From Archangium violaceum (GTDB lineage: Bacteria; Myxococcota; Myxococcia; Myxococcales; Myxococcaceae): a stretch of DNA of 64,000 nt. The translations under genes and the position numbers were made by a program. The stretch lies in assembly GCF_016887565.1 (NCBI RefSeq), contig NZ_CP069396.1, positions 12,568,001 through 12,632,000 on the forward strand. Direction: 5' to 3'. The number at the start of each line of letters is the position of its first letter. The stretch's first letter is position 1. Positions 1 through 64,000 of this stretch are shown in pieces. The notes beneath the pieces are model-generated. The model had not been told where the DNA came from. It saw only the letters and a list, made by a program, of their open reading frames with translations, and did no database searches.

Positions 1-52
1 CGCTCGATCCTTCCGCGGATGGCGTCCATGGAGATCAGGAACCCATTTCCTC

Positions 53-1873
53 TTGGGCCGGATCTTCATGCACGAGACGAACGACACGACTCCCAGCGGG
101 CTCATCCTCCTCTCCCAACCCGAGCAGCTCAGCGTCACACCGAAGGACATGGTCGATGCGCTCCCGGAGGCCTACAAGGCGCTCCCCCGGCTGACGGTCG
201 ATCTGGACGTGGTGGAGCTTGCGCGGCAGGCCGTCCGAACGCGCGACTGGGGGGCGACACAGCGCGCACTCGAGGAGCGGGTGCGCAAGGAGCTCGTTCC
301 CCTCCGGGACAAACACCCCGACTACCGCATCATCTACTTCGGCTCCTCGCCCATTCCGCTCACGGTCCACCTCGGTTTCCTGCTCGAGACCTGGCAGGGA
401 GTGGAAGTCATCCCGCACCACCACACGCGGCGGCTCTGGGGGTGGCTCTCCGAGCCAGGGAGACCGCCCGCCCGCCTCAAGCCGGTCCGTCCGTTGGATT
501 ACAGGGACAACTCACCGGGTGAAGCCGTCATCCGGGTCTCGACATCACACCTCGTCGACCCGAAGGCGACGCTGCGCGTGATTCCCAAGCCATTGGTGGA
601 TATCGACATCGAGCTGGAGCGGCCCGCGGAGGACGCCTTCTCCCGCCTGGAGGAGATGCAAGAGGTCGCCCGCGCGTTCCGCGAGACCCTGGACGCCATT
701 GGCGACAGGTTTCCGGGCATTCAGCGCGTCCATTTGTTCGCCTCCGTGCAGCCGGGGATGGCGCTCCTGCTCGGCGCGCAGATCAGCAAGACGATGCACC
801 CGGCCGTGCAGACCTATCAGTACGCGCGCAACACGGAGAACGAGCCATACCACGTGCCTGCGGTGCTCGTGAATGGTCCGAGTCAACCCGAGCTCGAGCC
901 CCTCACGGAGGAAGAGAAAGCACGGGCCACGAGGGATCGCGAGCAGCTGGCGCGAGAACTCAAACGCCTGATGGGCCGCGCACTGGCGGAGCAGAGAAAC
1001 CCCGCCCCCAACTGGCTCACGGGCCTCTTTCCGAAACCCGGAGGACACCCGGGGTTCTCCTCCCACTGGCTGCACATGCCTGCCCTGCACGAGACGCCGC
1101 TACTCAAGACGAAGGTGGATGTCGAGACCCGGATGATCGAGGACAGCTTCCGTTATCTCCACACCCTCCGTGTCTGGCAGCTCGACGATCACTGGCTGGC
1201 ACGGCTCGCGAAGAGACACCCGGACGACACCCGACGTGAGCGCGCCCTGCGCATGCTCGTCCTGCATGAGCTGGCACATCGTGGGCCGCAAGGGCTCACC
1301 AGCACGTCGAGCAAGGAGATCGGTCGCTTCCCCAAGGTTCTCGAGGAAATGGACTACCACGCGGACGTGTGGGCGATGCTGTACGAGTACGTGCTCACGG
1401 AGCAGCAGAACCCGCCCGAAGTCGAAGACCCGCAGGAGTTCTTCCTGGAGCTGATCCGGGTCGCGACCGAGACCATGTGGGCGTTCAACGATGACGGCCA
1501 GCCCTCTCGGGAGATCCAGATCCGCCGTCTCAACCGATACCTCATCTGGTACTGGCAATACCTGCTGTTGGAGCATGGGGCCGGGAAGGGACAGAAGACG
1601 ACGCTCGACTTCGTCCTCTCGCTCCTCGCCCAGCGCCCCATCATCGAACTGGCCGGGCCCACCGTGCTCCCCCGCGATGAACGCGTCTTCTTCGCCCTCG
1701 ACGCCGCTCGTATGAACATCCCCGAGCTCGCCCTCTACCACGAGGGCCGTCTCTACCGGCACGGAGCACGCTACGACTTCTCCATCGACGAACTGCTCGA
1801 TGGGGTGCGGATGCGCGACGGGAAGCAGATCCGTGAGGTCCTGCGCGCGGCCTTCGAACAGACGGTGCGTTGA
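53..1873 (+). CDS. SAVED-domain protein fused to HExxH zincin-like domain (CBASS-type effector candidate)
   Basis: Probable cyclic-oligonucleotide-sensing effector. The N-terminal half (about residues 90-260) has the two-strand SAVED pattern: YFGSSPIPLTVHLGFLL near 95-111 and VHLFASVQPGMALLLGA near 226-242, with TYQYARN closing. The C-terminal half carries HELAH (405-409), a zinc-protease signature, with DYHAD (434-438) as possible third-ligand region. Known SAVED proteins bind cyclic di-, tri- or tetranucleotides made by CD-NTases and activate a fused nuclease, TIR or protease domain; the protease role here is inferred. The CD-NTase gene starts 34 nt downstream. Position 53 is a TTG; an ATG lies at 68, and the frame stays open to the left edge, so the true start may lie outside the window. 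Confidence 0.75.
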   Translation: MGRIFMHETNDTTPSGLILLSQPEQLSVTPKDMVDALPEAYKALPRLTVDLDVVELARQAVRTRDWGATQRALEERVRKELVPLRDKHPDYRIIYFGSSPIPLTVHLGFLLETWQGVEVIPHHHTRRLWGWLSEPGRPPARLKPVRPLDYRDNSPGEAVIRVSTSHLVDPKATLRVIPKPLVDIDIELERPAEDAFSRLEEMQEVARAFRETLDAIGDRFPGIQRVHLFASVQPGMALLLGAQISKTMHPAVQTYQYARNTENEPYHVPAVLVNGPSQPELEPLTEEEKARATRDREQLARELKRLMGRALAEQRNPAPNWLTGLFPKPGGHPGFSSHWLHMPALHETPLLKTKVDVETRMIEDSFRYLHTLRVWQLDDHWLARLAKRHPDDTRRERALRMLVLHELAHRGPQGLTSTSSKEIGRFPKVLEEMDYHADVWAMLYEYVLTEQQNPPEVEDPQEFFLELIRVATETMWAFNDDGQPSREIQIRRLNRYLIWYWQYLLLEHGAGKGQKTTLDFVLSLLAQRPIIELAGPTVLPRDERVFFALDAARMNIPELALYHEGRLYRHGARYDFSIDELLDGVRMRDGKQIREVLRAAFEQTVR

Positions 1874-1907
1874 ACCCTCTTCCTGAAGATTCCTGAAAGG
1901 AGTTCCT

Positions 1908-2855
1908 ATGTCGATCCAGTCACTGTTCCAGCGGTTCCACGAAGCCATCAAGTTGAAGCGCCTCGACGAGAACGCGGAGCTCGTCGAGAAACGCGACCGC
2001 ATCATCAAGCGGCTTCGCGACAACCTGCCGAGATCTCCCTCTTTCGAGGTGTTCAATCAGGGCAGCTACGCCATGGGAACGGGTATCAAGCCCCTCAATG
2101 GCGATTACGACATCGACATCGGGCTCTTGTTCGATGTCAGCTACCGGTCGTACAGCCCTGTCGAGGTCAAACGATGGGTGTACAAGGCCGTGTCCGGTCA
2201 CACCACACGCGTGGAGTGGCGGCGCCCGTGCATCACCGTGTACTACCAGCAGGCTGGTGAGGCCATCTATCACGTCGACCTCGCCATCATGGCGAAGGAG
2301 CCGTACTCCAACACGCTGTACCTGGCGCTCGGCAAGGAACACTCCGCCAAGGAGCAGCAGGAGTGGCAGCCTGACGATCGCAAGGGTTTCATCCAGGCCG
2401 TCGAGAGCAGGTTCGCGGGAGAGGATGCCAACCAGTTCCGTCGCGTCATCCGCTATCTGAAACGCTGGAAGGACGTGCATTTCTCCAGTGAAGGGCATGC
2501 GGCGCCCACGGGCCTGAGCCTCACCGTTGCCGCCTACCGCTGGTTCCAACCCACGAAAGCCGGGTACTACGACACCAGCTACGACGACCTCGCGGCGACC
2601 GCCGCATTGGTGAGCTCCATCCGGCGAAGCTTCAGCCAGACGTGGGATACGTCGCTCATGCGCTACGTTCCTCGCCTCTCCCTTCAGTTCCCCAAGGCGC
2701 CCAACGATGACGTGTTCGCGCGCATGACGAACCAGCAGATGCAGGAGTTCTCCCAAAGCCTCGACCAACTGAGTGGATGGTTGGACGAGGCGCGAAGGAC
2801 CAACACCAGTGCTCCGCTCGTCCGCGCCTTTGGAAAGGACTTCCCCTCGCAGTGA
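1908..2855 (+). CDS. CD-NTase (cGAS/DncV-like nucleotidyltransferase)
   Basis: Oligonucleotide cyclase of the CBASS type, expected to make a cyclic di- or oligonucleotide on phage infection. Visible: a GS motif (52-53) in QGSYAMGTGIK, the metal-binding DYDID (D68, D70) and a third acidic residue in YHVDLAI (D124), the classical pol-beta NTase triad. Length 315 aa is usual. The ATG has a strong Shine-Dalgarno (AAAGGAG) 6-8 nt upstream and the gene sits 34 nt behind the SAVED-zincin gene, so they are very likely co-transcribed. The product nucleotide and the clade cannot be told by eye. No E1/E2 (Cap2), HORMA or TRIP13 partner is visible downstream; upstream is cut by the window. Confidence 0.88.
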   Translation: MSIQSLFQRFHEAIKLKRLDENAELVEKRDRIIKRLRDNLPRSPSFEVFNQGSYAMGTGIKPLNGDYDIDIGLLFDVSYRSYSPVEVKRWVYKAVSGHTTRVEWRRPCITVYYQQAGEAIYHVDLAIMAKEPYSNTLYLALGKEHSAKEQQEWQPDDRKGFIQAVESRFAGEDANQFRRVIRYLKRWKDVHFSSEGHAAPTGLSLTVAAYRWFQPTKAGYYDTSYDDLAATAALVSSIRRSFSQTWDTSLMRYVPRLSLQFPKAPNDDVFARMTNQQMQEFSQSLDQLSGWLDEARRTNTSAPLVRAFGKDFPSQ

Positions 2856-2892
2856 TGCCGGGCACGCGGTGAATGAGTAGAATCGCCAGGGC

Positions 2893-3702
2893 ATGGGACA
2901 CGAAGCATTGTCGGGGATATCCGTGGAAGAGCTGCTCCGCAGGGCGCGCGCCGGAGATAAGGACGCGCTGGAGGAGCTCTTCGATAGGTGCCGGAAGCAG
3001 CTCGGCGAGTGGGCATCCCAGGGCGGCGCCAGAGCACGACCGGATGTCGCTCGTCCGTCGGACATGGTGCAAGACACGGCGCTGCGCGCGTTCGGCGCGT
3101 TCTCCAGTTTCAAGGGAACCACCGAGGCCGAATGGCTCGCCTGGCTCCAGAGCGTCTTCCGCAGCAGGAAGGTGCAGCAGGTACGGCATGCGCGGCGGAA
3201 GAAGCGGGACACACTCAATACCGTTCCCCTGGAGGATTCCGAAGCGCTGGCGATGCCCACACCTGTGAGGAGCCCAAGCCAGGCCTCCGCCTTCCGGGAG
3301 GAGTGGCGCCTGCTCCTCACACACCTCTATGAGCTCCCCGACGACCAACGCGAGGCAATCTCGCTCTGTTACCTGAAGGAACTCCCAGTCGCCGAGGTCG
3401 CACGGCATCTCGAGAAGACGGAGCCAGCCGTGGCGGGGCTCCTGAAGCGTGGAGTAAAGACGCTGAGGACTCGCATGGTGGAGGACGCGGGTCCGCCTCC
3501 CAGGGAACCCTCCAGCGAATCCGCCCTCCAGAGGGACTCCGCCGTCGCCCTGCTCGACTATCTCCGGCGACGTGACACGGGGGAGAAGTTGGAACCCGTC
3601 GCGCTCATCGCCCAGTACCCGGACTGCGCGGACGAGCTACGCGACATGCTCCATTGGATCGACCGTCTCCAGGCCCTCCGTCCGACATCCTCCACCACGT
3701 AG
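2893..3702 (+). CDS. ECF-type sigma-70 family factor with C-terminal extension
   Basis: Likely alternative sigma factor. Region 2 spans about residues 10-100 (LLRRARAGDKDALEELFDRC; DMVQDTALRAF), region 4 about 135-190 (ELPDDQREAISLCYLKELPV followed by a helix-turn-helix, AVAGLLKRGVKTLRTRM). An extra tail from about 205 to 262 reads LLDYLRRRDTGEKLEPV...YPDCADELRDML, which resembles the short leader module found on many planctomycete and myxobacterial Ser/Thr kinases (x-HP-x-L-ADELR-x-FL). A Ser/Thr kinase gene follows 23 nt downstream, fitting known ECF/kinase gene pairs in which the kinase controls the sigma. It starts only 37 nt after the CD-NTase stop, so it may share its operon. Weak ribosome site before the ATG. 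Confidence 0.85.
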   Translation: MGHEALSGISVEELLRRARAGDKDALEELFDRCRKQLGEWASQGGARARPDVARPSDMVQDTALRAFGAFSSFKGTTEAEWLAWLQSVFRSRKVQQVRHARRKKRDTLNTVPLEDSEALAMPTPVRSPSQASAFREEWRLLLTHLYELPDDQREAISLCYLKELPVAEVARHLEKTEPAVAGLLKRGVKTLRTRMVEDAGPPPREPSSESALQRDSAVALLDYLRRRDTGEKLEPVALIAQYPDCADELRDMLHWIDRLQALRPTSSTT

Positions 3703-3725
3703 CACCTCCCAGACAGGAACGTGAG

Positions 3726-4610
3726 ATGACCAGGCTTTCACCGGGGTTCCGTATCGAGGGTCACGAGATCGTCCGTCTCGCGGCAATCGGGGCCATGAGC
3801 GAGGTGTACGAGGCTCGTCACGGGCTCGACGGGAATCCCGTCGCGGTGAAAGTCCTGTCCCTGGAGTGGTGCGCGAACGAGGAGCTAGTCGCACGCTTCC
3901 TCAACGAGGCGCGTGCGCTCGAACACCTGCGACATGAGCGCATCGTAACGCTCTTCGCGTATGGGACCCTGCCCGGAGGGGGTTCGCCCTTCATGGTCCT
4001 GGAGTGGCTACCCGTGGACCTCCATCAGGTGCTCATGCACGCGGGAGGTCCGCTCTCCCCGTCAACCGCTGCTCGCATCACACAACAGCTCGCCGAGGCA
4101 CTGGCCGCGCTGCACAACCGCGGCATCGTCCACCGCGACCTGAAGCCGGCCAACGTCCTGCTGCCCCGGGAGGAACTCACTCCCTTGGATGTCAAGCTGG
4201 CGGACCTTGGGCTCGCCAAGGTTCTCCCTGGCGAAGCGATGCCTCACCCCGGTGGAGAGTCGAAGACCCTCTCCTCCTTGCCCGTCTCAACGGGAGGCAG
4301 CGCGCTCCTGGGGACATGGGATTACATGGCCCCGGAGCAGTGGATCCAATCCAAGGCGGTCACCCCCAAGGCTGATGTCTATGCGCTGGGCGTGCTTTTC
4401 TTCCAGATGCTGACGGGCAGGCTGCCCTTCCTCGCCGAGCAGCAGAAAGACTTGATGTACCTCCACCTCCTGGAGCCACCTCGCCTCGACCTGCTCGCCA
4501 ACTCCGTGCCCACCACCACCCGCGAACTCCTCGGCAGGATGCTGAACAAGAAGCCCTCTCCGCGGCCCACGATGCGCGAGGTCATGGAGCAACTCTCCCG
4601 TGTGACGTAA
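3726..4610 (+). CDS. Small soluble Ser/Thr protein kinase
   Basis: Hanks-type kinase consisting of the catalytic domain only (294 aa). Visible: glycine loop in altered form (AAIGAMSEVYEAR, 19-31), VAVKVL with Lys42, HRDLKPAN with Asp138, DLG in place of DFG at 160-162, and the APEQW activation-segment end. No transmembrane segment or sensor domain. The DLG and the weak glycine loop are tolerated in active kinases. ATG at 3726 is preceded by AGGAACGTGAG. It follows the ECF-type sigma gene by 23 nt, so phosphorylation of that sigma or its partner is the simplest guess. Whether it also modifies the upstream CBASS-like pair is open. Confidence 0.88.
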   Translation: MTRLSPGFRIEGHEIVRLAAIGAMSEVYEARHGLDGNPVAVKVLSLEWCANEELVARFLNEARALEHLRHERIVTLFAYGTLPGGGSPFMVLEWLPVDLHQVLMHAGGPLSPSTAARITQQLAEALAALHNRGIVHRDLKPANVLLPREELTPLDVKLADLGLAKVLPGEAMPHPGGESKTLSSLPVSTGGSALLGTWDYMAPEQWIQSKAVTPKADVYALGVLFFQMLTGRLPFLAEQQKDLMYLHLLEPPRLDLLANSVPTTTRELLGRMLNKKPSPRPTMREVMEQLSRVT

Positions 4611-4704
4611 GCCGAACGAGCAACAGGGAGCCCGCTCGAATCCTACGGACAGCGGTGCCGGTATTCCTCGCCACGCACAGGCCTGTCTGCGCCCGTCCCT
4701 CTCA

Positions 4705-5433
4705 TCACGATGGGATCGGCTTGCTGCCTCGACCGACGGCGAGCTCGACGGAAATCACGTTCGAGTACAGGTCGACATCGTCAGGCGAGAAGTGGTTGTG
4801 ATGCCTGTATCGAATCCTGAATACGCCTCCTGCCTCGGGAAAGGCATAGTCATTCCCGAGGTCGATGCGCACTTCGTGGCGCATTCCAGGCGCGAGCTCC
4901 ACGAAATGATCAGGGGGAGCCCGCTTGACCATCTCTCCCCGGTAGGGAACTTCCTTCCCATCCACCATCCAGGTGACCTCGAACAGGTCGTTCATCAGGC
5001 CCTCGGAATCCCCGAAGCTGATGCGGTCCAGCGAGAAGGTTCCGCGGCCGGTCGTGTGGGTGGTCGACAGCTCGACCAGGACCTGCCACCGCCGTGCCTG
5101 CTTCGCCGTGCTCAGCAGCTTCAGCTCGCACGGATGATTCAGCTCACGCACCTTCTCGGAGGCGAGATTGACCGCGAAGCGATGACCCCGGGCGTTCTCG
5201 ACGAGCAGCTCCTTCCGATCGTCCGACAGCTTCATCGAGGTGAAGAACACGTCCTGCACGTCGGTCTCGAGGTGCGGCACGAGCTCATACCGGTAGAGCT
5301 CGATGCTCCTGAGCCGCTGGCCCGACCGGGCATCGATGACGGCCAGGGAGCTCGAATTGTATCCACGGGTGTCACCGTACTGGAGGTCGCCCACGACGAT
5401 CGGGGCGACACGCGCGGGGGGCGGTCGGCTCAT
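4705..5433 (-). CDS. Hypothetical protein with C-terminal Ig-like domain of the M35-protease N-domain type
   Basis: Function not recognised. The first half (about 10-100) has two propeller-like stretches, SSSLAVIDARSGQRLRSIEL and KLSDDRKELLVENARGHRF, as in YncE/WD-type repeats but too short for a propeller. The second half (about 155-238) reads FEVTWMVDGKEVPYRGEMVK, then VELAPGMRHEVRIDL and a final GGVFRIRYR, very like the domain before the catalytic part of peptidyl-Lys/deuterolysin (M35) metalloproteases; no HExxH follows. No signal peptide. The ATG at 5433 was chosen because GAAGAGGA lies about 8 nt upstream; longer forms start inside what looks like leader DNA. Convergent with the kinase gene. 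Confidence 0.6.
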   Translation of the reverse strand: MSRPPPARVAPIVVGDLQYGDTRGYNSSSLAVIDARSGQRLRSIELYRYELVPHLETDVQDVFFTSMKLSDDRKELLVENARGHRFAVNLASEKVRELNHPCELKLLSTAKQARRWQVLVELSTTHTTGRGTFSLDRISFGDSEGLMNDLFEVTWMVDGKEVPYRGEMVKRAPPDHFVELAPGMRHEVRIDLGNDYAFPEAGGVFRIRYRHHNHFSPDDVDLYSNVISVELAVGRGSKPIPS

Positions 5434-5522
5434 GCTGGGGGTCCTCTTCCCATGAGCGACCGAGCCTACCCCAGACCAGCCCCCGCCTCGCATGGGGTGT
5501 GCGGCGGCGGGGGCCGTGGCGC

Positions 5523-7067
5523 CTACGCGTCCGGCATCATGAAGCCGATCCGTGCCGTCCGCGCGAGCGTTGGGAAGCCGCCCGAGGTCGCCGCGGCGAG
5601 ATAACCCGCGAAGTTCGGGAACACGTAGTCACGCTCCGCCGTGGTCGACAGGCCCAGCCAGTACGCGAGGGTGTAGGCGTACTGCTCCACCGTCAGCGTG
5701 GGAATCCAGCGCCCCCGGCTGTCGATGCTGTCGAGGTTGTTGGCCGCGCCGCTCGACATGTCCAGGTTGGGGAAGGTGCCATAGAGCCGGCGCCCCAGGA
5801 CGCGGTCCCCGAGCACGAGCATGTGGCTCCCCCAGCCGTGATCCGTCCCCTTGTCGGAGTTCTCCACCAGGGTCCGGCCGAAATCGCTCATCGTGAAGAG
5901 CGTGGCCTGCGGGGGGCTCGAACCGAAGACGGCTTCCGCCTTGAGCAGGGCCATGGCCTGGTGGAAGGCGTCGAGCGCGAAGTCGAGCTGCGTGAGCAGG
6001 GAGTTATGGGTCGTGTCCTGACCCACGTGGGTATCGAAGCTGCCGAAGCCCACGGAGAACACCTGACGCTTGAGGCCGAGTCCGCCGCTCGCCGTGGCCG
6101 TCGCCCCCGCCACCAGGTCACGGAGGACCTGATAGAGCTGGGTGTGCAGCGTCCAGCCCGAGCTCCCGGTGGTGGGAGGCACGAACAGGGCGTCGATCTT
6201 CTCGCGCGTCGCCTGCGGGAGCGCATCCCAGGCGGCCGCGCGCGCGGCGGTCCGCGAAGTGGCGAAGGTCTTCGCCGTGCTGAAGACCGTGCCGTAGGCC
6301 TCCTCGAGGGCCGCGCCGTTGTCGAGGGCCAACACCTTGGAGAGCGACTCCTGCGTGAGGGCATCGAAATTGGCGTTGCCCGTCGTCCGGAACGCGAGCG
6401 AGCCGCTCGAGGCCACCATCATGGGCTGCCGGGTCCCGCCCGCTGCGAAGAGCGACTTGCCCCCGAACGAGACCACCTCGGGGTACTCGCCCGGGTTCAG
6501 GTTGGCGATCTTGTCCGCGGTCCGGCCGCCCCACCCGGTGACCTTGCCGATGAGCGCCAGGGGCAACGCGGCGGTGGTGGGGTTGGCGATGGCGCTCGCC
6601 CAGGCATCCTGCTGGTCGCTGTGCGAGAACAGGTTGTCCGGCCGGGCCACCGCGCTCGACGTGTAGTCGGTCTTGCGCATCGGCAGGACGAGCGGCCCCA
6701 CGTTGCACACGAAGGCGGCCTGTTCCTGCTCGAAGAGCGCCTGGAGCTTCGTGAGCGCGGGGTGCAGGCCGAACGAGCCGGCGGCCTTCCCGATGGGGTT
6801 GATGACCCGCAGCTCGTCCAGGGTGTGCGCGATGCTGGGCCGGGCCTGACGGTACTGCTCATAGGGACCCGCGGTCAGGGGGACCAGGACGTTGTTGCTG
6901 TCATTGCCGCCCAGGAGGAAGACACACACCGCCGCGCGGTAGCCCGCGTAGCCGGTGAGGGTGGAGGCGTGCGCCTGGCTGATCCACCGGGGAAGGGTCG
7001 CGGCCGCTCCGAGGAAACCCAGGGTGCTGGAGGCGCCGCGGAGGAACTGGCGTCGTGACATGGACAT
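5523..7067 (-). CDS. DUF1501 family twin-arginine-exported protein
   Basis: Secreted protein of the DUF1501 (sulfatase-like fold) family. It starts MSMSRRQFLRG, a twin-arginine signal, and the hydrophobic stretch up to about residue 35 ends in AHA. Family landmarks include VCVFLLGGNDSNNVLVP near 48-64, FGSFDTHVGQD, and TMSDFGRTLVEN with the DHGWGSHML block toward the C terminus. Length 514 aa is typical. The gene starts 4 nt after the stop of the DUF1800 gene, with GAGGTG ahead of the ATG, so the two are one operon; the pair recurs in planctomycetes and myxobacteria. The biochemical role of the pair is not established. Confidence 0.9.
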   Translation of the reverse strand: MSMSRRQFLRGASSTLGFLGAAATLPRWISQAHASTLTGYAGYRAAVCVFLLGGNDSNNVLVPLTAGPYEQYRQARPSIAHTLDELRVINPIGKAAGSFGLHPALTKLQALFEQEQAAFVCNVGPLVLPMRKTDYTSSAVARPDNLFSHSDQQDAWASAIANPTTAALPLALIGKVTGWGGRTADKIANLNPGEYPEVVSFGGKSLFAAGGTRQPMMVASSGSLAFRTTGNANFDALTQESLSKVLALDNGAALEEAYGTVFSTAKTFATSRTAARAAAWDALPQATREKIDALFVPPTTGSSGWTLHTQLYQVLRDLVAGATATASGGLGLKRQVFSVGFGSFDTHVGQDTTHNSLLTQLDFALDAFHQAMALLKAEAVFGSSPPQATLFTMSDFGRTLVENSDKGTDHGWGSHMLVLGDRVLGRRLYGTFPNLDMSSGAANNLDSIDSRGRWIPTLTVEQYAYTLAYWLGLSTTAERDYVFPNFAGYLAAATSGGFPTLARTARIGFMMPDA

Positions 7068-7071
7068 GGGT

Positions 7072-8745
7072 TCACCTCTGGATCTGGAATTCGGGGGAGA
7101 GCGACGTGAGGTAGACGGCGAGCTTCTTCTTCTGAGCCACGGTGCTGGCGCGCGTGTCGGTGATGGCGCCGTAGATGGCGAGCTGGAGCTCCGACGACAT
7201 CGTGTCGTGCAGCCAGTAACGGCTGAGCCAGAGCACCAGGTCGTTCGGGTCGGACGGGAGCGTGTCCAGGTTGACGATGACGCCCGCGGTGGCGGGGGCG
7301 GTGGAGAAGAGCAGCTCGTGCACGACATTGGCGCGCGCGGCGACCGTCGCGGTGTCGAGGATGGCGAACTCGGGGCCGAGCAGTCCGCTCCCACCGGGCG
7401 CCGGTGCGTTGGGCGGATAGTAGCTGAAGACCGAGGGCGGCCGGGGCACGTACTGGCCGAGCGCGCGGCTCCACGCGTTGAGCTTCGCGCCCGGATCCTT
7501 GCCCTCCGCCGTGTCGAGCGTTCCGTTCAACCACCGGACGAGCGAGGTGATGTACAGCGCGGGCGGCCGCAGGTGTCCATAGGTGGCGTACTGCCCCAGC
7601 GGCGCCTGGGGGCCGCGCGCCTCGTCGTCCTCCAGGATCTTCCGCACCACCGCGCGCAGGTCTCCGCGCACACCCGAGCCATTGTTCTTGAAGACGTTCA
7701 CCACCCGCTGGACGTACGCGGGCGTCGGGTTGCTGGTGACGAGGTGCTGGATGAGCTGCTTGCAGATGAACGGCGGGAGGTTCGGATCGGCGAAGACGTT
7801 GTCGAGCGCCTCCTTGAGGTGGAGCGTGGCACTCCCGCCCGCGGTCGTCACCGCGCCCCGGAGGAGCGTCTTCGAGGTGGAGTCATGGTTCACGTCGCAG
7901 CCAACCATCGGCAGCGTGAAGTTGGCCGTGTTGTTGCGGCCCACCGTCGGGCACCCGGCGGCATTGCCATAGGTCCATCCGGAGAGGGCCCGCGCGAACG
8001 CCTGCACCTGGGCCTCGGTGTACGCGGGGATGGGCGCCCCCGTGGAGTCGACCTTCTCGGTGCCGTCCTCGTTCAGCTTGAAGAGGCCCAGGGTGAAGAG
8101 CTGGAGCATCTCACGCGCGTAGTTCTCGTTCGGCTCGATGGCCTTGCCGGACGTGGTGAACGCCCGGTTGTTCACCATGTCGAGGTAGTTCCCCATGGCC
8201 GGATGGAGCGTGACCGCCTCCAGCAGCTGGCGGAAGTTACCGAAGGCCTGCGTGGACAGCAGGTTGAGGTACCCCGCCATCGCGACCTTGGGCTCCGACT
8301 CGGGCGTGGACTGGGAGTCGGGGATGCCACTCTGCGAGACGACGAAGATCTGGCTCAACGCGAACGCCACGCGCTGCCGGAGCTGATCCTTCCCGGTGAC
8401 GGCGTTGGTGAAGAACTGCGAGCCCAGGTCCTTGCTCGTCGTCGTACCGTCGAGCGTGGAGCGGGTGGCGTTGATCTGGTCGGTGATGGACTGCGTGATG
8501 CCGACGGAGCGCACGCGCTCCACGGTGTCGAGGGGCAGCGGGCTCACGCCATTGGCGAGGCGCGGGCCGAAGGTGGCCTGCTCGAGGAAACGGATGGCGT
8601 TCTCCTCGGAGGGAGTGTCGAGCGGCTCGACGGCCTGTTTCGTCTGACCGGGCCGCGCGTCGGACTGCTCGCCGGGTGGGCCATCGACCGATGTGCAGGC
8701 GGTCGCGCCGCACAGGGCGAGGGCAATGAGGGTGCGTTGGAGCAT
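7072..8745 (-). CDS. DUF1800 family lipoprotein
   Basis: First gene of the DUF1800/DUF1501 pair. It begins MLQRTLIALALCGATAC, a signal sequence ending in a lipobox-like GATAC. DUF1800 features: AIRFLEQATFGPR near 50-62, QLRQRVAFALSQIFVVS, NENYAREMLQLFTLGLF and the EAQVQAFARALSGWTYG block. Length 557 aa is ordinary. Start at 8745 is fixed by TCAGGAGGAG 7-9 nt upstream. The 212 nt ahead of it are AT-richer than the surroundings and, on the minus strand, hold TTGAAA followed about 20 nt later by TATTAAT, a plausible but unproven promoter. Role in the envelope is inferred only from the signal sequence. Confidence 0.88.
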   Translation of the reverse strand: MLQRTLIALALCGATACTSVDGPPGEQSDARPGQTKQAVEPLDTPSEENAIRFLEQATFGPRLANGVSPLPLDTVERVRSVGITQSITDQINATRSTLDGTTTSKDLGSQFFTNAVTGKDQLRQRVAFALSQIFVVSQSGIPDSQSTPESEPKVAMAGYLNLLSTQAFGNFRQLLEAVTLHPAMGNYLDMVNNRAFTTSGKAIEPNENYAREMLQLFTLGLFKLNEDGTEKVDSTGAPIPAYTEAQVQAFARALSGWTYGNAAGCPTVGRNNTANFTLPMVGCDVNHDSTSKTLLRGAVTTAGGSATLHLKEALDNVFADPNLPPFICKQLIQHLVTSNPTPAYVQRVVNVFKNNGSGVRGDLRAVVRKILEDDEARGPQAPLGQYATYGHLRPPALYITSLVRWLNGTLDTAEGKDPGAKLNAWSRALGQYVPRPPSVFSYYPPNAPAPGGSGLLGPEFAILDTATVAARANVVHELLFSTAPATAGVIVNLDTLPSDPNDLVLWLSRYWLHDTMSSELQLAIYGAITDTRASTVAQKKKLAVYLTSLSPEFQIQR

Positions 8746-8957
8746 CCGGACTCCTCCTGAAAACAATGAATTAATACGATTCCAGGATATCCATTATTTC
8801 AAGATTGAAGTCTGGACAAGGGGGGGACCTCCCCGAGATAGACCGCTCGGTGTTTTCAATTGATGAGAAATCTGGAGCATGCACGACACGGCCGGGCATG
8901 GCGGCAATGGCTTGCGACAGACGTCAATTCCATCCCATCTGGTATGACGCCGTCACC

Positions 8958-9353
8958 ATGATCGACCACCTGAGCTTCTACGCAACTGACTACCTCGCCT
9001 CGAAGGCGTTCTACGCGGCCGTGCTCGAGCCGCTGGGCTACGGCCTCGGGCAGGAGTTGACCGCGACGTGGGACCCGGAGTTCCCCGGCCGCCGGATGTG
9101 CGCATTCGGCCCTCCCGGCAAGAGCATCTTCTGGATCATCGAGGTGAAGACGCCCGCCACCCCCCGCCACCTGGCCTTCACCGCCAGGGACCGGGCGGCG
9201 GTGGATTCGTTCCACCGGGCGGCGCTGAAGGCCGGTGCGAAGGACAACGGCGCGCCGGGAGAGAGACCGCACTACCACCCTCACTACTACGGCGCGTTCG
9301 TGTTGGACCCGGACGGCAACAACATCGAGGCCGTGAACCACGGCCCTCCGTGA
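8958..9353 (+). CDS. VOC (glyoxalase/bleomycin-resistance) family protein
   Basis: Small vicinal-oxygen-chelate protein of 131 aa. It has the opening IDHLSFYATDYLASKAFYAA, the middle HLAFTARDRAAVDSFHRAAL and the closing FVLDPDGNNIEAVNHG, with metal-ligand candidates His4, His76 region and the final Glu. Such proteins may be dioxygenases, isomerases or resistance proteins; the substrate is unknown. I chose the ATG at 8958, where family homology begins, although the frame opens further upstream. It stands alone between the DUF1800 promoter region and the large kinase gene. Confidence 0.85.
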   Translation: MIDHLSFYATDYLASKAFYAAVLEPLGYGLGQELTATWDPEFPGRRMCAFGPPGKSIFWIIEVKTPATPRHLAFTARDRAAVDSFHRAALKAGAKDNGAPGERPHYHPHYYGAFVLDPDGNNIEAVNHGPP

Positions 9354-9576
9354 GCAGCCATGCCGCGGCACCCGAAGCGGTGCTGCGAGTGCTGCTCACC
9401 TCGGGGGGGAAGCAGGCACGCACGACCCGTGCTGTGAGGAACGCCGACGGTCTGGCCTGACGCCATGGGTCCGGACCGGTCCGGGCGAGTAGTTGGCCGG
9501 TGCCGTGGGTTGTTTCTACCGGGAAGGGTTTCGGCTGTACGCTCCCGACGAAGAACACGGCACGCAGACTCGAGCC

Positions 9577-12500
9577 ATGATGTTTGAGATCCCAGGATAC
9601 AAGATTCTCGGTGCGCTCCGCGCCACGGGTTTGAACGCGCTCTTCCAGGGGGTGCGTGAGGCCGATGGCCTGCCGGTCATCATCAAGACTCCCGCGACCC
9701 CCTCCTCGGGCCCGCGCGAGCGCGAGCGCTATCGCCGGGAGTACGGCATCCTGCGACGGCTGCGGGACGTGAGCGGCGTTGTCCAGCCCTATTCCCACGA
9801 GCAGGTGCACGAGCGCCCCGTGCTCCTCATGGAGAGGGTGGAGGGCCAGCCCTTGACCGACCTCGTGGGCCAGCCCCTGGAGGTGCCGCGCTTCCTCGAG
9901 CTCGCCCTCCTCCTGGCGACGAACCTGGCGGAAATCCACCGCCACGGCGTCATCCACAAGGACATCAAGCCGGCCAACATCATCATCGAGCCGACGGGAA
10001 GAACCCGCTTCATCGACTTCGGAGGGGCCACGCTGCAGCGGGTGGAGCACCTGGAGGCCGCCCCCGCCCCTCTCATCGAGGGGACGCTGGCGTACATGTC
10101 GCCGGAGCAGACCGGGCGGATGAACCGCCTCGTCGACTACCGCACCGACTTCTATTCACTGGGAGTCACCTTCTACGAGCTGCTGACGGGGAGTTGTCCG
10201 TTCCAGGCGCGCGATGCGCTCGAGTGGTTCCACGCGCACATGGCCCAGCACCCGCGGCCCCCCCACGAGCTCCTCCCCTCCATTCCGCCCTCCCTCTCGG
10301 CCATCGTGATGAAGCTGCTCGCCAAGACGGCCGAGGAGCGCTACCAGAGCGCCGAGGGACTGAAGGCGGACCTGGAGAAGTGCCGCGAGGGGATGCGCCA
10401 GGGAACACTCGAGGTGTTCCCGTTGGGCGCCCGGGATGTACCCCTGAGACTCACCCTGCCGCAGCGGCTGTATGGGAGAGAGGCCCAGGTCTCCACGCTG
10501 CTGGAGGGATTCGAGCGGGTCCGCCACGGAGGACGGGCGGAGCTGATGCTGGTGCGCGGCTACTCGGGCATCGGCAAGTCGTCGCTGGTGCAGGAACTGC
10601 ACAAGCCGGTGGTGCAACGGCGTGGGTTCTTCCTGAGTGGGAAGTTCGAACAGTTCCAGCGCGACATTCCCTACGCGACGCTGGCGCGGGCGATTCGAGG
10701 GCTGGTGCAGCAGTTGTTGGGGGGGAGCGACACGGAGCTGGCCCGGTGGCGGGAGCGGCTCCAGGAGGCCTGGGGGGACCAGGGCCGGCGCATGGTGGAG
10801 CTCGTCCCCCAGCTGGAGCTCATCGCGGGCAAGCAGCCCGCGGTGGAGGCGCTGCCACCTTCCGAAACGCGCAGCCGCTTCAATCAGGTGTTCCGCGAGT
10901 TCCTCGGCGTGTTCGCCACGCCGGAGCACCCGCTGGTGGTGTTCCTGGATGACCTGCAATGGGCGGACACGGCCAGCCTGCAGCTGCTGCAACACCTGCT
11001 CACCCACCCGGAGACGCCACCGCTGCTGCTGCTGGGGGCCTACCGGGACAACGAGGTCAGCCCCTCCCATCCGCTGATGCTGACGCTCGCGGCGTTGGCC
11101 AGAGCGGGCGCGCGGGTGACGGACCTCCAGCTCGAGCCGCTGAGCCAGGAGCAGGTGGAGCAACTCGTGGCGGATGCGCTGCCGGGCGCGGGGCGGGAGG
11201 TCGTGGTCCCCTTGTCCGAGCTGGTGCGCGAGAAGACGGGAGGCAATCCGTTCTTCCTCAACCAGTTGATGCTGGCATTGGACCAGGATGGGCTGCTGGT
11301 CCGCACGGCCGAGGGAGGGTGGAAGTGGAACGCCGAGGGTGTCCGGGCCATGGGCTACTCGGACAACGTCGTGGACTTCCTGGTGGGCAAGCTGCGCCAG
11401 CTGCCCGGGGAGGTGCGGCGTCTGCTCAACCTGGCGGCGTGCGTGGGCCATGTCTTTTCCCTGTCCATGTTGCGCACCCTCTCGGAGATGGCGGACGTGG
11501 GCGAGGTGGAGCAGGGGCTCGGGCCCGCGCTCCAGGAGGGCCTGTTGATGCGAGGAGGACCGGAGCAGTACCGCTTCCTCCATGATCGCATCCACCAGGC
11601 GGCCCATGCCCTCCTCTCCGAGGAGGAAAGGAAGGTCATCCACCTGCGCATCGGCCGGGCGATGCTGGAGAGCCTCCCGCCCGAGGAGCTGGGCGAGAAG
11701 CTCTTCGACGTGGTGAGCCAGCTCAACGCCGGGGTGGAGCTCATCCAGGAGCCCGAGGAGCGCCTGCACCTGGCGAGGCTGAACGCGGAGGCGGGAATGA
11801 AGGCGATGGCCTCCATCGCGCATCACCCCGCAGTCACCTACTTCACCAGGGCGTTCTCGCTCATCCCGGGAGACCCGTGGGAGACGGATGCCGCCCTGGC
11901 CTTCCAGGTGAAGCTCGAGAGGGCGACGTGCGAGCTCGTGAGCGGCAATGCCGCCGAGGCGGGCCGCCTGGTGGAGGAGCTCCTTCCCAGGGCACGCACC
12001 CACGCGGACATGGCGGCCGCCTACCGGTTGAAGGGCGACGTCTTCGTGGGAACGGGCCGGCTCCAGGATGCCCGCGACTGCCTGCTGGAGTGCCTGGAAA
12101 AGCTGGGCATGCCGATTCCCGCCAACCCCTCTCCAGAGGAGGCGGCGGCCTTCCAGGAGGAGGTCTGGGCGCTGCTCGGGGAGCGCCCCATCGAGCGCCT
12201 CGTCGACCTACCACCCATGGCCGATCCGGACATGAAGGTGAGGATGAGCGTCCTGGCCTCGCTCTTCGCGCCGGCGTACCTCACCCATCCCCACCTGCTC
12301 ATCATCGTCCTGGGCCGGATGGTCACCCTCACCGTGCGTCACGGTTTCACGGAGTCCTGCGTGACCGGCTTCGGCTGGCTGGGGGTGATGGTCGGCGCGT
12401 TCTTCAAGCGGTACCGGGAGGGTTATGCGCTGAGCAGACTCGCTCGCGATCTCGTCGAGCGTTACAACCTGGTCCACCGGCGCCCCAATATCCTCTTCAG

Positions 12501-14856
12501 CCTGCAGTACATCAGCTACTGGAGCCAGCCTTTCTCCGTGACGCAGGAGGTCGTCCTCGACGCCTTCCGCCATTCGGTCCAGGCAGGTGATGTCCTGACG
12601 GCTTGTTACAGCGTCATGTCCATCATCCTCAACCGCATCATCATGGGGCACGACCTGGATGACGTGTACCGGGACTCGGCCCAGCGAGCCGACTTCGCAC
12701 GCGGGGCTGGGAGCGTGGATGCGCCGGACGTCCTCCTCATCTACCAACGCTACGTGCAGCAGATGCGCGGGTGCTCGCTCTCCTTCGACACGCTGAGCGG
12801 GGAGGGCTTCGACGAGAGCGCCTTCGAGGCGTCCCTGACATCCACGCGCATGAGCGCCCTGCGCAGCACCTATTGGATCGTCAAGCTCAAGTCCCGCTAC
12901 ATGTGCGGCGCCTACGCGCAAGCGCTCGAAGCGGCGGACAAGGTGAGCGGGCTGCTCTGGGTCACGAAGATCAGCATCAACATGCTGGACTTCCACTTCT
13001 ACCGGGCCCTGACGTTGGCCGCGTGCTGTGAGGGACAGGGGGCGGAGGCACGGGCGAAGTCCCTCGAGGCCATCCAGCAGCACCATGCGCAGATCGCCGA
13101 GTGGGCGGACGTCTGTCCCGAGACCTTCCGAGCTCCCGAGCGGATGGTGTTCGCGGAGTGGGCCCGCCTGGAGGGGCGGTCGGACGAAGCGACCCGCGCG
13201 TATGAAGAGGCCATCCGTCTGGCCCGTGAGAACGGCTTCATCCATTACGTCGGCCTGGCGGCGGAGCTCGCGGCGAACCTCTGGCGCGCGCGGCAGGCGC
13301 CGACGGTGGCCCTCGCCTTCGCTCGGGATGCCCGGTCGGCGTACCAGCAGTGGGGAGCCCGGGGCAAGGTCCAGCACCTGGAGGCCCGGTGGGACGGACT
13401 GGCCCCCTCGCGAGACGCGGTGGACGACTCGACCACCAGTACGGACTCGACCCAGATAGACGCGCTCACGGTGGTGAAGGCGCAGCAGGCCATCTCCGGG
13501 GAAATCGTCCTGGAGCGGCTGGCGAGCACCCTGATGCAGGTGGCCACCGAGAACGCGGGCGCCCAGCGTGGCGCCCTGCTGCTGCCGAGTGGGGACACCC
13601 TCTCGCTCGCGGCCGCCTCGGAACAGGGCAATCCCGAGGAGCTGCCGTGGACGCTCCTCGCCTACGTCAAGCGCACCCACGAGCAGGTGCGCATCGACGA
13701 TGCCTCCCAACCGCACCCCTTCTCGTCCGACGAGTACCTTCAGCGCGGTGAGGTCCGGTCCGTGCTGTGCCTGCCACTCATGCGGCAGGAGGTGTTCTCC
13801 GGAGTGCTGTACCTGGAGAACAAGCTGGCCACCAACGCCTTCAGTCCGGCACGCACTTCGCTGCTGAGCCACCTGGCCTCACAGGCCGCCATCTCCCTCG
13901 AGAACGCGCGGTTGTACGCGGAGGTGCGGAGGGCGGAGGTGGCCCTGCGCCAGGCCAACGACGAGCTGGAGCAGCGGGTGGAGGAGCGCACGCGCGAGCT
14001 GAGGGAGGCCCAGGCCCGGCTGGTGGATACGGCACGCGAGGTGGGGATGACGGAGGTGGCCTCCAACGTGCTGCACAACGTGGGCAATGTGCTCACCAGT
14101 GCCGTCATCAACATCGAGATGATGCGCAGGCATGTGGGCGCTTCGCGCGTGAGCCGGGTGAAGCAGACCTCGGCCCTGCTCCTGGAGCACCGGAGCAACC
14201 TGGCGGACTTCCTCACCCGGGACGCGCGAGGCAGCCAGCTTCCGGACTACCTCGCCAGTCTCTCCGACGAGCTGTTGCGCGAGCAGGAGAAGTTGACGGG
14301 GGATGTGGAGACGATGGCCCGGCACATCGACCACATCCGAGCCATCGTGCAGGTGCAGCAGACCTACGCGAAGACCTCTCTCATGGAGGTGGAGTGCGAG
14401 CTGTCGCAGTTGCTGGACGACGCCCTGCGCATCCAGCTGGGTGCACTCAAGCGCCACGGCGTCACCATCCTCCGGGAGGTGTCGGCGGTACCGAAGGTGC
14501 AGGTGGACAAGCACAAGGTGTTGCAGATCCTCATCAACCTCATCAGCAACGCGAGGTACGCGCTGGAGGTGCTGCCGGAGGGGCAGAAGGAGCTGAAGGT
14601 GAGGCTGAGCGCGAAGGATGGACACGCGCGCATCCAGGTGGTGGACAACGGCATGGGAATCGAGGCGGGTGTCCGGGAGAAGCTCTTCGCGCACGGCTTC
14701 ACCACGCGCAGGGACGGCCACGGTTTCGGACTGCACGCGAGCGCGCTGGCGGCGCAGTTGATGGGAGGGCGCCTCACGCTGGAGAGCGAGGGCCCCGGCA
14801 AGGGCGCCACGGCCACGCTGGAGCTCCCCCTCCGACGAGAGCCTGGTTCCCCATGA
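9577..14856 (+). CDS. Trifunctional Ser/Thr kinase / AAA ATPase / sensor histidine kinase
   Basis: Giant cytoplasmic signalling protein, about 1759 aa. Order: Ser/Thr kinase (about 5-275; VIHKDIKPAN, DFGGA, SPEQTGRMN), AAA/STAND ATPase (about 300-560; GYSGIGKSSLV Walker A, VVFLDDLQWAD Walker B), a long helical TPR-like region (about 700-1290), GAF domain (about 1300-1450), coiled coil with the VEERTRELREAQA linker, then a histidine-kinase core with His1500 in VLHNVGNVL and HATPase boxes ISNAR, DNGMGI and GHGFGLH. In cyanobacteria and myxobacteria such proteins relay stress signals to response regulators; no partner receiver is adjacent. Key kinase residues are present. The ATG at 9577 precedes FEIPGYKILG, the usual start. 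A TTG at 9493 is a poorer choice. Next kinase gene is 163 nt downstream. Confidence 0.92.
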   Translation: MMFEIPGYKILGALRATGLNALFQGVREADGLPVIIKTPATPSSGPRERERYRREYGILRRLRDVSGVVQPYSHEQVHERPVLLMERVEGQPLTDLVGQPLEVPRFLELALLLATNLAEIHRHGVIHKDIKPANIIIEPTGRTRFIDFGGATLQRVEHLEAAPAPLIEGTLAYMSPEQTGRMNRLVDYRTDFYSLGVTFYELLTGSCPFQARDALEWFHAHMAQHPRPPHELLPSIPPSLSAIVMKLLAKTAEERYQSAEGLKADLEKCREGMRQGTLEVFPLGARDVPLRLTLPQRLYGREAQVSTLLEGFERVRHGGRAELMLVRGYSGIGKSSLVQELHKPVVQRRGFFLSGKFEQFQRDIPYATLARAIRGLVQQLLGGSDTELARWRERLQEAWGDQGRRMVELVPQLELIAGKQPAVEALPPSETRSRFNQVFREFLGVFATPEHPLVVFLDDLQWADTASLQLLQHLLTHPETPPLLLLGAYRDNEVSPSHPLMLTLAALARAGARVTDLQLEPLSQEQVEQLVADALPGAGREVVVPLSELVREKTGGNPFFLNQLMLALDQDGLLVRTAEGGWKWNAEGVRAMGYSDNVVDFLVGKLRQLPGEVRRLLNLAACVGHVFSLSMLRTLSEMADVGEVEQGLGPALQEGLLMRGGPEQYRFLHDRIHQAAHALLSEEERKVIHLRIGRAMLESLPPEELGEKLFDVVSQLNAGVELIQEPEERLHLARLNAEAGMKAMASIAHHPAVTYFTRAFSLIPGDPWETDAALAFQVKLERATCELVSGNAAEAGRLVEELLPRARTHADMAAAYRLKGDVFVGTGRLQDARDCLLECLEKLGMPIPANPSPEEAAAFQEEVWALLGERPIERLVDLPPMADPDMKVRMSVLASLFAPAYLTHPHLLIIVLGRMVTLTVRHGFTESCVTGFGWLGVMVGAFFKRYREGYALSRLARDLVERYNLVHRRPNILFSLQYISYWSQPFSVTQEVVLDAFRHSVQAGDVLTACYSVMSIILNRIIMGHDLDDVYRDSAQRADFARGAGSVDAPDVLLIYQRYVQQMRGCSLSFDTLSGEGFDESAFEASLTSTRMSALRSTYWIVKLKSRYMCGAYAQALEAADKVSGLLWVTKISINMLDFHFYRALTLAACCEGQGAEARAKSLEAIQQHHAQIAEWADVCPETFRAPERMVFAEWARLEGRSDEATRAYEEAIRLARENGFIHYVGLAAELAANLWRARQAPTVALAFARDARSAYQQWGARGKVQHLEARWDGLAPSRDAVDDSTTSTDSTQIDALTVVKAQQAISGEIVLERLASTLMQVATENAGAQRGALLLPSGDTLSLAAASEQGNPEELPWTLLAYVKRTHEQVRIDDASQPHPFSSDEYLQRGEVRSVLCLPLMRQEVFSGVLYLENKLATNAFSPARTSLLSHLASQAAISLENARLYAEVRRAEVALRQANDELEQRVEERTRELREAQARLVDTAREVGMTEVASNVLHNVGNVLTSAVINIEMMRRHVGASRVSRVKQTSALLLEHRSNLADFLTRDARGSQLPDYLASLSDELLREQEKLTGDVETMARHIDHIRAIVQVQQTYAKTSLMEVECELSQLLDDALRIQLGALKRHGVTILREVSAVPKVQVDKHKVLQILINLISNARYALEVLPEGQKELKVRLSAKDGHARIQVVDNGMGIEAGVREKLFAHGFTTRRDGHGFGLHASALAAQLMGGRLTLESEGPGKGATATLELPLRREPGSP

Positions 14857-15019
14857 CCCACTTCAAGGGTACTCGCCGGGTTCCGTGACGTCTTCCCGGA
14901 GGCGGAAGAAACCTCGCGGGCAGACGACCCCTTGCAATCTTCCTGGGTGAAATTTTCGAGAGGCCGCGGGTGTCACCTTGGGTTCACAACCCACCTCCTG
15001 CCTCCTCCCGCGCCTCCCC

Positions 15020-17308
15020 ATGCCTCCATCTTCCGGCCCTCGCGCCCCGCTGGCCCGCTCGACGCTCCTCAAGATGGGGGGGCGCATCGCGATCATCATC
15101 GCCCTCTCCACGCTCTTCAGCTACCTGCACATGCTGCACGCGCTGAGAGCCGAGACGCTCGCGCAGTTGCAGCAGCATGTCTCGGAGCGGGCCCAGCGCG
15201 AGCAGGGCATCTTCCTGTTGGCGGAGGACAACCATGCGCTCTTCAGGAAGACGCTGGCGGAGAGGATTCATACACTCCAGGGCCAACAGGAGGATGTGCG
15301 TGCGCGCTTCGACAGCCTGTTCACGCGGCTGCCCGATGGCACGGTCCGCTGCCGGAGCGAGAAGCTCGATGGCACGCGCATGGTGCAGCTCTTCGTTCCC
15401 CGCCAGGTGGTCCTCGATGACGATTTACGCACCCGGATCCTGGCCGCGTACGACGTGCTCACCTGGTACGCCCCCGTCTTCCATGTCCGCTTCACGACGA
15501 CCTACGTCACCTTTCCGGAGGGAGCGATCGCGGGCTTCTGGCCGACGCTTCCCACCTGGAGTCTGGAGCTGCCGCCTGACTTCTCGCCCGCGGACTACGA
15601 GGACTTCGCCCTGGCCCAGCCCGAGAAAAACCCCCAGCGGTTGACCCGCTGGACCGGCATCTTCCTGGAGACCATCTCCAACCTCTGGATGAGCTCGGTC
15701 GTCACCCCGGTGGATGTGGACGGGCGCCATGTCGCGACGGTGGGGCACGATGTCCTGCTCGACGAGTTGATGGACCGCACCATCAACGACCACATGCCCG
15801 GAGCCTACAACGTGCTCTTCCGCGACGATGGGCAGCTCATCGCTCATCCCTCGCTGAAGCCGCGGGGCGCCACCGTCGCCTACAACATCCTGAGTGCCGC
15901 CAGTCAGCCCGAGGTCGCGGACAAGCTCCTCGGCTCACGGGAGGACGCGGCCCACCTGCGCGGCCTCTTCGAGCGGGTGAAGAGTCGTCAGTCCGACCAG
16001 GCCACCTTGGAGCTGCCGGAGTACGACGAGCACCTCGCCGTGACGCGGCTGAGGGGACCCGGATGGAACTTCGTCACGGTGCTGCCCGAGCGTGTGGTGT
16101 CGCAGCCGGCCTTCTTCGCGGCGCGCTACGTGCTGCTGCTGGGCATCCTGTCGCTGCTGGTGGAACTGGTCATCATGTACCGGGTGCTGCGGCAGCAGAT
16201 AACGCAGCCGCTGCTGGCGCTGACGAAGGCCACGGACAAGGTGGCGAGCGGTGACTTCAAGGTGGCGCTGGACACGGCCCGCGGCGATGAGCTGGGGCAG
16301 CTGGCCGGAGCCTTCCAGTTCATGGCCGACGAGGTGCAGCGGCGAGAGGAAGCGCTGAAGCAGGCCAACGATGGGCTGGAGCAGCGGGTGGACGAGAGGA
16401 CACGAGAGCTCAAGGACGTGCACCAGCAACTGGTGCAGACGGCGCGCCGGGCGGGCATGGCGGAGATCGCCACCAACGTGCTGCACAACGTGGGCAACGT
16501 GCTCAACAGCGTCTACACGTCGGCCCAGGTAGCCAAGGAGCGGGTGATGGGGATGAAGCTGGAGCACGTGGGACGGGTGGCGCACCTGCTGGAGGAGCAC
16601 AACGAGGACCTGGCCAGCTTCCTGACGCGGGACGAGCGGGGGAAGCACCTGAGGCCCTTCCTGGGCAAGCTGGGCAACAACCTCCTGGAGGAGCGCAAGG
16701 AGGTGGTGACGCTGCTGGACGACGTGGGACGGTACACCGAGCACATCGGGGACATCGTCAAGGTGCAGCAGAACTACGCGAGGACGCCGAGGATGCAGGA
16801 GCAGGTGTCGCTGGCGGAGTTGCTGGAGGACGCGTTGAGAATCAACTCGGCGGGGCTCGTACGGCACCAGGTGAAGGTGCGGAGGCAGTTGGAGCCGTTG
16901 CCGCCGGTGATGACGGACAAGCACAAGACGCTGATGATCCTGGTGAACCTGGTGAGCAACGCCAAGTACGCCATGGATGGGGTGGCACGGAGTGAGCGGC
17001 TGCTGACGGTGAAGCTGGAGAAGGCCGCCGACAACCGCTTTCGCATCGTCATCCACGACAACGGGATGGGAATCGCGCCGGAGATGCTCACGCGCATCTT
17101 CCAATATGGCTTCACCACGAGAGAAGAGGGGCACGGATTCGGGTTGCACTCCAGTGCCCTGGCGGCTCAGGAGCTGGGCGGCTCCTTGAGCGTGCACAGT
17201 GAGGGGACAGGGCGTGGTGCCACGTTCACCCTGGAAATGCCCTTCATCCCGGTCCGGCATACGGTAGGAGGCGAAGGGGGGCGAGTCCCAGCCGTGCAGT
17301 CCGCGTGA
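15020..17308 (+). CDS. Membrane sensor histidine kinase with HAMP domain
   Basis: Two-component sensor of about 762 aa. A first membrane segment lies near residues 22-38 (IAIIIALSTLFSYLHML), an extracytoplasmic sensor of about 330 residues follows, and a second segment (VLLLGILSLLVELVIMY) leads into HAMP (ITQPLLALTKATDKVASGDF). A coiled coil with VDERTRELKD precedes the kinase core: His489 in VLHNVGNVLNS, then LVSNAKYAMD, DNGMGI and GHGFGLH ATP-binding boxes. The core closely matches that of the preceding large kinase, suggesting local duplication of a kinase module. No receiver domain adjacent. Start uncertain: no clear ribosome site; ATG 15020 chosen over TTG 14978, and ATG 15074 is possible. 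Confidence 0.88.
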   Translation: MPPSSGPRAPLARSTLLKMGGRIAIIIALSTLFSYLHMLHALRAETLAQLQQHVSERAQREQGIFLLAEDNHALFRKTLAERIHTLQGQQEDVRARFDSLFTRLPDGTVRCRSEKLDGTRMVQLFVPRQVVLDDDLRTRILAAYDVLTWYAPVFHVRFTTTYVTFPEGAIAGFWPTLPTWSLELPPDFSPADYEDFALAQPEKNPQRLTRWTGIFLETISNLWMSSVVTPVDVDGRHVATVGHDVLLDELMDRTINDHMPGAYNVLFRDDGQLIAHPSLKPRGATVAYNILSAASQPEVADKLLGSREDAAHLRGLFERVKSRQSDQATLELPEYDEHLAVTRLRGPGWNFVTVLPERVVSQPAFFAARYVLLLGILSLLVELVIMYRVLRQQITQPLLALTKATDKVASGDFKVALDTARGDELGQLAGAFQFMADEVQRREEALKQANDGLEQRVDERTRELKDVHQQLVQTARRAGMAEIATNVLHNVGNVLNSVYTSAQVAKERVMGMKLEHVGRVAHLLEEHNEDLASFLTRDERGKHLRPFLGKLGNNLLEERKEVVTLLDDVGRYTEHIGDIVKVQQNYARTPRMQEQVSLAELLEDALRINSAGLVRHQVKVRRQLEPLPPVMTDKHKTLMILVNLVSNAKYAMDGVARSERLLTVKLEKAADNRFRIVIHDNGMGIAPEMLTRIFQYGFTTREEGHGFGLHSSALAAQELGGSLSVHSEGTGRGATFTLEMPFIPVRHTVGGEGGRVPAVQSA

Positions 17309-17359
17309 CGTGCTAGCCTCCCCGAGCGCAGGCGCCTCCCTTCTCAGCGAGTGCCCGTC

Positions 17360-17620
17360 ATGACCATCAAGAGCATCCCGCCCCGCCCTCCGGGCATGCC
17401 CGAGCCCGAACCCGTCGAGCCCGTGGGCTCGGCCCACCTGCGGCTCGACGGTACGCTGGAGCTACGGATGCGCGCCAAGGCTCCGGGCGCGATCGTGGGC
17501 GAAGCGCTGTTCATCCTCAAACCCAACGATCCCCGCTATGCCTCGGTGCTCGAGCACCTGGGTGATCTCTCCCCAGGGGGTTACGCCCCCGTGAGGCCCT
17601 TTCCCCCGGGAACGCTCTGA
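17360..17620 (+). CDS. Small hypothetical protein with Pro-rich N terminus
   Basis: 86-residue protein, not recognised. The first 25 residues are Pro/Glu rich (PPRPPGMPEPEPVEPVG), then a compact beta-like stretch AHLRLDGTLELRMRAKAPGA and IVGEALFILKPNDPRYASVL. No signal peptide, membrane segment or Cys. GTG at 17351 is in frame and could be the start instead of ATG 17360. It follows the sensor kinase by 51 nt on the same strand and codon use fits a real gene. Confidence 0.55.
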   Translation: MTIKSIPPRPPGMPEPEPVEPVGSAHLRLDGTLELRMRAKAPGAIVGEALFILKPNDPRYASVLEHLGDLSPGGYAPVRPFPPGTL

Positions 17621-17650
17621 AGCCTCGGAGCTGAGGCCAGGCGCGGAGCA

Positions 17651-19081
17651 TCACCCCTGGCGCAACACCAACAGCCGCAACTCGGTCATGTCCTCGATGG
17701 CGTACTTCACGCCCTCGCGTCCCAGCCCCGAGCCCTTCACGCCACCGTAGGGCATCGTGTCGACGCGGAAGCTCGGAACGTCCCCCACGACGACGCCCCC
17801 CACCTCCAACTCGTCCCACGCCCTCATCGCCCGTGACAGGTCCTGGGTGAAGACTCCCGCCTGCAGTCCGTAGCGCCCGTCATTCACGGCGCGGAGCGCG
17901 TCGTCGAACGTGCGGAAGGGCTGGAGCAACACGACCGGCCCGAACGCCTCCTCCGCGCTCAGCGGCTCGTCAGCGGGGACTCCCTCCAGCACGGTGGCTT
18001 CGAGCAGCGCTCCGCGCCGCCCTCCCCCAGCCAACACACGCGCCCCACGCCCCACCGCGCTCTGGATCCACCCCTCCAGCCGCCGTGCGGCGGGCTCGTC
18101 GATCATGGGACCGAGCGTGGTGGACTCGTCCCTGGGGTTCCCCGCGCGCAGCGCCCGCGCCCGCGCGACGAGCCGCTCGCTCAGCGCGCCATACAGGTCC
18201 TCGTGCACGAGCACGCGCTGCACCGAGATGCAGCTCTGCCCCGCCTGGAAGAAGGCGCCGTGGGCCAGCCGGTCCGCGATGAAGTCCAGGCGCTCTCCCT
18301 GGTCGCCGTCCACCACGCAGGCCGCGTTGCCACCGAGCTCCAGAACCACCTTCTTGCGGCCAGCGCGCGCCTTGAGCTCCCACCCCACCTTCTCCGAGCC
18401 GGTGAACGAGAGCAGCTTCAGCCGGTCATCCTCGATGAACGGCCCCACGTCCTCCAGACGCGTCGGAAGGACCGAGAAGGCGCCCTCGGGGAGCTCCGTC
18501 TCGGCGAGCACTTCGGCCATGAGCATCGCGCTCACGGGCGTGCGGTCCGACGGCTTGAGCACGAACGGGCAGCCCGCGGCGATGGCGGGCGCCACCTTGT
18601 GCGCCACCAGGTTGAGCGGGAAGTTGAACGGCGTGATGAACGAGCACGGCCCCACGGGCACGCGCTGGGTGAAGCCCCGGTAGCCGGCCGCGCGCCGCGA
18701 CACCTCCAGGTTCAGCACCTCGCCCTCGCCGCGCACGGCCTCCTCGGCCGCCGCCTTGAAGGTGTCGATCAGACGGGCGACCTCGCCACGCGCGTCGCGC
18801 AGGGGCTTGCCCGCCTCGATGCAGAGCGCGAGCGCGAGCTCCTCGGCCCGCTCGCGGAAGCGACGCACGCAGTGCTCGAGCACTTCCTGCCGCGCGTACG
18901 GAGCCAACCGCCGCATCGGGCCGGCCGCGCGCACGGCGGCGGCGATGGCCTCCTCCACGGCGCCCGCGTCCGCGAGGGCGACACGCGACACGACCTCGCC
19001 CGAATACTTGTCGGTCACGGCCAGGTCCGCGTTGGGCTGCCGCGGGCGGTTGGCCAGGTAATACGGGTAGCGTTCCAGCAT
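17651..19081 (-). CDS. NAD(P)-dependent aldehyde dehydrogenase
   Basis: Aldehyde dehydrogenase superfamily enzyme oxidising an aldehyde to the acid. Catalytic Cys284 is in GQSCISVQR, the general base Glu248 in VLELGGNAA, and the oxyanion Asn153 in PFNFPLN. FTGSEKVGW marks the nucleotide pocket. Length 476 aa and the closing GGVKGSGLGREG are standard. Start ATG 19081 has GAGAGG about 8 nt upstream. It lies 33 nt behind the acetolactate-synthase-like gene on the same strand, so the two form an operon divergent from a LysR regulator. Substrate unknown; succinate-semialdehyde or lactaldehyde type enzymes look similar. Confidence 0.92.
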   Translation of the reverse strand: MLERYPYYLANRPRQPNADLAVTDKYSGEVVSRVALADAGAVEEAIAAAVRAAGPMRRLAPYARQEVLEHCVRRFRERAEELALALCIEAGKPLRDARGEVARLIDTFKAAAEEAVRGEGEVLNLEVSRRAAGYRGFTQRVPVGPCSFITPFNFPLNLVAHKVAPAIAAGCPFVLKPSDRTPVSAMLMAEVLAETELPEGAFSVLPTRLEDVGPFIEDDRLKLLSFTGSEKVGWELKARAGRKKVVLELGGNAACVVDGDQGERLDFIADRLAHGAFFQAGQSCISVQRVLVHEDLYGALSERLVARARALRAGNPRDESTTLGPMIDEPAARRLEGWIQSAVGRGARVLAGGGRRGALLEATVLEGVPADEPLSAEEAFGPVVLLQPFRTFDDALRAVNDGRYGLQAGVFTQDLSRAMRAWDELEVGGVVVGDVPSFRVDTMPYGGVKGSGLGREGVKYAIEDMTELRLLVLRQG

Positions 19082-19114
19082 GGCGTTCCTCTCTTTCCTT
19101 CAGGTGCTCGTGAG

Positions 19115-20752
19115 TCAGTGCGCGGCGCCGTCCTCGACCCCGGCTCCGAGCGCGCGCGTATTGTCCGAGTAATCGATGGGCAGGTCGATGACGTGCACTC
19201 CGCCCGATTCCAGGCAGCGCGAGAGGGTGGACCCGAACTCCGAGGCACTCGCCGGGCGGTGTCCGCGCGCGCCGTACGCCTCCGCGTAACGGACGAAGTC
19301 CGGGTTGCCCAGCTCCATGCCGAAGTCCGGGAGCCCCATCGTCCCCTGCTTCCAGCGAATCATCCCGTAGCCGTCGTCGCGCACCACGACCACCGTCAGG
19401 TCCAGCTTCAGACGCACCGCCGTCTCGAGCTCCTGCGAGTTCATCATGAACCCGCCGTCGCCACACACCGCGAGCACCTTGCGCCGGGGATGGACCAGCC
19501 TGGCCGCGATGGCGGATGGGAGCCCCGCCCCCATCGTCGCGAGCGCGTTATCGAGCAGCAGTGTGTTGGGCCGGCGGCAGCGGTAGTAGCGGGCGAACCA
19601 GAGCTTGTACATGCCGTTGTCCAGACACACGATGCCATCGTCCGGCATCGCGCGCCGCACCTCGGCGACGAGCCTCGCGGGGTAGATGGGGAAGCGCTCG
19701 TCGTCGGTGCCGCGCGCGAGCTGCGCGTCCAGCCCGGCCCGGGCGCGCTCGAAGGGAGCGAAGTCCCAGTGAGAGCGCGAGCCGACCCCCTCCGCGATGC
19801 GCCACACCGCGTTGGCGATGTCGCCGGTCACCTCCACCTGCGGGAAGTACACGGGGTCCACCTCGGCCGACGAGAAGTTCAGGTGGACCACCGTGCGGTG
19901 TTTGTCACGCATGACGAACGGCGGTTTCTCGATGACATCGTGGCCCACGTTGACGATGCAGTCCGAGGCGTCGATGGCCCGGTGGACGAAGTCCCCATCG
20001 GAGAGCGCCGCGGTCCCCATCCAGAGCGGATGGGTCTCATCCACCACCCCCTTGCCCATCTGGGTGCTGAAGAAGGGCATTCCCACCCGGTCCACGAAGA
20101 CGCGGAGCATCTCCGAGGTGAGCTTGCGGTTGGCGCCCGCGCCAATCATGAGCAGCGGACGGCGGGCGGACGCGATGGCCTCGACGGCCAGGGCGATGGA
20201 GGACTCGTCGGCCACGGGTCGGCGGTAGGCGCTGGGCACGAGGGGCACGGCGTCGGAGGACTCTCGCGCCACGTCCTCGGGCAACTCCAGGTGCGTGGCA
20301 CCGGGGCGCTCCTCCTCGGCCCGGCGGAAGGCCTCGCGCACCGCCGAGGGGACGTGCTCCGAGGAGACGAGCGTGCGGGTGGACTTGGTGAGCGGTCGCA
20401 TCATCCCCACGACGTCGACGATCTGGAAGTGGCCCTGCTTGCCAGCCTTGATGGGCTTCTGCCCGGTGAGCATCACCATGGGCATGGCACCGAGCTGGGC
20501 GTACGCCGCGGCGGTGACGAGGTTGGTGGCGCCAGGCCCCAGCGTCGCGAGACACACGCCCGCGCGCCCGGTGAGCCTGCCCCACGTGGCGGCCATGAAG
20601 CCCGCGGCCTGCTCGTGGCGGGTGAGGACGAAGCGCACCCCCGAGGCACGCAGCGACTCGAGCAGGTCCAGGTTCTCCTCGCCAGGGAGTCCAAAGACGC
20701 AGCGCACGCCCTCCGCTTCGAGCGCTTTGACGAACAGATCCGATGCCTTCAT
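19115..20752 (-). CDS. Acetolactate-synthase-like thiamine-diphosphate enzyme
   Basis: ThDP-dependent enzyme of the acetolactate synthase large-subunit group (545 aa). Catalytic Glu47 lies in TRHEQAAGF, the GDGGFMMNSQEL metal/ThDP motif near 415-426, and the DDGYGMIRWKQ block near 442-452 fits the catabolic AlsS style more than the biosynthetic one. No regulatory small subunit (ilvH) is beside it. Start ATG 20752 follows GGAGGAGAAACCC. Being paired with an aldehyde dehydrogenase and a divergent LysR gene, it may serve a catabolic or fermentative branch rather than valine biosynthesis; this is inference. Other ThDP carboligases or decarboxylases remain possible. Confidence 0.85.
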   Translation of the reverse strand: MKASDLFVKALEAEGVRCVFGLPGEENLDLLESLRASGVRFVLTRHEQAAGFMAATWGRLTGRAGVCLATLGPGATNLVTAAAYAQLGAMPMVMLTGQKPIKAGKQGHFQIVDVVGMMRPLTKSTRTLVSSEHVPSAVREAFRRAEEERPGATHLELPEDVARESSDAVPLVPSAYRRPVADESSIALAVEAIASARRPLLMIGAGANRKLTSEMLRVFVDRVGMPFFSTQMGKGVVDETHPLWMGTAALSDGDFVHRAIDASDCIVNVGHDVIEKPPFVMRDKHRTVVHLNFSSAEVDPVYFPQVEVTGDIANAVWRIAEGVGSRSHWDFAPFERARAGLDAQLARGTDDERFPIYPARLVAEVRRAMPDDGIVCLDNGMYKLWFARYYRCRRPNTLLLDNALATMGAGLPSAIAARLVHPRRKVLAVCGDGGFMMNSQELETAVRLKLDLTVVVVRDDGYGMIRWKQGTMGLPDFGMELGNPDFVRYAEAYGARGHRPASASEFGSTLSRCLESGGVHVIDLPIDYSDNTRALGAGVEDGAAH

Positions 20753-20828
20753 GGGGTTTCTCCTCCGAGACGAGGGGAAATCTACGCGTGGCCCACGATT
20801 CGTACATTCGTTTGTTCCCATGAACCCG

Positions 20829-20843
20829 ATAGGCATTGCCTAT
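20829..20843. promoter_or_regulatory. Perfect palindrome of LysR T-N11-A type
   Basis: ATAGGCA-T-TGCCTAT, a 7-bp perfect inverted repeat with one central base. It contains the T-N11-A spacing (T20830, A20842) of LysR-type operators. It lies 9 nt before the LysR start codon and 76 nt upstream of the divergent acetolactate-synthase-like gene, so it probably serves autoregulation and activation of the operon. Confidence 0.7.
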
Positions 20844-20852
20844 GATGGAGGA

Positions 20853-21737
20853 ATGGAGCTCCGCCACCTGCGCTACTTCTCCGCCGTCGCGGACACGCTG
20901 CACTTCGGACGCGCCGCGCGGCGCATCCACGTCTCGCAGCCCACGCTGTCGCAGCAGATCCGCCAGCTCGAGGAGGAGCTCGGCTCGCCGCTCTTCGAGC
21001 GCGCGCGCAGTGGCGTGCGGCTGACGCAGGCGGGAGAGCTGTTCCGCACGTACGCCTCACGCGCGCTGGAGGACGTGGACGCTGGCCGGGTGGCGGTGAG
21101 CGCGCTGCGCGGGCTGGCCACGGGGACGCTGCGCGTGGGCTACCCTCCGAGCATGCGCGGTGTCGTGGTGCCCGCGCTGGCCGCGGTGCTGCGCGGACAC
21201 CCTCGCCTGGCGCTGAGCGCCGAGGAGGCGGTGGTGAGGCGGGTGGAGCGGCGGCTCACGGACGGCAAGCTGGACGTGGGACTGGGGTACTCGCCCGCGC
21301 GCTCACCGGACCTCGACGCGGAGCCCGTCTTCGATAGCAGGCTGGGACTCGTCGTGGCGAGGGGGCACCCGTTGGCTGGAGCGGAGTCCGTGGGGGCGAA
21401 GCAGCTCGCGGGCGAGTCGTTCGCGTTGCTCTCGCGAGGGCTGCGCGTGCGCGCGCGAGTGGACGCCTACTTCGATGCCATGCGGCTCGCGCCGCACATC
21501 GCGCTCGAGTCGAACGCGGTGGCCACGGTGCTCGCGATGGTGCGCGCGGGTCTCGCCATCACCGTGCTGCCCGAGCCGCGACTCCCCGACGCCGAGCGCC
21601 TGGTGGTGAAGCGGCTGTCCCCGGCACCGCGAACCGAGCTCGCGGCGCTCCTCTGGCGCAAGGGCGCGCCGCGCACCCCCGCGGCGGAGCTGTTCGCGGC
21701 GGAGGTGCGCGCGCGGTCGAAGGAGGACGCCGGGTGA
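20853..21737 (+). CDS. LysR family transcriptional regulator
   Basis: DNA-binding regulator of 294 aa. The N-terminal winged helix-turn-helix reads MELRHLRYFSAVADTLHFG with AARRIHVSQPTLSQQIRQLE; the effector domain runs from about residue 90 (GTLRVGYPPSMRGVV) and ends with the GLAITVLPE strand typical of CynR/BenM-like members. It is divergent from the acetolactate synthase/aldehyde dehydrogenase operon across a 100-bp gap holding a perfect T-N11-A palindrome, so it almost certainly regulates that operon. Effector unknown. ATG 20853 begins the universally conserved MELRHL opening; a GGAGG motif lies very close (3 nt). Confidence 0.93.
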   Translation: MELRHLRYFSAVADTLHFGRAARRIHVSQPTLSQQIRQLEEELGSPLFERARSGVRLTQAGELFRTYASRALEDVDAGRVAVSALRGLATGTLRVGYPPSMRGVVVPALAAVLRGHPRLALSAEEAVVRRVERRLTDGKLDVGLGYSPARSPDLDAEPVFDSRLGLVVARGHPLAGAESVGAKQLAGESFALLSRGLRVRARVDAYFDAMRLAPHIALESNAVATVLAMVRAGLAITVLPEPRLPDAERLVVKRLSPAPRTELAALLWRKGAPRTPAAELFAAEVRARSKEDAG

Positions 21738-21738
21738 G

Positions 21739-21757
21739 GGAGCGGGTCCTCCGCTCC
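21739..21757. terminator. Hairpin between convergent genes
   Basis: GGAGCGG / CCGCTCC, a 7-bp GC stem with a 5-nt loop filling the 23-bp gap between the convergent LysR and cyclase genes. No long T-run follows, so it may be a weak bidirectional terminator. Confidence 0.4.
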
Positions 21758-21760
21758 GGG

Positions 21761-24661
21761 TCAGCTCTTCGCGAAAGGGCCCTTGCCCCTGCGGTATGCG
21801 ACGACGGCCTGCTCGGGAGTCATCGCCGTGCCCTCGGCCCAGACGGCGGCGAACAGGGTGTCTCCCAGCTCGCCGCGCGCGTGAACGACGGCCTCGTCGA
21901 ACTCCGTCTGATCGATCCGGTCGAGCGCGCTCCCACTCCTCTCGAGCAGGGCCTGCGCCGCGGCGAGCAGGCCCGCGGCACGGTCTGGCTGCTGCTGCAT
22001 CCCCGCCAGCCGGGCCAGGCCCACGAGCGACGCGGCGATGCGGCACTTGTCGCCCTGCTCGCGGCACACGGACAGGCTCTCCTCGAACAGCGATTCCGCC
22101 AGCGCCAGCTCGCCCCGGCGCAGCGCGACCAGCCCGCGCACGTGCAGCGCGGTCGCGATCCCCGTCTTCGCCCCCAGCGCCCTGTAGTGCGCCAGGGCCT
22201 CGTCGCAGGGAGCCGTGGCGCGCGGATAGTCCCCCTCGCCCAACCCCACCCGCCCCAGCTCCGTCAGGCAATGGGCGATCTCGTGCGGATCCCCCGTCTC
22301 GCGCAGCAGGCCCAGGCACTCCTCCAGCCGGGTGCGCGCAGTGGCGAAGTCTCCCTCGGCCAGCGCCATGCGTCCCAGGTCGGAGAGGCCGGCCGCGAAA
22401 TACATCCGGTCTCCCAGGCCCCGGAAGATGGCCACGTTCTCCTCGAAGTACGCGCGGGCCGCGGCGTAGTCGCGCCGGGCCAGCGCATCCCAGCCCAGCT
22501 TTCGAAGCACGTAGGCCGCGCCCCGGGCATCGCCCAGTTGCCTCCGCAGCGACAGGCTCTCCTCATCGTACCCGCGGGCCTTCACGGGGTCCCCCAGGCC
22601 GCGCGTCGCGTTTCCCAGCACGCTGAGCGACATGGCGATGCCGTGCAGGTCTCCCAGCGGGCGCAGGAGCTCCAGGGCCTCCAGGCAATGCGTCCGCGCC
22701 ACCGCGAAATCGCCCTGCTCGGTCCCCAGGGACGCCGCCACCAGGAGCGCCTTGGCCCGCAGACCTTCCGGTGCTCCGCGGCCTTTCTGCAATGCCGCCT
22801 CGGCCCAGCGGCGCCCCTCCGCCAGGTGTCCCCGGTTGCCCCAGAACCACATCATGGCCACGCAGAGCCGGAGCGCCACCTCGGCCTCCGCGTTCTCCAG
22901 CGCCCAGCTCAGCGCCGCGCGCACGTTGTCGTGCTCCCGGCCCAGCCGGTCGAACCAGACGAGCTGTTCCGGCCCCCGGAGCCGCCCGTCCGCCTCCTCC
23001 GCCAATGCCAGGAAGTACGCGGCGTGCCGCTGGCGCAATCCGGCCGGGTTGCCCTCGGCCGAGGCCCGCTCCCAGGCATACTCGCGGATCGTCTCCAGGA
23101 TGAGGAAACGTGGCTCCCCATCCGGCTCCACGTCCTGGCGCAGCAGGCTCTTGTCCGCCAATGACGCGAGGCCGTCGAGGATGTCGAACCCCTCCGTCCC
23201 CTCGCACACCGCCTCCACCGCCTGGAACGTGCAGCCTCCGACGAACACCCCCAGCTGGCGGAAGAGCGCCCGCTCCTCGACGGAGAGCAGGTCGTAGCTC
23301 CAGGCGATGGCCCCCCGCAGCGTCCGCTGCCGCGCGGGCAGATCCCCCAGGTTGGACGCCGAGAGCGCCAGCCGGCTCGGGAGGCGGCGCAGCAACATCG
23401 GAGGGGGGAACTGGCGGACACGCGCGGCCGCCAGCTCGATGGCCAGCGGCAGGCCGTCCAGCCGCGAGCAGATCTCCGCCACCGCGGCCGCGTTCTCCTC
23501 GGACAGCCTGAAGTCACTCCGCACCGCCGTCGCCCGCTCGACGAAGAGCCGGACCGAATCGAACTCCATCAGCCGCTCCGCCGGGGGGAGGGCCTTGAGA
23601 TCCGGAAGCGCCATCGGCGGGACCGGGTAGTCGTGCTCGCCCGAGACCCACAGCAGGGCCCGGCTGGTGACGAGCACCTTGAGCTCCGCGCCCGCCCTCA
23701 ACAGGTCCACCACGACCGGCGCGGCGGTGGTGACCTGCTCGAAGTTGTCCAGCAGCAGCAACATCTGCCGGCCGCGGACGCGCTCCTTCAGGCACTCCAG
23801 CTCCGTCCGTTCTCCGTCCGCCTTGACGCCGAGGACCTGGGCGATCGCCGACGGAACCAGCGCCGGGTCCGAGACCGACGCCAGCTCCACGAACCAGACC
23901 CCATCGCGGAACTCGTCCAGCATGTGGTGCCCGGCCTGAAGGGAGAGCCGCGTCTTGCCGGTCCCCCCCGGCCCCGTCAGCGTGAGCAGGCGCACCTTCG
24001 GATCTCTCAGCCGCCGCTGGAGCTCGGCCAGTTCCCGCCACCGGCCGACGAACGCGCTCGGCGGGGACGGGAGGTTGTGCGGCCGGGGCTCGAGCGAACG
24101 CAGCGGTGGGAACTCCGCCGGCAGCGCGGGGTGCACCAACTGGTAGATGTGCTCGGGCTCTGGAAGATCCTTGAGGCGGTGCTCGCCCAGGTCCCGAAGC
24201 GACGCGCCCCCGGGCAACGCACCGGGCTCGGACACCGCCGTGGCGACGACCCCGGAGAGCACGATCTGCCCGCCGTGCGCCGTCGACATCAGGCGGGCGC
24301 ACCGGTAGAGGGGAGCGCCGAAGTAGTGGCTCCCCTGGGGCTCGACCTCTCCCAGGTGCAGGCCCATCCGCACCTTGAGGGTGCCCAGCTCGCCCCAGGG
24401 CTCCGCATGGAGCGCGCGCTGGCCTTCCAGCGCCGCCGCCAGGGCCTCCGCCGGCCGGGGGAAGGAGGCATAGACGGCATCCCCCACCGTCTCGAACACG
24501 ACGCCGCCCTGGGTCTCGACCGCCTGCCGGAGCAGCTCATGGTGGCGGCGGACCGCGGACCGGTACGCGTCCGGGTGTGCCTGCAGCAGCCGGGTCGAGC
24601 CCTCGATGTCGGTGAAGAGGAAGACGACGGTGACGGTGGCCCGGGCGCTGGAGGAATTCAT
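21761..24661 (-). CDS. Class III nucleotide cyclase / AAA ATPase / TPR regulator
   Basis: About 966 aa. N-terminal class III cyclase domain (about 8-170): metal-binding FTDIEGSTRL, VGDAVYASF, and RMGLHLGE. Then a P-loop NTPase of the transcription-regulator type (TLTGPGGTGKTRL Walker A; MLLLLDNFEQV Walker B), a winged-helix-like linker and, from about 550, some eight TPR-like repeats. Such proteins are common in actinobacteria and myxobacteria; whether the cyclase makes cAMP is not decided by eye, as the substrate-specifying residues were not checked. M at 24661 starts MNSSSARATVTVVFLFTDI and was chosen over upstream frame-open sequence. It lies 67 nt downstream of the borosin-type methyltransferase gene on the same strand, so co-transcription is possible. 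Confidence 0.88.
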   Translation of the reverse strand: MNSSSARATVTVVFLFTDIEGSTRLLQAHPDAYRSAVRRHHELLRQAVETQGGVVFETVGDAVYASFPRPAEALAAALEGQRALHAEPWGELGTLKVRMGLHLGEVEPQGSHYFGAPLYRCARLMSTAHGGQIVLSGVVATAVSEPGALPGGASLRDLGEHRLKDLPEPEHIYQLVHPALPAEFPPLRSLEPRPHNLPSPPSAFVGRWRELAELQRRLRDPKVRLLTLTGPGGTGKTRLSLQAGHHMLDEFRDGVWFVELASVSDPALVPSAIAQVLGVKADGERTELECLKERVRGRQMLLLLDNFEQVTTAAPVVVDLLRAGAELKVLVTSRALLWVSGEHDYPVPPMALPDLKALPPAERLMEFDSVRLFVERATAVRSDFRLSEENAAAVAEICSRLDGLPLAIELAAARVRQFPPPMLLRRLPSRLALSASNLGDLPARQRTLRGAIAWSYDLLSVEERALFRQLGVFVGGCTFQAVEAVCEGTEGFDILDGLASLADKSLLRQDVEPDGEPRFLILETIREYAWERASAEGNPAGLRQRHAAYFLALAEEADGRLRGPEQLVWFDRLGREHDNVRAALSWALENAEAEVALRLCVAMMWFWGNRGHLAEGRRWAEAALQKGRGAPEGLRAKALLVAASLGTEQGDFAVARTHCLEALELLRPLGDLHGIAMSLSVLGNATRGLGDPVKARGYDEESLSLRRQLGDARGAAYVLRKLGWDALARRDYAAARAYFEENVAIFRGLGDRMYFAAGLSDLGRMALAEGDFATARTRLEECLGLLRETGDPHEIAHCLTELGRVGLGEGDYPRATAPCDEALAHYRALGAKTGIATALHVRGLVALRRGELALAESLFEESLSVCREQGDKCRIAASLVGLARLAGMQQQPDRAAGLLAAAQALLERSGSALDRIDQTEFDEAVVHARGELGDTLFAAVWAEGTAMTPEQAVVAYRRGKGPFAKS

Positions 24662-24728
24662 CGGCGTGGCTGCTTCCCGTCCGGTGCGCCCGGCTCGACG
24701 AGTGTCTCGGCCATCCGAGCCTACCTGT

Positions 24729-25523
24729 TCACCGGCCCCCCTGGGGAGCCCTGAGTGCACGCAGCCGCTCGACCATGGCTTCGTCCACCTCGGGAGGGCG
24801 GGCCGGAGGAATGTACAGGGTCATGGACGGGGGGATGTCCGCCTCCGCGAGCCGCTTCAGGGGAAGACGGCGGATGGTGGGCTCACACCCCGGGAGCGTC
24901 GAGGCCTGGTAGAGGCACACCTCGTGGTCCTCGGAGTAGAACGGGAGCAGGCGCTCCACCAGCAGCGGCAGCGCCGAGAGGTCATACCGCTCCTGCTTGT
25001 AGGTCCAGTCACCGATGGCGCCGATCTGCCAGAGGATGACGGCACTCGACACATCGAGGGGGCGCCGGTACAGCAGGAAGTCGGTGGCCTCATAGGACTG
25101 ACAGCCGGTCTTCGGGTCGACACCGAGGTCGGCGAACAGGCAGTCCTCGGCCGAGATGCCCGGGAGCATCTGGGCGCGATAACCCTCGCGGCGCGCGCGC
25201 CGGATCGCCTCGTGTGAGGGATAGGCGAACACGCCCGGGTGACCATACAGTGCCAGACACGTGAGCTGGCCGGCGCGCACGCACGTCAGCACGCGCTCGA
25301 CCATCTCCTCATAGGTGTCCGTGCGGAGCTTGCCGTCGGCATAGAGGCCCACCAGCGACTCCGCACCGCGCGGGTTCAGGTCCTGGATCACCGCCACCGA
25401 GACCGGATTGGACACGATGTACAGCACCTTGTCCGCCCGGCGCATCCAGGCGATGGCCTCGGTGGTGAGCTGGCCGACCGGACTGATGCCGGTGCCGACG
25501 ACGATCAAGGAACCTTCGCCCAT
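24729..25523 (-). CDS. Borosin-type alpha-N-methyltransferase (SonM/OphMA-like, tetrapyrrole-methylase fold)
   Basis: SAM-dependent methyltransferase of 264 aa, expected to N-methylate backbone amides of a partner peptide. It reads VVGTGISPVGQLTTEAIAWM (SAM loop), conserved Tyr61, Arg67 and Tyr71 in YADGKLRTDTYEEM, ALYGHPGVFAYPSHEA, then LPGISAEDCLFADLGVDP and ILWQIGAIGD. These blocks are hallmarks of the borosin methyltransferases OphMA and SonM rather than of cobalamin/siroheme methylases. OphMA carries its substrate in cis; here there is no C-terminal core, and a small peptide gene lies 12 nt upstream, as in split borosin systems. Start ATG 25523 follows the precursor stop closely. Product undetermined. 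Confidence 0.87.
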   Translation of the reverse strand: MGEGSLIVVGTGISPVGQLTTEAIAWMRRADKVLYIVSNPVSVAVIQDLNPRGAESLVGLYADGKLRTDTYEEMVERVLTCVRAGQLTCLALYGHPGVFAYPSHEAIRRARREGYRAQMLPGISAEDCLFADLGVDPKTGCQSYEATDFLLYRRPLDVSSAVILWQIGAIGDWTYKQERYDLSALPLLVERLLPFYSEDHEVCLYQASTLPGCEPTIRRLPLKRLAEADIPPSMTLYIPPARPPEVDEAMVERLRALRAPQGGR

Positions 25524-25535
25524 GACGTGAACCGG

Positions 25536-25889
25536 CTATCGCCGCGGCTTCGATTCCGGCTTGGGCTTGGGGGCGGGCTTGGGCGCCGGCTCGGTCCCGG
25601 GTGTCGGCTCCTCCGAGGGCTCGGAGTCGGGCACGAGCGTGGTATCGGGCTCGGGCTCGGGTGCCGAGGCCTGCATCATCCCGTCCACGCGCAGCGCATC
25701 GACGCCGAGCCGCGAGAAGATGGCCTGGGTATTGCCGCTACCGAGCGCCTGCCGGTCCTCGGCGGACAGACCCGCGGAGGCCATCGCCTCGGCGGGATCC
25801 GCGAGGAATGCGCCCAGCCGAGTGGGGTCCGTCGCCAGGCCCGCCAGGAACTGCGTCAGTGCACCACGACCCTGAACTTCGACCGCCAT
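25536..25889 (-). CDS. Candidate split-borosin precursor peptide
   Basis: 117-residue protein directly upstream of the methyltransferase. Residues about 9-63 form an amphipathic helical domain: LTQFLAGLATDPTRLGAFL, ADPAEAMASAGLSAEDRQAL, then NTQAIFSRLGVD. This matches the binding-domain pattern of SonA-like precursors (a DP-x-AM-x-AGL-x-xxD...AI pattern). The last 45 or so residues are Pro/Glu/Ser then Pro/Lys rich (SEPSEEPTPGTEPAPKPAPK), unlike the hydrophobic cores of known borosins; the DTTLVPDS segment near residue 82 is the only hydrophobic patch in the tail. The ATG at 25889 follows AAGGAGG with 8-nt spacing; ATG 25895 is too close. The core is not identified. Confidence 0.78.
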   Translation of the reverse strand: MAVEVQGRGALTQFLAGLATDPTRLGAFLADPAEAMASAGLSAEDRQALGSGNTQAIFSRLGVDALRVDGMMQASAPEPEPDTTLVPDSEPSEEPTPGTEPAPKPAPKPKPESKPRR

Positions 25890-25911
25890 GAGCATCCCCT
25901 CCTTGTACAAT

Positions 25912-25922
25912 ACCCATTGGGT
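25912..25922. promoter_or_regulatory. Small inverted repeat upstream of precursor gene
   Basis: ACCCA-T-TGGGT, a perfect 5-bp inverted repeat 23 nt upstream of the precursor ATG, in the 231-nt divergent region shared with the P450. Short enough to be chance; listed as possible operator. Confidence 0.25.
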
Positions 25923-26120
25923 GAACCCGCGGAAGCAGTAGCCCTACCTGCCGGCGCGCATTCTACAACCGCCGGAGGAGGATACAGCACAAGAGGAACG
26001 CTGGAAGTCGCCCCTCCCTCTTCCTACCTTCCTGGGTTCGTCCGCGTACTGGTTCACCGCCATCCCCGACGAGACGCCCGGTCCGGACCTGACGCCACTT
26101 GGAGGAGTAGAGTCGCGCCC

Positions 26121-27518
26121 ATGGCGCCTCCTCGCATCCCGCTGCCGCACCTCCTTCAACTCCACCAATGGGTCGCCCACCCCCTGCGGTTCATGGAGGA
26201 GTCGGCACGCCGTTACGGCGATAGCTTCGTGATGCAGTTTCCCAACACCCCTCCGTTCCTCTTCACCCGAGACCTGGAGATGATCCGCCAGGTCTTCACC
26301 GGCAAGCCGGAGGATCTCCACGTGGGACCGGTGAACCGGGTACTGGAGGCGGTGGTGGGAAAGCACTCCCTGCTGCTGCTCGATGGCCAGGAGCACATCC
26401 AAGAGCGGAGGATGATGACACCTCCCTTCCACGGTGAACGGATGCTGGCCTACGGACTGTCCATGCGCGAGTCCGCCAGCCGTTCCATCGACCGGTGGCC
26501 GCGGAGCGGGGCCTTCACCCTCCACGAGGTGTTCCAGGACATCACCCTGGACATCATCCTCAAGACGGTCTTCGGCCTCTCCGAGGGAGCGACACTCGAG
26601 CGCTTCCGCGAGCTGTTCGTGCGGATGCTGAACATGGGCTCGGCGAACGCCGTGCTGTACTTGAGCGCCCTGCTCCCGGCGGAGCGGCTGCACCGGGTGC
26701 TCGCGGTGGGGAGGGACCCCATCCAGCTCGGGCCGGTGAAGGCCGATGTGAGCTGGGCGCTGCCGTGGACCCAGCTCAGCCGTCTCATGCGAGAGGTGGA
26801 CACGTACCTCTTCACGGAGATGGAGCGGCGCCACGCCGAGGGCGTCGAGAAGCGCGAGGACGTCCTGTCGATGCTCATGCAGGCGCGTGACGAGCACGGC
26901 CAGCCCATGTCCGACCAGCAGTTGCGTGACGAGGCCATCACCCTCCTGGCGGCCGGGCACGAGACCACCGCGACCACGCTCTCGTGGGCCTTCCACTTCG
27001 TCCTCCAGCACCCCGAGGTGGAGGAGAAGCTCCGGGCGGAGCTCCACCAGGTGGCGGGAACGGGGCCACTGGCTCCCGAGCAGGTGAACCGGCTGGAGTA
27101 CCTGGACGCGACCTTGAAGGAGACGTTGCGTCTGGTGCCCGTCGCGCCCGCCGTGGGCCGGGTGCTGCAGCGGCCGATGAAGGTGGGCGAGTGGGAGCTG
27201 CCCGCCGGCATGGCCGTGATGGCGTGCTCCTATCTCACGCATCGCCGCCCGGACCTGTGGCCAGAACCCGAGCGCTTCAACCCGGAGCGCTTCATGGGCA
27301 AGCGGCCCGGGCCCCACGAATACTTCCCCTTTGGAGGCGGGGCCCGGCGCTGCCTCGGCATGGCCTTCGCCAATTACGAGATGCGGATCGTCTTCGCCGA
27401 GGTCCTCCGCCGGGTGAAGCTCCGGCCCGCCACGCCCTACGCGTTCCGGGTGGCGCGGCGCGGTGTCACCCTGACGCCCGAGGGAGGGGTGCCCGTCGTC
27501 GTCGAGTCGCGGAGCTGA
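26121..27518 (+). CDS. Cytochrome P450
   Basis: Haem-thiolate monooxygenase of 465 aa. Haem-binding [15 protein letters not shown] with proximal Cys411, I-helix oxygen groove [15 protein letters not shown], and the EXXR charge pair in KETLRLVP. The sequence style, with the N-terminal [20 protein letters not shown] and [12 protein letters not shown], is of the CYP102/CYP4-like bacterial group. Substrate unknown. It is transcribed divergently from the borosin-type operon across 231 nt, so it could be a tailoring enzyme for that peptide, but this rests on position only. Electron partner not in the window. ATG 26121 has GGAGGAG about 14 nt upstream, a long spacing. Confidence 0.93.
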
Positions 27519-27520
27519 GC

Positions 27521-27607
27521 ACGCCCTCGTTGGAGAACATCGACGAGGTGTTCACGCGCATGCACGCCGGTGGGCACGAAGGCCGCGTGGTGCTGGACCT
27601 GGCCGGG
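27521..27607 (+). pseudogene. Remnant of a zinc-type alcohol dehydrogenase C terminus
   Basis: In the 136 nt between the P450 and the ABC ATPase, one frame reads [18 protein letters not shown] then RVVLDLAG. This is the usual end of medium-chain dehydrogenases (LENVNEAL-x-RM...GRVVLDL). No upstream part of such a gene exists here, so it is probably a decayed 3' fragment left by replacement or deletion. It shares bases with no other gene. Confidence 0.5.
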
Positions 27608-27654
27608 CCGAGTCGGCGAGGTTCACCCCCCCAATCACCTCGGATGGGGTACCC

Positions 27655-28577
<923 letters not shown>

Positions 28578-28581
<4 letters not shown>

Positions 28582-29339
28582 ACCTGTATGCGATTCGAGC
28601 CATCTACCGGTTCGAGATGGCGCGCACCTTCCGCACGCTGATGCAGAGCATCGCCTCTCCGGTGCTGTCCACGTCGCTGTACTTCGTGGTGTTCGGCTCG
28701 GCGATCGGCTCGCGCATGGGGGAGATCAACGGCGTCAGCTACGGGGCCTTCATCATCCCCGGCCTGCTCATGCTGTCGCTGCTGAACGAGAGCATCTCCA
28801 ACGCCTCGTTCGGCATCTACATGCCGAGGTGGTCGGGCACCATCTACGAGGTGCTGTCCGCACCGGTGTCCTACGTCGAGGTGGTGATTGGCTACGTCGG
28901 CGCCGCGGCCACCAAGTCGGTGATGCTGGGGGTGCTGATCCTGGCGACGGCCCGGGTGTTCGTGCCCTACGAGATCGCGCATCCCCTGTGGATGGCCTGC
29001 TTCCTGGTGCTGACCGCGGTGACCTTCAGCCTGTTCGGCTTCATCATCGGCGTCTGGGCGGACGGCTTCGAGAAGCTGCAGGTCATCCCGTTGCTCGTCA
29101 TCACCCCGTTGACCTTCCTCGGGGGCGCCTTCTATTCCATCAACATGCTGCCGCCGGTCTGGCAGAAGATCACCCTGTTCAACCCGGTGGTGTATCTGGT
29201 CAGCGGCTTCCGCTGGAGCTTCTACGGCGCCTCCGACGTCAACGTCACCATCAGCGTCGGCATGACCCTGGTCTTCCTCACCCTCTGCCTGGTCGCCGTG
29301 AGGTGGATCTTCAAGACGGGGTACAAGCTGAAGGCCTGA
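28578..29339 (+). CDS. ABC-2 type transporter permease
   Basis: Integral membrane partner of the preceding ATPase, 253 aa with about six membrane segments. Visible: [20 protein letters not shown] then [16 protein letters not shown], the [15 protein letters not shown] segment, [35 protein letters not shown] and [16 protein letters not shown]. The [13 protein letters not shown] loop is characteristic of ABC-2 permeases. ATG 28578 overlaps the ATPase stop. 180 nt without a recognisable gene follow. Confidence 0.93.
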
Positions 29340-29519
29340 TGCTCCAGCGGACCGCTACAAGAATCGCCACAGGTGGTCCGTGGTGCCGTTGTCGGAGAAC
29401 TGTTTGCTCCGGGCGCTGTCTCGTGCGGAGCCCTGCACGCTCGGCATGGGAGCGTCCGGATGAGACCGCGTGGCGGGGGATGGAGTCGTGACGCCATCGG
29501 GACGGCTATGCTCCGCGGC

Positions 29520-30782
29520 ATGGCGAACATCGCGATCGTAGGCGCGGGCCAGGCGGGGCTCTTCCTGGGCTTCGGTCTGCTCGAGGACGGACACGACGTC
29601 ACACTGTTTTCCGAGCACACCCCCGAGGCGATCCTGAATGGCCGGATTCCCTCCGGGATGGGGCTCTTCGAGGACGCGGTGAAGAAGGAAGCCGCGCTGG
29701 GACTCACGTTCTGGGAAGACGTGATGACGCGGGGAGAAGGCGCCATCCTCGAGCTGATCAACCCCGATGGAGGCGTCGGGCTGCGCATCAGCCCTCCCGT
29801 CCCGCGGCCCCATCGAAGCGTCGACCAGCGGCTGAAGAACTCACGGTGGATGCGGGAGCTGGAGCGCCGTGGCGCGTCCGTTCGCATCGTCCCCCTGGCC
29901 AATCCGGACGAGCTCGATGCGCACGTCTCGGGCTTCGACCTCGTCGTGGTCGCCACGGGCAAGGGTTCGCTCTCCAGCATGTTCTCGAGAGATCCCCAGC
30001 GGAGCCCCTTCGACGAGCCGCAGCGCCACATCACCGGCTTCCACGTGAAGAACTTCCGCCCCGAGCTCCGCAGCGGAACCATCCGGGTCCTGCCGGGACT
30101 GGGCGAGGTGGTCATCACCCCGTTCTATGGCCGGGAGAACATCCAGGGACGCTTCCTCCTCCTCGAGGGCATCCCCGGTGGACCGCTCGATCTTCTCTCG
30201 CACGAGCTGCCAGGCCGCGAGCTGTTGGAGAAGTGCAAGCAGACCCTCCTCGAGTTGCTCCCCGGACAGCTGGATGACCTGCGGGAGGCGGAGCTTCCCA
30301 CCGAGCAGTGCTGGCTTCGCGGCACCATCACCCCCACCGTCCGCCGTCCGGTGGGCCGACTGGCCTCGGGCAGGGTCGTGATCGGCCTGGGCGACGCCCT
30401 CATGCTTCATGACCCGCTGGCCGCGCAGGGAGGAAACAACGCGACCCACATGGCGGACTTCTACCGGACCCGCATCCGGGAACACGCCGGGCGTCCCTTC
30501 ACGGCGGAGTGGATGCAACGGACCTTCGATGACTTCTGGCTCGACTATGGCCAGTACGCGATGGGCGTGACGGCCGGCCTGCTCATGCCTCCTGCTCCTC
30601 ACCAGCAGGCGGTCCTCGCCTCGGCGCACCATGTGCCCGCCGTGGCGACGGCGTTGATCAACGGCCTGTACGACCCCAGGGCCCTCTTCCCCTGGTTCGT
30701 CGATCCCGCCGTCACCCGCGAGTTCCTGCTCTCCCAGGGCGTCCCACCACCGTTGCTGGAGCAGCTCTGGAGGCCTTCGTAA
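29520..30782 (+). CDS. FAD monooxygenase, styrene/indole monooxygenase type
   Basis: Flavoprotein of about 420 aa. Opens ANIAIVGAGQAGLFLGFGLL (Rossmann GxGxxG), then GHDVTLFSEHTPEAILNGRI, DLVVVATGKGSLSSMF, and the second FAD motif RVVIGLGDALMLHDPLAAQG. This pattern is that of StyA-like enzymes, which receive reduced flavin from a separate reductase; no reductase is adjacent. Substrate unknown. ATG 29520 is the first codon of the Rossmann strand; ATG 29508 (four residues longer) is equally possible. It follows the ABC permease by 180 nt and may not share its operon. Confidence 0.85.
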   Translation: MANIAIVGAGQAGLFLGFGLLEDGHDVTLFSEHTPEAILNGRIPSGMGLFEDAVKKEAALGLTFWEDVMTRGEGAILELINPDGGVGLRISPPVPRPHRSVDQRLKNSRWMRELERRGASVRIVPLANPDELDAHVSGFDLVVVATGKGSLSSMFSRDPQRSPFDEPQRHITGFHVKNFRPELRSGTIRVLPGLGEVVITPFYGRENIQGRFLLLEGIPGGPLDLLSHELPGRELLEKCKQTLLELLPGQLDDLREAELPTEQCWLRGTITPTVRRPVGRLASGRVVIGLGDALMLHDPLAAQGGNNATHMADFYRTRIREHAGRPFTAEWMQRTFDDFWLDYGQYAMGVTAGLLMPPAPHQQAVLASAHHVPAVATALINGLYDPRALFPWFVDPAVTREFLLSQGVPPPLLEQLWRPS

Positions 30783-30851
30783 GGCGCACCAGGGCGGATA
30801 CGGCCCCGGTCCTTCGAGACGGCATGGTCGCGAGCCCTCCGTATGCCCATC

Positions 30852-31154
30852 CTAGTGGGCGGACGCGGGCTCACTCTCCACGGGGAGGATCCGCCGAAGC
30901 TCATCGACGACGACGGAGAGGACGACCGTGTCACCCACCGACTGGACGATGCGGACGGGAATCTCGAGTGTTCCCGCGTGGAAGATGCTGTGGGAGGCTC
31001 CGAGTTGGTCGGCGATCGCTCGATCCAGCTTCACCTGAAGTGACTCGACTCTCCAGGTCTCGCTGTCCAGGAAGAGGGCCGCGACCTCTCCAATGACCTG
31101 CCCGTCCGCTCCAATGATGGTCCGTCCCCGCAGGTTGTCATCAGCAAGACGCAT
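30852..31154 (-). CDS. PRC-barrel domain protein
   Basis: 100-residue protein with one PRC-barrel fold: LRGRTIIGADGQVIGEVAAL, then WRVESLQVKLDRAIADQLG and a closing strand VGDTVVLSVVVDELRRIL. PRC-barrels occur in photosynthetic reaction centres, RimM and many stress proteins; here the role is unknown. ATG 31154 has AAGGAG 7-8 nt upstream. Divergent from the cluster below and convergent with the flavin monooxygenase gene. Confidence 0.85.
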   Translation of the reverse strand: MRLADDNLRGRTIIGADGQVIGEVAALFLDSETWRVESLQVKLDRAIADQLGASHSIFHAGTLEIPVRIVQSVGDTVVLSVVVDELRRILPVESEPASAH

Positions 31155-31605
31155 CGCTCAGCTCCTTCCCCTTCAAAAGTAGGTCTCTGCGGGCGGGAAG
31201 GATGGCGCTGGCCACGGGCGTAGGCTTGAGCTCCCGTGGGACACCTGCGGACAGAAGCCCTTGGCCGCCATGCCGCTCGCCTCCCCGGGGGCTCATCAGG
31301 AGGGACGGGGCGCTCTCCAGGCTCAGCCGGTGGCTGAGGAAGTTGCCATCCGCTCGCGCCGGCCGGGCCTCGACACTTCACGGTATGCATCCGTGCGACA
31401 TGCGGGGGGATTGCCCAGGAGCCCGGCGAGAGAGTGCTCGGATGAACGAGGGCAAGACCAGCGGGAGCACCTCGCGCAAATGAGCCGCTCGATCCACCTC
31501 CGCCCGAGGAGCCACCTCCCTACGAGCCTCCGCTGCCCCACCCGCCTCCAAACCGGACCGTCAGCCAGATGATCAGCACCATCCACAGCCCGAAAGTGAG
31601 CCCCC
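31155..31605. other. 451-nt gap between PRC-barrel and Ser/Thr kinase genes
   Basis: No gene with convincing coding character was found except a very short hydrophobic frame at its left-hand end next to the kinase (see the entry at 31520). Several overlapping short frames on both strands are GC-driven shadows without family features. Confidence 0.5.
31520..31582 (-). CDS. Possible 20-residue hydrophobic peptide
   Basis: Short frame starting MVLIIWLTVRF and ending in a Gly-rich tail (GGGWGSGGS). It lies just after the stop of the membrane Ser/Thr kinase on the same strand, and could be a single-pass microprotein. The frame extends upstream without a good start. Hydrophobic content and position are the only support. 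Confidence 0.25.
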   Translation of the reverse strand: MVLIIWLTVRFGGGWGSGGS

Positions 31606-33321
31606 TCAGCCCTCCCGAACCTTGCCCGCCACCGAGGTCACCGGCTCGCTCTGGCTCGGACCCTGGCCGGACAGGACCGCCGTGGGCTCCTCGCTCTGGG
31701 GCTGGGCGGAGGGACGCTCCAGCCGGGTCACCTGCTCCGAGCGCCGCGCCGTGTGCTTGTCCTTCTGCCGAGTCATCGCCTCCTGGACGAGGTGGGCCAG
31801 TTCCCGCTGCCCATGAGGATAGGGCGCGAGCGCTCCGGGGAGGGCGCAGAGCTGCTCTCGCAGCTGGTGGCCCCGGGGTGTGCGGTCCCCGGCATTCCAC
31901 TGGAGCAGGTCCATGATGGCGGCATCCAGCGCCAGGGGGACATCCGGGCGGAGCACCGAGGGAGGTACCAGGAAGGGAGGAGGAGCGCTGCGCACCGTGT
32001 CGGAGACAACCTCGTCCTGGAAGACGCGCCGCCCGGTGAGGGCCTCATGCAACGTGAGACCGAGCGCGAAGAGATCCGCGCGCCCGTCGAAGGGCTCGCC
32101 CCGCGCCTGCTCCGGAGCCAGGTAACCCAACTTGCCGCGGACCCGGTCCGCCTGCGTGAGGCGGACGTGGATGGCCGCACGCGCCACCCCGAAGTCCCCC
32201 AGCTTCACCTCACCGATGCGCGACAGCAGGATGTTGGGCGGATTGACGTCCCGGTGGACGAGGTTGAGGGGGACGCCCTCGCTGGAGGTGCGCCGATGGA
32301 CGTAGTCGAGTGCCTCACCGAGCTCCGCACCGATGTACGCCACCACGGAGGGAGGAAGGCGCCCGTGGCTCTTGAGCAGCTCGCGCAGGGACAGGCCCTC
32401 GATGTGCTCCAGGGCCATGAAGTACGTGTCCTGGAACCGGCCCACGTCGAGCACCTGGACGATGTTGGAGTGGTTGAGCAGCGAGCCCAGCTCCGCCTCC
32501 CGGCGGAACAGCGTCACGAAGTCCTCGTCCTCGGCATAGGCCGGGAGGATGCGCTTGATGGCCACCACCTTCTCGAAGCCGCCCTCGGGGCTGTAGGTGG
32601 CGCGGAACACCTCCGCCATGCCCCCCACGCCCAACCGCTCGTGCAGGAAGTACTTGCCCAGCAGATCCCTGGCGCGGATGGCGTGCAGCGCCTCCTCGGC
32701 CTTGCTCGTGAGGTGGTCGGCGACCAGCGCCGCCATCCAACCGGTGGTGAAGTAGTAGACGGCGCGCAGCACGACGAGCGGCGGAGTGAACATCAAGGGC
32801 ACGGGCTCGACGAGCCGGGGCCAGGCCAGGAGGAAGTAGAGCAGCACCGTCTCGGTGGCCACGAGGATGCCGGCGAAGAGGGCCAGGCTGCGCTTGGAGC
32901 GCAAGGCCGCGAGCAGGATGAACGTGCTCCAGAGGACGGCCATGGGGTTGCCCAGTGCCTGCTCGGCATTCGCGAAGAGGACGTCGCAGATGAAGAGGTA
33001 CGCCCCGGTGGAGGCCTCCAGCGCGACGTTGAACCAGAGGATGGAGGGATGGAACCAGCCCTGTCGCAGCTTGCGGTGGAGCACCCCGTAGTAGAGGGCG
33101 AAGAGGGCGCACAGGATCGCGACGGAGATGGAACGAGGCCAGCCGATGAAGGGCGCCAGCCCGAGCGTGGACACGGTGAAGACACAGGCGGCCCTGCTGA
33201 TGAACCGGGCCACGGTAGCCTCGCGGGCGGCGGCATCCGCCCGGAGGTGCTCGGCGAGCAGCTGGGAGCCGACGGGTGCCGCGCTGCCTGGACGCGAGGA
33301 GTGGAGCATGGGAGGTCCCAT
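31606..33321 (-). CDS. Membrane Ser/Thr protein kinase with N-terminal multi-pass domain
   Basis: 571 aa. About six membrane segments lie in residues 40-210 (FISRAACVFTVSTLGLAPFI, VAILCALFALYYGVL, GAYLFICDVLF, LALFAGILVATETVLLYFLL and others), then a Hanks-type kinase at about 225-490: GVGGMAEVFRA, VAIKRI, HRDVNPPN, GDFGVAR and APEQARGEP. A Ser/Pro/Gln-rich tail follows. The arrangement, membrane domain first and kinase after it, is common in myxobacterial kinases and suggests a membrane sensor. Start at 33321 (AAGAG close by) or 33309 are both possible. Downstream is a 451-nt gap; upstream the PH-domain gene is on the same strand. Confidence 0.9.
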   Translation of the reverse strand: MGPPMLHSSRPGSAAPVGSQLLAEHLRADAAAREATVARFISRAACVFTVSTLGLAPFIGWPRSISVAILCALFALYYGVLHRKLRQGWFHPSILWFNVALEASTGAYLFICDVLFANAEQALGNPMAVLWSTFILLAALRSKRSLALFAGILVATETVLLYFLLAWPRLVEPVPLMFTPPLVVLRAVYYFTTGWMAALVADHLTSKAEEALHAIRARDLLGKYFLHERLGVGGMAEVFRATYSPEGGFEKVVAIKRILPAYAEDEDFVTLFRREAELGSLLNHSNIVQVLDVGRFQDTYFMALEHIEGLSLRELLKSHGRLPPSVVAYIGAELGEALDYVHRRTSSEGVPLNLVHRDVNPPNILLSRIGEVKLGDFGVARAAIHVRLTQADRVRGKLGYLAPEQARGEPFDGRADLFALGLTLHEALTGRRVFQDEVVSDTVRSAPPPFLVPPSVLRPDVPLALDAAIMDLLQWNAGDRTPRGHQLREQLCALPGALAPYPHGQRELAHLVQEAMTRQKDKHTARRSEQVTRLERPSAQPQSEEPTAVLSGQGPSQSEPVTSVAGKVREG

Positions 33322-33385
33322 TCTCTTGCAGCCGGGGCGGCAAGGCGAGCCCGGGCGCCCTGGCTACCCGACTCCGCAGGGTCTT

Positions 33386-33763
33386 CTACTTCAGCACGTA
33401 GGTCGCGAGGACCTTCTGGACCTCGACGATGTTCGATCCCTTCCCAAACTGTTTGACCAGGGGCTCGGGCGAGCCGGAGATCCAGATCTTCAGCTCGGAG
33501 TCCGCGTCAAAGGTGCCCGCCGTCTCGATGCAGAAGCGGGTGATGGACCGATAGGGGAGCGACATGTACTCGACCTTCGACCCGGTCACCCCCTGCTTGT
33601 CGACCAGCAGCAGCCGCTTGTCGGTGAAGAGGTAGAGGTCGCGGAAGATCTTGAAGGCCTTCTCGAGCCTCTCGTGGGGCGCCATCACGGCGGCCGCTTC
33701 TTCCTGGAGTTTACTGACGTCGACCTCGGACGCGTTGCCCAGCAGGTTATCGAAGAGACCCAT
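33386..33763 (-). CDS. PH-domain (bPH) protein
   Basis: 125 aa, one bacterial pleckstrin-homology-like domain: MGLFDNLLGNASEVD, then AFKIFRDLYLFTDKRLLLVD, SKVEYMSLPYRSITRFCIET, and a helix ending KVLATYVLK. Family known from Bacillus YvbH and similar; function unsettled, probably lipid or protein binding in the cytoplasm. ATG 33763 has GAGGG upstream. It lies 64 nt upstream of the kinase on the same strand. Confidence 0.88.
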   Translation of the reverse strand: MGLFDNLLGNASEVDVSKLQEEAAAVMAPHERLEKAFKIFRDLYLFTDKRLLLVDKQGVTGSKVEYMSLPYRSITRFCIETAGTFDADSELKIWISGSPEPLVKQFGKGSNIVEVQKVLATYVLK

Positions 33764-33923
33764 CGTACCCTCATCTTCCAGGATGCGGACTCCATCCTAC
33801 AGGGAAAGAAGGGTGGCCTCCCATCCGCACGCTGGGTGTGAGCCCCCAAGGCCGGCATCTTCCCGATAAACTGCCGCGGCATGCAGTGCCTGACCGGAAC
33901 CGTCTCACTCCAGGTGACGTGAC

Positions 33924-35111
33924 ATGTGGCTCGCACTCACGCTCCTCCTGATTCTCACCGTCGCCATCGTCGGGCTCGTCGTCGCGTGGCGGCTCCGCCA
34001 GACGCCAGCCCTCTGCCAACCCCAGCAGTACGACGCCGCGCCTCAGCCGGGAACGTTCGCGGTGCGGGCACTCGAAGTGATGCCACCGCTCGTTCGCGAG
34101 ACGCCCGTCCTCGAAGCCCAGTCCCCCGCCTGGCGCGAGGCGATGGGCCAGGCGGGCCTCAAGCTGCGCCGCGCCGGGGTGCGCCACGTCGTCTTCGTGC
34201 ACGGCACCTTCGTCGGCCACGACCCCACCCTGCTGCTCTCCGCGCTCGAGGGTCCCCTCTCCGCGCTGGGCCCGGGCCTCATGCCGTCCCTGCAACGCCT
34301 CTCCAAGCTCCCGAGTGATCGCGTCCTGCGAGACCTCGGCAATTACACCCCCGAGTACGTCTCGCTCTTCCAGAAGGCGCTGGGCGGCGACATCCCCACC
34401 ACGCGCTTCGTCTGGTCCTCGGCGAACAACCACGTCGCCCGCCTGCGCGCGGCCGTGGAGCTGCTGCGGCTCCTGGCCACCTCGGACCTCGGGAGCAAGC
34501 GGGCACTGCTCCTCGGGCACAGCCACGGCGGCCAGGTGCTCGCCCTGCTCACGCAGCTCGTCTACCCGGCACGGACCGCGGAGGCGCTCTGGCAGGCCGT
34601 TCGCGACGCTGGCGAGCCCACCGAGGTCCTCCAGGACATGGCGCGCAAGGTCGCCCGCTCACGGCTCGACATCGCCACCTTCGGCATGCCGCCGCGCTAT
34701 GGCTGGGCCACGGGCCGGCAGTGCCGCGTCCTCCACGTCATCAACCACCGGGGCACGGAGCCGCGCGGGAGCACCGTCGCGGGCGTCCTCCACACCGAGA
34801 ACGGCGACTACGTGCACCAGTGGGGCATCGCCGGTTCGGACATTCCACCGGGCAGCGCGAAGGAGCGGGAGTTGGCCGCGCGGCTCGATGCCATCCTCGG
34901 CGTGGGCTACGACGTGAAGGCATGGCTCCAGCACGTGCAGCACGGCGCGCGCGTGCCGAGGGACGGGTTCAGCTACCTCGTCGACTACGGCGACCGGGGC
35001 ACGGGTGCCCTGCCAAATTGTCTGGCGACATGCTTCGGGCACGGCGTCTACACGAGCTACGACACCATGCTCTTCAACGCCCGCCTCCTCGCGGACCACT
35101 TCTACCGGTAG
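33924..35111 (+). CDS. Membrane-anchored alpha/beta hydrolase-like protein
   Basis: 395 aa with an N-terminal membrane anchor (LALTLLLILTVAIVGLVVAW) and a hydrolase body: VVFVHGTFVGHDPTLLL with the oxyanion HG, and nucleophile elbow GHSHGG (Ser near residue 195). A late His is in FGHGVYTSYD. This looks like a lipase or esterase with the active site on the outer face of the inner membrane, inferred from the anchor. Substrate unknown. Start ATG 33924 with AGGTGAC before it. The SRPBCC-like gene begins 17 nt downstream. Confidence 0.78.
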   Translation: MWLALTLLLILTVAIVGLVVAWRLRQTPALCQPQQYDAAPQPGTFAVRALEVMPPLVRETPVLEAQSPAWREAMGQAGLKLRRAGVRHVVFVHGTFVGHDPTLLLSALEGPLSALGPGLMPSLQRLSKLPSDRVLRDLGNYTPEYVSLFQKALGGDIPTTRFVWSSANNHVARLRAAVELLRLLATSDLGSKRALLLGHSHGGQVLALLTQLVYPARTAEALWQAVRDAGEPTEVLQDMARKVARSRLDIATFGMPPRYGWATGRQCRVLHVINHRGTEPRGSTVAGVLHTENGDYVHQWGIAGSDIPPGSAKERELAARLDAILGVGYDVKAWLQHVQHGARVPRDGFSYLVDYGDRGTGALPNCLATCFGHGVYTSYDTMLFNARLLADHFYR

Positions 35112-35128
35112 AGAGGGAAGACAAGATC

Positions 35129-35602
35129 ATGCCAGGGCCGTCCCAGGAGTACGGTTTCTCCCTCACCTCCGACTTGCGAGCGCCACCCGAGGAGGTCTGG
35201 TCTCATGCGACCCGGATGCAGGGCGTCAATCGGGAGTTCTTCCCGCTGGTGCGCATGACGTGGCCCAGCTCGGACGGCAGCCTCCCCTCTCCCCCTCCCC
35301 TCGGCCAGAGGTTGTTCCGGAGTTGGATCCTGCTCTTCGGGCTGCTGCCCATCGACTACGATGACCTCACCTTCGTCGAGTTCGAGCCCGGCCGCCGCTT
35401 CCTCGAGCGCTCGGTGCTGTTCTCACAGAAGCAGTGGATCCACGAGCGGATCGTCACTCCCACCGCGACAGGGTGCCGGCTCACGGACTCGGTCCGGTTC
35501 ATCCCGAGGCTGCGCCCGTTGGGGTCACTGCACCTCGCTGTCTTCCGGTGGGCCTTCCACTGGAGGCATCGCAACCTGCGGCGGTTGTTCTCTCGCCCAT
35601 GA
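35129..35602 (+). CDS. SRPBCC-like ligand-binding protein
   Basis: 157 aa helix-grip protein. Opens YGFSLTSDLRAPPEEVWSHA (START/Bet v1 style), has a central FVEFEPGRRFLERSVLF, TGCRLTDSVRFIPR and a final helix FRWAFHWRHRNLRRLF. Members bind hydrophobic ligands or catalyse cyclisation or hydrolysis; this one resembles the uncharacterised type that accompanies hydrolases. ATG 35129 is preceded by AGAGGGAAGA. Follows the hydrolase closely on the same strand, suggesting one transcript. Confidence 0.72.
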   Translation: MPGPSQEYGFSLTSDLRAPPEEVWSHATRMQGVNREFFPLVRMTWPSSDGSLPSPPPLGQRLFRSWILLFGLLPIDYDDLTFVEFEPGRRFLERSVLFSQKQWIHERIVTPTATGCRLTDSVRFIPRLRPLGSLHLAVFRWAFHWRHRNLRRLFSRP

Positions 35603-35677
35603 GCAGGCGGCTTGCGCCCACCAACCCCCCATGCCATGAGCCTCAGCCAGCCGCCATCCATGAACTGGGAGTCCCCG

Positions 35678-37132
35678 ATGAACTGGATCCATGCGCGCAT
35701 CGTGAGCGCGCTCGCCGTCTTCGTACTGATCGTGCCCACCGCTGACGCGGCGACCCGGCAGCAGGAGCTGGATCGGCTCGTCACGAAGTATCACCAGCTG
35801 CACCAGTTCAACGGCACCGTGCTCGTCGCCGACGAGAAGGGGGTCGTGCACAAGAAAGGCTACGGCTTCGCGAACCTCGAATGGCGGGTGCCGAATACCC
35901 CCGACACGAAGTTCCGCATCGGCTCCATCACCAAGCAGTTCACCTCGATGGTCATCATGCAGCTCGTCGCCGAGGGGAAGCTCGAGCTCGAGGACAAGCT
36001 CACGACGCACCTTCCGGACTACCGCAAGGACACCGGTGACCGCATCACGATTGCCCACCTGCTGAATCACACCTCTGGCATCCCGAGCTACACGTCGGCC
36101 CCCGGGTTCGCCCAGAACGACTCACGCGACCCCTACACGGTCTCCGACTTCGTGAAGAAGTTCGCCAGCGGCGACCTCGAGTTCGAACCCGGCACGAAGT
36201 GGTCGTACAACAACTCCGGGTACTTCCTGCTCGGTGCCATCATCGAGAAGGTCACCGGCAAGCCGTACGCCCAGGTGCTGCGGGAGCGCATCTTCGACCC
36301 GGTGGGGATGAAGAGCTCCGGCTACGACGTCTCCGCGACGGTGCTCCCCAAGCGCGCGAGCGGTTACGCACCCGGGCCTGACGGGTACGTCAACGCCCCC
36401 TACCTCGACATGTCCCTCCCGTATGCCGCCGGCTCCCTGTACTCGACGGTGGAGGACCTCTATCTCTGGGACCGGGCGCTCTATCGCGACGAGCTGCTGC
36501 CCGCACCGCTGAAGCAGCGGATGTTCACCCCAGGGCTGAACAATTATGCCCATGGCTGGACCGTGCAGCCGGTCGAGCTGAACGATGGCAAGACGAAGCT
36601 CGCCACGCTCAGCCACACGGGCGGAATCAACGGGTTCAACACGATCATCGTCCGCGCGCCTGAACGAAAGGAGCTCGTCGTGCTCCTCGACAACACGTCG
36701 GGCGCCCGCAAGCTCGAGGAGCTCGCGGCCGGCCTGTTCAGCATCCTCCATGGCATCACGCCCCAGCAGCCCCGGACGTCGATTGGAGACATCGTGTGGG
36801 AGCTCATCGGCAAGTCGCCCGTCGCGGAGGCAATCGCCAGGTACAAGGCCCTGAAGGCCACGAAGGCGAACGAGTACGACTTCTCCGAAGTGGAGTTGAA
36901 TCGCGTCGGATATCGACTCCTCGGAGCCGGACGCACGGCGGACGCCATCGAGATCTTCAAGCTGAACGTGGAGATGTTTCCCACCGCGGCCAACCCCTAC
37001 GACAGCCTGGGTGAAGCGTACCTGGCCAGTGGCAACAAGGAGCTGGCGCTCGCGAACTACCGCCGAGCCCTGGTGCTGAGCCCTGGCAACGTGGCCGTGG
37101 AAGAGATCATCAAGCGGCTCGAGAAACCCTGA
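35678..37132 (+). CDS. Secreted serine hydrolase (penicillin-binding/beta-lactamase class C fold) with TPR tail
   Basis: 484 aa. Signal peptide [18 protein letters not shown]..., cleavage after ADA. Class C type motifs: SITK (Ser83, Lys86), YNN (Tyr177), and HTGG in [12 protein letters not shown]-terminal region from about 390 has two TPR-like repeats ([38 protein letters not shown]). Such proteins are esterases, peptidases or D-aminoacylases of the AmpC-type family, acting in the periplasm. Start ATG 35678 has GGGAG ahead; upstream ATGs at 35660 and 35636 are in frame but leave an odd leader. A hairpin follows the stop. Confidence 0.86.
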
Positions 37133-37148
37133 CGCCCATACCAGGGCG
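37133..37148. terminator. Short hairpin after serine hydrolase
   Basis: CGCCC-ATACCA-GGGCG, a 5-bp GC stem with a 6-nt loop beginning at the first base after the stop. No T-run. It also contains one CATACC, likely by chance. Confidence 0.25.
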
Positions 37149-37194
37149 CAGGCCGCTCAACCCCATGGAGACGTGCATGGCGCCAGGCCGGGGG

Positions 37195-37208
37195 CATACC
37201 CTGGTATG
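37195..37208. promoter_or_regulatory. CATACC-CT-GGTATG inverted repeat before FixJ-type regulator
   Basis: Perfect 6-bp inverted repeat with a 2-nt spacer, 37 nt upstream of the regulator start. Size and layout fit a LuxR/FixJ-type response-regulator box. A partly conserved copy (CATACC-AA-GGTTTA) lies in the divergent hydrolase promoter near 41440, suggesting both belong to one regulon. Confidence 0.5.
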
Positions 37209-37244
37209 ATTGCGGGTGCCTGCTCGCCATGCCAAGGTTCCAGT

Positions 37245-37901
37245 ATGAGTGAGGAGGTCGTCATCCACATCGTCGACGACGACACGTCGCTGCGTACTGC
37301 CTTGCAGGCGCTGTTCCGTTCCGTCGGCATGAAGGCCAGGGCCTACGATTCGGTGCGCGCCTTCCTCGACGCCGAGCGGGTGGACGCCCCCGGCTGTCTC
37401 CTGCTCGACGTGCGCCTGCCCGGGACCAGCGGCCTCGACTTCCAGGGCCAGCTCGACTCGCTCGGCATCGATCTGCCGGTGATCATGATGACCGGCCATG
37501 GCGATATCCCCATGTCGGTGCGGGCGATGAAGGCAGGTGCGGTCGACTTCCTGCCCAAGCCCTTCCGCGAGCAGGATCTGCTCGACGCCGTGGCGCTGGC
37601 GGTGGAGCGCCATCGTGGCCAGCGCTCCGAACGCGAAGACCTGGACGGCCTGCGCAAGCGCTTCGACATCCTGACGAACCGCGAGCAACAGGTGATGAAG
37701 CTGGTGACCCTCGGGCGGCTCAACAAGCAGGTCGCCGACGACCTCGGCTTGAGCGAGATCACGGTCAAGATCCATCGGGGCTCGGTGATGCGCAAGATGG
37801 GAGCGGAGAGCCTGGCCGATCTGGTGCGCATGGCCGAGGCGCTGAAGCTTCCGAAGACCCTGGCCACGGCCCTGCCCTCATCCCAGACGCGGAAACCCTA
37901 G
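37245..37901 (+). CDS. Response regulator, FixJ/NarL family
   Basis: 218 aa. Receiver domain 1-120: acidic VDDDTS, phospho-acceptor Asp55 in LLLDVRLPG, Thr in MMTGHGDIP, and Lys in PKPF. C-terminal LuxR-type helix-turn-helix ([19 protein letters not shown] then [20 protein letters not shown]) with the TVKIHR recognition helix. It should be phosphorylated by the PAS histidine kinase two genes downstream. The best ATG (37245) has AAGG in CCAAGGTTCC upstream. The lone receiver gene starts 2 nt after its stop. Confidence 0.93.
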
Positions 37902-37902
37902 C

Positions 37903-38271
37903 ATGTCACTCCAACCCCTCATCTCCATCATCGATGACGATGCGTCGGTCCGCCTGGCTGTGCTCAGCCTGCTGCGGTCGTTCGGGCTGAAGGGACTGGC
38001 GTTCGACAGCGCCGAGGCGTTCCTGGCCTCGGGCGAGCTCGAGAACACGAAGCTGGTCATCACCGACATCCACATGCCGGGCATGAGCGGCATCGACCTC
38101 AAGAGGAACCTCGACGCACAGGGGTCCACGGTGCCCGTCATCATGATCACCGCCAAGACCGAGGTGGCGGTGATGGAGCGGGCGCGGGCGTGCAATCCGT
38201 CCTGTCTCCTGAAGAAGCCCTTCGACAGCGAGGAGTTCATCACCTGCGTCGAGCGCGCCCTTGCGCTGTAG
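37903..38271 (+). CDS. Lone-receiver response regulator
   Basis: 122 aa, receiver only: IIDDDAS, Asp55 in VITDIHMPG, MITAKTE, and Lys in LKKPFDSEEF. No output domain, so it may act as a phosphate sink or relay between the kinase and the FixJ-type regulator. Start ATG 37903 follows the previous stop by one base, so translation is probably coupled. Confidence 0.92.
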   Translation: MSLQPLISIIDDDASVRLAVLSLLRSFGLKGLAFDSAEAFLASGELENTKLVITDIHMPGMSGIDLKRNLDAQGSTVPVIMITAKTEVAVMERARACNPSCLLKKPFDSEEFITCVERALAL

Positions 38272-38325
38272 GCTCACGGGGCGCATGCCGCGACGGCGTT
38301 TCAGGACCTTTGGCGGAGCTGGCCG

Positions 38326-40413
38326 ATGCCGGATGTAAACGGATCGGAATCTGTCGAGACACTGCTGAGCCAGCCGGGCCTCCTCGGGTCGGTCCTCGAC
38401 GGCGTGGCGGAGAGCGTCATCATCCGTGACCTGAGCGGCCGCATCCTGCTGTGGAACAAGGCATCCGAGGCGCTCTACGGCTTCCCGCGCGACGCCATGC
38501 TGGGCCGCAACCTCCATGACAGCCTCAGTGCCCATCACCCGACCACCCTCGTGGGCCTCGAGCGACACCTGCTCGAACAGGGTCACTGGGAAGGTGAGCT
38601 GAAACGGACCACCGCGTCCGGCGAGGACAAGCGCGTCGAGCTCAAGTGGACGGTGCTGCGCGGCCCCGAAGGCCAGCCGGTGTCGATCATCGAGTACGGC
38701 CGCGACCTCACCCGCTTGAGCGATATCGAGGTCGAATCCCGGCTGCAGGCGCACCGCTACCGCAACCTGTTCCAGGCCATGGCTGCGTCATTCTGGGAGC
38801 TCGATTTCTCGGAGGTGCGCAAGATGCTGGCCCGGCTCGTCCACGAAGGCGTCGTGGACTTCCGCGGCTACTTCGAGGCACATCCCGAATTCATCGACGC
38901 CGCCATCACCGCGACGCGCGTGGTCGATGTCAACGACAAGACCGTGATGCTGTTTGGTGCCAGGCGGCGCGAGGAGCTCATCGGCGGCACGGTCCATCCG
39001 TTCTGGCCGCCAGAAAGCCGACAGGTCTATGCCGAGAGCCTGCTGGCTTCGATACACCACCTGCCCAACCTGTCGCGGGAGACGCGCCTCGCCACGCTCG
39101 ACGGCCGGATGATCGATGCCCTGTTCACCGTCTGCTGGCCATCGGGCCACCATGGGCAAGGCACGGTCCTGGTCGGCATCATCGACATCTCCGACCGGGT
39201 GACGGCGGCGCAGGAGGTACGCGCCAGCGAGCTGCGCTATCGAAAACTCTTCCAGGCCATGTCGACGGCGCTGTTCCAGCTCGACTTCACGCGCCAGCGC
39301 GAGCTGCTCGCCGATCTGGCGGCGCGCGGCATCGAGGACATCGCCGCCTACGTCGACAGCGAGCCCGGGTTCCTGCCCACCTATATGGACGCCATGACCA
39401 TTGGCGACGTCAACGAAGCGGCGGTGCGCATCATGGGCGCCAGGGACCGCTCGGGGCTGATCGGCCAACCGGTGACGCGCTTCTGGCCACCGTCGTCCTA
39501 TCCGGTCATCCGGCGTGCGATGCTCTCCAGCTTGCGGAAGAATGTCACCTTCGAGGAGGAAACCGTCAATTACCGGCTGGATGGCCGGGAGATCAACACG
39601 CTGCTCACCATCAGCGCCTCGCCCGAGCTGCGGGCGCGCAACATGGTGCTGGTCGGCTTGACCGACATCACCGAGCGCGTGGCGGCACAGAAGGCCTTGC
39701 GGCAATTGCAGAGCGAGTTCGCCCATGCCTCGCGCCTGTCGATGCTCGGAGAGCTGACGGCGTCGATCGCTCACGAGGTGAATCAACCCCTGGCCGCCAT
39801 CGCCGCCAATGGCGCGGCGGCGGTGCGCTGGCTGTCACGGCCCGAGCCGGATCTCGACGAGGTGCGCACCATCAACGCCCACATGGTCAGCGACGCGAAG
39901 CGCGCGGCCGACATCATCGCCCGCCTCCGTGCCATGGCCTCGAACAAGGCCGCGGAACGGCAGCGCCTGTCGCCCCACCAGGTCGTCCAGGAGGCCGTCC
40001 GGTTCCTGCATCACGAGCTGATGACCCATGAGGTCGACCTGCACCTCGAGCTCGCCGACGACCTGCCGGACATCGAGGCGGACCGCGTGCAGATTCAGCA
40101 GATCGTCGTCAACCTGGCGCTCAACGCCATGCAGGAAATGAAGCGCGCCCGCTGCCCGCGGCCGCGGCTGAAGCTGATCGCCCTGGCCAGCGATGGCGAC
40201 ATGCGCTTCGAGCTCGAGGATTCGGGGCCAGGCATCCCGCCGGAACACCAGGACCGGCTCTTCCAGAGTTTCTTCACCACCAAGGCGACCGGTCTCGGCC
40301 TGGGGCTGTCGATCTGCCGCAACATCATCGAGGCGCACGGCGGTCGCATCTGGGCGGAGAGCATCCCGTCCGGCGGAGCGCGCTTCATCTTCACCCTGCC
40401 ATTCGCGCGGTAG
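38326..40413 (+). CDS. PAS-domain sensor histidine kinase (cytoplasmic)
   Basis: 695 aa, no membrane segment. PAS-like domain near 20-135 (VIIRDLSGRILLWNKASEAL, then GREL-type loop), two further PAS-like/repeat domains at about 145-285 and 305-430 that resemble each other (RYRNLFQAMAASFWELDF and RYRKLFQAMSTALFQLDF), then HisKA with His483 in SIAHEVNQPLAAIAAN, N-box VVNLALNAMQEM, DSGPGIPPEH, and GLGLGLSICR. The HEVNQPL box is the one seen in FixL-type kinases. Expected to phosphorylate the two upstream receivers. The duplicated central domain suggests internal duplication. ATG 38326 is weakly supported. Confidence 0.93.
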   Translation: MPDVNGSESVETLLSQPGLLGSVLDGVAESVIIRDLSGRILLWNKASEALYGFPRDAMLGRNLHDSLSAHHPTTLVGLERHLLEQGHWEGELKRTTASGEDKRVELKWTVLRGPEGQPVSIIEYGRDLTRLSDIEVESRLQAHRYRNLFQAMAASFWELDFSEVRKMLARLVHEGVVDFRGYFEAHPEFIDAAITATRVVDVNDKTVMLFGARRREELIGGTVHPFWPPESRQVYAESLLASIHHLPNLSRETRLATLDGRMIDALFTVCWPSGHHGQGTVLVGIIDISDRVTAAQEVRASELRYRKLFQAMSTALFQLDFTRQRELLADLAARGIEDIAAYVDSEPGFLPTYMDAMTIGDVNEAAVRIMGARDRSGLIGQPVTRFWPPSSYPVIRRAMLSSLRKNVTFEEETVNYRLDGREINTLLTISASPELRARNMVLVGLTDITERVAAQKALRQLQSEFAHASRLSMLGELTASIAHEVNQPLAAIAANGAAAVRWLSRPEPDLDEVRTINAHMVSDAKRAADIIARLRAMASNKAAERQRLSPHQVVQEAVRFLHHELMTHEVDLHLELADDLPDIEADRVQIQQIVVNLALNAMQEMKRARCPRPRLKLIALASDGDMRFELEDSGPGIPPEHQDRLFQSFFTTKATGLGLGLSICRNIIEAHGGRIWAESIPSGGARFIFTLPFAR

Positions 40414-40448
40414 AAAAGGCCGCGCGGAAGGGGGAAACCCGCGTGGCC
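40414..40448 (-). terminator. Rho-independent-like terminator for the minus-strand hydrolase
   Basis: A 10-bp stem with one G-U pair (40418-40427 against 40439-40448, 11-nt loop) followed on the minus strand by TTTT (40414-40417). It lies between the convergent histidine kinase and hydrolase genes and fits termination of the latter. Confidence 0.6.
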
Positions 40449-40472
40449 AGTCGAGCAAACGGGGGAAGCGTC

Positions 40473-41348
40473 CTACCCCTGGATGAAGGCCAGCAGGTCG
40501 CGATTGATGACGTCCTTGTTGACCGAGCACATGCCGTGGCTGAAGCCCGGATAGCTCTTCAGCTTCGCGCCCTTCACCAGGGAGGCCACGAGCTTCGCCG
40601 AGCCGTCGATCGGCACGATCTGGTCGTCGTCACCATGCATCACCAGGGTCGGCACGTCGAACCTGGCGAGATCGGCGCGGAAGTCTGTCTCCGAGAAGGC
40701 CTTGATACAGTCGTATTCGGCCTTCAGCCCGCCCATCATGCCCTGCATCCAGAAGCTGTCGCGCAGACCTTCCGAGACCTTCACGCCTGGACGGTTGAAG
40801 CCGTAGAACGCCATGGTCAGCTCCTTGAAGAAGGCGGAGCGGTCACCGAGCACCCCGGCCCGGATGCCGTCGAAGACCTCGATGGGCAGGCCGTTGGGGT
40901 GCCAGTCGGTCTTGAGCATGATCGGTGGCACGGCGCCGATGAGCACGGCCTTGGCGACGCGCGAGGTGCCATGGCGGCCAATATAGCGCGTCACTTCGCC
41001 GCCACCTGTCGAATGGCCGACATGGACGGCCTTCTCAAGATCGAGCGCGGCGGTCAGCTGGGCGAGATCATCCGCATAGGTGTCCATGTCGTGGCCGTCC
41101 CAGGGCTGCGACGAACGGCCGTGGCCGCGGCGGTCATGGGCGATGGTGCGGTAGCCATGCGATGACAGGAACAGCATCTGGTCCTCCCAGGCATCGGCGG
41201 TCAGGGGCCAGCCGTGCGAGAAGACGATGGGCTTGCCGTCCTTCGGGCCCCAGTCCTTGAAGTAGATCTGGGTGCCATCCCGGGTGGTGAGATAGCTGCC
41301 GGTGATCTTTCCAGCTCGATCGGCGATGGGCGGGGATTGGATGCTCAT
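40473..41348 (-). CDS. Alpha/beta hydrolase, non-haem chloroperoxidase-like
   Basis: 291 aa. Reads [20 protein letters not shown], nucleophile [24 protein letters not shown], and final His in GFSHGMCS. This is the cofactor-free chloroperoxidase/arylesterase pattern. Native substrate unknown. ATG 41348 is preceded by AGAAGGGAAT. Divergent from the second hydrolase with a half-conserved CATACC site between them, 92 nt from this start. Terminated by the hairpin at its 3' end. Confidence 0.92.
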
Positions 41349-41439
41349 GGAAAATTCCCTTCTGCGTGGGTGGATCTGACGGAGGCCAACATGCACCTCG
41401 GGTTTTCGACCCGCCACTGTACGGGGGTTTGGACATCCC

Positions 41440-41453
41440 CATACCAAGGTTTA
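41440..41453. promoter_or_regulatory. CATACC-AA-GGTTTA site between divergent hydrolases
   Basis: First arm is identical to the site before the FixJ-type regulator; second arm matches 4 of 6 (GGTTTA versus GGTATG). It lies 92 nt before the minus-strand and 76 nt before the plus-strand hydrolase start, a position suited to activation of both. Confidence 0.45.
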
Positions 41454-41529
41454 GGTCGACTGGCCCGATCGTACAAAAGACGACGCCAAAGCCAGTCGCC
41501 ATAATCACTTTCCAGAAAGGTCTTCCCCC

Positions 41530-42384
41530 ATGAATGCCCCCGTCCATACCGCCGTCAATACGCCCACCCGCTTCGCCGAGGTGAAGGGCCGCCGCCTCGC
41601 CTATCGTGACATCGGCCAGGGTGTGCCCATCATCCTGTGCCTGCGGTTCCGCGGTGTTCTCGACTCGTGGGACCCGGCCTTTCTCGATGCGCTGGCGGCC
41701 CACCACCGCGTCATCACCTTCGACTATTCCGGCCTCGGCCAGTCGACCGGCGAGCCCAGCTATGTGCGCAAGAAGATGGCGCAAGACGCCATCGACCTGG
41801 CCGACGCGCTTGGCCTCGAGCGCTTCGTCATCGGCGGCTGGTCGCTGGGTGGCATCGCGGCGCAGGTGGTGACGCGCCTGCACCCCGAGCGCATCCTCAA
41901 CACCGTCCTGATCGGCACCACACCGCCGGGCAAGATGCGCGTCGGGCCGAAGCCGATCTTCTTCGAACGCGCCTTGAAGCCGGTGAACGACCTGGACGAC
42001 GAAGTCGTGCTGTTCTTCCATCCGGATTCGCAGAAATCCCGCGCCGCCGCGCTGGCTTCGCACAACCGGATCGCGGCGCGCACCACGGACCTCAGCCCGG
42101 CAATTCCGATCGGTACCGTCTTGAAAATGCTGGCCGAGTCCAAGGGCGAGGACTCCTTCGTCGATGACAACGGCTACCGCGATTTCCTCAAGACGACCGA
42201 CATCCCCACCCTGGTCATCTCCGGAGATCAGGAGATCATCTTTCCGGTCGAGAACTGGTTCGACCTGACGCCGCAGACGAAATCGGTGCACCTGATGGTG
42301 TTCCCGCAGATGGGTCACGGCCCGCAGCACGAAGCGCCGCAGCTCTGCGCCGACCTGATCACCAGCTTCATCAGGAATGGATGA
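41530..42384 (+). CDS. Alpha/beta hydrolase
   Basis: 284 aa. RRLAYRDIGQGVPIILCLRF with oxyanion region RGVLDSWDPAFLDAL, the FDYSGLGQSTG strand, nucleophile elbow GGWSLGG (Ser near 119), Asp in ISGDQEIIFP and final His in MGHGPQHE. A haloperoxidase/esterase-like member. ATG 41530 has AGAAAGG about 9 nt upstream. Divergent from the first hydrolase and convergent with the dehydrogenase, 10 nt away. Confidence 0.9.
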   Translation: MNAPVHTAVNTPTRFAEVKGRRLAYRDIGQGVPIILCLRFRGVLDSWDPAFLDALAAHHRVITFDYSGLGQSTGEPSYVRKKMAQDAIDLADALGLERFVIGGWSLGGIAAQVVTRLHPERILNTVLIGTTPPGKMRVGPKPIFFERALKPVNDLDDEVVLFFHPDSQKSRAAALASHNRIAARTTDLSPAIPIGTVLKMLAESKGEDSFVDDNGYRDFLKTTDIPTLVISGDQEIIFPVENWFDLTPQTKSVHLMVFPQMGHGPQHEAPQLCADLITSFIRNG

Positions 42385-42394
42385 ATGACCCGCG

Positions 42395-43135
42395 TCAGAT
42401 GATTCCGCCGTTGGCGCGCAGGACCTGTCCGTTGACCCAGCCCGCGTCCGGGCCAGCCAGGAAGGCGACCGTGGCGGCGATGTCCTCGGGCTGGCCCAGG
42501 CGCTCCAGCGGCGCCAGTTTCGCCAGGCGTTCGACCACGTCCCGCGGCTTGCCCTTCAGGAAGAGATCGGTGGCGGTGGGGCCAGGGGCGACCGCGTTGA
42601 CCGTGATGTCGCGTCCTCGCAGCTCCTTGGCGAGCACGCTCGTCATGGCCTCGACCCCCGCCTTGGTGGCGGCGTAGACGGCGTAGGTCGGCTGCAGCAG
42701 CCCCACCACACTCGACGAGAAGTTGATGATGCGCCCGCCCGTGCGCAGCCGGGTGGCGGCCTCGCGCAGGGTGTTGAACGTGCCCTTGAGGTTGACGGCG
42801 ATCTGTCGGTCGAAGCTGGCGTCATCCGTGTCGGCGACGCTGGACAGATTCATGATGCCGGCGTTGTTGACCAGCACGTCCACCCCGCCGAAGGCCGTCT
42901 CCGCCGCGTCGAAGAGGCGCCGGACGTCCTCGCGCTGACTGACGTCCGCCTTCGCAGCCAACGCCTGGCCTCCGGCCTGCTGGATCTTGCGGACGAGGGC
43001 CTCGGCCGGCGCGGCGCTCTCGGCGTAGTTGACGATCACCGCGAAGCCGTCGCGGGCCAGTCGCTCGGCGATGGCCGCGCCAATTCCGCGCGAAGCGCCC
43101 GTGACCAGGGCCACCTTCTGATTCTGTGTGTTCAT
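42395..43135 (-). CDS. Short-chain dehydrogenase/reductase
   Basis: 246 aa SDR. NAD(P) motif TGASRGIG at 12-19, catalytic Tyr/Lys in YAVYAATKAGVEAM, NNAG in VLVNNAGIMNL and the VAPGPTATDLF loop. Classical SDR, probably NADP-using (Arg after the Gly motif); substrate unknown. ATG 43135 is preceded by GGGAGAGA. It is the last gene of the hydrolase/two-component block. Confidence 0.93.
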   Translation of the reverse strand: MNTQNQKVALVTGASRGIGAAIAERLARDGFAVIVNYAESAAPAEALVRKIQQAGGQALAAKADVSQREDVRRLFDAAETAFGGVDVLVNNAGIMNLSSVADTDDASFDRQIAVNLKGTFNTLREAATRLRTGGRIINFSSSVVGLLQPTYAVYAATKAGVEAMTSVLAKELRGRDITVNAVAPGPTATDLFLKGKPRDVVERLAKLAPLERLGQPEDIAATVAFLAGPDAGWVNGQVLRANGGII

Positions 43136-43292
43136 GGTGTCTCTCCCGGCCGGCTTCGTCGTTGCCGGCATGGAGAGAACATGCCCCTTCTCCCTCGCTG
43201 GATCATCTGGGATGGGCTGCCATCACTATTCAGAAAACGCGAACAGTGCGGGGGCCAGGACAGGCCGTTTGGACGTCCGCTCCCCAGACGCC

Positions 43293-44090
43293 CTACCCTC
43301 GAGCCGACGCGAACGAGGCCAGGCGCTCGCGGATGATGCGCGCGGCCTGCTCCGGGTAGGCAGGCAGCCTGCCGCGCAGGTGCGCCTCGGCCAGGGCCAG
43401 CATCTCGGTCGCCGCGGCTATCGGCTCCAGCAGCAGGAGCCGGTTGAGCCGCGCGCCCAGCTCCGGGAAGACCCGTTCGACCCGGCGGAAGGGGTCGAGG
43501 TTGTCCAGCAGCCCCGTGTCACCCTCCACACCAGGGAGACCCTGGACCAGGAGCGTCAGGAGCTCATCCAGCGCATAGGTCTTGATGAAGCGATGGCCGC
43601 TGAGGATCTCTCCTCGTGCGCAGCGCGCCGCTCCCAGCAACAGGTGGAAGAAGAACAACTCCAGCTCGCGCGGGAGATCCACCGTCCGTGCCGCGCTCTG
43701 TTGCTGGATTCTCGCCAGTGCTTGCGCAACACCGCCGGAGCGCTCGAACAGCACGCGGTAGTCATTGACCCTGGCCAGGAACAGCTCCTGCTCGTCGAAG
43801 ATGGCGAACTCGAGCACGTGCCCGTCGTCGTACAGCACCTTGAGGCCGTGCGCCGTCTCCCGCACGCGCAGGGCGATACGCCCGGCCTCCGGCAGCCATG
43901 ACACATCCTGCCGGAACTGCTCCTGCACTCCAGGGACGGTGATCACGAAGAAGTCGTGGTCCGACCACTCGTCCGGAACGCGGCGCACCTCCGCCATGGA
44001 ACCCAGCGCGACGAGCGCCAGGACGCGCGGGTCGGATTCCAGGCGGACCCGCAGGTCCTGGGTGAACTGGTGGTAGGCGTCCAGGTGCAT
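43293..44090 (-). CDS. Nucleotidyltransferase-like protein (ANT(6)/AadS style)
   Basis: 265 aa. N-terminal pol-beta-type fold with GSMAEVRR (GS at 30-31) and SDHDFFV (Asp44, Asp46) then an AND region VLEFAIFDEQELFLA. A helical second half follows (LPRELELFFFHLLLGAARC). This resembles streptomycin adenylyltransferases and uncharacterised relatives; resistance should not be assumed. M at 44090 (MHLDAYHQF) has GGAG 5-8 nt upstream; a longer in-frame start is possible. The 156 nt upstream of the dehydrogenase gene separate the two. Confidence 0.75.
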   Translation of the reverse strand: MHLDAYHQFTQDLRVRLESDPRVLALVALGSMAEVRRVPDEWSDHDFFVITVPGVQEQFRQDVSWLPEAGRIALRVRETAHGLKVLYDDGHVLEFAIFDEQELFLARVNDYRVLFERSGGVAQALARIQQQSAARTVDLPRELELFFFHLLLGAARCARGEILSGHRFIKTYALDELLTLLVQGLPGVEGDTGLLDNLDPFRRVERVFPELGARLNRLLLLEPIAAATEMLALAEAHLRGRLPAYPEQAARIIRERLASFASARG

Positions 44091-44167
44091 GGGGAGGCTC
44101 CAGTGAGGAGAGAGCACTGGAGCATAGGACACCGCCAGCTGCCCCATCACCGCTGGCGGGGCACGAA

Positions 44168-44314
44168 TCAGCCCTTCACCACGCCGTCGAAGTCCTCCCA
44201 GCCCGTGTACTTCTGGAAGTCGGCGTGGCGCAGCGCGTGGCGTTGGGGGCCGCAGCCGCAGGTGCCCTCGGGCCCCGCGACCGAGCAGGTGAGGGCCACG
44301 CCCCCCAGGGACAT
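44168..44314 (-). CDS. 48-residue Cys-containing hypothetical protein
   Basis: Not recognised. It reads MSLGGVALTCSVAGPEGTCG and then CGPQRHALRHADFQKY, ending TGWEDFDGVVKG. Three cysteines (one in CGCG) and two His pairs could bind metal. Codon use is in keeping with a real gene (third position almost all G or C), but the frame is short. It divides the 283 nt between the nucleotidyltransferase-like and the PD-(D/E)xK genes and is divergent from the latter. Confidence 0.5.
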   Translation of the reverse strand: MSLGGVALTCSVAGPEGTCGCGPQRHALRHADFQKYTGWEDFDGVVKG

Positions 44315-44373
44315 CCCACAACCCGGGGGCAACGCGGCCAACGCCGAGCGGCCGACGGAGTAAGGTAGGTGGC

Positions 44374-45228
44374 ATGCCGCAGCCGCCGTCCCTCCCCTCC
44401 GCCCGAGACCTGGAGTTGCACGCGGCGGGCGCGCCGCCCGCGCCGAGGACGCTCCTACAGCCCGGTGGCGAGGCCCTGGCCATGCTGGCGCGCCGGGGCT
44501 TCACCGCGACCGTGGCGCCGCTGGACCTGCCCTTCCCCGCCGACCTGGAGGCCCAAGTGGCCGAGCGGCTCTCCGAGCGGCTCGGACACTACGCGTTCCG
44601 CCTCTTCCTGCGCGGCGCCATCCTGCGCCAGGGCCCCTTCACGCCGGAGGACGCCACGCGCTACGTGGATGCCGAGCTGGCCCGGGGCTTCGCGGAGGAG
44701 CTGGTGGCGCTGGACCTGGCGACGCGTGAGGAGGGCGGGCGCTACCGGCTGCTCCACCCGGTGAACAGCTTCGGCGGCACGCTGGAGTGGTACGTGGCGC
44801 GCGAGCTGCGCGGGCGGCTGGGCTTCGACGTGGCGGTGGGTGTGAAGTTCCACGCCCGCGACGTGGGAGGCGACCTGGACGTGGTGGCCGCCGCGGAAGG
44901 CAAGCTGCTCTACCTGGAGATGAAGTCCTCGCCGCCCAAGCACCTGGCGCCGGACGAGGTGGGTGCCTTCTTCCGGCGCGTGCGCACGCTGCGGCCGCAC
45001 CTGGCCCTCTTCGTCATGGACACCGCGCTGCGCCTGTCCGACAAGGTGTTACCGCTGCTCCAGGCCGAGCTGTCCACCCAGCCCCCGCCCGAGCCCCGGC
45101 GCGTGGTGCGCGAGGTGTGGGCCCTCACCCCCTACCTCTACGTCGTCAACGCGCGGCAGGACCTGCTCGGCAACATCGGCGTGGCCATCGCGGAGGGCTT
45201 CCGCGCGCTCGCGCCACCCCCTCCGTGA
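44374..45228 (+). CDS. Hypothetical protein with PD-(D/E)xK nuclease-like core
   Basis: 284 aa. A helical N-terminal half (about 1-135) precedes a core reading FHARDVGGDLDVVAA then LLYLEMKSSPPKHL. The Asp, spaced Glu-x-Lys (DLD...YLEMK) and following Ser match the PD-(D/E)xK fold of restriction-type nucleases and RecB-like proteins. A third strand HLALFVMDTAL and a C-terminal helix follow. Nuclease activity is inference; other holders of this fold are inactive. ATG 44374 has AAGGTAGG upstream. Neighbours do not suggest a defence island. Confidence 0.55.
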   Translation: MPQPPSLPSARDLELHAAGAPPAPRTLLQPGGEALAMLARRGFTATVAPLDLPFPADLEAQVAERLSERLGHYAFRLFLRGAILRQGPFTPEDATRYVDAELARGFAEELVALDLATREEGGRYRLLHPVNSFGGTLEWYVARELRGRLGFDVAVGVKFHARDVGGDLDVVAAAEGKLLYLEMKSSPPKHLAPDEVGAFFRRVRTLRPHLALFVMDTALRLSDKVLPLLQAELSTQPPPEPRRVVREVWALTPYLYVVNARQDLLGNIGVAIAEGFRALAPPPP

Positions 45229-45530
45229 GCGGCCGGCCGCGAGGGTCGGACGAACCGCAGGGGCACGTCGGCTGACACGTCATCGACGCTGGCTGACATG
45301 TCAGAAACGCCGACGACAGGTCCTTTCCCTGGCCGTGGGCCCGAGGAATCGTGGCCAGGAAGGCCTGCTCTCCCTCTGAGCGTGAGGTTGGAGCAGAAAC
45401 CTCCCTTATGAGAGGCATGGTTGTTGCTGAGCCCTGGTCCACGGGGGCCGCACACCTCGATGAGGCACCGTCTTCCCTTCCCAAGGAGACGTGAGTCCCC
45501 CGGTGGCGTTTGCAACCACAGGAAACACAG
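45229..45530. other. 302-nt promoter region upstream of the cytochrome/LodA/LodB operon
   Basis: Non-coding stretch holding a tandem operator-like repeat (45270-45304, separate entry). A further GAGGTT...AACCTC hairpin at about 45382-45401 is present. No gene was found in it. Confidence 0.5.
45270..45304. promoter_or_regulatory. Tandem GGCTGACAYGTCA sites 21 bp apart
   Basis: GGCTGACACGTCA begins at 45270 and GGCTGACATGTCA at 45291; the second extends to the palindrome CTGACATGTCAG. The 21-bp period puts both on the same DNA face, two helical turns apart. Likely binding sites for a dimeric regulator of the downstream operon, though the PD-(D/E)xK gene stops only 41 nt upstream. Confidence 0.5.
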
Positions 45531-47486
45531 ATGAAAATGGTCCCCATACCCTCGTCGCGTCTCCGTCGAAGTTCCCTCCTCGCCTTCGGCGCATTGCTGG
45601 CGGCACTGCAGGCGTCGCCCAGCTTCGCACAGAGCACCGTCACCACACCCGCACTCCCCACCGCCCCCACTCCCCAGCCGAGTGCCCTCAACAATGGCAG
45701 TCAGGCGGAAGCGTCCAAATACTACAAGGAGATCTCCGCGAAGCTGGGCATTCTCACGCCAGCGACGATTGAAACGCAGGCCAACCTGAAGGTGCTGCTG
45801 AACTACCTCGGGTATCAGGACCTGTCCCCCGAGGACGCTGAATTCGCGACGCCCGCGTCGTTGATGGAGCCGGCCCCGCCGAAGCCCGGCAATGGCTTGC
45901 AGGTGTTGTCCCCCGGGAGCAAGGTGACGCTCCAGGCGGATACGGGCTCGTTCTTCTCCCGCTGCAACAATTGCCAGCCGTCCGTGAACAACGGTGCTCC
46001 GGACTCCATCACCACCCACATCACCAATGTGAACACCGCGCCCTTCGCGGTGTTCGAGGTGGTCGACGCGGGCAACGGGAAGATCGCCCTCAAGGCGGAC
46101 ACGGGCAAGTTCGTGGCCCGGTGCAGGGGCTGCATCATTGGAGGAAGCGCACCGGACTTCCTGACGGTCCACGTGGCCGGCACGACTCCGCCGGAGTTCG
46201 CCAGGTTCACCCCGGAGCTGCTGCCCAACGGAAAGATCGCCTTCAAGGCGGACACAGGCAAGTACGTGAACCGGTGCCGCGGCTGCTCCACCAGCGCCTC
46301 CGTTGACACGGTCACCATCAACGCCACCGCCCCCAAGACCGATGCCACGGCCCAATGGACCGTCGTCTCGCGCAGCCCGGCGCCCACCCCCTCCACTCCC
46401 GCCCTGAAGAAGGGAGAGATCCTCGTCTCCCGCTTCTTCGCGCCGAAGATCGTCAACTTCTCCGTGGCTCCCGCGCAGCGGGAGGTCGGCTGGCGCCGGC
46501 TGGTGCGCATCAACTCGCGCCCTGGCTCCGAGGCGAAGAAGCACTTCGTGGAGAGCGCCTGGATCCTCTTCAACCACTTCACCAAGCCCCCCACCCACAG
46601 CCCCTTTGGCGGCACCAACGTGCCCCTGTCGCCGAAGAACGGCTCCGTCAACACGCAGGTGGCCCTGATCACCCACTGCGCGGCCGGCCAGACCGCATGC
46701 GAGGCCGCGGAGCTCAACAGCATCTACTGGATGGACTTCGGCGCCTCGGAGAAGGGCTACAAGCTCTCCTACCAGCTCGACGCCTTCTTCGATGCCGGCT
46801 CGCTCCCTGGCAGCGCCCCCTACTTCGTCCCCAATGGGTGTGACACCTGCCACGGCTCGCTGCGCGGCAATGCCGTGCTCAACCACCTCGACACCGACCA
46901 CTGGTTGGACCGCATCACGGATGGGGACTTCCCCGCCCTGAACAAGCCCGATGCGCCCCCCGCGCTCTTCGACGCGGGCAAGGACGTCAAGTCGGCCCAG
47001 TACGCCGCGGCCTTCGCCGTGCTGCGCCAGCTCAACCAGGAGGTCGCGACCATGCAGCAGCGCGTGAACGCCAATGGCTTCCACCTCGCCGCGAACAAGA
47101 AGTGGCTGGACCTCCACAAGACCTCGGTGGCGCCGGAGCCGGACCTCACCAAACGCGCCTTCGCCTTCTTCAACACGGGCCATCCGCTCAAGAAGGACCG
47201 CAAGCCCACCCCGGGCCCCCTGAACTGGACGTCGAGCGCCGAGGACAAGGAGTTGCTCGGCCTGATGAACAAGTATTGCTACCGCTGCCACGGCGCCATC
47301 CGCTACGACCTCTTCAGCAAGGACATGGTCGCCGATCAGAGCAGCCCCATCCTCGACCGGCTCGAGCCCAATCCCACGCAAGCGAAGATCATTGGTTTCA
47401 AGATGCCCGTGGACCGGGAGATGAGCCCCCAGGACAAGAAGCGAATGATCGAGCTCATCGAGAAGCTGTACGACCAGACCCACTGA
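45531..47486 (+). CDS. Secreted di-haem cytochrome c-like protein with three trefoil repeats
   Basis: 651 aa. Signal peptide ends in FAQ after SLLAFGALLAALQASPS. Residues about 115-270 hold three repeats with an ADTG...RC..C signature: ADTGSFFSRCNNC, ADTGKFVARCRGC, ADTGKYVNRCRGC, resembling fascin/beta-trefoil carbohydrate- or ligand-binding repeats, each with a CxxC not followed by His. The C-terminal half has two haem c sites: CDTCH (437-441) and CYRCH (583-587). It is first in an operon with LodA- and LodB-like genes (16 nt to LodA), so it may take electrons from the oxidase or act as its partner at the envelope. ATG 45531 (AGGAAACACAG before it) chosen over TTG 45510. Confidence 0.8.
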   Translation: MKMVPIPSSRLRRSSLLAFGALLAALQASPSFAQSTVTTPALPTAPTPQPSALNNGSQAEASKYYKEISAKLGILTPATIETQANLKVLLNYLGYQDLSPEDAEFATPASLMEPAPPKPGNGLQVLSPGSKVTLQADTGSFFSRCNNCQPSVNNGAPDSITTHITNVNTAPFAVFEVVDAGNGKIALKADTGKFVARCRGCIIGGSAPDFLTVHVAGTTPPEFARFTPELLPNGKIAFKADTGKYVNRCRGCSTSASVDTVTINATAPKTDATAQWTVVSRSPAPTPSTPALKKGEILVSRFFAPKIVNFSVAPAQREVGWRRLVRINSRPGSEAKKHFVESAWILFNHFTKPPTHSPFGGTNVPLSPKNGSVNTQVALITHCAAGQTACEAAELNSIYWMDFGASEKGYKLSYQLDAFFDAGSLPGSAPYFVPNGCDTCHGSLRGNAVLNHLDTDHWLDRITDGDFPALNKPDAPPALFDAGKDVKSAQYAAAFAVLRQLNQEVATMQQRVNANGFHLAANKKWLDLHKTSVAPEPDLTKRAFAFFNTGHPLKKDRKPTPGPLNWTSSAEDKELLGLMNKYCYRCHGAIRYDLFSKDMVADQSSPILDRLEPNPTQAKIIGFKMPVDREMSPQDKKRMIELIEKLYDQTH

Positions 47487-47502
47487 TTCAGAGGAACACA
47501 CC

Positions 47503-49743
47503 ATGCCCCGTTACTTTCGCATCCATCCCTCCGTGGGCGTCGCCCGCGTCGGCAACTCCCCGGACGAGTACTTCGTCGGTCCCGAGCGTCCCAACCAGCC
47601 CCCCAACTTCGACATCACCCAGAAGAAGTTCCTGCCCTTCAAGGACAGTCAGGGCCGCGTCAAGCGGCAGGCGGCCCGCTTCCGCGTCTTCGAGTACACG
47701 ATGCAGAACGGCGTGCTGACCCCCCTGCGGGAAGTCACCCCGGGCAGCTGCGACGTCACCAGCATCAAGTGGAACGTCCACCTGGCCAACCGCAAGGCCG
47801 CCTTCTTCATGTTCGACGGACAGGATGGGGCGGACAATGGCGTCTGGAAGGGGGGCGTGCGCAATGCGCATGTCCAGGGCGCGGCCGAGCGCGAGCGGCT
47901 GCTCGTCATCAACCCCGGGCTCAAGTCCATCTCGGGCCGGAACCAGCCGCCCGTGCCCTTCACCAACCCGAACAAGAACATCCCCATCGCATCCCTGGGC
48001 GAGCTGCGCACGGATGAGAATGGCAACCTGCTCGTGCTGGGCGGGCTCGGCGAGGCCAACAAGATCGCGAAGGCCGGACTCATCAACGACTACGTGAACA
48101 ATGATTCCTGGTTCGACGACATGTCGGACGGGCCCGTGAGCGCGGAGATCACCTACACGGAGGCAGGCAAGGCCCAGACGGCGAAGCTGGAGGGCACCAA
48201 CGGCGCCTGGCTGCTGGTGGGGCCGCCGGATTTCGGGCCCTCGGTGACCAACGTCGTGCGCCTGTTCGACACCATGTGGGACGTGGCGGTGCGCTTCCCC
48301 GAGGTGCCGCTGCCCAACACCGACGGCCTCTTCAACCAGGGCCTGCTGGCCCGGCTCAAGCAGCAGCGCGCGGACTGGAACGCGGCAACCAATTCCTTCC
48401 AGAAGTACAAGCCTTCCTTCCGGCAGGAAGTGTTTCCCATCCTCGAGCATGCGCTGGGGCACCGCCATGTCCACAACCCCGAGGCCTCCAAGTCCTTCCA
48501 TGCCTCCCTCGCGGGCGTGGAGCAGGATATCGGCACGGTGGCATCGGCCAAGGGCAAGCGCCTGCGCAAGACGATCTTCAACTACCTGCGTGACCCCGCC
48601 AGCGCCACCATCGAGCCCCTGCTGATGCCCAAGGGGCTGGGCGACTTCTACTCGGACGACGCGCCCGAGGAGGGGATGGACACGAGGGGCTACTTCATGA
48701 CCCTCACCAAGGTGCAGTTCGCGGTGCTCAAGCGCTGGGCCGAGGGAGAGTTCGAGGAGGATTGGAACGCGGCGCTGGCCCATGCCATCGACCCGGCCAT
48801 CACCGCCGAGGGGCTCGATCGGGCCTCGCTGGAGAACGGCGTGGGCGGCCCCTTCTTCCCCGGCATCGACTGCAGCTGGATGGTGCGCCGGCCCGAGCTG
48901 TACGCGGCTCCCTTCCGCATCAAGCACTCGGGCGTGGCGTACCCCACCACGGCGAAGCTGCCCATCGGCCCGGGGTTCTTCTCCCAGCAGATGGCGCTGC
49001 CCTGGCAGGCGGACTTCTACCAGTGCAAGAAGCAGTTCTTCGCCCCCAAGTCCTTCACGAAGAACACCTTCGAGGGCGACGGCATGTACCACATGTGGTG
49101 GGCCGCGCACCGTCCAGATGACGTCTACGCGAAGAAGGGAGACTTCCAGATGGTTCCCTGGACTCGCGCCCTGGATACGGTCGCCGAGCTCGAGGCCCTG
49201 AAGCCGGAGATCAAGAACAGCGCGCCCGAAGGCACCTCCCCCGTCGAGATGGCCATGTACATCCAGATGCAGAAGAACTGGTGGCAGCTCGGCTTCGTCA
49301 TCAACGAGGGCGACGTGCATTTCGAGACCCAGGAGCGCAGCGCACCGACAGGGGTTGCCTCCGTGCGGAACGCGACCCGGATCAGGCTCAAGTCCTGGAA
49401 GACGGACTACCTGCAGCGCACCGACGCGGCTCAAGGCGTCACCACCGCGACCAGCGGGGCCGGCACGGAGTGGATCGTGGAATGGGTGAGCAACAACACG
49501 CTCAAGCTCAAGTCGTCGAAGGGAGACTACCTGCAGCGCGCCGACGCGGCTCAAGGCGTCACCACCGGGACCACGGGGGCCAACACGGTGTGGATCATCG
49601 AGGCCAACACCGACAAGTTCACGTTGAAGTCCGCGAAGGGTGACTGCCTGCACCGGCCCGATGCGGCTCCCAGTGTCACCACCTGGGGTGATGGCATCGG
49701 CAACCTGTGGCAGATCGAAGTGCTGGCGTCCGCCAAGGTCTGA
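47503..49743 (+). CDS. LodA/GoxA-like cysteine-tryptophylquinone oxidase with C-terminal trefoil repeats
   Basis: 746 aa quinoprotein oxidase. N terminus IHPSVGVARVGNSPDEYFVG is the LodA family opening. The CTQ-forming pair can be placed: Cys457 in FFPGIDCSW and Trp501 in LPWQADFYQC, with YHMWWAAHRPDDV close behind. Known members oxidise L-lysine or glycine, giving H2O2 and ammonia, and need LodB. The substrate here is unknown. The last 130 residues, absent from plain LodA, form three repeats of about 40 residues (LKS-x-K-D-YLQR-x-DAAQGVTT) with a beta-trefoil look. No signal peptide, as in known LodA proteins. ATG 47503 follows AGGAAC. Operon order cytochrome-LodA-LodB. Confidence 0.9.
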   Translation: MPRYFRIHPSVGVARVGNSPDEYFVGPERPNQPPNFDITQKKFLPFKDSQGRVKRQAARFRVFEYTMQNGVLTPLREVTPGSCDVTSIKWNVHLANRKAAFFMFDGQDGADNGVWKGGVRNAHVQGAAERERLLVINPGLKSISGRNQPPVPFTNPNKNIPIASLGELRTDENGNLLVLGGLGEANKIAKAGLINDYVNNDSWFDDMSDGPVSAEITYTEAGKAQTAKLEGTNGAWLLVGPPDFGPSVTNVVRLFDTMWDVAVRFPEVPLPNTDGLFNQGLLARLKQQRADWNAATNSFQKYKPSFRQEVFPILEHALGHRHVHNPEASKSFHASLAGVEQDIGTVASAKGKRLRKTIFNYLRDPASATIEPLLMPKGLGDFYSDDAPEEGMDTRGYFMTLTKVQFAVLKRWAEGEFEEDWNAALAHAIDPAITAEGLDRASLENGVGGPFFPGIDCSWMVRRPELYAAPFRIKHSGVAYPTTAKLPIGPGFFSQQMALPWQADFYQCKKQFFAPKSFTKNTFEGDGMYHMWWAAHRPDDVYAKKGDFQMVPWTRALDTVAELEALKPEIKNSAPEGTSPVEMAMYIQMQKNWWQLGFVINEGDVHFETQERSAPTGVASVRNATRIRLKSWKTDYLQRTDAAQGVTTATSGAGTEWIVEWVSNNTLKLKSSKGDYLQRADAAQGVTTGTTGANTVWIIEANTDKFTLKSAKGDCLHRPDAAPSVTTWGDGIGNLWQIEVLASAKV
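49387..49740 (+). repeat. Three 40-codon repeats in the LodA 3' end
   Basis: Units start at about 49387, 49507 and 49624. The first two share a 42-nt stretch with one difference (GACTACCTGCAGCGC...), the third is more diverged. Such near-identical DNA inside a trefoil points to recent tandem duplication or ongoing homogenisation. Confidence 0.75.
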
Positions 49744-49748
49744 CCCTC

Positions 49749-50912
49749 ATGACCACCGCTCCCACCTCCACCCCAGAGGACTCGATGAACCCCATTTCCT
49801 CCGACACGCGGGACCCGCGAGCCTCCCATGGAGTCGTGGTGGTGGGAGGCGGCGTGGCGGGCCTGAGTGCCGCCCTCACCCTGGTGAGGGCGGGCGTCTC
49901 CGTCTGCGTCCTGGAGCGCACGGACTACTCACCCTGGCGCCCCGGGGAGACCCTCTCCCCGGTGGCCTACGCCGAGCTACAGCAATTGCTGGCACCCGAG
50001 CCGTTGGAGACAGAGGGCTTCCTGGCGTCGCATGGCCTGGAAGCCGTCTGGGGCTCGGAGCAGCCTCATCACCACTCCTTCCTCACCAACCCCTACGGGG
50101 GTGGCTGGCATGTGGAGCGCCGGCACCTGGATGCGCTGCTGGCCCGCCGCGCTCAGGCGCTCCAGGTGCCGCTGTGGCAGCGAACCTGTGTCACCCACCT
50201 GGAGCGTGAGGGGCACGGGTGGCGGGTGCTAGCCAGCACGCCCCAGGGTCCGCTGGAGCTGCGATGCGAGGCCCTGGTGGATGCGACCGGGCGCTCGGCC
50301 CAGGTGGCACGGCACTGCGGCGTGCGGCGCCGCGACCGGGACGCGTTGTGCAGCGTGTCGGCGATCGTGGACAGGCCGCCAGGCTTCCAGGAGCAGCAAC
50401 TGGTGGTGGAGGCCACGTCCGTGGGCTGGTGGTACGCCGCGCCGCTGCCCCAGGACCGCCTCATCCTCACGCTGCTGAGCGATATGGATGTGTTGACGCG
50501 CCATGGTGCCTTCCAACCGGCGGGATGGAGCGCGCTCTTCTCCACCACCCGGCACCTGGCCGACAGGATGGGCCAGCTTCCGGCGGTGGGGCGGCTGCAT
50601 GTCCGCCGCTGCGAGACGAGCAGTCTGGAGCAGTCGGCGGGGGCGGACTGGGTGGCGGTGGGGGACGCCGCGGCCATGTGGGATCCGCTCTCCTCGAGCG
50701 GCATCCTCAAGGGGCTGCGCACCGGGCGCGAGGCGGCGCGGGCCCTGTGTGCCACGCTGGGAGGAGATGGCGGAGCGCTGAAGCAGTACGCCCGGCAGCG
50801 GGATGAGGAGTTCAACCGCTACCTGTCCGCGCGCCAGGCGCACTACGCCCTGGAGCAACGCTGGGCGGGAGAGGACTTCTGGCGGCGCCGGCTGGACGCA
50901 ACGGGGATATGA
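49749..50912 (+). CDS. LodB-like FAD-dependent maturase
   Basis: 387 aa flavoprotein resembling tryptophan halogenases and LodB. VVVVGGGVAGLSAALTLVRA is the FAD-binding opening, the WRPGETLSP segment follows, DWVAVGDAAAMWDPLSSSG is the second FAD motif, and RLHVRRCETSS precedes it. LodB-type enzymes are needed to form the CTQ cofactor in LodA, so this protein probably matures the adjacent oxidase in the cytoplasm. ATG 49749 starts 5 nt after the LodA stop (AAGG nearby); the in-frame ATG 49785 with AGAGGA before it is an alternative start. Confidence 0.88.
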   Translation: MTTAPTSTPEDSMNPISSDTRDPRASHGVVVVGGGVAGLSAALTLVRAGVSVCVLERTDYSPWRPGETLSPVAYAELQQLLAPEPLETEGFLASHGLEAVWGSEQPHHHSFLTNPYGGGWHVERRHLDALLARRAQALQVPLWQRTCVTHLEREGHGWRVLASTPQGPLELRCEALVDATGRSAQVARHCGVRRRDRDALCSVSAIVDRPPGFQEQQLVVEATSVGWWYAAPLPQDRLILTLLSDMDVLTRHGAFQPAGWSALFSTTRHLADRMGQLPAVGRLHVRRCETSSLEQSAGADWVAVGDAAAMWDPLSSSGILKGLRTGREAARALCATLGGDGGALKQYARQRDEEFNRYLSARQAHYALEQRWAGEDFWRRRLDATGI

Positions 50913-50945
50913 GCTGGGAGAACCCAACAGGACCCGTCACTCACC

Positions 50946-50962
50946 TTGACTCACGGAGTCAA
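50946..50962. promoter_or_regulatory. Inverted repeat TTGACTC-ACG-GAGTCAA
   Basis: Perfect 7-bp arms around 3 nt, 33 nt after the LodB-like stop and 50 nt before the next start. Could be an operator, a promoter element (TTGACT as -35) or a stem; no T-run follows. Confidence 0.4.
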
Positions 50963-51012
50963 ATCCGCTCCCCTGTACGTGCGTGAAGCGCGCATGCACG
51001 AAGGGACAGCAC

Positions 51013-51768
51013 TTGGCGAACGAGAAGACAGACAAGGACGGTGGAGCGGGGCCGTTCCAGCTCGGCAGGAGCTACGACGAGGTAGGACCGGACCTGGGCA
51101 GCCTCCACGAAGCGAGGCATGAGGGCACGGGCAGGGCGGCACTGACGCTGCTGCCCGGAGAGCGCGTGGACTGGCAACCCGAGGGCCCCTGGCGGGTGCG
51201 GCTGTCCTGCGAGCCGGAGCAGCCCTCGGTGACGCTGGAGGTGGAGCAGGCGCCCGCCTCGGCTCAGGTGACGGAGCTGGCGAACATCCTCGTGCTGATG
51301 AGCGCCGCGGTCGAACGCGTGGAGGGCAACCCCCAGGTGCGGGCCCACCTCGCGCAGCGGAGGGTGAGCCCCCGGAAACGGTGGGGTCCGCGTACCGTCG
51401 TGGCCCTCGCCGTACTCGCGCTGGGCCTGGGTGTCTGGTCCCATCTGGCGAGCAATCCCGAACGCCTGGAATCCAGCTCGTCCGGAATGGGCGTCAGGAG
51501 ACCGTCACAGGCCGATGCACCGGGTTTGATCGACACGGATGATTCGGAGGCAGCGCCCATCACCTATCCGCTGCCCTGGGAGCCTTTCCGCAACCAGGCG
51601 AAGGCTCCCTGCCGGACCAGGTCGGGTGAAGTCGAGATCAACGGTGGCTGCTGGGTGGAGCTCGCTCGGCGACCGCCCTGCACCGATATCCAGGCCGAGT
51701 ACCAGGGCAAGTGCTACATGCCCGTCTCGAAGGACCGGGGCCGTCCGCCCCAGTCCGTCGACCCCTGA
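51013..51768 (+). CDS. Membrane protein with myxobacterial kinase-tail domain
   Basis: 251 aa, not an enzyme by any visible motif. A soluble N-terminal part (about 1-125; LLPGERVDWQPEGPWRVRLS), one membrane segment (VVALAVLALGLGVWSHL, about 127-143), then a Cys-rich tail APCRTRSGEVEINGGCWVEL ... PPCTDIQAEYQGKCYMP. That tail is the one found at the C terminus of many myxobacterial Ser/Thr kinases, here without any kinase domain. Possibly a partner or decoy of such kinases, or a relic. Start TTG 51013 chosen for AAGGGA 7-8 nt upstream; GTG 50983 is another choice. Confidence 0.7.
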   Translation: MANEKTDKDGGAGPFQLGRSYDEVGPDLGSLHEARHEGTGRAALTLLPGERVDWQPEGPWRVRLSCEPEQPSVTLEVEQAPASAQVTELANILVLMSAAVERVEGNPQVRAHLAQRRVSPRKRWGPRTVVALAVLALGLGVWSHLASNPERLESSSSGMGVRRPSQADAPGLIDTDDSEAAPITYPLPWEPFRNQAKAPCRTRSGEVEINGGCWVELARRPPCTDIQAEYQGKCYMPVSKDRGRPPQSVDP

Positions 51769-51784
51769 GCGCGCGGGAGCAGAC

Positions 51785-51982
51785 TCACTCGACCGTGCAG
51801 GTGTCCTCGCAAATGCAAGCGCCCCCGGAGCGATAGCACTTGATGACGCAGGTGCACTCCGAATCGAGGCAGTAGTTCGGACACGTGGAGGCGGCTTCCG
51901 CCTCACGGGTGGAAAGTCCTCCCACGACGCCTCCGACCACGACGCCCAGGACAAAGACAACCTTCACGATTCCCTTGCGCAT
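51785..51982 (-). CDS. Small secreted Cys-rich peptide
   Basis: 65 aa. Start MRKGIVKVVFVLGVVVGGVV is a signal sequence, predicted cleavage after AEA near residue 30. The mature 35 residues hold eight Cys (SSTCPNYCLDSECTCVIKCY then GGACICEDTC) and few other features. Eight Cys in about 30 residues suggests disulfide knots or metal binding. Strong AAGGAGG 7 nt upstream of ATG 51982. It is convergent with the kinase-tail gene. Function unknown; toxin, coat or bacteriocin-like roles are guesses. Confidence 0.75.
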   Translation of the reverse strand: MRKGIVKVVFVLGVVVGGVVGGLSTREAEAASTCPNYCLDSECTCVIKCYRSGGACICEDTCTVE

Positions 51983-52067
51983 GATGCCCTCCTTCAGGAT
52001 GGACTCGACGAAGTGGTGAGTGCCGCTCTCCACTCTCCGCGAGGAGGGAGAGATTAGCACAACCGGC

Positions 52068-53585
52068 TCAAGCCGGAGCGCCGTGCTGGGCCGAGAGCGA
52101 GCGCCGGTCGACCTTCCCCGCACTGGTGCGCTGCAGGGCCGCCAGGAAACGGACCGAGCGGGGCTGCTTGTAGCGGGCGAGCCGGCCCTGGCAGAACTCG
52201 AGCAACTTCGCCTCGGTGAGGTCCGCGCCGGGCCGCATCACCACGAGCGCCCGGGGCACCTCGCCCCACTTGGGGTCGGGCACGCCAATGACGCATACCT
52301 CGGAGACCTCGGGGTGGGCGGCGAGCACGTTCTCCACCTCGGAGGGGTAGATGTTCTCTCCGCCGGAGATGATGAGGTCCTTGCTGCGTCCGATGATGGT
52401 GAAGCACCCGTCCGCGTCGCGCCGGGCGAGGTCTCCGGTGTGGAGCCAGCCGCCCGCGAAGGTCTTGGCTGTCTCCTCGGGGCGGCGCCAGTAGCCGGCG
52501 CACAGGTGGGGCCCGCGCAGGAGCAGCTCCCCCTCCTCACCATCACCCTCGAGGCGCGCCTCCACATGGAACAGGGGCACGCCGACGGCGCCGGGCTTGC
52601 GGCGCACATCGCCCGAGGGGAGCCAGAAGTTGTTGGGCCCGGCCTCGGTGAGCCCGTAGCCCGTCTTGAAGTCCACCCCGCGAGCGAAGAAGCGCTCGAA
52701 GACGGGCTGGGGGCACGGGGCGCCGCCGCTGATGAGCAACTTGAGACGGGAGAAGTCCACCGAGTCGAAGCGCGGGTGGCGCTGCATCTCGATGAACATG
52801 GTGGGCACGCCGAAGAAGAGGTTGATGGCGCCGCGGTGGATGAGGTCGAAGACCTGCTCGATGGAGAAGGAGCGGGCGACGATGGTGGTGCCGCCCACGT
52901 AGACGAGGGGCGTGGTGAAGACGTTGAGGCCGCCGGTGTGGAAGAGGGGCGCGTTGAGCAGCGCGGTGTCGCCGGAGGAGAGACCCCAGCTGACGACGGT
53001 GTTGGCGGCGTTGGCGGTGATGGAGCGGTGGGTGAGGATGGCGGCCTTGGGGATGCCGGTGCTGCCGCCGGTGTAGCAGAGCACCCAGGGATCCTCGGGC
53101 TCGATGTCCACGGTGGGCAGCGGTGCATCCGAGAGGGAGTCACGGCGGCTGAACGGGATGTCCTCGGGGCGCGAGGCGGGCGCCTCCAGGTGGACGAAGT
53201 GCCGGACGCTGGAGGCGAGAGGGCGGACGGCCTCGACCTGGGACTGGAAGTCGGGGCCGTGGACGAGGACGACGGGCTCGGCGTCGGAGAGGAGGGCGGC
53301 GAGCTCGGAGGAGCTGAGGCGCCAGTTGAGGGGCTGGAGGACGGCACCGAGCTTGCCGCAAGCGAAGAGGAGATCGAGGAACCCGGTGCAGTTCATGGCG
53401 AGCACGGCGACGCGGTCGCCGCGGCGGACACCGAGGACATCGTGGAGCAGACGGGCGGTGCGATTGGCGGAGGAGTTCCACTCGCGCCAGGAGATGGGAC
53501 GGTCGCCGTGGAGGGCATCGATGAGGGCGGTGCGCTCGGGGGCGAGGGAGGCGCGGCGGGCGAGCCAGTCGTGAACGATGGGCAC
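52068..53585 (-). CDS. Acyl-CoA synthetase (AMP-binding, class I adenylating enzyme)
   Basis: 505 aa ANL-family ligase. P-loop YTGGSTGIPK, the GYGLTEAGP motif, HTGDLARRDADG, GRSKDLIISGGENIYP and the C-terminal lysine in RTSAGKVDRRSL are all in place. Activates a carboxylic acid to the AMP ester and the CoA thioester; chain-length preference not evident. The start is taken as GTG 53585, where the usual opening VPIVHDWLARRA begins; the frame extends through repeat elements upstream and would otherwise add a spurious LPEGEG-type leader. Separated from the next gene by those repeats. Confidence 0.9.
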   Translation of the reverse strand: MPIVHDWLARRASLAPERTALIDALHGDRPISWREWNSSANRTARLLHDVLGVRRGDRVAVLAMNCTGFLDLLFACGKLGAVLQPLNWRLSSSELAALLSDAEPVVLVHGPDFQSQVEAVRPLASSVRHFVHLEAPASRPEDIPFSRRDSLSDAPLPTVDIEPEDPWVLCYTGGSTGIPKAAILTHRSITANAANTVVSWGLSSGDTALLNAPLFHTGGLNVFTTPLVYVGGTTIVARSFSIEQVFDLIHRGAINLFFGVPTMFIEMQRHPRFDSVDFSRLKLLISGGAPCPQPVFERFFARGVDFKTGYGLTEAGPNNFWLPSGDVRRKPGAVGVPLFHVEARLEGDGEEGELLLRGPHLCAGYWRRPEETAKTFAGGWLHTGDLARRDADGCFTIIGRSKDLIISGGENIYPSEVENVLAAHPEVSEVCVIGVPDPKWGEVPRALVVMRPGADLTEAKLLEFCQGRLARYKQPRSVRFLAALQRTSAGKVDRRSLSAQHGAPA

Positions 53586-53603
53586 GAGACACTCCGAGAA
53601 CAA

Positions 53604-53641
53604 CCCCTCTCCCTTCGGGAGAGGGACGGGGTGAGGGTAGA
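53604..53641. repeat. Dispersed CTCTCCC...GGGAGAGGG repeat, copy 1
   Basis: CCCTCTCCC-x-GGGAGAGGG stem with a trailing ACGGGGTGAGGGTAGA. Same element recurs at 53659-53695 and 63780-63814. Common in intergenic DNA of GC-rich proteobacteria. Confidence 0.75.
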
Positions 53642-53658
53642 TCGGATCCCAGGTTGGA

Positions 53659-53695
53659 CCCTCTCCCTCTGGGAGAGGGACGGGGCGAGGGTAGA
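53659..53695. repeat. Dispersed repeat, copy 2
   Basis: Second copy, 18 nt after the first: CCCTCTCCC-TCT-GGGAGAGGG plus ACGGGGCGAGGGTAGA. The pair lies just upstream of the acyl-CoA synthetase start. Confidence 0.75.
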
Positions 53696-53799
53696 CCGGA
53701 CCCACTCGGGAAGAAACCCGTCCCCGTTCCCCCGCCCCACGAGCGTCGCTGGGCCGGAGACGCCACCCGGAATACCGTACACCCCCACCCGGAGTCCCG

Positions 53800-55155
53800 A
53801 TGCGATTCCCCGCGCTCTACCTCGCCCTGCTGCTGACGACAACCGCCGCGGCCAAGCCACAGGCCCCAAATCCCATCTCCCCCACCCGTTCACGCAGCCT
53901 GGAAACCGAGCTGCTGCGAGCGGTACGCGAGGTGGGCTTCGACCAGGTGCGCGACTGGAGACACAAAGGCGAGCGCATCGCGCACATGCCGAACGTGGAC
54001 GTAGCGGTCATCGAGCTGGACGCTGAGGGTCGGCCAGTGGCGGCGGCGAACGTGCTGCTGTCGAGGGACTACCCGAAGGGCCGGGCGGTGCCCATCGAGG
54101 CGCGGACCCTGGGGACGAAGGCGGTGCGCTTCACGAAGTGGGACCTGGAGCGCTGGGACGGCAAGAAGGGCTGGGCGGACGCACCGGCGGAGGACGATCT
54201 GGTACCGAGGCGGACGAAAGCGCCCATGCGCTTCATGGCGCCCTACCCCGCGTCACTCTTCAAGATCCTCATCGCGTACCGGGTGCTGCGGCTGGTGGAC
54301 CGAGGGGAGCTGACGCTGGACACGCCGTATCGCTTCATGAGGGACACGGAGGACAAGGGCGAGCGGCGACTGCGGGGCTGGCTGGAACCGATGATCGTCG
54401 AGTCGGACAACGGCTCGACGGAGGCGCTGGTGAAGCTGCTGCACGAGCGGGGGGCGATGGAGGGATTGAACGCGGAGTACGCGGCACTGGGGTTGGGGAC
54501 GCTGCAGGTGAACGGGACGTCACCGGTGACGGGGAGGAACTGGCAGCCGGGGAGCATCCACATGACGGCGCTGGACACGGCGAAGCTGTTCCTGCTCATC
54601 GAGGGAGGACCGGGAGTGCTGTGGAGGACGCCGGAGGGGCGCGAGGTGAAGGCGACCGAGCTGTCCGAAGCGTCGAGGACGTTCCTGAAGAGACTGCTGG
54701 CGGACCAGGGGTACGCGGAGGGCCTGAGCTCGACGCTGGTGTGCGGAGACGCGAATGCGCGGCCGGGGCTACCGGTGGCGGTGCCGGCGAGGTGGCTGGC
54801 GGAGGACGGGGCGGCGACGGTGGGGAGCACGGCATTCAAACGGGACACGCGGCCGTGCAACGCGGTGGCGGAGGTGGAGTTCCTGCACAAGACGGGGCAG
54901 ACGGAGAACTACGGGAGCGACGCGGGAATCGTGCGGGCGCTGCCGGGCAAGGAGCCCAGGCACTACGTCATCGCGTTCCTGTCGAACCTGGGCTACCGCT
55001 ACTACGACGAGGGTGTCGCGAGCACGGCGAACTTCGAGGACGAGGAGAACGGCTTTCCGGGGACTGTGACGGCGATCGGCTTCACACAGAGCATCGCGGA
55101 GTTGGGTCGCCACATCGACGAGGCAATCAAGCGGCGGGGTCTTGTGAAGCAGTAG
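53800..55155 (+). CDS. Secreted class A beta-lactamase-fold serine hydrolase
   Basis: 451 aa. N-terminal signal-like MRFPALYLALLLTTTAAA. Motifs of class A enzymes: SLFK (Ser152, Lys155), SDN (202-204), and KTG in LHKTGQTEN. The family usually has 260-300 residues, so a large N-terminal insert (residues about 30-140) is present. Nucleophile and general base positions are intact; a beta-lactamase or a D,D-peptidase-like hydrolase are both possible. ATG 53800 with GGAG about 9 nt upstream. Sequence is notably GC-uniform and repeats the GGCGGAGG pattern. Gap of 136 nt to the next gene. Confidence 0.8.
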   Translation: MRFPALYLALLLTTTAAAKPQAPNPISPTRSRSLETELLRAVREVGFDQVRDWRHKGERIAHMPNVDVAVIELDAEGRPVAAANVLLSRDYPKGRAVPIEARTLGTKAVRFTKWDLERWDGKKGWADAPAEDDLVPRRTKAPMRFMAPYPASLFKILIAYRVLRLVDRGELTLDTPYRFMRDTEDKGERRLRGWLEPMIVESDNGSTEALVKLLHERGAMEGLNAEYAALGLGTLQVNGTSPVTGRNWQPGSIHMTALDTAKLFLLIEGGPGVLWRTPEGREVKATELSEASRTFLKRLLADQGYAEGLSSTLVCGDANARPGLPVAVPARWLAEDGAATVGSTAFKRDTRPCNAVAEVEFLHKTGQTENYGSDAGIVRALPGKEPRHYVIAFLSNLGYRYYDEGVASTANFEDEENGFPGTVTAIGFTQSIAELGRHIDEAIKRRGLVKQ

Positions 55156-55291
55156 CCCTAAGGGAAGAGCAGCCAACGAGGAGGCATTGCTCCAAAACCC
55201 CACCGCAGCAGTCACCTCGCGGGACATGACGATTCGGGTTGTCATGAGGAGTGAGACTCGGCTATCTGGCCTGTCGAGGCAGGAGGGAGCC

Positions 55292-55759
55292 ATGGACGAG
55301 GAGTCACTCCGAAGGAAACTGGCCGCCATCGAGTCACTCTTCGCCGGGGCAGCAACCTCGGGAGAGAGGGAGGCAGCTGAAGCCGCGCGTGAACGCATCC
55401 TCGCCAGGTTGAAGGCCGCCACCGAGGCGCAGCCCGCAGTGGAGTACAAGTTCTCGCTGGGGGACGAATGGCAGCGCAGGCTGTTCGTGGCCCTGTTACG
55501 CCGGTATGGCCTGGAGCCCTACCGTTACCGGGGGCAGCGACACACCACCGTCATGGTGCGGGTGCCCAAACGTTTCGTCGACGAGACACTCTGGCCTCAA
55601 TACCAGCAGCTCGCCGCAACCCTGCGTGGCTGGTTGGACGAAGTGGCCGAGCGAGTCATCCGTGAGGTGCTTCAAGCGGAAGGAGGCGGCGTCGAGGAGA
55701 AGACAGCCAGACCCCAGTTGGGACCTGGTGGAAGCGGGCCAGCAACACCTTCTGTTTGA
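55292..55759 (+). CDS. Hypothetical protein, DUF2786-like N terminus
   Basis: 155 aa. Helical start ESLRRKLAAIESLFAGAATS then GEREAAEAARERILARL, the pattern of DUF2786 zinc-less helical modules often found in phage-like proteins, followed by LPYRYRGQRHTTVMVRVPKRF with a long helix. Function unknown. ATG 55292 has AGGAGGGAGC about 8 nt upstream, so start is sure. Convergent with the quinone oxidoreductase gene. Confidence 0.65.
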   Translation: MDEESLRRKLAAIESLFAGAATSGEREAAEAARERILARLKAATEAQPAVEYKFSLGDEWQRRLFVALLRRYGLEPYRYRGQRHTTVMVRVPKRFVDETLWPQYQQLAATLRGWLDEVAERVIREVLQAEGGGVEEKTARPQLGPGGSGPATPSV

Positions 55760-55769
55760 ACACATCACA

Positions 55770-56801
55770 TTACGGCACCAGCACGAGCTTGCCCACGGTG
55801 GAACCCGACTCCAGCGCGCGGTGCGCCTCGGCGACGCGGTCGAGTGCGAACCGGGTGACGGGCGGCGCGGTGATGCGGCCCTCGTCCACCCACGCGAGCA
55901 ACCGCCCCATGGCCTCGGCGAGCACGTCCCGCTGCTCGAAGAGATAGGACAGGTTGAAGGCCATCACGCTCGCGTTCTCGTTGGTGAGCGAGAGCGGGTC
56001 GAAGCGGGGAGTGCGCAGGAAGTCCGCGGCGAGCTTCATCCAGTTGGGCCGCCCGCCCTCGCGCGGCAGCATGGAGTGGAAGCCGTAGATGACGAGCTTG
56101 CCCGGGCGGGCGAGGTGCTTGTAGCTCTCGCGGAGCGTCGAGACGCCATTGGCATCGAGCACCACGTCATAGCCACGGGGAGCGGCCCGCTCGGCGGCGC
56201 GCCAGAGATCCTCGCGGCTCTTGTCGATGACGACCTCCGCGCCGAGGGCCCGCGCCGTCTCCACCTTGTGACTGGAACCGACGACGCCCACGCTACGGCA
56301 GCCGGCGATGCGCCCCAGTTGCAGCAGCGCCCCGCCCACACCGCCCGCCGCCGAGTGCACGAGCAACGTATTCCCCGGGCGTGGGTGGGCCAGTTCGAAG
56401 AGGGCGTAGTACGCGGTGAGGAAGACGGTGGGAAAGCCAGCGGCCTGGGCCATGTCGAAGCGCGCGGGCAGCGAGAACACCTGGTGCCGGGGCACGGCGA
56501 CATGGGTGGAGTAACCCCCGAAGAGGGTAACACCGAACACCCGGGCACCCGGCGTCAGGTCCGTGACGGCCGAGCCCACCGAGGACACGGTGCCAGCGAA
56601 CTCGAAGCCCGGGGTGATGGGCCAGCCAACGTACTCCTTCGCCGAGGCATACAGTCCCATGCGGATGACACAGTCGGCGTAGTTGACGCCGATGGCCTCC
56701 GTGGTGACGACAACCTCATCGGGAGCGGGAAGTGGGTCCGGCTGCGTCTGGAGCGTGAGCCGGTCGTAACCACCGGCACGGGGAATGACCACCTTGCGCA
56801 T
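55770..56801 (-). CDS. Quinone oxidoreductase (VAT-1/zeta-crystallin-like MDR)
   Basis: 343 aa medium-chain reductase. RKVVIPRAGGYDRLTLQ, GVNYADCVIRMG, VHSAAGGVGGALLQLGRIAG nucleotide-binding motif. No zinc-ligand cluster, so zeta-crystallin rather than alcohol dehydrogenase type. NADPH-dependent reduction of quinones or reactive enones is expected. M at 56801 chosen from the family start; weak ribosome site. A perfect 25-bp palindrome lies 74 nt upstream, so TetR-type regulation is likely; no such regulator gene is adjacent. Confidence 0.87.
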   Translation of the reverse strand: MRKVVIPRAGGYDRLTLQTQPDPLPAPDEVVVTTEAIGVNYADCVIRMGLYASAKEYVGWPITPGFEFAGTVSSVGSAVTDLTPGARVFGVTLFGGYSTHVAVPRHQVFSLPARFDMAQAAGFPTVFLTAYYALFELAHPRPGNTLLVHSAAGGVGGALLQLGRIAGCRSVGVVGSSHKVETARALGAEVVIDKSREDLWRAAERAAPRGYDVVLDANGVSTLRESYKHLARPGKLVIYGFHSMLPREGGRPNWMKLAADFLRTPRFDPLSLTNENASVMAFNLSYLFEQRDVLAEAMGRLLAWVDEGRITAPPVTRFALDRVAEAHRALESGSTVGKLVLVP

Positions 56802-56874
56802 GGTCCAGACATACCCCTCCCCTCGCTCGCCGGACTCCTGAAAAGAGGGGGACCTCCCGGGCGCGCTTTTCCTC

Positions 56875-56899
56875 AACTGGTCTGACTGTCAGACCAGTT
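56875..56899. promoter_or_regulatory. Perfect 25-bp palindrome, TetR-type operator candidate
   Basis: AACTGGTCTGAC-T-GTCAGACCAGTT, 12-bp arms. It lies 74 nt before the quinone oxidoreductase start (minus strand) and 34 nt past the coiled-coil gene stop. The TGGTCTGACnGTCAGACCA core is a classic TetR-family operator look. Confidence 0.65.
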
Positions 56900-56932
56900 C
56901 GCGCGAAGCGCGACCGGACCCCCGACCTTCGC

Positions 56933-57961
56933 TCAGCCCTGGGTGCCCGACCCGCCATCGTCGAACGGAAGCGCCACGGTGGCGGAAGTCCCGGCCTCCT
57001 GCTGCTCGGTCACGGGAGCTGACGTCGCGACGGCCTCTTCATCGAACGGAAGCGCCACGGGCTGTGCCACCTGCCCCTGGGCGGCAATGGGAGACGGCTC
57101 ACCCTGGGCCCGCGCGGACACCGGAGCCTCCGCTCCGCCCTCGGCCACGGATACACCCTGTTCCACGGGAGTCGGAACGGCCGCCTGCTCCGCGACAATC
57201 ACAGAAGGCTCGCCCGCCACCGGCTCCGCCGCACTCGAGCCCGCGACCTCGGCGGCCAGCTCGGGCACCAGGTGGGCGATGTCATCCAGACTGGCGAGGA
57301 ACGAGTCCCCTCCTGAGTCTCCGAGGCCCGCCCCGCCCTCCTCCAGATTCGCGATGTCATCCAGGCTGGCGAAGAACGTCTCCGCGCCAGGGTCGCTGTA
57401 AGCCTCCTCGGCTTCCTCGATGCCGTAGGACTCCTCGACGCCGCCCGCCTCCTCGAGCTCCGACTGGAGCGCGGAGAGCTCCGCCTGCATCCAGTCGTCC
57501 TCCCCGGCGACGGCGTCGGACCCCGCCTTCACGGCAGCCGCCTCGGCCTGCTCCGCCGCGACACGCTCCGCCCGGGCCATCGCCGCGTACGCACTCGCCC
57601 GCGCCAGCTGCGCGAGCAGGACGCCCGAACCCGCCTCGGCGCCCGGGAGCAGGTCCTTCTTCGCGTCCGCGCCTCCCTTCAGGTCCACGAGCTCGCGCTG
57701 GGTGGTCTCGTATCCATCGGCGAGCGTCAGCTTCGCGCGCAGCTCCGTGCTCTGGCGCTCCTGCGCGGCGCGCTCCGCCTCGAGTGCCTCCAGCTCGGCC
57801 TGGTGCTGGGCATTGAGTGCCTCCAGCACCTCCTCCTCGGACTTCGGCTCCGTGTCCTCGGTGCCGATGGGCTTCTCGACGGCATCGACGCGCCGCTGCC
57901 CCTGGATGAGGCCAGGGGTCTGGACGAAGGGGTTGAAGCTTCCAATCCTCCGGATGCTCAT
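56933..57961 (-). CDS. Acidic coiled-coil protein with repeated short motifs
   Basis: 342 aa, not recognised. The opening is MSIRRIGSFNPFVQTPG; residues about 45-150 are coiled coil (EEVLEALNAQHQAELEALEA). Two copies of a (F/L)-LASLDDIA-x-L motif: FFASLDDIANL and FLASLDDIAHL, and two VALPFD copies near the C terminus. The middle is Ala/Glu/Pro/Val rich and disordered. Repeated short motifs in a disordered tail suggest a scaffold that binds the same partner several times. ATG 57961 with GTGAGGA 8-10 nt upstream; ends near the palindrome. Confidence 0.65.
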   Translation of the reverse strand: MSIRRIGSFNPFVQTPGLIQGQRRVDAVEKPIGTEDTEPKSEEEVLEALNAQHQAELEALEAERAAQERQSTELRAKLTLADGYETTQRELVDLKGGADAKKDLLPGAEAGSGVLLAQLARASAYAAMARAERVAAEQAEAAAVKAGSDAVAGEDDWMQAELSALQSELEEAGGVEESYGIEEAEEAYSDPGAETFFASLDDIANLEEGGAGLGDSGGDSFLASLDDIAHLVPELAAEVAGSSAAEPVAGEPSVIVAEQAAVPTPVEQGVSVAEGGAEAPVSARAQGEPSPIAAQGQVAQPVALPFDEEAVATSAPVTEQQEAGTSATVALPFDDGGSGTQG

Positions 57962-58093
57962 GGACGGGTCCTCACTGGGCACACGGCGGGTGCCTCGTTC
58001 AGGGATTGTCGCAGCAAGACGGCCCGGGTTGCGACCCCCCCTGAAAAACGTAGGCTTCCCCTACCCACACTCCCCGTACATCCGGAGGCCGAG

Positions 58094-59911
58094 ATGTCAT
58101 CCGTGCCCATCCACTACAAGCACAACCTGCGAGACCTGTACTTCAACCTCTTCGAGTTCCTGGACATCGGCCGGACATCCCTGGGCAAGGCGCCCTTTGG
58201 GGACTTCGACGAGACGGCGGCGCGGCAGACGCTGGAGACGTTCGCCGAGGTGTGCCTGAAGGAGATGGCACCGAGCTTCGCCGAGCCCGAGCACAACCCG
58301 CCCCGGCTGGAGGAGGGCACGGTGAAGATGCCTCCGGGGCTCAAGCAGGCGCTGACGGCCTACTACGACGCGGGGATGCACCAGCTGGAGCTGCCGGTGC
58401 CCCTCGGGGGCATGGGGGCACCGCCCTCGCTGGGCTGGGCCGCCTTCGAGCTGGTGGCGGGCGCCAACCCCGCCGTGGCCTTCTTCATGCTGGGCGGCAT
58501 CCTGGCGCGCGTCATCGACAAGCTGGGCTCCGAGGCGCAGAAGAAGCGCTTCCTGCCCACGATGACGGACCGGCGCTGGGTGGGCACCATGGTGCTCACC
58601 GAGCCGGATGCGGGCAGCGACGTGGGCGCGGGACGCACCAAGGCACGCCAGGCGGCGGACGGCACCTGGGAGCTCGAGGGCGTGAAGCGCTTCATCACCA
58701 GCGCGGAGGCGGACATCGCGGAGAACATCGTCCACATGGTGCTGGCGCGGCCCGAGGGCGCGGGCCCCGGGACCAAGGGCCTCTCGCTCTTCATCGTCCC
58801 CAAGTACTGGGTGGAAGAGGACGGGAGCCTGGGCGAGCGCAACGGCGTGGTGTGCACGAAGCTCGAGGAGAAGATGGGGCTGAAGGGCTCGGTGACGTGC
58901 GAGCTGACCTTCGGTGACGGCAGGCCCGCGCGCGGGCTGCTGCTGGGCGAGGTGCACGACGGCATCCGCCAGATGTTCCACATCATCGAGCAGGCACGCA
59001 TGGCCATCGGCATCAAGTCCATGGCCACGCTGTCCACCGCGTACCTCAACGCGCTGGAGTTCACCAAGGAGCGCAAGCAGGGCGCGGACCTGATGAACGC
59101 GCGCGACGCCAAGGCCCCGCGCGTCACCATCCTCCAGCACCCGGACGTGCGGCGGATGCTCATGGCGCAGAAGGCACATGCCGAGGGCATGCGGGCCCTC
59201 TGCCTCTTCGCCGCCTCCATCCAGGACCAGGTCTCCATCAAGGGCGGGCACCGGGCGCTGGAGGCCGCCGAGGACGACGCGCTCAACGACCTGCTGCTGC
59301 CCCTGGTGAAGGGCTACTGCTCGGAGAAGGCCTACGAGCTGCTGGCGCTGTCGCTGCAGTGCCTGGGCGGCTCGGGGTACCTGAAGGACTACCCGATGGA
59401 GCAGTACATCCGGGACCAGAAGATCGACACGCTCTACGAGGGCACCACGCACATCCAGGCGCTCGACCTGCTGATGCGCAAGGTGGCGCGCGATGGCGGG
59501 GCCACGCTGCAGCGGCTGCTCGGGCAGGTGCGCGCGACGGTGGAGTCGAACGAGGGCGGCGAGGAGCTGAAGGCCGAGCGCGAGGCGCTGGGCCGTGCGC
59601 TCTCCGACACGGAGACGATGCTCGGCACGCTGATGGGGAAGCTGGGCGAGTCCGTCTACCACGTGGGCCTGCAGGGCAACCGGGTGCTGATGGCACTGGC
59701 GGAGCTCATCATCGGCTGGCTGCTGGTGCGGCACGCGGCGGTGGCCCAGGAGCGCGTGAAGGACAACCCGGGCGACAAGGCCTTCTACTCGGGCAAGGTC
59801 GCCAGCGCGCGCTGGTTCTGCCGCGAGGTGCTGCCGGGACTGGCCCATGCCGCGCGCATGGTGGAGCACGGCACGCTGGACCTCATGGAAGTGCCCGAAG
59901 AGGCCTTCTGA
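58094..59911 (+). CDS. Acyl-CoA dehydrogenase, long form
   Basis: 605 aa flavoenzyme. Body motifs: VGTMVLTEPDAGSDVG, KRFITSAEADIAENIVHM, QMFHIIEQARMAIGIKSM and IRDQKIDTLYEGTTHIQALD with the usual catalytic Glu (YEGTTHIQ). The extra C-terminal 170 residues are as in the AcdB/ FadE12-like long acyl-CoA dehydrogenases. It lies divergent from the coiled-coil gene. First step of beta-oxidation. ATG 58094, with GGAGG 5 nt before it. No partner ETF in the window. Confidence 0.93.
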   Translation: MSSVPIHYKHNLRDLYFNLFEFLDIGRTSLGKAPFGDFDETAARQTLETFAEVCLKEMAPSFAEPEHNPPRLEEGTVKMPPGLKQALTAYYDAGMHQLELPVPLGGMGAPPSLGWAAFELVAGANPAVAFFMLGGILARVIDKLGSEAQKKRFLPTMTDRRWVGTMVLTEPDAGSDVGAGRTKARQAADGTWELEGVKRFITSAEADIAENIVHMVLARPEGAGPGTKGLSLFIVPKYWVEEDGSLGERNGVVCTKLEEKMGLKGSVTCELTFGDGRPARGLLLGEVHDGIRQMFHIIEQARMAIGIKSMATLSTAYLNALEFTKERKQGADLMNARDAKAPRVTILQHPDVRRMLMAQKAHAEGMRALCLFAASIQDQVSIKGGHRALEAAEDDALNDLLLPLVKGYCSEKAYELLALSLQCLGGSGYLKDYPMEQYIRDQKIDTLYEGTTHIQALDLLMRKVARDGGATLQRLLGQVRATVESNEGGEELKAEREALGRALSDTETMLGTLMGKLGESVYHVGLQGNRVLMALAELIIGWLLVRHAAVAQERVKDNPGDKAFYSGKVASARWFCREVLPGLAHAARMVEHGTLDLMEVPEEAF

Positions 59912-60019
59912 CTCCCGGGCTGCCTCGCCTGCCTTCATTTCGGACAGGGGGCTGTCGCGCCTCAGGACACCTCGGCGGACTTCTCAAGCTCCCATTTTCC
60001 AAGGGAAAAAGCGCCGGGG

Positions 60020-60036
60020 TGTCAAAACTTTTGACA
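60020..60036. promoter_or_regulatory. Perfect 17-bp palindrome upstream of secreted metalloprotease
   Basis: TGTCAAAA-C-TTTTGACA; the right half contains TTGACA, a consensus -35. It lies 138 nt before the protease start, in the 263-nt gap that otherwise holds no gene. Confidence 0.5.
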
Positions 60037-60174
60037 TTCAACGACATTGACGCATGGAGTCTTGGGGCACCACCGTGCCTCACGAGGGGTCACGCAACAG
60101 GCGGGAATCACTGAGCCATCGGCGCTGGCACGGCGGCTGCTTTGGGAGGGTCCATTCCGTCGAAAGGATCTCCG

Positions 60175-60987
60175 ATGCTCAAGTCTCGTTCCGTCGCGTT
60201 GCTGGCTGGTGTGACCCTCCTTGGAACCGCGTGTGGTGGCTCCGACGAGTCCACGACTCCCGAGCCCATGATGTCGTGGGAGGAGTTCCGCGCGAACGTC
60301 TTCCAGGAGCCCGAGAGCGGCGCCTTCATCTACGCGGGTGACCAGAAGGCGGACAGCGAGCAGGAGCTGCGCGACGCGTACCAGCAGATGGCCAACGGGG
60401 ACGTGGGCCAGCTCGGGGGTGCCCTGGCCGTGTACAGCACGGGCGGCAAGGACATCAAATGGACGGCGAGCCAGGCGCTCAACATCACCTACTGCGTGAG
60501 CACGAAGTTCGGGAGCAACTACAGCAAGGTGGTGAGCTCCATGAACACCGCGACGGGCGCCTGGGAGGGCGCGGCCAAGGTGAACTTCGTCCACGTGTCG
60601 GCGCAGGACAGCAACTGCACCAGCCGTAACGGCAACGTGGTGTTCGACGTGAACCCGGTGAACGTGGGAGGCCAGTACCTGGCGCGCGCGTTCTTCCCGA
60701 ACTCGAGCCGCAACAGCCGCAACGTGCTCATCGACAACTCGGCCTTCCAGCCGAGCGCGCCGGGCCTGGACGGGATTCTGCGGCACGAGCTGGGCCACAC
60801 GCTCGGTTTCCGCCACGAGCACACCCGCCCCGAGGCGGGCGCGTGCTACGAGGACGCGCAGTGGCGTGCGCTGACGCCGTACGACAGCAGCTCGGTGATG
60901 CACTACCCGCAGTGCAACGGCACCAACACGTGGAACCTGACGCTGACGAGCCTGGACAAGCAGGGCGCCGGCATCCTCTACCCGTAA
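60175..60987 (+). CDS. Secreted lipoprotein metalloprotease, metzincin type
   Basis: 270 aa. Signal sequence with lipobox-like LGTAC (Cys20). Zinc motif HELGHTLGFRHEH (His204, Glu205, His208, His214), the extended HExxHxxGxxH of metzincins, and a Met-turn SSVMHYPQC. Astacin or matrixin-like clans both share this; length is short. The propeptide-like acidic stretch follows the signal. Expected to act extracellularly, in keeping with predatory life. ATG 60175 has AAAGGA about 7 nt upstream. Gene ends 72 nt before the convergent VOC gene. Confidence 0.88.
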   Translation: MLKSRSVALLAGVTLLGTACGGSDESTTPEPMMSWEEFRANVFQEPESGAFIYAGDQKADSEQELRDAYQQMANGDVGQLGGALAVYSTGGKDIKWTASQALNITYCVSTKFGSNYSKVVSSMNTATGAWEGAAKVNFVHVSAQDSNCTSRNGNVVFDVNPVNVGGQYLARAFFPNSSRNSRNVLIDNSAFQPSAPGLDGILRHELGHTLGFRHEHTRPEAGACYEDAQWRALTPYDSSSVMHYPQCNGTNTWNLTLTSLDKQGAGILYP

Positions 60988-61058
60988 TCCAGGTGGCGCT
61001 CGCGCCGGGCTGAAGAGGACCACGGGCGGCTCCGGACAGGGGCCGCCCGTCGTCGTCT

Positions 61059-61454
61059 TCACGGAGCGGGGCGGTAGGTGCCGAAGCTCCAGACGTGGCC
61101 CTCGGGGTCACGCGCGGCGTACTCGCGGCTGCCGTAGTCGGTGTCATGGGGCTCCATGACGATGACCGCGCCAGCGGCCCGCGCCCGGGCACAGTGGGCG
61201 TCCGGGTCGCGCACGTGGACGTAGGGGGCCATGGGGCCCGAGCCGCCGAACACGTCTTGCTTGAGGCTGCCCAGCATGAGGATGCCGTTGCCGAAGCGCA
61301 GCTCGGCGTGGGCGATGGTGTCGTTCGGGCCGGGCACCACCATGTGCGACTCGAAGCCAAAGGCCTGGGCCAGCCACTTCAGGGCGGCGGGCGCGTCCTT
61401 GTAGCGCAGGCAGGGGTAGAAGGTTGGGGCGGTCTCGGGACTGGACGAGGTCAT
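61059..61454 (-). CDS. VOC family protein (PhnB-like)
   Basis: 131 aa glyoxalase-fold protein: FYPCLRYKDAPAALKWLAQA, LMLGSLKQDVFGG, APYVHVRDPDAHCARARAAG and SREYAARDPEGHVWSFGTY. The pattern is of the PhnB/YybH-like group; substrate unknown. ATG 61454 (MTSSSPETAPTF). It is last of a same-strand series amidohydrolase-AraC-VOC, 84 nt after the AraC gene. Confidence 0.87.
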   Translation of the reverse strand: MTSSSPETAPTFYPCLRYKDAPAALKWLAQAFGFESHMVVPGPNDTIAHAELRFGNGILMLGSLKQDVFGGSGPMAPYVHVRDPDAHCARARAAGAVIVMEPHDTDYGSREYAARDPEGHVWSFGTYRPAP

Positions 61455-61538
61455 GGCGGTCTCCTGAGGTATCGAGAGGAAACTAAACCCGGGCAGCGCG
61501 ACCGTATTGGACGGATTTGACCTCGGCCCGGGGACGGC

Positions 61539-62411
61539 TCAGACCCCGCTCATTCCCGAGGGGTCCGCCATCCGCTGACGCAGGAACTCCCCGGGGCTGG
61601 AGCCGGTGAACTGGCGGAACTCGCGAATGAAGTGGGCCTGGTCGTAGTAGCCGAGCGAGAGCGCGAGCGAGCCCCAGTCCGGCCTGGCACCGGCCTTCAG
61701 CTGGCGGATGACTCCGTCGAAGCGGCAGATGCGGGAGAACAGCTTGGGCGGCACGCCCACGTGCTCGCGGAAGCGGGCGATGACGTGCTTGTGGCTGTAA
61801 CCGAGCTCCTCGGCGAGCGTGCCCGCCTCCACGCGGCCGCCGGTCTCGACGAGCCGGCGCACGGCCCAGTCGACCCACTCCGGCACCGAGCGCGCCGCCT
61901 GGATGCGGGTGGCGATGAGCCGATCGAGCAGGTCGAAGCGAGCCTCCCAGCCGGGGAGTCCGAGCAGCTGCTCCCGGAGCAGGGGGCCGTCGGAGCCCAT
62001 GACGTCCTCGAGTCCCACCACCCGGTGGGCCAGCTCGTCCATGGGGAGCCCGAAGAACAGACGCCCGCCGAGCGGCGTGAAGTTCACCTGCAGGCCGGAC
62101 ATGGTGCCTGGGGTCTCGGTGAGGGAGTACGTGTCGTGCAGGCCGGCGACGAAGCCAGCGGTGTGCCGCGCCACCAGCGAGCCGTCACGCGAATCGAGCA
62201 GATGCAGGGGCGGCCCGAAGTCGATGATGAGCACGACCTGGGGCGCGGAGAGCTCGCGGCGGCGCAGAGGATGAGGGGTCTTCTCGAAATAGCCGCAGTA
62301 GTCGCGCACATAGCCCGACAGGCGCGGGTCGGGCTGGCCGAGCGCCAGCATCCAACCGCCGTTCGGCGAGTCCTGACGCACGACCTGGACGCGAGGGCTG
62401 GGCGCGAGCAT
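61539..62411 (-). CDS. AraC family transcriptional regulator
   Basis: 290 aa. Cupin-like N-terminal sensor part (VLIIDFGPPLHLLDSRDGSL) and C-terminal double helix-turn-helix (about 190-285): AEELGYSHKHVIARFREHVG, then LALSLGYYDQAHFIREFRQF and FTGSSPGEFLRQR, the AraC hallmark. It lies 3 nt after the amidohydrolase stop, hence translationally coupled, and upstream of VOC. It may regulate this operon; effector unknown. Confidence 0.92.
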   Translation of the reverse strand: MLAPSPRVQVVRQDSPNGGWMLALGQPDPRLSGYVRDYCGYFEKTPHPLRRRELSAPQVVLIIDFGPPLHLLDSRDGSLVARHTAGFVAGLHDTYSLTETPGTMSGLQVNFTPLGGRLFFGLPMDELAHRVVGLEDVMGSDGPLLREQLLGLPGWEARFDLLDRLIATRIQAARSVPEWVDWAVRRLVETGGRVEAGTLAEELGYSHKHVIARFREHVGVPPKLFSRICRFDGVIRQLKAGARPDWGSLALSLGYYDQAHFIREFRQFTGSSPGEFLRQRMADPSGMSGV

Positions 62412-62414
62412 GTC

Positions 62415-63710
62415 CTACCGCCGGTACACGGTGCCGTTCTTCATGACGAAACGTACCCGCCGGAGCGAGGAGATGTCCTGGGTGGGATCTCCCTGGACGG
62501 CGACGAGGTCGGCGAGGAGGCCCTGCTTCACCTGGCCGATGCGGTCCTCCATGTGGAGCATGCGAGCGTTGACGGAGGTGGCGGCCTTGAGGGCCCGCGC
62601 GGGGGGCATGCCGTAGGCGACCATCAACTCCAACTCGCGGGCGTTGTCCCCGTGGGCGAAGACCCCCACGTCACTGCCGTTGCAGATCTGCACCCCCGAG
62701 TCGAGGGCGGCGCGGAAGCTGGCGCGCTTCTGCTGGATGGAGGCAGGCTCGGGGTCGGAGCCCTTCTTCCAACCGCCGTACTGCTGGATGGCGTCACCGG
62801 CGGCGAGCGTGGGGCAGAAGAAGACGCCGTACTGGGCCATGAGCTTGAAGACCTCCGGGGTGCCCCCATCCCCGTGCTCGATGGTCTCGACCCCGGCGAG
62901 CACGGCGCGACGCATGCCCTCGGCGGTGCTGGAGTGGACGACGACGGGGCGGCCACCGTCGCGAGCGGTCTGGACGACGAGCTTCAGCTCCTCGAGAGAG
63001 AAGGTGGGGAGCGCCTCGCCCCTGGGGCCCCAGCGGTAGTCGCCATAGACCTTGATCCAATCAGCGCCCCGGCCCATCTGCCCGCGGACGGCGCGGATGA
63101 GGGCATCGGAGCCATCGGCCTCCTCGGCGCCCTGGGGGACGTGCCACTCGGGGGCATAGCCCTTGGGTGCGTAGGAGCCGGTGGCGACGATGGCGCGGGT
63201 GGTGGCGAGCACGCGAGGCCCGGGGATGATGCCCTGCTGGATGGCCTGCTTGAGACCCACGTCGGCGTCGGCGGCGCCCTCGGTACCGAGGTCGCGCACG
63301 GTGGTGAAACCCGCGAGCAGGGTGTCGTTGGCATGACGGGTGGCGCGGGCGACGCGGAGCGCGAGCGACTCTCGGAGCACCTGATCATTCCAGGACGTCT
63401 CGTTGTAGGGGTGCAGGAGCAGGTGCGAGTGCCCCTCGATGAGACCGGGAAGGAGGGTGGTGCCGGGCAGGTCGATGCGCTCGGTTCCCGAGGGAGCGGT
63501 CACCTGGGCGGCGGGGCCGACGGCGGCGATGCGGTCACCGCGAACGAGCACGACCCAGCCCTCCTGGGGCTTGTCGGAGACGCCGTCGAAGACGCGCGCG
63601 GGACGCAGCAGGAACGAGGTGGAGGGAGCCGTGGGAGCCGAGGCCTGTGCGGACGCCATGGGAGGCACGACACAGAGGATCGCGACGAAAAGGGCGGGCA
63701 GGTGGCGCAT
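62415..63710 (-). CDS. Secreted amidohydrolase
   Basis: 431 aa. Signal peptide [21 protein letters not shown]. Metal-site motif GHSHLL ([13 protein letters not shown]), then [24 protein letters not shown] and [11 protein letters not shown] with Asp, and the [16 protein letters not shown] end, all typical of imidazolonepropionase-like amidohydrolases. Likely a periplasmic di-zinc hydrolase such as a peptidase or xenobiotic hydrolase; substrate unknown. First in the AraC/VOC operon. ATG 63710 has no strong ribosome site. Confidence 0.9.
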
Positions 63711-63779
63711 GGTGGGCGAGGAGCGGGTCGAGTAACGAGCCAGCGACCTATCACAAGTAAGCCCGCTCCCCCTCCACCT

Positions 63780-63814
63780 CCCTCTCCCACCGGGAGAGGG
63801 TCGGGGTGAGGGTA
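63780..63814. repeat. Dispersed CTCTCCC...GGGAGAGGG repeat, copy 3
   Basis: CCCTCTCCC-ACC-GGGAGAGGG plus TCGGGGTGAGGGTA. Lies in the 133-nt gap between the amidohydrolase and the gene at the right edge. Confidence 0.75.
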
Positions 63815-63843
63815 CCCGTCACCGTGCGCCACCCCGAGGGCCC

Positions 63844-64000
63844 CTACTCGTCCTCCTCGATGGAGGAAGCATCCTTGCCAAAAGGAGGAGCGAACACACC
63901 GGAGAGCTGCCGTTCCTTGAGCTCCTTGTCGCGCTCGAGGTCGGCGTAGGTCATGCCGGGGGACTCGGGACCGGGGCGTTGGGCCTCGTCCTCGGAGTGC
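63844..64000 (-). CDS. Partial hypothetical protein, C terminus only
   Basis: Minus-strand frame open to the right edge; readable part EDEAQRPGPESPGMTYADLE, RDKELKERQLSGVFAPPFGK and DASSIEEDE before the stop. Acidic and charged, no recognisable domain. The rest of the gene lies outside the window. Confidence 0.55.
   Translation of the reverse strand, partial: HSEDEAQRPGPESPGMTYADLERDKELKERQLSGVFAPPFGKDASSIEEDE

What the first reader, a model, noticed from the sequence alone, without database searches (positions are those of the whole stretch)
24729..25889. Split-borosin-type operon: small helical precursor plus SonM/OphMA-like methyltransferase
The methyltransferase has the LPGISAEDCLFADLG and YGHPGVF blocks of backbone N-methyltransferases, and the gene next to it encodes a short helical protein with a SonA-like DP-x-AM-x-AGL-x-D domain. 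Only 12 nt separate them. This is a ribosomal peptide pathway that installs backbone N-methyls.
Basis: partly seen in the sequence, partly recalled or inferred. Interest (0 to 1): 0.85.

Follow-up and report, generated by a model that had tools for sequence, protein, structure and literature searches.

The report
Split borosin pair beside signalling gene
Two adjacent genes in a myxobacterium very probably make a small protein whose peptide backbone is methylated, a known but little-understood pathway, and related gene pairs elsewhere often sit beside signalling genes, which hints at what such peptides might do.

Summary
At 24729-25523(-) lies a 264-aa methyltransferase; 12 nt upstream, at 25536-25889(-), a 117-aa protein. 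In the PDB the enzyme matches only borosin backbone N-methyltransferases (dbOphMA E 5e-59, SonM 1e-58) and keeps SonM's four probed active-site residues. The small protein is predicted as a five-helix bundle plus a disordered tail; its best fold matches are SonA and the OphMA clasp, and a family profile finds SonA at 2e-14. Of 79 related loci, 69 carry such a binding domain. So this is a split borosin pair, a new member of a known kind; methylation itself is untested. The likely core is residues 70-76, before a Pro/Glu/Lys tail that looks a poor substrate. The P450 and ABC genes next door are not dedicated to it. A wider lead: borosin pairs recur beside large signalling genes, often with TPRs (at least 37 of 65 loci, my tally over). 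Here the neighbour is a cyclase-STAND-TPR gene directly downstream.

The parts
25536..25889 (-). Split-borosin precursor, 117 aa (binding-domain leader + tail)
   Evidence: AAGGAGGGG at 25896-25904 (sequence)
25707..25877 (-). Borosin binding domain (BBD), residues 5-61, five predicted helices (5-20, 22-30, 32-38, 43-51, 54-61)
   Evidence: block-mean pLDDT 91-97 over residues 11-60, 62 over 1-10; SonA/OphMA clasp best fold matches; profile hit to SonA
25662..25682 (-). Predicted methylation register, residues 70-76 (GMMQASA); SonA L63/I65 map to residues 70/72
   Evidence: inference: alignment offset +7 (7ltr_I 3..54 on model 10..61) and methyl sites from PMC8429565
25539..25661 (-). Pro/Glu/Lys-rich disordered tail, residues 77-117
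   Evidence: role unknown, spacer inferred
24729..25523 (-). Backbone alpha-N-methyltransferase (SonM/OphMA type), 264 aa; Y61, R67, Y71, Y93 correspond to SonM Y58, R67, Y71, Y93
21761..24661 (-). Class III nucleotide cyclase-STAND (NB-ARC)-TPR protein, about 966 aa, same strand, 67 nt downstream of the methyltransferase if the ATG at 24661 is used; possible third gene of the operon
   Evidence: start choice and operon membership are inference
26121..27518 (+). Cytochrome P450, divergent neighbour; probably NOT part of the pathway
   Evidence: present in G045 (93% aa) and G043 (85% aa), which lack the enzyme
27655..29339 (+). ABC transporter ATPase and membrane genes; probably NOT part of the pathway
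   Evidence: the membrane gene has a 98% relative in G045 and a 93% one in G047, at other places, and both genomes lack the enzyme

Best explanation
A split borosin pair. The 117-aa precursor folds into a five-helix borosin binding domain that docks on the methyltransferase. Its flexible C-terminal part is threaded into the active site, where SAM-dependent methyl groups are placed on backbone amide nitrogens, most likely in the stretch 70-76 (GMMQASA), stopping at Pro77. The remaining Pro/Glu/Lys-rich tail is probably a soluble spacer rather than core. Shown by computation: the genes, the enzyme family and catalytic residues, the predicted binding-domain fold, and the conserved partnership. 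Inferred: dimer assembly, methylation, its sites, any later cleavage. The co-directional cyclase-STAND-TPR gene may be linked in function (regulation or response), on the strength of a pattern seen in relatives.
For: PDB search with the enzyme: 25 of 25 distinct sequences at E<=1e-3 are borosin methyltransferases. SonM Y58, R67, Y71, Y93 (mutants in PMC8429565, section read) align to Y61, R67, Y71, Y93. Family profile of the precursor hits SonA chains at 2e-14 to 1e-13 and the OphMA clasp at 2e-6 to 6e-6. AlphaFold model with five helices and disordered tail; ranks 1-25 of the 56 Foldseek PDB matches are all SonA or OphMA-type chains, best SonA rows rmsd 0.9-1.0 A over 49-55 columns; VIA best Z 9.5, rmsd 2.4, 66 aligned. 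BBD ORF in 69 of 79 genome-contig loci; three BBD-enzyme fusions. BBD and enzyme distances correlate over 53 loci, Mantel r 0.55, 0 of 2000 permutations. Tails after the BBD differ widely between loci and several are repeats, as expected of RiPP cores.
Against: No mass spectrometry. The precursor alone finds no SonA in the PDB by single-sequence search; only the profile does. Foldseek E-values are weak (best 0.076, none <=0.001), the full-length wild-type SonA row 7ltc_B superposes only at 5.9 A over 74 columns there, and Z near 9 can be common for helical bundles (note). The tail is Pro/Glu/Lys-rich: prolines have no NH, and a bacterial type III borosin enzyme did not methylate acidic, basic or aromatic residues at its tested position (PMC11395268, passage). 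The predicted core is only mildly hydrophobic. 10 of 79 loci have no BBD found in the locus. I found no protease or exporter tied to the pair among the neighbours scanned. The Mantel correlation could partly reflect shared descent.
Confidence: 0.9

Rival explanations
1. The enzyme is a borosin-type methyltransferase but the 117-aa neighbour is not a peptide-product precursor: its binding domain acts as a regulatory or scaffold subunit, and the Pro/Glu/Lys tail is never cleaved into a product. (This overlaps the best explanation: methylation could still occur.)
For: Tail composition is unlike a hydrophobic core; BBDs are also found fused to other enzymes (C-terminus of a PRMT-like methyltransferase in L023 and L040, read from the sequence) and to the methyltransferase itself (L010, L011, L031); signalling genes recur as neighbours.
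Against: Many relatives carry clear repeat or hydrophobic tails at the same place; SonA with the same layout is methylated (PMC8429565).
Confidence: 0.25
2. The enzyme is a cobalamin or siroheme C-methyltransferase.
For: It belongs to Pfam TP_methylase (E 9e-19); NCBIfam weak hits to YabN and CobI.
Against: The six NCBIfam hits are all far below cut-off (YabN 49.5 of 525 bits); no corrin enzyme among the 25 PDB hits; in a quick tree of 89 rows the genome's own TP methylases fall on the other side of one branch, support 99. Limits of that tree: only 5 of the genome's 7 other TP methylases are in it, two of them twice; several long branches; and the borosin rows were collected by similarity to the window enzyme.
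Confidence: 0.02
3. The small protein is a LigA-type dioxygenase subunit or a NHLP/Nif11-type leader that merely resembles a BBD.
For: Sub-threshold hits to LigA (16 bits, cut-off 25.3) and to NHLP and IniB_NTERM families; BBDs are structurally related to dioxygenase caps (PMC8429565 section 7; 1bou Z 7.6).
Against: No dioxygenase among the 8 window proteins scanned; the partner is a borosin enzyme; the best SonA rows rank above LigA in the profile and fold searches, though some SonA rows do not.
Confidence: 0.03

Closest known systems
SonM-SonA of Shewanella oneidensis (type IV split borosin)
   Same: Separate enzyme of 263-264 aa and adjacent small precursor; four probed active-site residues; five-helix BBD followed by tail (PMC8429565 sections 6, 7, 9 and passages read)
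   Different: SonA is 71 aa in entry 7ltc; this precursor is 117 aa with a 41-aa Pro/Glu/Lys tail; methylation not shown here
OphMA / dbOphMA (fungal fused borosins)
   Same: Homologous methyltransferase domain; clasp domain homologous to the BBD
   Different: There enzyme, BBD and core are one protein; here two
Solirubrobacter soli locus L003 and Phenylobacterium locus L004
   Same: Closest enzymes found (65% and 61%) with BBD precursors directly upstream
   Different: Their tails are long PQIHPQ-type repeats; no proven product that I know of
Corallococcus sp. CA053C locus L081
   Same: Same bacterial family as the window (by the contig-length match of G066); BBD precursor with Pro/Lys-rich tail 21 nt upstream of the enzyme
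   Different: Enzyme 49% identical; the neighbour is a Ser/Thr kinase-AAA-TPR gene on the opposite strand

Membership tests
Split borosin (type IV / class 3: BBD and core in one protein, enzyme separate) | Separately encoded alpha-N-methyltransferase and precursor | tested here: met
   definition from PMC8429565 and figure legend of PMC11395268
Split borosin (type IV / class 3: BBD and core in one protein, enzyme separate) | Enzyme homologous to borosin methyltransferases with conserved active-site residues | tested here: met
Split borosin (type IV / class 3: BBD and core in one protein, enzyme separate) | Enzyme lacks fused clasp and core | tested here: met
   264 aa, residues 4-254 aligned to SonM 2-255
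Split borosin (type IV / class 3: BBD and core in one protein, enzyme separate) | Precursor has a five-helix borosin binding domain | tested here: met
   (prediction, no solved structure)
Split borosin (type IV / class 3: BBD and core in one protein, enzyme separate) | Methylatable, mostly hydrophobic core after the BBD | tested here: inconclusive
   G70 M71 M72 at offsets where 48-56% of 63 family members have aliphatic/hydrophobic residues; rest of tail Pro/Glu/Lys-rich
Split borosin (type IV / class 3: BBD and core in one protein, enzyme separate) | Backbone N-methylation of the precursor, enzyme active as homodimer | not testable with these tools
   needs expression and mass spectrometry
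Tetrapyrrole (cobalamin/siroheme) C-methyltransferase | Score above curated cut-off of a corrin/siroheme enzyme family | tested here: not met
   YabN 49.5 bits against 525; CobI 25.1 against 163.25
LigA subunit of extradiol dioxygenase | Pfam LigA above gathering score and a LigB partner | tested here: not met
   16 bits against 25.3; no dioxygenase among the 8 window proteins scanned there

The most novel reading that the evidence does not exclude
Split-borosin pairs are modules of TPR-based signalling operons: the backbone-methylated BBD peptide is a ligand, substrate or regulator of the neighbouring transducer, whose output domain is swapped between lineages (Ser/Thr kinase, histidine kinase, class III cyclase, BTAD activator). 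In the window it would act on the cyclase-STAND-TPR protein encoded directly downstream.
Probability: 0.2. Interest if true: 0.85.

Novelty: new member of a known kind. Interest (0 to 1): 0.5.

Why it matters
The 2021 paper that described bacterial split borosins says none of these pathways was yet tied to a final natural product (PMC8429565, Discussion passage), so what they are for was open then. This pair is a small test case with a precise predicted methylation register. The repeated placement of such pairs beside signalling genes, in several gene orders, offers a testable idea for their role. I do not know whether that link is in print: 'kinase' occurs 0 times in PMC11395268 and once, as a cloning reagent, in PMC8429565; for the other papers that hold both words I saw listings only, and the main split-borosin surveys are not held.

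Tried and rejected
P450 and ABC genes as dedicated tailoring/export genes: rejected. Of 5 other genomes of the genus none has the enzyme at E<=1e-20, yet G045 and G043 have the P450 (93% and 85% aa), and G045 and G047 have the ABC membrane protein at 98% and 93% aa, elsewhere in the genome. In the 14-kb stretch of G045 around the P450, window 17.3-26.1 kb and 27.5-29.5 kb have no match.

A second precursor elsewhere in the genome: none other at E<=0.1, with 150 of 195 first-look candidates scored. Phage origin: no match at E<=1e-10 in 50,697 phage records; 9 of 72,556 plasmid records hold a relative at E<=1e-20, all under 60% identity. Promoter and terminator consensus scans found 0 sites.

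Signalling lead, controls against it. A near/far gene count (kinase 16 of 216 near genes, 2 of 173 far; TPR 15 of 216, 0 of 173) is biased against long genes in the far zone, so for kinases I made a density test; it also shows a far-zone excess (6 of 30 loci against 1.26 expected, 221 of 200,000 simulations), so proximity alone is weak evidence. Cyclases: one search counted 4 loci with the window, but L018's domain lies beyond the 3.5 kb used for the expectation. The consistent recount (31 loci, window left out) gives 3 loci (L056, L070, L071) against 0.38 expected at 3.5 kb, P 0.007, and 4 against 0.48 at 4.5 kb, P 0.0015. It was framed after seeing the window, and the cyclase model was built from three of these loci and the window. 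A fresh gammaproteobacterial sample (9 of 369 genomes; 8 new loci fetched) gave BBDs in 3, a histidine kinase in 2 of those 3, and neither BBD nor signalling domain in the other 5. Two further sub-threshold matches of the precursor (Trypan_PARP, TonB) reflect its Pro-rich tail.

Full report
THE GENES. On the minus strand, ATG 25889 to stop 25536 encodes 117 aa, and ATG 25523 to stop 24729 encodes 264 aa, with 12 nt between. The first has a Shine-Dalgarno stretch at 25896-25904; G+C by codon position looks gene-like in both, including the low-complexity tail. The window lies in a 13.2-Mb single-contig genome. A same-family genome, G066, carries an enzyme relative on a 98,218-base contig, the length of a contig of Corallococcus sp. 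CA053C, so the host is a myxobacterium (inference).

THE ENZYME. It is in Pfam TP_methylase, but all 25 PDB sequences found at E<=1e-3 are borosin methyltransferases: dbOphMA 5e-59, SonM 1e-58, OphMA 2e-54 and others. Corrin and siroheme families in NCBIfam score far below cut-off. SonM residues Y58, R67, Y71 and Y93, mutated in PMC8429565 (section read), align with Y61, R67, Y71 and Y93; in 91 aligned rows, window included, these are Y in 71, R in 84, Y in 86 and Y in 86. In a quick tree of 89 rows the borosin-like rows and the genome's other TP methylases fall on two sides of one branch, support 99. That tree holds only 5 of the 7 other TP methylases (two entered twice by my ORF choice), has long branches, and its borosin rows were gathered by similarity to the window enzyme, so the PDB result is the more independent one.

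THE PRECURSOR. Alone it finds no SonA in the PDB. A profile of 43 family members, itself included, does: SonA chains 2e-14 (a Y62A variant) to 1e-13, wild type 6e-14, the dbOphMA/OphMA clasp 2e-6 to 6e-6, then gallate dioxygenase and LigA. TAL-effector chains also match, at 9e-9 to 9e-5, but only over 18 profile positions and with no stretch passing on its own; I take them as repeat artefacts. AlphaFold2 on that alignment gives five helices at 5-20, 22-30, 32-38, 43-51 and 54-61, block-mean pLDDT 91-97 over residues 11-60, and a disordered tail. PMC8429565 describes SonA's leader as a five-helix bundle, residues 1-53. Foldseek against 350,542 PDB chains puts SonA and OphMA-type chains at ranks 1-25 of 56 matches (best E 0.076, rmsd 0.9 A over 49 columns; none at E<=0.001), and VIA gives Z 9.5, rmsd 2.4, 66 aligned, with the caution that helical bundles score easily.

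THE PARTNERSHIP. One genome-contig scan found 157 relatives and kept 80 loci at 45-65% identity, the best in Solirubrobacter soli. In the 79 with an enzyme ORF called, 69 hold a BBD ORF (near-identical loci not merged). In three (L010, L011, L031) the BBD is fused to the enzyme. BBD and enzyme distances correlate over 53 loci, Mantel r 0.55, 0 of 2000 permutations reaching it. In the window's order 7 of 145 genomes carry the enzyme at E<=1e-20, 1 of 6 in the genus, the window's own genome counted, and its nearest relatives lie in other phyla, which suggests horizontal acquisition (inference).

THE CORE. SonA is methylated at L63 and I65 (PMC8429565, passages). With an offset of 7 residues these map to residues 70 and 72 of the window precursor, in GMMQASA followed by Pro77. 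Across 65 non-redundant tails the same register is mildly rich in hydrophobic residues. The rest of the tail is Pro/Glu/Lys-rich. Proline has no amide hydrogen (general knowledge), and a bacterial type III borosin enzyme did not methylate acidic, basic or aromatic residues at its tested position (PMC11395268, passage). I therefore expect few methyl groups, just after the BBD, and a spacer role for the tail. Another small candidate is TTLV at 83-86. Pro-rich tails are not odd in this family: cyanobacterial members end in DPGPDPLPDPDPFP-like stretches and Corallococcus in a Pro/Lys tail.

SURROUNDINGS. Upstream and divergent is a P450, then an ABC transporter pair. Relatives of both are kept in genomes of the genus that lack the enzyme (P450: G043, G045; ABC membrane gene: G045 98%, G047 93%), so I do not count them as parts. 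Downstream on the same strand, 67 nt away if ATG 24661 is the start, is a gene for a class III cyclase-STAND-TPR protein; the genome has one other such protein at E<=1e-30.

A PATTERN IN THE RELATIVES. Kinase domains lie in 35 of 79 loci, 33 of them with a BBD; in 29 of those 33 the nearest kinase, BBD and enzyme are on one strand, in four gene orders: 17 enzyme-BBD-kinase (all cyanobacterial, hence close to one lineage), 6 kinase-BBD-enzyme, 5 BBD-kinase-enzyme (all Polyangium) and 5 BBD-enzyme-kinase, 4 of these last with mixed strands. Related loci were not merged in that test, so its strength is overstated. Among 39 further loci whose nearest gene on each side was scanned, histidine kinases occur in 6, cyclases in 3 (L018, L070, L071) and BTAD-TPR proteins in 2. 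By my own tally this makes 37 of 65 non-redundant loci, with the kinases counted anywhere in the locus and the others only in nearest genes; 28 of 65 show none by these criteria. A cyclase-domain scan adds cyclases in L056, L038, L046 and others, 11 of the 79 loci in all, near-copies included; the excess near the enzyme is modest, 3 against 0.38 in 31 loci, P 0.007. Other loci of the order, one or two genes scanned in each: kinase-AAA-TPR in L098, kinase-TPR in L102, a hybrid histidine kinase in L100, no signalling family in L099 and L101; L088 not examined. A fresh gammaproteobacterial sample is small.

VERDICT. A genuine split borosin pair, new member of a known kind, confidence 0.9 that the enzyme methylates this precursor's backbone. 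The link to signalling is a lead, not a finding about this window alone. Papers: PMC8429565 (outline, sections 6, 7, 9 and passages), PMC11395268 (outline, section 28 and passages), PMC11285071 (passages). The 2022-2023 split-borosin surveys were not seen; what I say of them is from citations in those papers.

Noticed in passing
L028, L035, L037, L039, L047 and other cyanobacterial loci; L022, L025 (Polyangium); L003, L016, L019, L043: Borosin BBD genes next to Ser/Thr kinase genes, mostly on one strand and in several gene orders.
   Followed up: partly
L018:1592-4945, L070:5323-7257, L071:6781-10041 and window 21761-24661: Cyclase proteins (AAA/STAND found in three, TPRs in three) beside borosin enzymes in three distant taxa and the window.
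   Followed up: partly
L023:4802-5992 and L040:4757-5989: A BBD at the C-terminus of a protein whose front half reads like an arginine-methyltransferase (recalled motif, no family search), directly upstream of the borosin enzyme.
   Followed up: no
L003, L004, L018, L043, L052: Precursors with long repeated tails (PQIHPQ, PAGAVAPQV, VVYAAG, PAMVYGAG), apparently multi-core.
   Followed up: no
L076:3384-5537 (Oscillatoria princeps): A PatG-like subtilase/macrocyclase gene upstream of a BBD and borosin enzyme, possibly a maturing protease.
   Followed up: no
L070 (Thermoplasmata archaeon MAG): A borosin pair in an archaeal assembly, with a hydrophobic tail and a cyclase-TPR neighbour.
   Followed up: no
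window 53-1873: SAVED-domain protein (E 5e-33), a sensor type known (recalled) from nucleotide-signal phage defence.
   Followed up: no
window 47503-49743 and L061:6541-8403: LodA-type lysine oxidase genes, one in the window and one beside a borosin locus.
   Followed up: no
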